Below, piece after piece: positions 1-7,156 of a stretch of 7,156 nucleotides of DNA (its first letter is position 1; every line of letters starts with the position of its first letter). Source of the stretch: JBFLYE01 sp040756715 [NCBI: bacterium] (lineage in GTDB: Bacteria; UBA9089; UBA9088); the NCBI GenBank assembly GCA_040756715.1, contig JBFLYE010000039.1, positions 1 to 7,156 on the forward strand. The letters are read 5' to 3'. Under the pieces are notes generated by a model that ran no database searches, was not told the DNA's origin, and was given only the letters and a program-made list of their open reading frames with translations. Position numbers and translations under genes: made by a program.

Positions 1-11
1 CTTAAACCTTC

Positions 12-45
12 AATTCAAAATTCAAAATTTAGAATTCAAAATTTC
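12..45. repeat. AT-rich short direct repeats (TTCAAAA units)
   Basis: TTCAAAA occurs three times, at 14-20, 21-27 and 35-41. The first two abut; the third is separated by TTTAGAA. Nearby TTTAGAATT (28-36) recurs at 421-429, downstream of the tRNA. This looks like a dispersed intergenic repeat rather than coding sequence. Its function is unknown. Confidence 0.5.
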
Positions 46-252
46 TTAAAAGGTGGATGAATTTTTAACAGATAAACACAACCCTATCTATTTTTGCACT
101 AAGTAATGGAAGATACTATAGCTATCTAAAATTATTTGTCTCTATTTTTTATGTGGTAAATTTATCTTATAACCACGAATGAACACGAATAGAGGATACA
201 AAATTACTGTTTCATCCAAAGTTATCTGTGGCTTAAGAAGTAGGTGTCAGGG

Positions 253-270
253 AGGGGAGCGTAGTCCCCT
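253..270. repeat. Small GC hairpin ahead of tRNA-Phe
   Basis: AGGGGA (253-258) and TCCCCT (265-270) form a perfect 6-bp stem around the 6-nt loop GCGTAG. The block is much richer in GC than its surroundings. It has no T-run after it, so it is not an obvious terminator. It could be a processing or regulatory structure in the tRNA precursor, or part of a dispersed repeat. Confidence 0.4.
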
Positions 271-298
271 ATGAGGAGCGCGAAGGCGAAGCGATAAA

Positions 299-371
299 GG
301 CGAGGTAGCTCAGTTGGTAGAGCGCGGGACTGAAAATCCCGGCGTCCCCAGTTCGATTCCGGGCCTCGCCA
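299..371 (+). tRNA. tRNA-Phe (anticodon GAA)
   Basis: The sequence folds into a standard 73-nt class I tRNA. The acceptor stem 299-305/364-370 has seven perfect pairs, with discriminator A371. The D arm is 308-311/320-323 with an 8-nt loop carrying GG at 316-317. The anticodon stem is 325-329/337-341, and the loop 330-336 has U at 331 and anticodon GAA at 332-334, which decodes UUC/UUU. The variable loop has 5 nt. The T loop 352-358 reads TTCGATT. The T stem 347-351/359-363 has one A-C mismatch (A350 against C360). The 3' CCA is not encoded and must be added after transcription. The tRNA is about 64% GC by count, well above the flanks. Confidence 0.97.
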
Positions 372-396
372 TTTTTAATCTTCCAAACTTCTTAAG

Positions 397-419
397 TTAA
401 GAACTTCTGAAGTTTTTAA
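397..419 (+). terminator. AT-rich hairpin after tRNA-Phe; possible terminator and repeat copy
   Basis: TTAAGAACTT (397-406) pairs with AAGTTTTTAA (410-419) around a CTG loop, giving ten pairs with one G-U wobble. The 3' arm holds a run of five T. It begins 25 nt after the tRNA and could end that transcript, but the stem is AT-rich and the T-run is inside it, so termination is uncertain. Its core AACTTC-N-GAAGTT, and AAGTTTAGAA just after it (418-427), also occur in the palindrome inside the gene at 3126-3476, so it may instead be a dispersed element or protein-binding site. Confidence 0.4.
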
Positions 420-439
420 GTTTAGAATTTAAAAAAGCC

Positions 440-469
440 TTGACTAAATGATAAAAGTAAAATTATACT
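440..469 (+). promoter_or_regulatory. sigma70-like promoter for the purD operon, probably leaderless
   Basis: TTGACT (440-445, five of six against TTGACA) and TATACT (464-469, five of six against TATAAT) are separated by 18 nt. Only six bases separate the -10 box from the purD ATG at 476, so the usual start distance of about 7 nt puts transcription initiation on or next to the A of the start codon. No Shine-Dalgarno sequence precedes the ATG. The boxes are seen directly; leaderless transcription is inferred. Confidence 0.75.
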
Positions 470-475
470 TTTGTT

Positions 476-1762
476 ATGAAAATTTTAATTATCGGGAATG
501 GAGGGAGGGAAGATGCCATTGGATGGAAGCTTTCCCAAAGCCCTAATGTAGATGAAATATTTGTTGCCCCTGGAAATGGTGGAACAAAAAGGTTTGGAAA
601 AAATATAGCTGTAAAGAAAAAAGACCTATTTTCTCTTTCCTCCTTTGTAAAGGAGCAAAAAATAGACCTTACCATAGTTGGACCAGAAACGCCGCTTGCT
701 AGCGGAATAGTTAATCATTGGAATGAAAAAAACCTTATGATATTTGGACCTTCAAAAGAGGCAGCACAACTTGAGACAAGCAAGGTATTTGCAAAGGAAT
801 TTATGAGAAAAAACAATATCCCAACCGCAAAATTTAAGGTATTCTCAGAGGCAGAAGAGGCATTAAAGTATATCTTTAAAAAGAAGTATCCAATTGTAAT
901 AAAAGCAGATGGTTTATGCTTTGGAAAAGGAACATTTGTCTGCGAAGACCAAAGGGAAGGAACAACAGCTATAGGGAAGATTATGGAGGAGAGAATATTT
1001 AATTCTGCGGGAGATAAGGTAATTATTGAAGATTTTATCGAGGGAGAGGAGGCTTCATATATTGCCTTTATTGAGGGAGAAAATTTTCTTTCCCTACCCA
1101 TATCCCAGGATCATAAAAGGATATTTGATGGCGATTCTGGACCAAATACAGGTGGAATGGGTGCATATTCTCCCACCAGCCTAATCACGCAAGATTTAGA
1201 GGAAAAAATAAAGAAAGATATTTTAATTCCTACAATTTCAGGTCTTCATAATCTGGGAATTGTATTTAAAGGAATTCTCTATCTTGGGCTTATTTTTAAG
1301 GATAACAATCCGTATCTTCTGGAATACAATACAAGATTTGGAGACCCAGAGACACAGGCAATAATTCCAAGATTACGCTCAGATCTTCTAATACCCATTA
1401 TGGCAACCATAGAGGGAGGGTTGAATAAGGTAAAATTAGAAGTAGATAAAAGAAAATCCCTTTGCGTGGTTCTTGCCTCCTTAGGCTATCCAGAAAATTA
1501 TGAGAAACATAAAGAAATAAAAGGTGTTTCCCAAATAAATGATAATGATATTTTTGTTTTCTATGCAGGTGTGGAGGATAGGGAGGGAAAGCTCCTTACC
1601 TCTGGTGGAAGGGTATTGGGAATAACAGGATTAGGAAATACTATAAAATCCGCAAAAACAAAGGTTTATAATGCAATATCTAATGTAAAATATGAAAATA
1701 TATATTTTAGAAGTGATATTGGAGATAGGGAGATAAAAAGGGAGGAAGAATTTAGGATTTAA
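476..1762 (+). CDS. purD: Phosphoribosylamine-glycine ligase (GAR synthetase)
   Basis: PurD joins 5-phosphoribosylamine and glycine using ATP, the second step of purine synthesis, in the cytoplasm. The 428-aa length is normal for the family. The N-terminal dinucleotide-fold-like motif GNGGREDAIGWKL is at residues 8-19. ATP-grasp signatures follow: KADGLCFGKG (143-152), EGEEAS (189-194), DHKRIFDGDSGPNTGGMGAY (212-231) and YNTRFGDPETQ (284-294). The family normally reads GGREHA near the N-terminus; here residue 13 is Asp instead of His. The glycine-rich KADGLCFGKG also differs from the usual KADGLAAGKG. The start is fixed by the canonical MKILIIGNGG N-terminus and the abutting promoter. It is the first gene of a tightly packed seven-gene run, with no other pur gene in view. 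The stop codon directly touches the next ATG. Confidence 0.96.
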   Translation: MKILIIGNGGREDAIGWKLSQSPNVDEIFVAPGNGGTKRFGKNIAVKKKDLFSLSSFVKEQKIDLTIVGPETPLASGIVNHWNEKNLMIFGPSKEAAQLETSKVFAKEFMRKNNIPTAKFKVFSEAEEALKYIFKKKYPIVIKADGLCFGKGTFVCEDQREGTTAIGKIMEERIFNSAGDKVIIEDFIEGEEASYIAFIEGENFLSLPISQDHKRIFDGDSGPNTGGMGAYSPTSLITQDLEEKIKKDILIPTISGLHNLGIVFKGILYLGLIFKDNNPYLLEYNTRFGDPETQAIIPRLRSDLLIPIMATIEGGLNKVKLEVDKRKSLCVVLASLGYPENYEKHKEIKGVSQINDNDIFVFYAGVEDREGKLLTSGGRVLGITGLGNTIKSAKTKVYNAISNVKYENIYFRSDIGDREIKREEEFRI

Positions 1763-2095
1763 ATGGAAGATTGTATCTTTTGTAAGATTGTAAATAAAGA
1801 GATAAAGGCAAATATTGCCTATGAGGATGAAAAAATGATGGCATTTTATGATATAAATCCACAGGCTCCATTTCATCTTCTCTTAATTCCAAAAAAACAC
1901 ATTGCAGATATTCTTTCACTTGAAGATAAAGATATAATTGGTGAAATGATGTTGAAAATTAAGGAATTAACAAAGGATATTTCACAAAATGGTTTTAGAA
2001 TAGTGATAAATTGTGGAAGAGATTCGGGATGTGAGGTCTTTCACTTACACATTCATATATTAGGAGGAAGGAGGTTAAATTGGCCTCCGGGATAA
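1763..2095 (+). CDS. HIT-family (HINT-like) nucleotide phosphoramidase
   Basis: This 110-aa protein is a histidine-triad hydrolase of the HINT branch, which cleaves AMP-lysine and other nucleoside phosphoramidates; the natural bacterial substrate is usually unclear. The N-terminal CIFCKI carries the C4/C7 pair seen in many members. [18 protein letters not shown] (30-47) is the conserved nucleotide-pocket segment. The catalytic triad HLHIH is at 94-98 (H94, H96, H98), and the C-terminus [10 protein letters not shown] is the HINT hallmark. Residue 90 is Cys where Gln is common. The ATG immediately follows the purD stop; AGGA at 1754-1757, 5 nt upstream, can serve as ribosome-binding site. The rpsU start lies one base after its stop, so the two are probably translationally coupled. 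HIT genes next to rpsU are seen in other bacteria. Confidence 0.94.
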
Positions 2096-2096
2096 A
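2062..2096 (+). promoter_or_regulatory. Possible hairpin-bridged Shine-Dalgarno for rpsU
   Basis: A strong AGGAGG (2062-2067) lies too far (29 nt) from the rpsU ATG at 2097 for normal use. Between them GGAGG (2070-2074) can pair perfectly with CCTCC (2084-2088). If this 5-bp stem folds, it removes 19 nt and leaves AGGAGG about 10 nt from the ATG, a workable distance. No other good ribosome-binding site precedes rpsU. The bases also encode the conserved [10 protein letters not shown] tail of the HIT protein, so the pairing may be a by-product of coding constraint. Confidence 0.35.
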
Positions 2097-2294
2097 ATGA
2101 AAAAAGCAATGGTTGGGATAAAGGTTTATGACAATGAATCCTTAGACAATGCCTTAAGAAGATTCAAAAGAAAATGCCTTGAGGAAGGAATAACAGAGGA
2201 GCTTAAAAAACGGGCATATTATGATAAACCTTCTGTGAGAAGAAAAAAGAAAAGCGTGCTTGCTCGTAAAAAAAGATGGGCAATTATTTATTAA
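2097..2294 (+). CDS. rpsU: Small ribosomal subunit protein bS21
   Basis: bS21 is a small basic protein of the 30S subunit that sits near the 3' end of 16S rRNA and helps initiation. The core [20 protein letters not shown] (6-25) is the family signature, followed by a basic tail rich in Lys and Arg (49-60). The length of 65 aa fits. Two starts are possible: ATG 2097, or ATG 2109 (Met5), which gives [11 protein letters not shown], the N-terminus most bS21 proteins have. Neither has a clear nearby Shine-Dalgarno; 2097 is favoured by its one-base gap after the HIT stop, consistent with translational coupling. It is embedded in the purD-xerD operon between HIT and parA. Confidence 0.95.
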
Positions 2295-2305
2295 AAAAGG
2301 CCTGA

Positions 2306-3079
2306 ATGGGGAAAATTATTGCGATTGCTAACCAAAAGGGTGGCGTGGGAAAGACCACAACTTGTGTTAATTTAGGAGCAGGAATTTCCTCTTTGGGTTA
2401 TAAAACCTTAATTATAGATATGGATCCCCAAGCAAATGCAAGCATCCATCTGGATATTTCAATTCATAAATTAAACCATTCAATGTATGATGTTTTAATT
2501 TCACAAGATATAAAACTATCCGATATAATTCTTAAAACATCCGTTTCTAAATTAGATGTAGCCCCATCACATATCAATCTCTCTGGAGCAGAGATAGAAC
2601 TTGTCAATATGATTGGAAGGGAGAGGGTTTTAAAAGAGAAGGTAGAGGAAATAATAGACAGCTATGATTATATTTTGATTGATTGCCCACCTTCACTTGG
2701 GCTTCTTACCCTAAATTCATTGACCACCGCACAATATCTGATTATACCCCTTCAGACAGAATTTTTTGCCCTAGAGGGAATAGATAAGCTTATAAGGACA
2801 ATTGAGATTGTAAAGAATAAGTTAAATCATAGCCTTGAAATTTTAAGTATAGTTCCTACCCTCTATACAGAGAAAACAAAGCTTGCAAAAGAGGCTTTAG
2901 AAAAGATTACGGGTTATTTTAAAAACAATGTTTCCAAAACAAGGATAAGGAGAAATGTAAAGCTTGCTGAGTCTCCATCGCATGGAATGCCCATAATGCT
3001 CTATGCACCAAGGTCATATGGAACAATTGATTATCACGACCTTTCTAAAGAAATTGTTAAAAAAACAATAAAAGTCTAA
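2306..3079 (+). CDS. parA: ParA/Soj-family chromosome-partition ATPase
   Basis: This is a deviant-Walker ATPase that forms ATP-dependent dimers on DNA and moves or segregates a partner-bound cargo, normally the ParB-parS origin region. The 257-aa length is that of chromosomal Soj proteins, with no N-terminal helix-turn-helix of plasmid type Ia ParA. The deviant Walker A KGGVGKTT is at 11-18 (signature K11, catalytic-loop K16). IIDMDPQAN (36-44) carries the switch I aspartates, and the Walker B-like YILIDCPPSLG is at 122-132. The conserved C-terminal block RIRRNVKLAESPSHGMPI (213-230) includes basic residues used for non-specific DNA binding. AAGG at 2297-2300, 5 nt upstream, is a plausible ribosome-binding site. 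The gene begins 11 nt after rpsU and is followed 46 nt later by a small protein with a ParB-like N-terminus rather than by a full ParB. Confidence 0.95.
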   Translation: MGKIIAIANQKGGVGKTTTCVNLGAGISSLGYKTLIIDMDPQANASIHLDISIHKLNHSMYDVLISQDIKLSDIILKTSVSKLDVAPSHINLSGAEIELVNMIGRERVLKEKVEEIIDSYDYILIDCPPSLGLLTLNSLTTAQYLIIPLQTEFFALEGIDKLIRTIEIVKNKLNHSLEILSIVPTLYTEKTKLAKEALEKITGYFKNNVSKTRIRRNVKLAESPSHGMPIMLYAPRSYGTIDYHDLSKEIVKKTIKV

Positions 3080-3125
3080 AGAGTCTATGGGGTTAAGGAA
3101 AAATGAATTTTAAGTAGAAAGACAA

Positions 3126-3476
3126 ATGAAAAAGCCTGTATTGGGAAAAGGGGCAGATGCCCTATTTGAAATAACCCAAACCGACACAAAAGGGATAGAG
3201 GAGAAGGTCTTAAGTTCTAAACTTCCGAAGTTTAGAACTTTTGAACATAGACTTACAATCCTTCTTAAAGAATCCCACCTTTCTTTTCTTTCGGGGCTTG
3301 AGAAAAAGATTATGAGAAGCAGAAACTCTAAAAACAAAAGGGAGAGGATAACAAAAAATTCAATAATCAGGGCCTGCCTTGATGCAATGGCTAATCTTCC
3401 TATCGATACATCCGAAATTCCAGATGAAAGAGAGCTTTTAAGAAGGATAGAGAGGGCAATAAATGAAAGGGCTTAA
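3126..3476 (+). CDS. Small ParA-partner candidate: ParB-like N-terminus plus RHH-like domain
   Basis: I know no named family for this 116-aa basic protein. Residues 6-14, LGKGADALF, closely match the N-terminal ParA-contact motif of Spo0J/ParB (B. subtilis Spo0J has LGKGINALF, recalled from memory). The ParB CTP-binding core and helix-turn-helix are absent. Residues 29-39 are encoded by a perfect palindrome. After it, RLTILLKESHLSFLSGLEKK (42-61) and RITKNSIIRACLDAM (74-88) resemble the strand-helix-helix of ribbon-helix-helix DNA-binding proteins, though the basic linker 63-75 is longer than usual. A charged helix ends the protein (about 100-115). The ATG is the first possible start after an in-frame stop at 3111-3113; there is no clear ribosome-binding site. 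Its position after parA suggests a DNA-binding adaptor that stimulates ParA, like the small RHH partners of plasmid ParAs. The role is inferred; a degraded or shortened ParB is the alternative. Confidence 0.65.
   Translation: MKKPVLGKGADALFEITQTDTKGIEEKVLSSKLPKFRTFEHRLTILLKESHLSFLSGLEKKIMRSRNSKNKRERITKNSIIRACLDAMANLPIDTSEIPDERELLRRIERAINERA
3212..3240. repeat. Perfect 14-nt palindrome inside the ParB-like gene
   Basis: AAGTTCTAAACTTC (3212-3225) is the exact reverse complement of GAAGTTTAGAACTT (3227-3240), around the single base C3226. It is translated in frame as residues 29-39 (LSSKLPKFRTF), in the linker between the ParB-like motif and the RHH-like domain. Its core AACTTC-N-GAAGTT and the 10-mer AAGTTTAGAA occur again at 402-427. 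It could be an inserted palindromic element, of the kind known from Rickettsia genes, or a binding site for a dimeric protein such as the one this gene encodes. Confidence 0.85.
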
Positions 3477-4083
3477 AACCTTTTGTGTAGGAGACTACGA
3501 AACAAATTGCTATCTTATCTTTAACAAGAAGAGCGCAATATTGATTGATGCAGGAGAAGGTGTAGAGCAAATTATATATTTTCTCTATTCACATAAGCTA
3601 TCCCTTAAATATATCATAAATACACATTGCCATATAGACCATATTATGGGAGATGATGAGATAAGAAAAGAGACAAAAGCAGAGCTTCTTGTCCATCTTA
3701 AAGACAAAGAAGGACTTTTTAATCCCCTTCTTAATTTATCGGGATTTTTGGGCTCTTCTATGAAATTTAAAGAAGCCACAAGAACAATTAAAGAAAATGA
3801 CATTATCACAGTGGGGGATATAAACCTTAAGGTTATTGAAACACCAGGCCATACCCCAGGCTCTATCTCCCTTCTTTTTGATGATGCTATATTTTGTGGC
3901 GATACGATATTTTCACAGGGAATAGGAAGAACAGACCTTCCAGGGGGAGACCATAAAATCTTAATAAATTCCATTAAGAAATTATTAAATTTTCCAGATA
4001 ACACAACACTTTATCCAGGACATGGAAATCCAGTAACAATAAAAGAGGCAAAATGTCAGCTTGTGAGCTTGATAAATTCATAG
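3463..4083 (+). CDS. Glyoxalase II-like metallo-beta-lactamase-fold hydrolase
   Basis: This 206-aa cytoplasmic protein is a binuclear-metal hydrolase of the glyoxalase II/YcbL-type group, which often hydrolyses thioesters such as S-lactoylglutathione or related compounds; the substrate cannot be read from the sequence. The metal site is complete: THCHIDH at 54-60 (H55, H57, D59, H60), H130 in TPGHTPGS, D147 in FCGDTIF and H187 in YPGHG. GRTDLPGGD (155-163) is typical of this subgroup. The C-terminal substrate-binding helical domain of eukaryotic-type glyoxalase II is missing, as is usual for these short forms. The start overlaps the previous gene by 14 nt and has GAGGG about 6 nt upstream. 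Its end overlaps xerD by 31 nt, so all three are probably cotranscribed and coupled. Confidence 0.93.
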   Translation: MKGLKTFCVGDYETNCYLIFNKKSAILIDAGEGVEQIIYFLYSHKLSLKYIINTHCHIDHIMGDDEIRKETKAELLVHLKDKEGLFNPLLNLSGFLGSSMKFKEATRTIKENDIITVGDINLKVIETPGHTPGSISLLFDDAIFCGDTIFSQGIGRTDLPGGDHKILINSIKKLLNFPDNTTLYPGHGNPVTIKEAKCQLVSLINS

Positions 4084-4934
4084 ATTACCTCTTATTAGAA
4101 AGGGGGTTTTCAAGGAATACAGTCTCTGCATATAGAAATGACATTAGCCATTTTATCCTTTTCCTTAAAAAAACAGCCTTTCAAGATATAGACATAAAAA
4201 TTCTTTTTAATTACTTATTAACTCTTAAAAAAAATAATCTTTCTTCAAGTAGTATATTAAGAAAAATTGCAAGCATAAGGGCATTTTTTAAATTCCTCCT
4301 TCAAGAGGGAATTATACAATCAAATCCAGCATCTTTTCTTAAATCTCAAAAAAGGGAAAGGAAACTTCCAAATTTCTTAACTTATGAGGAGATAGAAAAG
4401 CTTCTTTCTTCTCCTAATATTACAAGCAATTTGGGGATAAGAGATAAAGCATTACTTGAACTATTATACTCAACGGGAATGAGAGTCTCTGAGATTACTA
4501 AATTAAAAATTGAACAATTAAACCTTGAGCTTGGATTTGTCAGGGTATTTGGAAAAAGGGAAAAGGAAAGGATTGTTCCCATTGGAAAGGAGGCAATAAA
4601 ATATCTTAAAGTTTTTCTTCAAAAAAGGGGATGTTTTTTGAAGAAAAAAGGGGATTCTGGCTTTCTTTTTTTAAATTGGAGGGGCTCTCCTTTAACCAGG
4701 GAGGCTGTTTGGAAAATGATTAAAAGATATGGAATAATTGCTGGAATAAGAAAAAACCTATTTCCCCATATCATTAGGCATTCATTTGCCACGCACCTTT
4801 TAAGAAATAAGGCTGATCTTAGGGTAATTCAAGAATTACTTGGACATTCTGATATATCAACCACCCAAATTTATACACACCTTGACAGCAATACAATGAA
4901 GGAATTTCATAAAAGATATCATCCAAGAGCATAA
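4053..4934 (+). CDS. xerD: Tyrosine recombinase XerD (XerC/D family)
   Basis: Xer recombinases resolve chromosome dimers at dif near the terminus. The protein has 293 aa, normal for the family. The N-terminal SAM-like core-binding domain spans about 3-90 (with ERGFSRNTVSAYRNDI at 16-31). The catalytic domain has R144 in TGMRVSE, K168 in the GKREKER beta-hairpin, H239 and R242 in FPHIIRHSFATHLL, H265 in LLGHSDISTTQIYTH, and the nucleophile Y274. The LGHSDISTTQIYTH block is more XerD-like than XerC-like. The common TLRHS reads IIRHS here. The start overlaps the hydrolase gene by 31 nt and is supported by GAGG 4 nt upstream. It is the last gene of the operon and, like parA, concerns chromosome inheritance. 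It could serve as the sole Xer protein; I cannot tell from this window. Confidence 0.93.
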   Translation: MSACELDKFIDYLLLERGFSRNTVSAYRNDISHFILFLKKTAFQDIDIKILFNYLLTLKKNNLSSSSILRKIASIRAFFKFLLQEGIIQSNPASFLKSQKRERKLPNFLTYEEIEKLLSSPNITSNLGIRDKALLELLYSTGMRVSEITKLKIEQLNLELGFVRVFGKREKERIVPIGKEAIKYLKVFLQKRGCFLKKKGDSGFLFLNWRGSPLTREAVWKMIKRYGIIAGIRKNLFPHIIRHSFATHLLRNKADLRVIQELLGHSDISTTQIYTHLDSNTMKEFHKRYHPRA

Positions 4935-5001
4935 AAATTGCAAATTTTAAAATGCAAATCTCAAATTGATGAGAGGATAAAAATTTGGAGCGAAGCGACG
5001 A
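4935..5001. repeat. AT-rich repeat-like spacer with GCGAAGCGA block before cooC
   Basis: The 67-nt spacer holds related AT words (TTGCAAATTTTAAAATGCAA around 4938-4957, including the 10-nt palindrome ATTTTAAAAT) and then GGAGCGAAGCGACGA at 4987-5001. GCGAAGCGA (4990-4998) also occurs at 286-294 just before the tRNA, which suggests a shared dispersed element. GGAG at 4987-4990 lies 11 nt before the cooC ATG and may act as a spaced ribosome-binding site. I see no clear promoter or terminator. Confidence 0.45.
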
Positions 5002-5763
5002 ATGGCATATACAATTGCTGTAGCGGGAAAGGGAGGTTGTGGAAAGACAACAATCACAAGCCTTATAATCAACTATCTTCTTTCCTTAAAAAAAGGCTCT
5101 ATCCTTGCGGTTGATGCAGATCCCTCCTTTAACCTCCATTTCCTTTTGGGAATGGATGCTCCTAAAACACTTGGCCAATTAAAGGAGTCTGCGAAGAAGG
5201 ATAAACCCAATTCAATGGACTTATTCTCATTCCTTGAATATGGGACAAATATGGCAATAGATGAGGGAAAAATTGACCTTTTGGCTATGGGAAGAAAAGA
5301 GGGGAAGGGGTGCTATTGCTCGGTTAATAATGCCTTAAGGGAGGTATTAAACAAAATTGCAAAATCCTATAATTATATTGTTATTGACAATGAGGCAGGG
5401 ATTGAGCATATAAGCAGGCAGACAGATGCAAGCGTTAACCTTATGTTTATTGTTATTGATCCTTGTTTGAGAAGCCTCATAACAGCCAAAACCATAATAA
5501 ACCTTATAAAAGAGCTTGAAAATGATGTAAGTAAGGTTTGTTTGATTGGAAATAAGATGGACAAAATACCCAATTGGCTTAAAATGGATATTCCATTTTT
5601 AGGCTGTATTCCATTCGATCCAATGCTTCAAAAATACGAGGAAGAAAACCTTTCCTTCCTTTCTTTTCCAGAAACATCCTTATCATATCAGGCATTAAAA
5701 AAGATATGCGTTCAGGTATTAGGGGAAAGCGATGAAGAAAGAGCACCAGGGCCCCACTCATAG
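5002..5763 (+). CDS. cooC: CooC-type nickel-insertion ATPase for carbon monoxide dehydrogenase
   Basis: CooC-type ATPases use ATP to load nickel into the Ni-Fe-S cluster of anaerobic CO dehydrogenase. The 253-aa length fits. The deviant Walker A GKGGCGKTT is at 9-17 (K10, K15), and VDADPSFNL (37-45) is the switch I region. The CxC of GCYCSVNNALR (103-113; C104 and C106) is the CooC metal-binding pair at the dimer interface. IVIDNEAGIEHISRQT (126-141) is the Walker B and switch II block. These features separate it from ParA, MinD and NifH. The C-terminal tail ERAPGPHS looks low in conservation, and its stop codon lies at the edge of an inverted repeat. No CODH subunit gene is in the window. 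The gene follows xerD after a repeat-like spacer and may have its own promoter, which I could not identify. AcsF, the acetyl-CoA synthase factor of the same family, is an alternative. Confidence 0.88.
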   Translation: MAYTIAVAGKGGCGKTTITSLIINYLLSLKKGSILAVDADPSFNLHFLLGMDAPKTLGQLKESAKKDKPNSMDLFSFLEYGTNMAIDEGKIDLLAMGRKEGKGCYCSVNNALREVLNKIAKSYNYIVIDNEAGIEHISRQTDASVNLMFIVIDPCLRSLITAKTIINLIKELENDVSKVCLIGNKMDKIPNWLKMDIPFLGCIPFDPMLQKYEEENLSFLSFPETSLSYQALKKICVQVLGESDEERAPGPHS

Positions 5764-5796
5764 GTGGATGAATTTTTTATTGTAATTCTTCCACCT
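5762..5796 (+). repeat. Inverted repeat between cooC and argC; hairpin or operator
   Basis: AGGTGGATGAATT (5762-5774) and AATTCTTCCACCT (5784-5796) are reverse complements except for one T-T mismatch, with a 9-nt loop. The cooC stop codon (5761-5763) runs into the left arm, and the argC -35 box (5780-5785) lies in the loop and right arm. As RNA it may end cooC or protect its 3' end, though no clear T-run follows. As DNA it is placed to act as an operator for argC. The left arm plus loop start is repeated at 51-66 without its right arm. Confidence 0.8.
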
Positions 5797-5808
5797 TTCA
5801 CATATAAT
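5780..5808 (+). promoter_or_regulatory. sigma70-like promoter for argC, near-leaderless
   Basis: TTGTAA (5780-5785, four of six) and a perfect TATAAT (5803-5808) are 17 nt apart. The argC ATG is at 5820, 11 nt after the -10 box, so the predicted leader is about 3-5 nt or none. A second TATAAT at 5810-5815 has no suitable -35. No Shine-Dalgarno sequence precedes the ATG: the bases from 5801 to 5819 are almost entirely A and T. Confidence 0.65.
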
Positions 5809-5819
5809 ATATAATATAA

Positions 5820-6815
5820 ATGATTAAAGTAAGCATTATCGGAGCAACGGGTTATACAGGAAGGGAGCTTATAAGACTCCTTTTAAGGCATAGGGAGGCA
5901 GAAATTATCCATCTTTCTGCCCACATAGAGAAAGAGATGCCAATTTCTGATATATTTCCTGGCCTTCTTTGCAATATTTCTGTTAAAACCACAATGGATG
6001 TAGCATCTTGTGCAGAATCTGATGTTATCTTTCTCTGCCTTCCACACATCGTGTCACAGGAGTATATTCCCTCCCTATATGAGCTTAAAAAAAGGGTAGT
6101 AGACCTCTCATCAGATTTCAGGCTAAAAGACCCCGATGTATATGAGAAATGGTATAATACCCAGCACCTCGCACCCCATCTTATAAAAGAGTCAGTTTAT
6201 GGATTACCCGAGCTTTACAGAGAAAAAATAAAGGATGCAAAGATTATAGCAAACCCAGGCTGCTATCCTACATCTTCTATACTAGCCCTTGCTCCAGCTA
6301 TAAAAAATAGGCTTATAGATTTAAACTCTATAATCATTGATGCAAAAACAGGCATTTCTGGTGCAGGAAGAAGCCCAAGCATGCTTACCCATTTTCCCGA
6401 GGTAAATGAAAGCGTTTCTGCATACTCTATTTTTACACATCGCCATACCCCTGAGATAAATCAGGAGCTTTCATTATTGGCAGGAGAGAGGGTAAATGTT
6501 ACCTTTACCCCCCATCTTATCCCAATGGATTGCGGTATACTCTCAACCATCTACATCAAGGTTTTAAGCGATGTCAAGCTTTTGGATGTCTATAAGGATT
6601 TCTATAAAAATGAGCAATTTGTAAGAATTGTTGACAAGCCCCCAAAAACAAAGGAGGTGGTTGGAACAAATCTATGCCTTATAAATATAGCCCAAGAAAA
6701 GCAAGAGGCTGTAGTAACATCAGCCATAGATAACCTTATAAAAGGTGCCTCTGGACAGGCTGTTCAGAATATGAACATTATGTTTGGTATTTCGGAGAGG
6801 GAAGGGCTTTTATAA
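5820..6815 (+). CDS. argC: N-acetyl-gamma-glutamyl-phosphate reductase
   Basis: ArgC reduces N-acetyl-gamma-glutamyl phosphate to the semialdehyde with NADPH, the third step of arginine synthesis. The protein has 331 aa, slightly short of the roughly 345 common in the family, but all main elements are present. The NADP-binding IIGATGYTGRELIRLL is at 6-21. The catalytic cysteine C148 is in IANPGCYPT (143-151), HRHTPEINQ (207-215) contains the proposed catalytic histidine, and KGASGQAVQNMN (308-319) is the C-terminal signature. In PHLIPMDCGILSTIY (231-245), residue 238 is Cys where many family members have Arg in PMxRGIL; TGC is one transition from CGC. It is preceded by its own promoter and an inverted repeat, with no other arg gene in view. 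The start is set by the MIKVSIIGATG N-terminus. Confidence 0.95.
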   Translation: MIKVSIIGATGYTGRELIRLLLRHREAEIIHLSAHIEKEMPISDIFPGLLCNISVKTTMDVASCAESDVIFLCLPHIVSQEYIPSLYELKKRVVDLSSDFRLKDPDVYEKWYNTQHLAPHLIKESVYGLPELYREKIKDAKIIANPGCYPTSSILALAPAIKNRLIDLNSIIIDAKTGISGAGRSPSMLTHFPEVNESVSAYSIFTHRHTPEINQELSLLAGERVNVTFTPHLIPMDCGILSTIYIKVLSDVKLLDVYKDFYKNEQFVRIVDKPPKTKEVVGTNLCLINIAQEKQEAVVTSAIDNLIKGASGQAVQNMNIMFGISEREGLL

Positions 6816-6863
6816 TTTAGAGATTTTTAATGAAAAGAAGCGAACTAATTTTTTACCCACCAA

Positions 6864-6893
6864 TTGACTTTCTTTCTCATCCATTTTTATAAT
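6864..6893 (+). promoter_or_regulatory. sigma70-like promoter for the aminotransferase gene, probably leaderless
   Basis: TTGACT (6864-6869, five of six) and a perfect TATAAT (6888-6893) are 18 nt apart, in the 86-nt gap after argC. The ATG at 6902 is 8 nt beyond the -10 box, so the predicted transcript starts at about 6900-6902. An AAGG directly touching the ATG is too close to serve as a ribosome-binding site and would be at or upstream of the mRNA 5' end. Confidence 0.75.
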
Positions 6894-6901
6894 TTTTAAG
6901 G

Positions 6902-7156
6902 ATGATTATATCAGAAAAGGCAAAGAATGTAGCAGCTTCAGAGACATTGGCAATCTCATCAAAGGCAAAGGAATTAAAAAATAAGGGTTTTAATCTGATT
7001 AACCTCTCTGTAGGAGAGCCTGATTTTGACACCCCAGATTATATAAAGGAGGCAATCATAAAGGCCTTAAGGGAGAAAAAGACAAAATACACAGATGCAT
7101 CTGGAATAATTGAGCTAAAAGGGGCAATTGCAAGAAAGCTAAAAACAGAAAATGGG
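6902..7156 (+). CDS. Aspartate-aminotransferase-family PLP enzyme (5' part only)
   Basis: The open frame runs for 85 codons to the window edge without a stop. It reads as the N-terminus of a class I (subgroup I-gamma, AspB-like) aminotransferase: LINLSVGEPDFDTPDYI (34-50) and KTKYTDASGIIELKGAIARK (60-79) are family signatures around the substrate and dimer-interface region. Such enzymes move the amino group of aspartate to 2-oxoglutarate, and some act on prephenate, alanine or aromatic amino acids, so the exact substrate is open. The PLP lysine lies beyond the window. The start is supported by the promoter just upstream and by the usual distance from Met to the VGEPDF motif. Confidence 0.9.
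   Translation, partial: MIISEKAKNVAASETLAISSKAKELKNKGFNLINLSVGEPDFDTPDYIKEAIIKALREKKTKYTDASGIIELKGAIARKLKTENG

Follow-up and report, generated by a model that had tools for sequence, protein, structure and literature searches.

The window, by which we mean the whole stretch of 7,156 nucleotides analyzed here, corresponds to contig C39 in a draft genome of 1.55 Mb, which comprises 218 contigs and is 96% complete. It contains a gene string that includes parA and, just downstream, a small gene that we call the partner. The following features were annotated.

299-371: tRNA-Phe
378-433, no strand: octad array 1, seven contiguous repeats, five with exact cores, between tRNA-Phe and the operon promoter
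440-469, plus strand: sigma-70-like promoter TTGACT-18-TATACT, right after array 1 (consensus match only)
476-1762, plus strand: gene for a 428-residue protein, first of the gene string, which we take to be purD-like
1763-2095: presumably a HIT-like gene
2097-2294, plus strand: rpsU (ribosomal protein S21; Pfam E 8.7e-19), a housekeeping gene directly 5' of parA
2306-3079, plus strand: parA, Soj-type deviant-Walker ATPase, 257 residues (AAA_31, E 9.7e-66)
3126-3476, plus strand: partner gene, 116 residues, with a ParB-like tip, a linker, an RHH-like body, and a C-terminal helix
3141-3167, plus strand: LGKGADALF, codons 6 to 14, putative ParB/Spo0J-like ParA-contact tip (from homologue counts and same-phylum ParB N termini)
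3204-3251, no strand: octad array 2, six repeats, four of them exact (from 3212), inside the partner gene
3237-3401, plus strand: RHH-like segment, codons 38 to 92 (hhalign to RHH_1)
3463-4083, plus strand: metallo-beta-lactamase-fold hydrolase, downstream of the partner (Pfam)
4053-4934, plus strand: tyrosine recombinase (Xer-like), further downstream (Pfam)

The promoter at 440-469 was the best of seven consensus matches in 520 bases, where 1.3 are expected. The parA/partner pair sits among rpsU and other housekeeping-type genes, in an order that is steady in relatives, and is not plasmid-borne. The encoded ParA carries the deviant Walker A motif NQKGGVGKTT. Its best match of known structure was 8ray (E 8.9e-65), followed by chains labeled as Soj or segregation protein (E 1e-56 to 1e-44), and its similarity to Soj far exceeds that to chain 7dut (E 1.8e-16), which we take to be SegA. 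In a ParA tree, the window type and the A- and C-type ParAs of a second phylum (phylum 2) formed one clade, with a support of 92/92 that is just under the star mark of the tool. A second ParA-superfamily gene of the window, at 5002-5763 (AAA_31, E 1.1e-11), lies outside the module and presumably encodes a metal-cofactor ATPase of the CooC type.

The partner protein

An earlier note, made from the sequence alone, had read the 116-residue product of the gene after parA as a compact ParA partner in which LGKGADALF, at residues 6 to 14, resembles the ParA-activating tip of Spo0J/ParB, whereas the CTPase core and the helix-turn-helix (HTH) of ParB are absent. The length, position, and motif were all confirmed, and a Pfam search of the partner retrieved neither ParB_N (PF02195) nor an HTH domain. 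Its two Pfam matches, DUF2605 and CDT1, were weak and below the cutoff, and the NCBIfam and PHROG searches gave no match. The 38 aligned homologues are 114 to 134 residues long, which leaves no room for a CTPase core plus the RHH-like body; none of them contains an internal stop, and ParB_N is not among the Pfam families of the homologues (25 of 33 families listed).

The resemblance of the tip to ParB exceeds chance. The pattern LG[KRTS][GD] was found within the first 16 residues of 37 of the 38 aligned homologues, the exception being L057 with LGKN, compared with 3 of 1,290 background open reading frames (ORFs); these three include the ParB of the same genome and one homologue. Residues L6, G7, and T17 are invariant in all 38 sequences, and the alignment, which spans two phyla, has 18 invariant columns. 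The N terminus of the ParB of the same genome reads MKKALGRGLDVLF and that of the partner MKKPVLGKGADALF; the partner thus bears the LGKG/LGRG tip of the HTH-type ParB (Spo0J) family. The tip is conserved across the homologues, and by this likeness it would activate the ATPase.

For the body of the partner we consider a ribbon-helix-helix (RHH) fold likely, judging from profile comparisons. Residues 38 to 92, represented by 51 homologues (the 38 paired ones plus 13 others, some of them weak), were aligned by hhalign to 24 RHH_1 domains with a probability of 61.5% (P 7.8e-5), and the strand, helix 1, and helix 2 were in register. The score of 22.8 was reached by none of 200 column shuffles, the best of which scored 16.5, and the reversed profile scored 12.4. 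Residues 34 to 116 gave 38.9% (P 3.2e-4; score reached by 0 of 198 shuffles), and the 38 paired members alone gave a weak match (5%, P 0.008), with 1 of 100 shuffles reaching the score. As natural controls, 21 ParA segments compared with RHH_1 gave at most 4.2%. AlphaFold models of the partner (two sequences; core alone) were of low confidence, with mean pLDDT values of 50 and 65, and both runs placed a helix at the position expected for the RHH strand, so that the fold is not proven. The proposal of an RHH-like domain in the earlier note is hence supported by the profile comparison but not by the structure prediction. Searches of the window family against Pfam, NCBIfam, PHROG, and PDB sequences gave nothing above the cutoff or convincing, and neither an RHH family nor an RHH chain was among the Pfam and PDB matches shown. 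Taken together, the 8ray match, the tip counts, and the RHH profile support the combination proposed in that note, namely, a Soj-type ParA and a small partner with a Spo0J-like tip on an RHH-like body.

Distribution of the pair in two phyla

The partner was found in 13 of 61 genomes searched, all belonging to the phylum of the window (phylum 1; 13 of its 19 members). In all 12 loci whose upstream flank is contained in the contig, parA comes immediately before the partner; in the thirteenth carrier, G014, that flank is cut by the contig end. A profile search of 386 genomes matched 25, namely, the 13 already found plus 12 from other phyla. Two of the latter, G143 and G280, have an adjoining parA and the tip, and both belong to phylum 2; the other 10 matched in the body region only, in part weakly, and no parA was seen in their fetched flank. 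Within phylum 2, the partner was present in 26 of 35 genomes, with tips such as MKKTGLGKDPLSWI, and all 26 partner genes begin within a parA-like frame or at its end (the parA of G389 is cut). The pair is conserved in relatives from both phyla. Its outer and downstream neighbors differ between families while the pair stays, and its surroundings are steady within f1/f2 and in the phylum-2 gene order. Body homologues L038 to L042 have neither the tip nor a parA in the fetched flank, and L041 and L042 adjoin a gene that we take to be pilM-like.

Two explanations for the origin of the pair can be weighed against these data. (i) The partner could be a ParB that decayed to its N terminus and became fused fortuitously with a small domain of other origin. 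Its ParB-like tip and the presence of a real ParB elsewhere in the genome would fit, but conservation speaks against this idea: the 38 homologues are free of stops and share 18 columns that are invariant across the two phyla, and members of the body family also exist that have neither the tip nor, in the fetched flank, a parA. We regard this origin as highly improbable. (ii) A plasmid or conjugative-element module of type Ib could have been captured by the chromosome and kept for some other reason, no longer moving DNA. The conjugative Prosthecochloris plasmid pPAES01 does begin with a distant relative of the pair (ParA at 1-786, partner at 840-1253; tblastn E 0.01), but this was the one match in 72,556 plasmids, none was found in 50,697 phage records, and no relative of the partner turned up in viral contigs. 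Moreover, the pair is inherited in two phyla in steady surroundings, with the ATPase motif, the tip, and the sites intact, and we therefore consider such a capture quite unlikely.

Canonical ParB, parS, and paralogous ParAs

The genome of the window encodes one canonical ParB, a protein of 263 residues on contig C126 that carries the N-terminal tip given above (MKKALGRGLDVLF) and is the sole PF02195 match of the genome. A scan for parS (TGTTTCACGTGAAACA, up to 3 mismatches) listed seven sites, compared with eight in the control; the best, with one mismatch, is inside the parB gene, and none of the seven is in the window. A complete parB and a parS site thus exist, but no ParA match was found on the parB contig, and the partner gene is intact in relatives. 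The classical soj of the genome is cut by contig ends (C95 and C69), and parB on C126 does not adjoin it. Among 54 genomes searched, ParB_N was found in 17 of the 19 from phylum 1, every one of the 13 pair carriers being among them, and in none of the 35 from phylum 2, 16 of which have a completeness of 90% or more and a contamination of 5% or less.

Phylum 2 contains further Soj-type ParAs, with several paralogues per genome. In 15 of 16 stretches viewed (L166 to L181; L175 is unclear), another small protein is encoded just after parA, and 14 of these 15 have an LG- or KG[RK]G-type N terminus. The B-, C-, and D-type paralogous partners matched RHH_1 with hhalign probabilities of 94%, 73%, and 77%, respectively, and one B-type partner matched CopG_antitoxin with an E of 2.9e-4, below the curated cutoff. 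No hhalign link was seen between the B type and the window family (0.12%). B-type pairs, with the tip RLGPQxKKLFE, precede a gene that is presumably pilB/gspE-like, and their tip resembles the MIVGNLGAQK of omega. In the C-type ParA leaders of L170, L176, and L178, visual inspection points to another palindrome, resembling TGTAAAC..GTTTACA and clear in the latter two, as would be expected if every type of RHH partner used a separate site.

Octad arrays

The earlier note had not mentioned two arrays of contiguous 8-bp repeats in the window, with the core AAGTT/AACTT in either orientation. The exact cores of array 1 start at 386, 394, 402, 410, and 418, and array 2 includes a perfect 14-bp inverted repeat (3212-3240) within the partner gene; the spans of 378-433 and 3204-3251 allow one mismatch. 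When all 5-mer cores were searched at periods of 5 to 20, only two exact runs of at least four were found in the window, both of AAGTT/AACTT at period 8. A simple palindromic box, our first guess at the site unit, was given up for octads, with half-sites recurring at intervals of exactly 8 bp. Another idea, that array 2 merely reflects the encoded peptide PKF[KR]TF, was also rejected, since random synonymous recoding produced the double box in only 2 of 50,000 cases. Compared with G001, codons 28 to 50 of the partner are unchanged although 30 of the 116 codons differ.

The same sites accompany parA in relatives. AAGTT-N3-AACTT was the commonest gapped palindrome (5-bp arms, spacer of 0 to 7) in the parA leaders of relatives (17 of 37). 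GAAGTT/AACTTC half-sites were seen in 30 of the 37 leaders of A-type parA genes (phylum 1, 7 of 12; phylum 2, 23 of 25) and in none of the 16 that precede paralogous ParAs. Over 17 sequences, 18 octad runs of the kind present in the window were found at period 8, all in 8 of the 13 sequences with an A-type parA, and none at periods 6, 7, 9, 10, 11, and 12. In the loci of about 3 kb around the 38 pairs, runs of at least three octads were present in 18 and at other periods in none, compared with 76 other loci, of which 2 had at least three at period 8 (L083, from a pair-carrying genome, and L136, fetched for its box) and one each at periods 6 and 9. Runs of at least four octads in the pair loci were restricted to five members of the order of the window, which are relatives of one another and thus not independent. 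All five share the position of array 2 inside the partner gene. In G001, G002, and G003 an array lies beside the corresponding TTGAC box, whereas the second array of G004 does not, and a third array in G003, just before parA, is identical to the in-gene double box of the window in 25 of 29 bases.

Arrays also occur away from the pair. Of 30 loci fetched for a box, 7 had period-8 runs and none had runs at periods 6, 7, 9, 10, and 11; three of the seven are pair loci, and four are on other contigs of pair carriers (G387:C49, G012:C399, G009:C36, and G002:C126). A 326-kb sample of the window's own genome contained one further array, on C168 (a contig chosen for the sample because it had been flagged beforehand). 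Contigs without the pair but from pair-carrying genomes thus bear octad arrays at G000:C168:723-762 and in L136, L152, L154, and L165. In the phylum-2 genomes G409 (9, 4, and 8 octads; C13, 12.25-12.73 kb) and G143 (8 octads; C3, 66.65 kb), arrays closely follow the 3' end of a gene that, by its motif, we take to be ppdK-like, and a shorter box lies 3' of the same gene in G391 (C7, 94.58 kb); across these three genera the distance to parA is 16 to 57 kb. The arrays are hence few and not confined to parA, a pattern that fits several centromere sites and also a regulon or a small dispersed repeat. Counts of AAGTTYNRAACTT over 36 genomes were not above the reversed control genome-wide, although this pattern misses many octads. 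A box that is merely a chance dispersed word was rejected, since octad runs were absent from 800 kb of G409 and G391 sequence on four other contigs; the arrays on some non-pair contigs of other carriers nonetheless lend a small dispersed repeat some probability. The DNA evidence ties the octad site to the locus, not to the partner protein. On G409 contigs C9, C12, and C13, the GC skew tracks the gene strand (gene means of about +0.25 and -0.25; r of 0.95 to 0.97), and an inference of the origin from the skew in G409 was therefore discarded.

The arrays could also be operators only, with an RHH-like partner that regulates its own operon and a few others while ParA moves some other cargo bound by the partner, for instance a machine for pili or secretion. 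In favor of this reading, array 1 adjoins the operon promoter, the phylum-2 boxes are in the parA leader, and several other arrays or boxes are directly followed by genes (e.g., G143:C3, 62.2 kb). The phylum-1 pair L017, like the phylum-2 B-type pairs, precedes a gene presumed to be pilB/gspE-like. Type Ib plasmid partners also act as repressors, according to the account cited (PMC5016525). Yet some arrays are away from promoters, namely, in the partner gene and 3' of the above-mentioned gene in G143 and G409; contiguous arrays of up to 9 octads exceed the need of a simple operator; and downstream neighbors vary between families while the pair is kept. In view of these points, a purely regulatory role appears rather unlikely.

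Proposed function and relation to known systems

We propose that the locus probably encodes a chromosomal three-part positioning module, composed of ParA, an RHH-type ParB, and an octad parS, that works like the type Ib (RHH) partition systems of plasmids. We infer octad binding by the partner, ATPase activation, and segregation or positioning. In this module, the partner would dimerize via its RHH-like body, and its dimers would bind contiguous octads side by side, by likeness to omega on heptads, at the module's own locus and a few other places. The LGKG tips of the clustered tails would contact nucleoid-bound ParA-ATP and trigger ATP hydrolysis, and the marked chromosomal regions would be held or moved on the ParA gradient. 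RHH partners are described as having no CTPase and not spreading, so that the array itself must supply the number of tips, and in the same source at least four contiguous heptads are needed for omega to activate ParA (PMC9499535). Binding beside the operon promoter may in addition control the expression of the module, the location of array 1 suggesting an autoregulation of the kind reported as usual for type Ib partners (PMC5016525). The presence of a canonical ParB in phylum 1 counts against this explanation.

A comparison with known systems shows the following. (i) The type Ib systems (ParF-ParG of TP228 and delta-omega of pSM19035) are, as far as the cited texts describe them, alike in combining a Walker ParA with a small partner, which has an RHH domain (probable in the window partner) and a flexible N-terminal ATPase-contact tail (putative in the window partner), and with short direct and inverted repeats near the operon, a feature present here as the two octad arrays; the omega tail begins with MIVGNLGAQK and so has an LG tip like the window partner (PMC5016525, PMC9499535). 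In contrast, the window module is chromosomal, placed among housekeeping genes, and conserved in two phyla; its repeat period is 8 instead of 7, its ParA is Soj-like, its tip is of the Spo0J type (LGKG), and sequence searches linked the partner body to no solved RHH partner. (ii) Archaeal SegA-SegB likewise pairs a chromosomal ParA homologue with a small DNA-binding partner, of the RHH class that is probable here, which in the descriptions cited recognizes palindromic motifs located 5' of the operon (PMC12284271, PMC9178275), whereas the window module is bacterial and has contiguous octads, and no chain named SegB was among the PDB matches up to an E of 10. (iii) Chromosomal ParABS (Soj/Spo0J-parS) shares the Soj-type ParA and the LGKG-type partner tip, but neither ParB_N nor HTH was found in the partner, no parS was listed in the window, and a separate ParB with parS is found on C126. 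(iv) CdbA/CdbB of Myxococcus offers a likeness in its small chromosomal RHH protein, which is important in nucleoid organization; these proteins have 67 to 86 residues, neither a ParA operon nor a tip is mentioned in the portion of the report cited, and homologues are reported there in Myxococcales only (PMC7156744).

The sources cited describe RHH partition proteins of plasmids and, in archaea, SegB (PMC9178275, PMC12284271, PMC7022226). A genome survey of 2009 had already counted ParA genes adjoining RHH genes, 54 in the table concerned (PMC2701414), and the neighborhood by itself is therefore not new. A 2016 review by Funnell assigns, in the section cited, the centromere-binding proteins of all bacterial chromosomal systems to the HTH class (PMC5002424), and no chromosomal bacterial RHH-type ParB was among the matches listed from the open-licence literature. 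If our reading is true, a conserved chromosomal RHH-type partner with its own arrays, in a phylum without detected ParB, would break the HTH-only rule of that review, and the module would be a bacterial parallel to SegAB. As a more tentative proposal, which we hold to be possible rather than probable, ParA, the RHH-type ParB, and the octad arrays might constitute the chromosome segregation system itself in phylum 2, as a bacterial counterpart of SegAB with several paralogous ParA/tip-RHH pairs per cell. The module could further be used to ask which portion of ParB is important to ParA: it retains the tip but has the CTPase, the clamp, and the HTH replaced, and DNA spreading therefore cannot be what would make the module work. 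On the plasmid that carries the distant pair, AT-rich tandem repeats with periods of 16 and 25 lie just upstream of parA (NC_011061, 66672-66732; L281, 1373-1433) and are possibly the site array of that pair.
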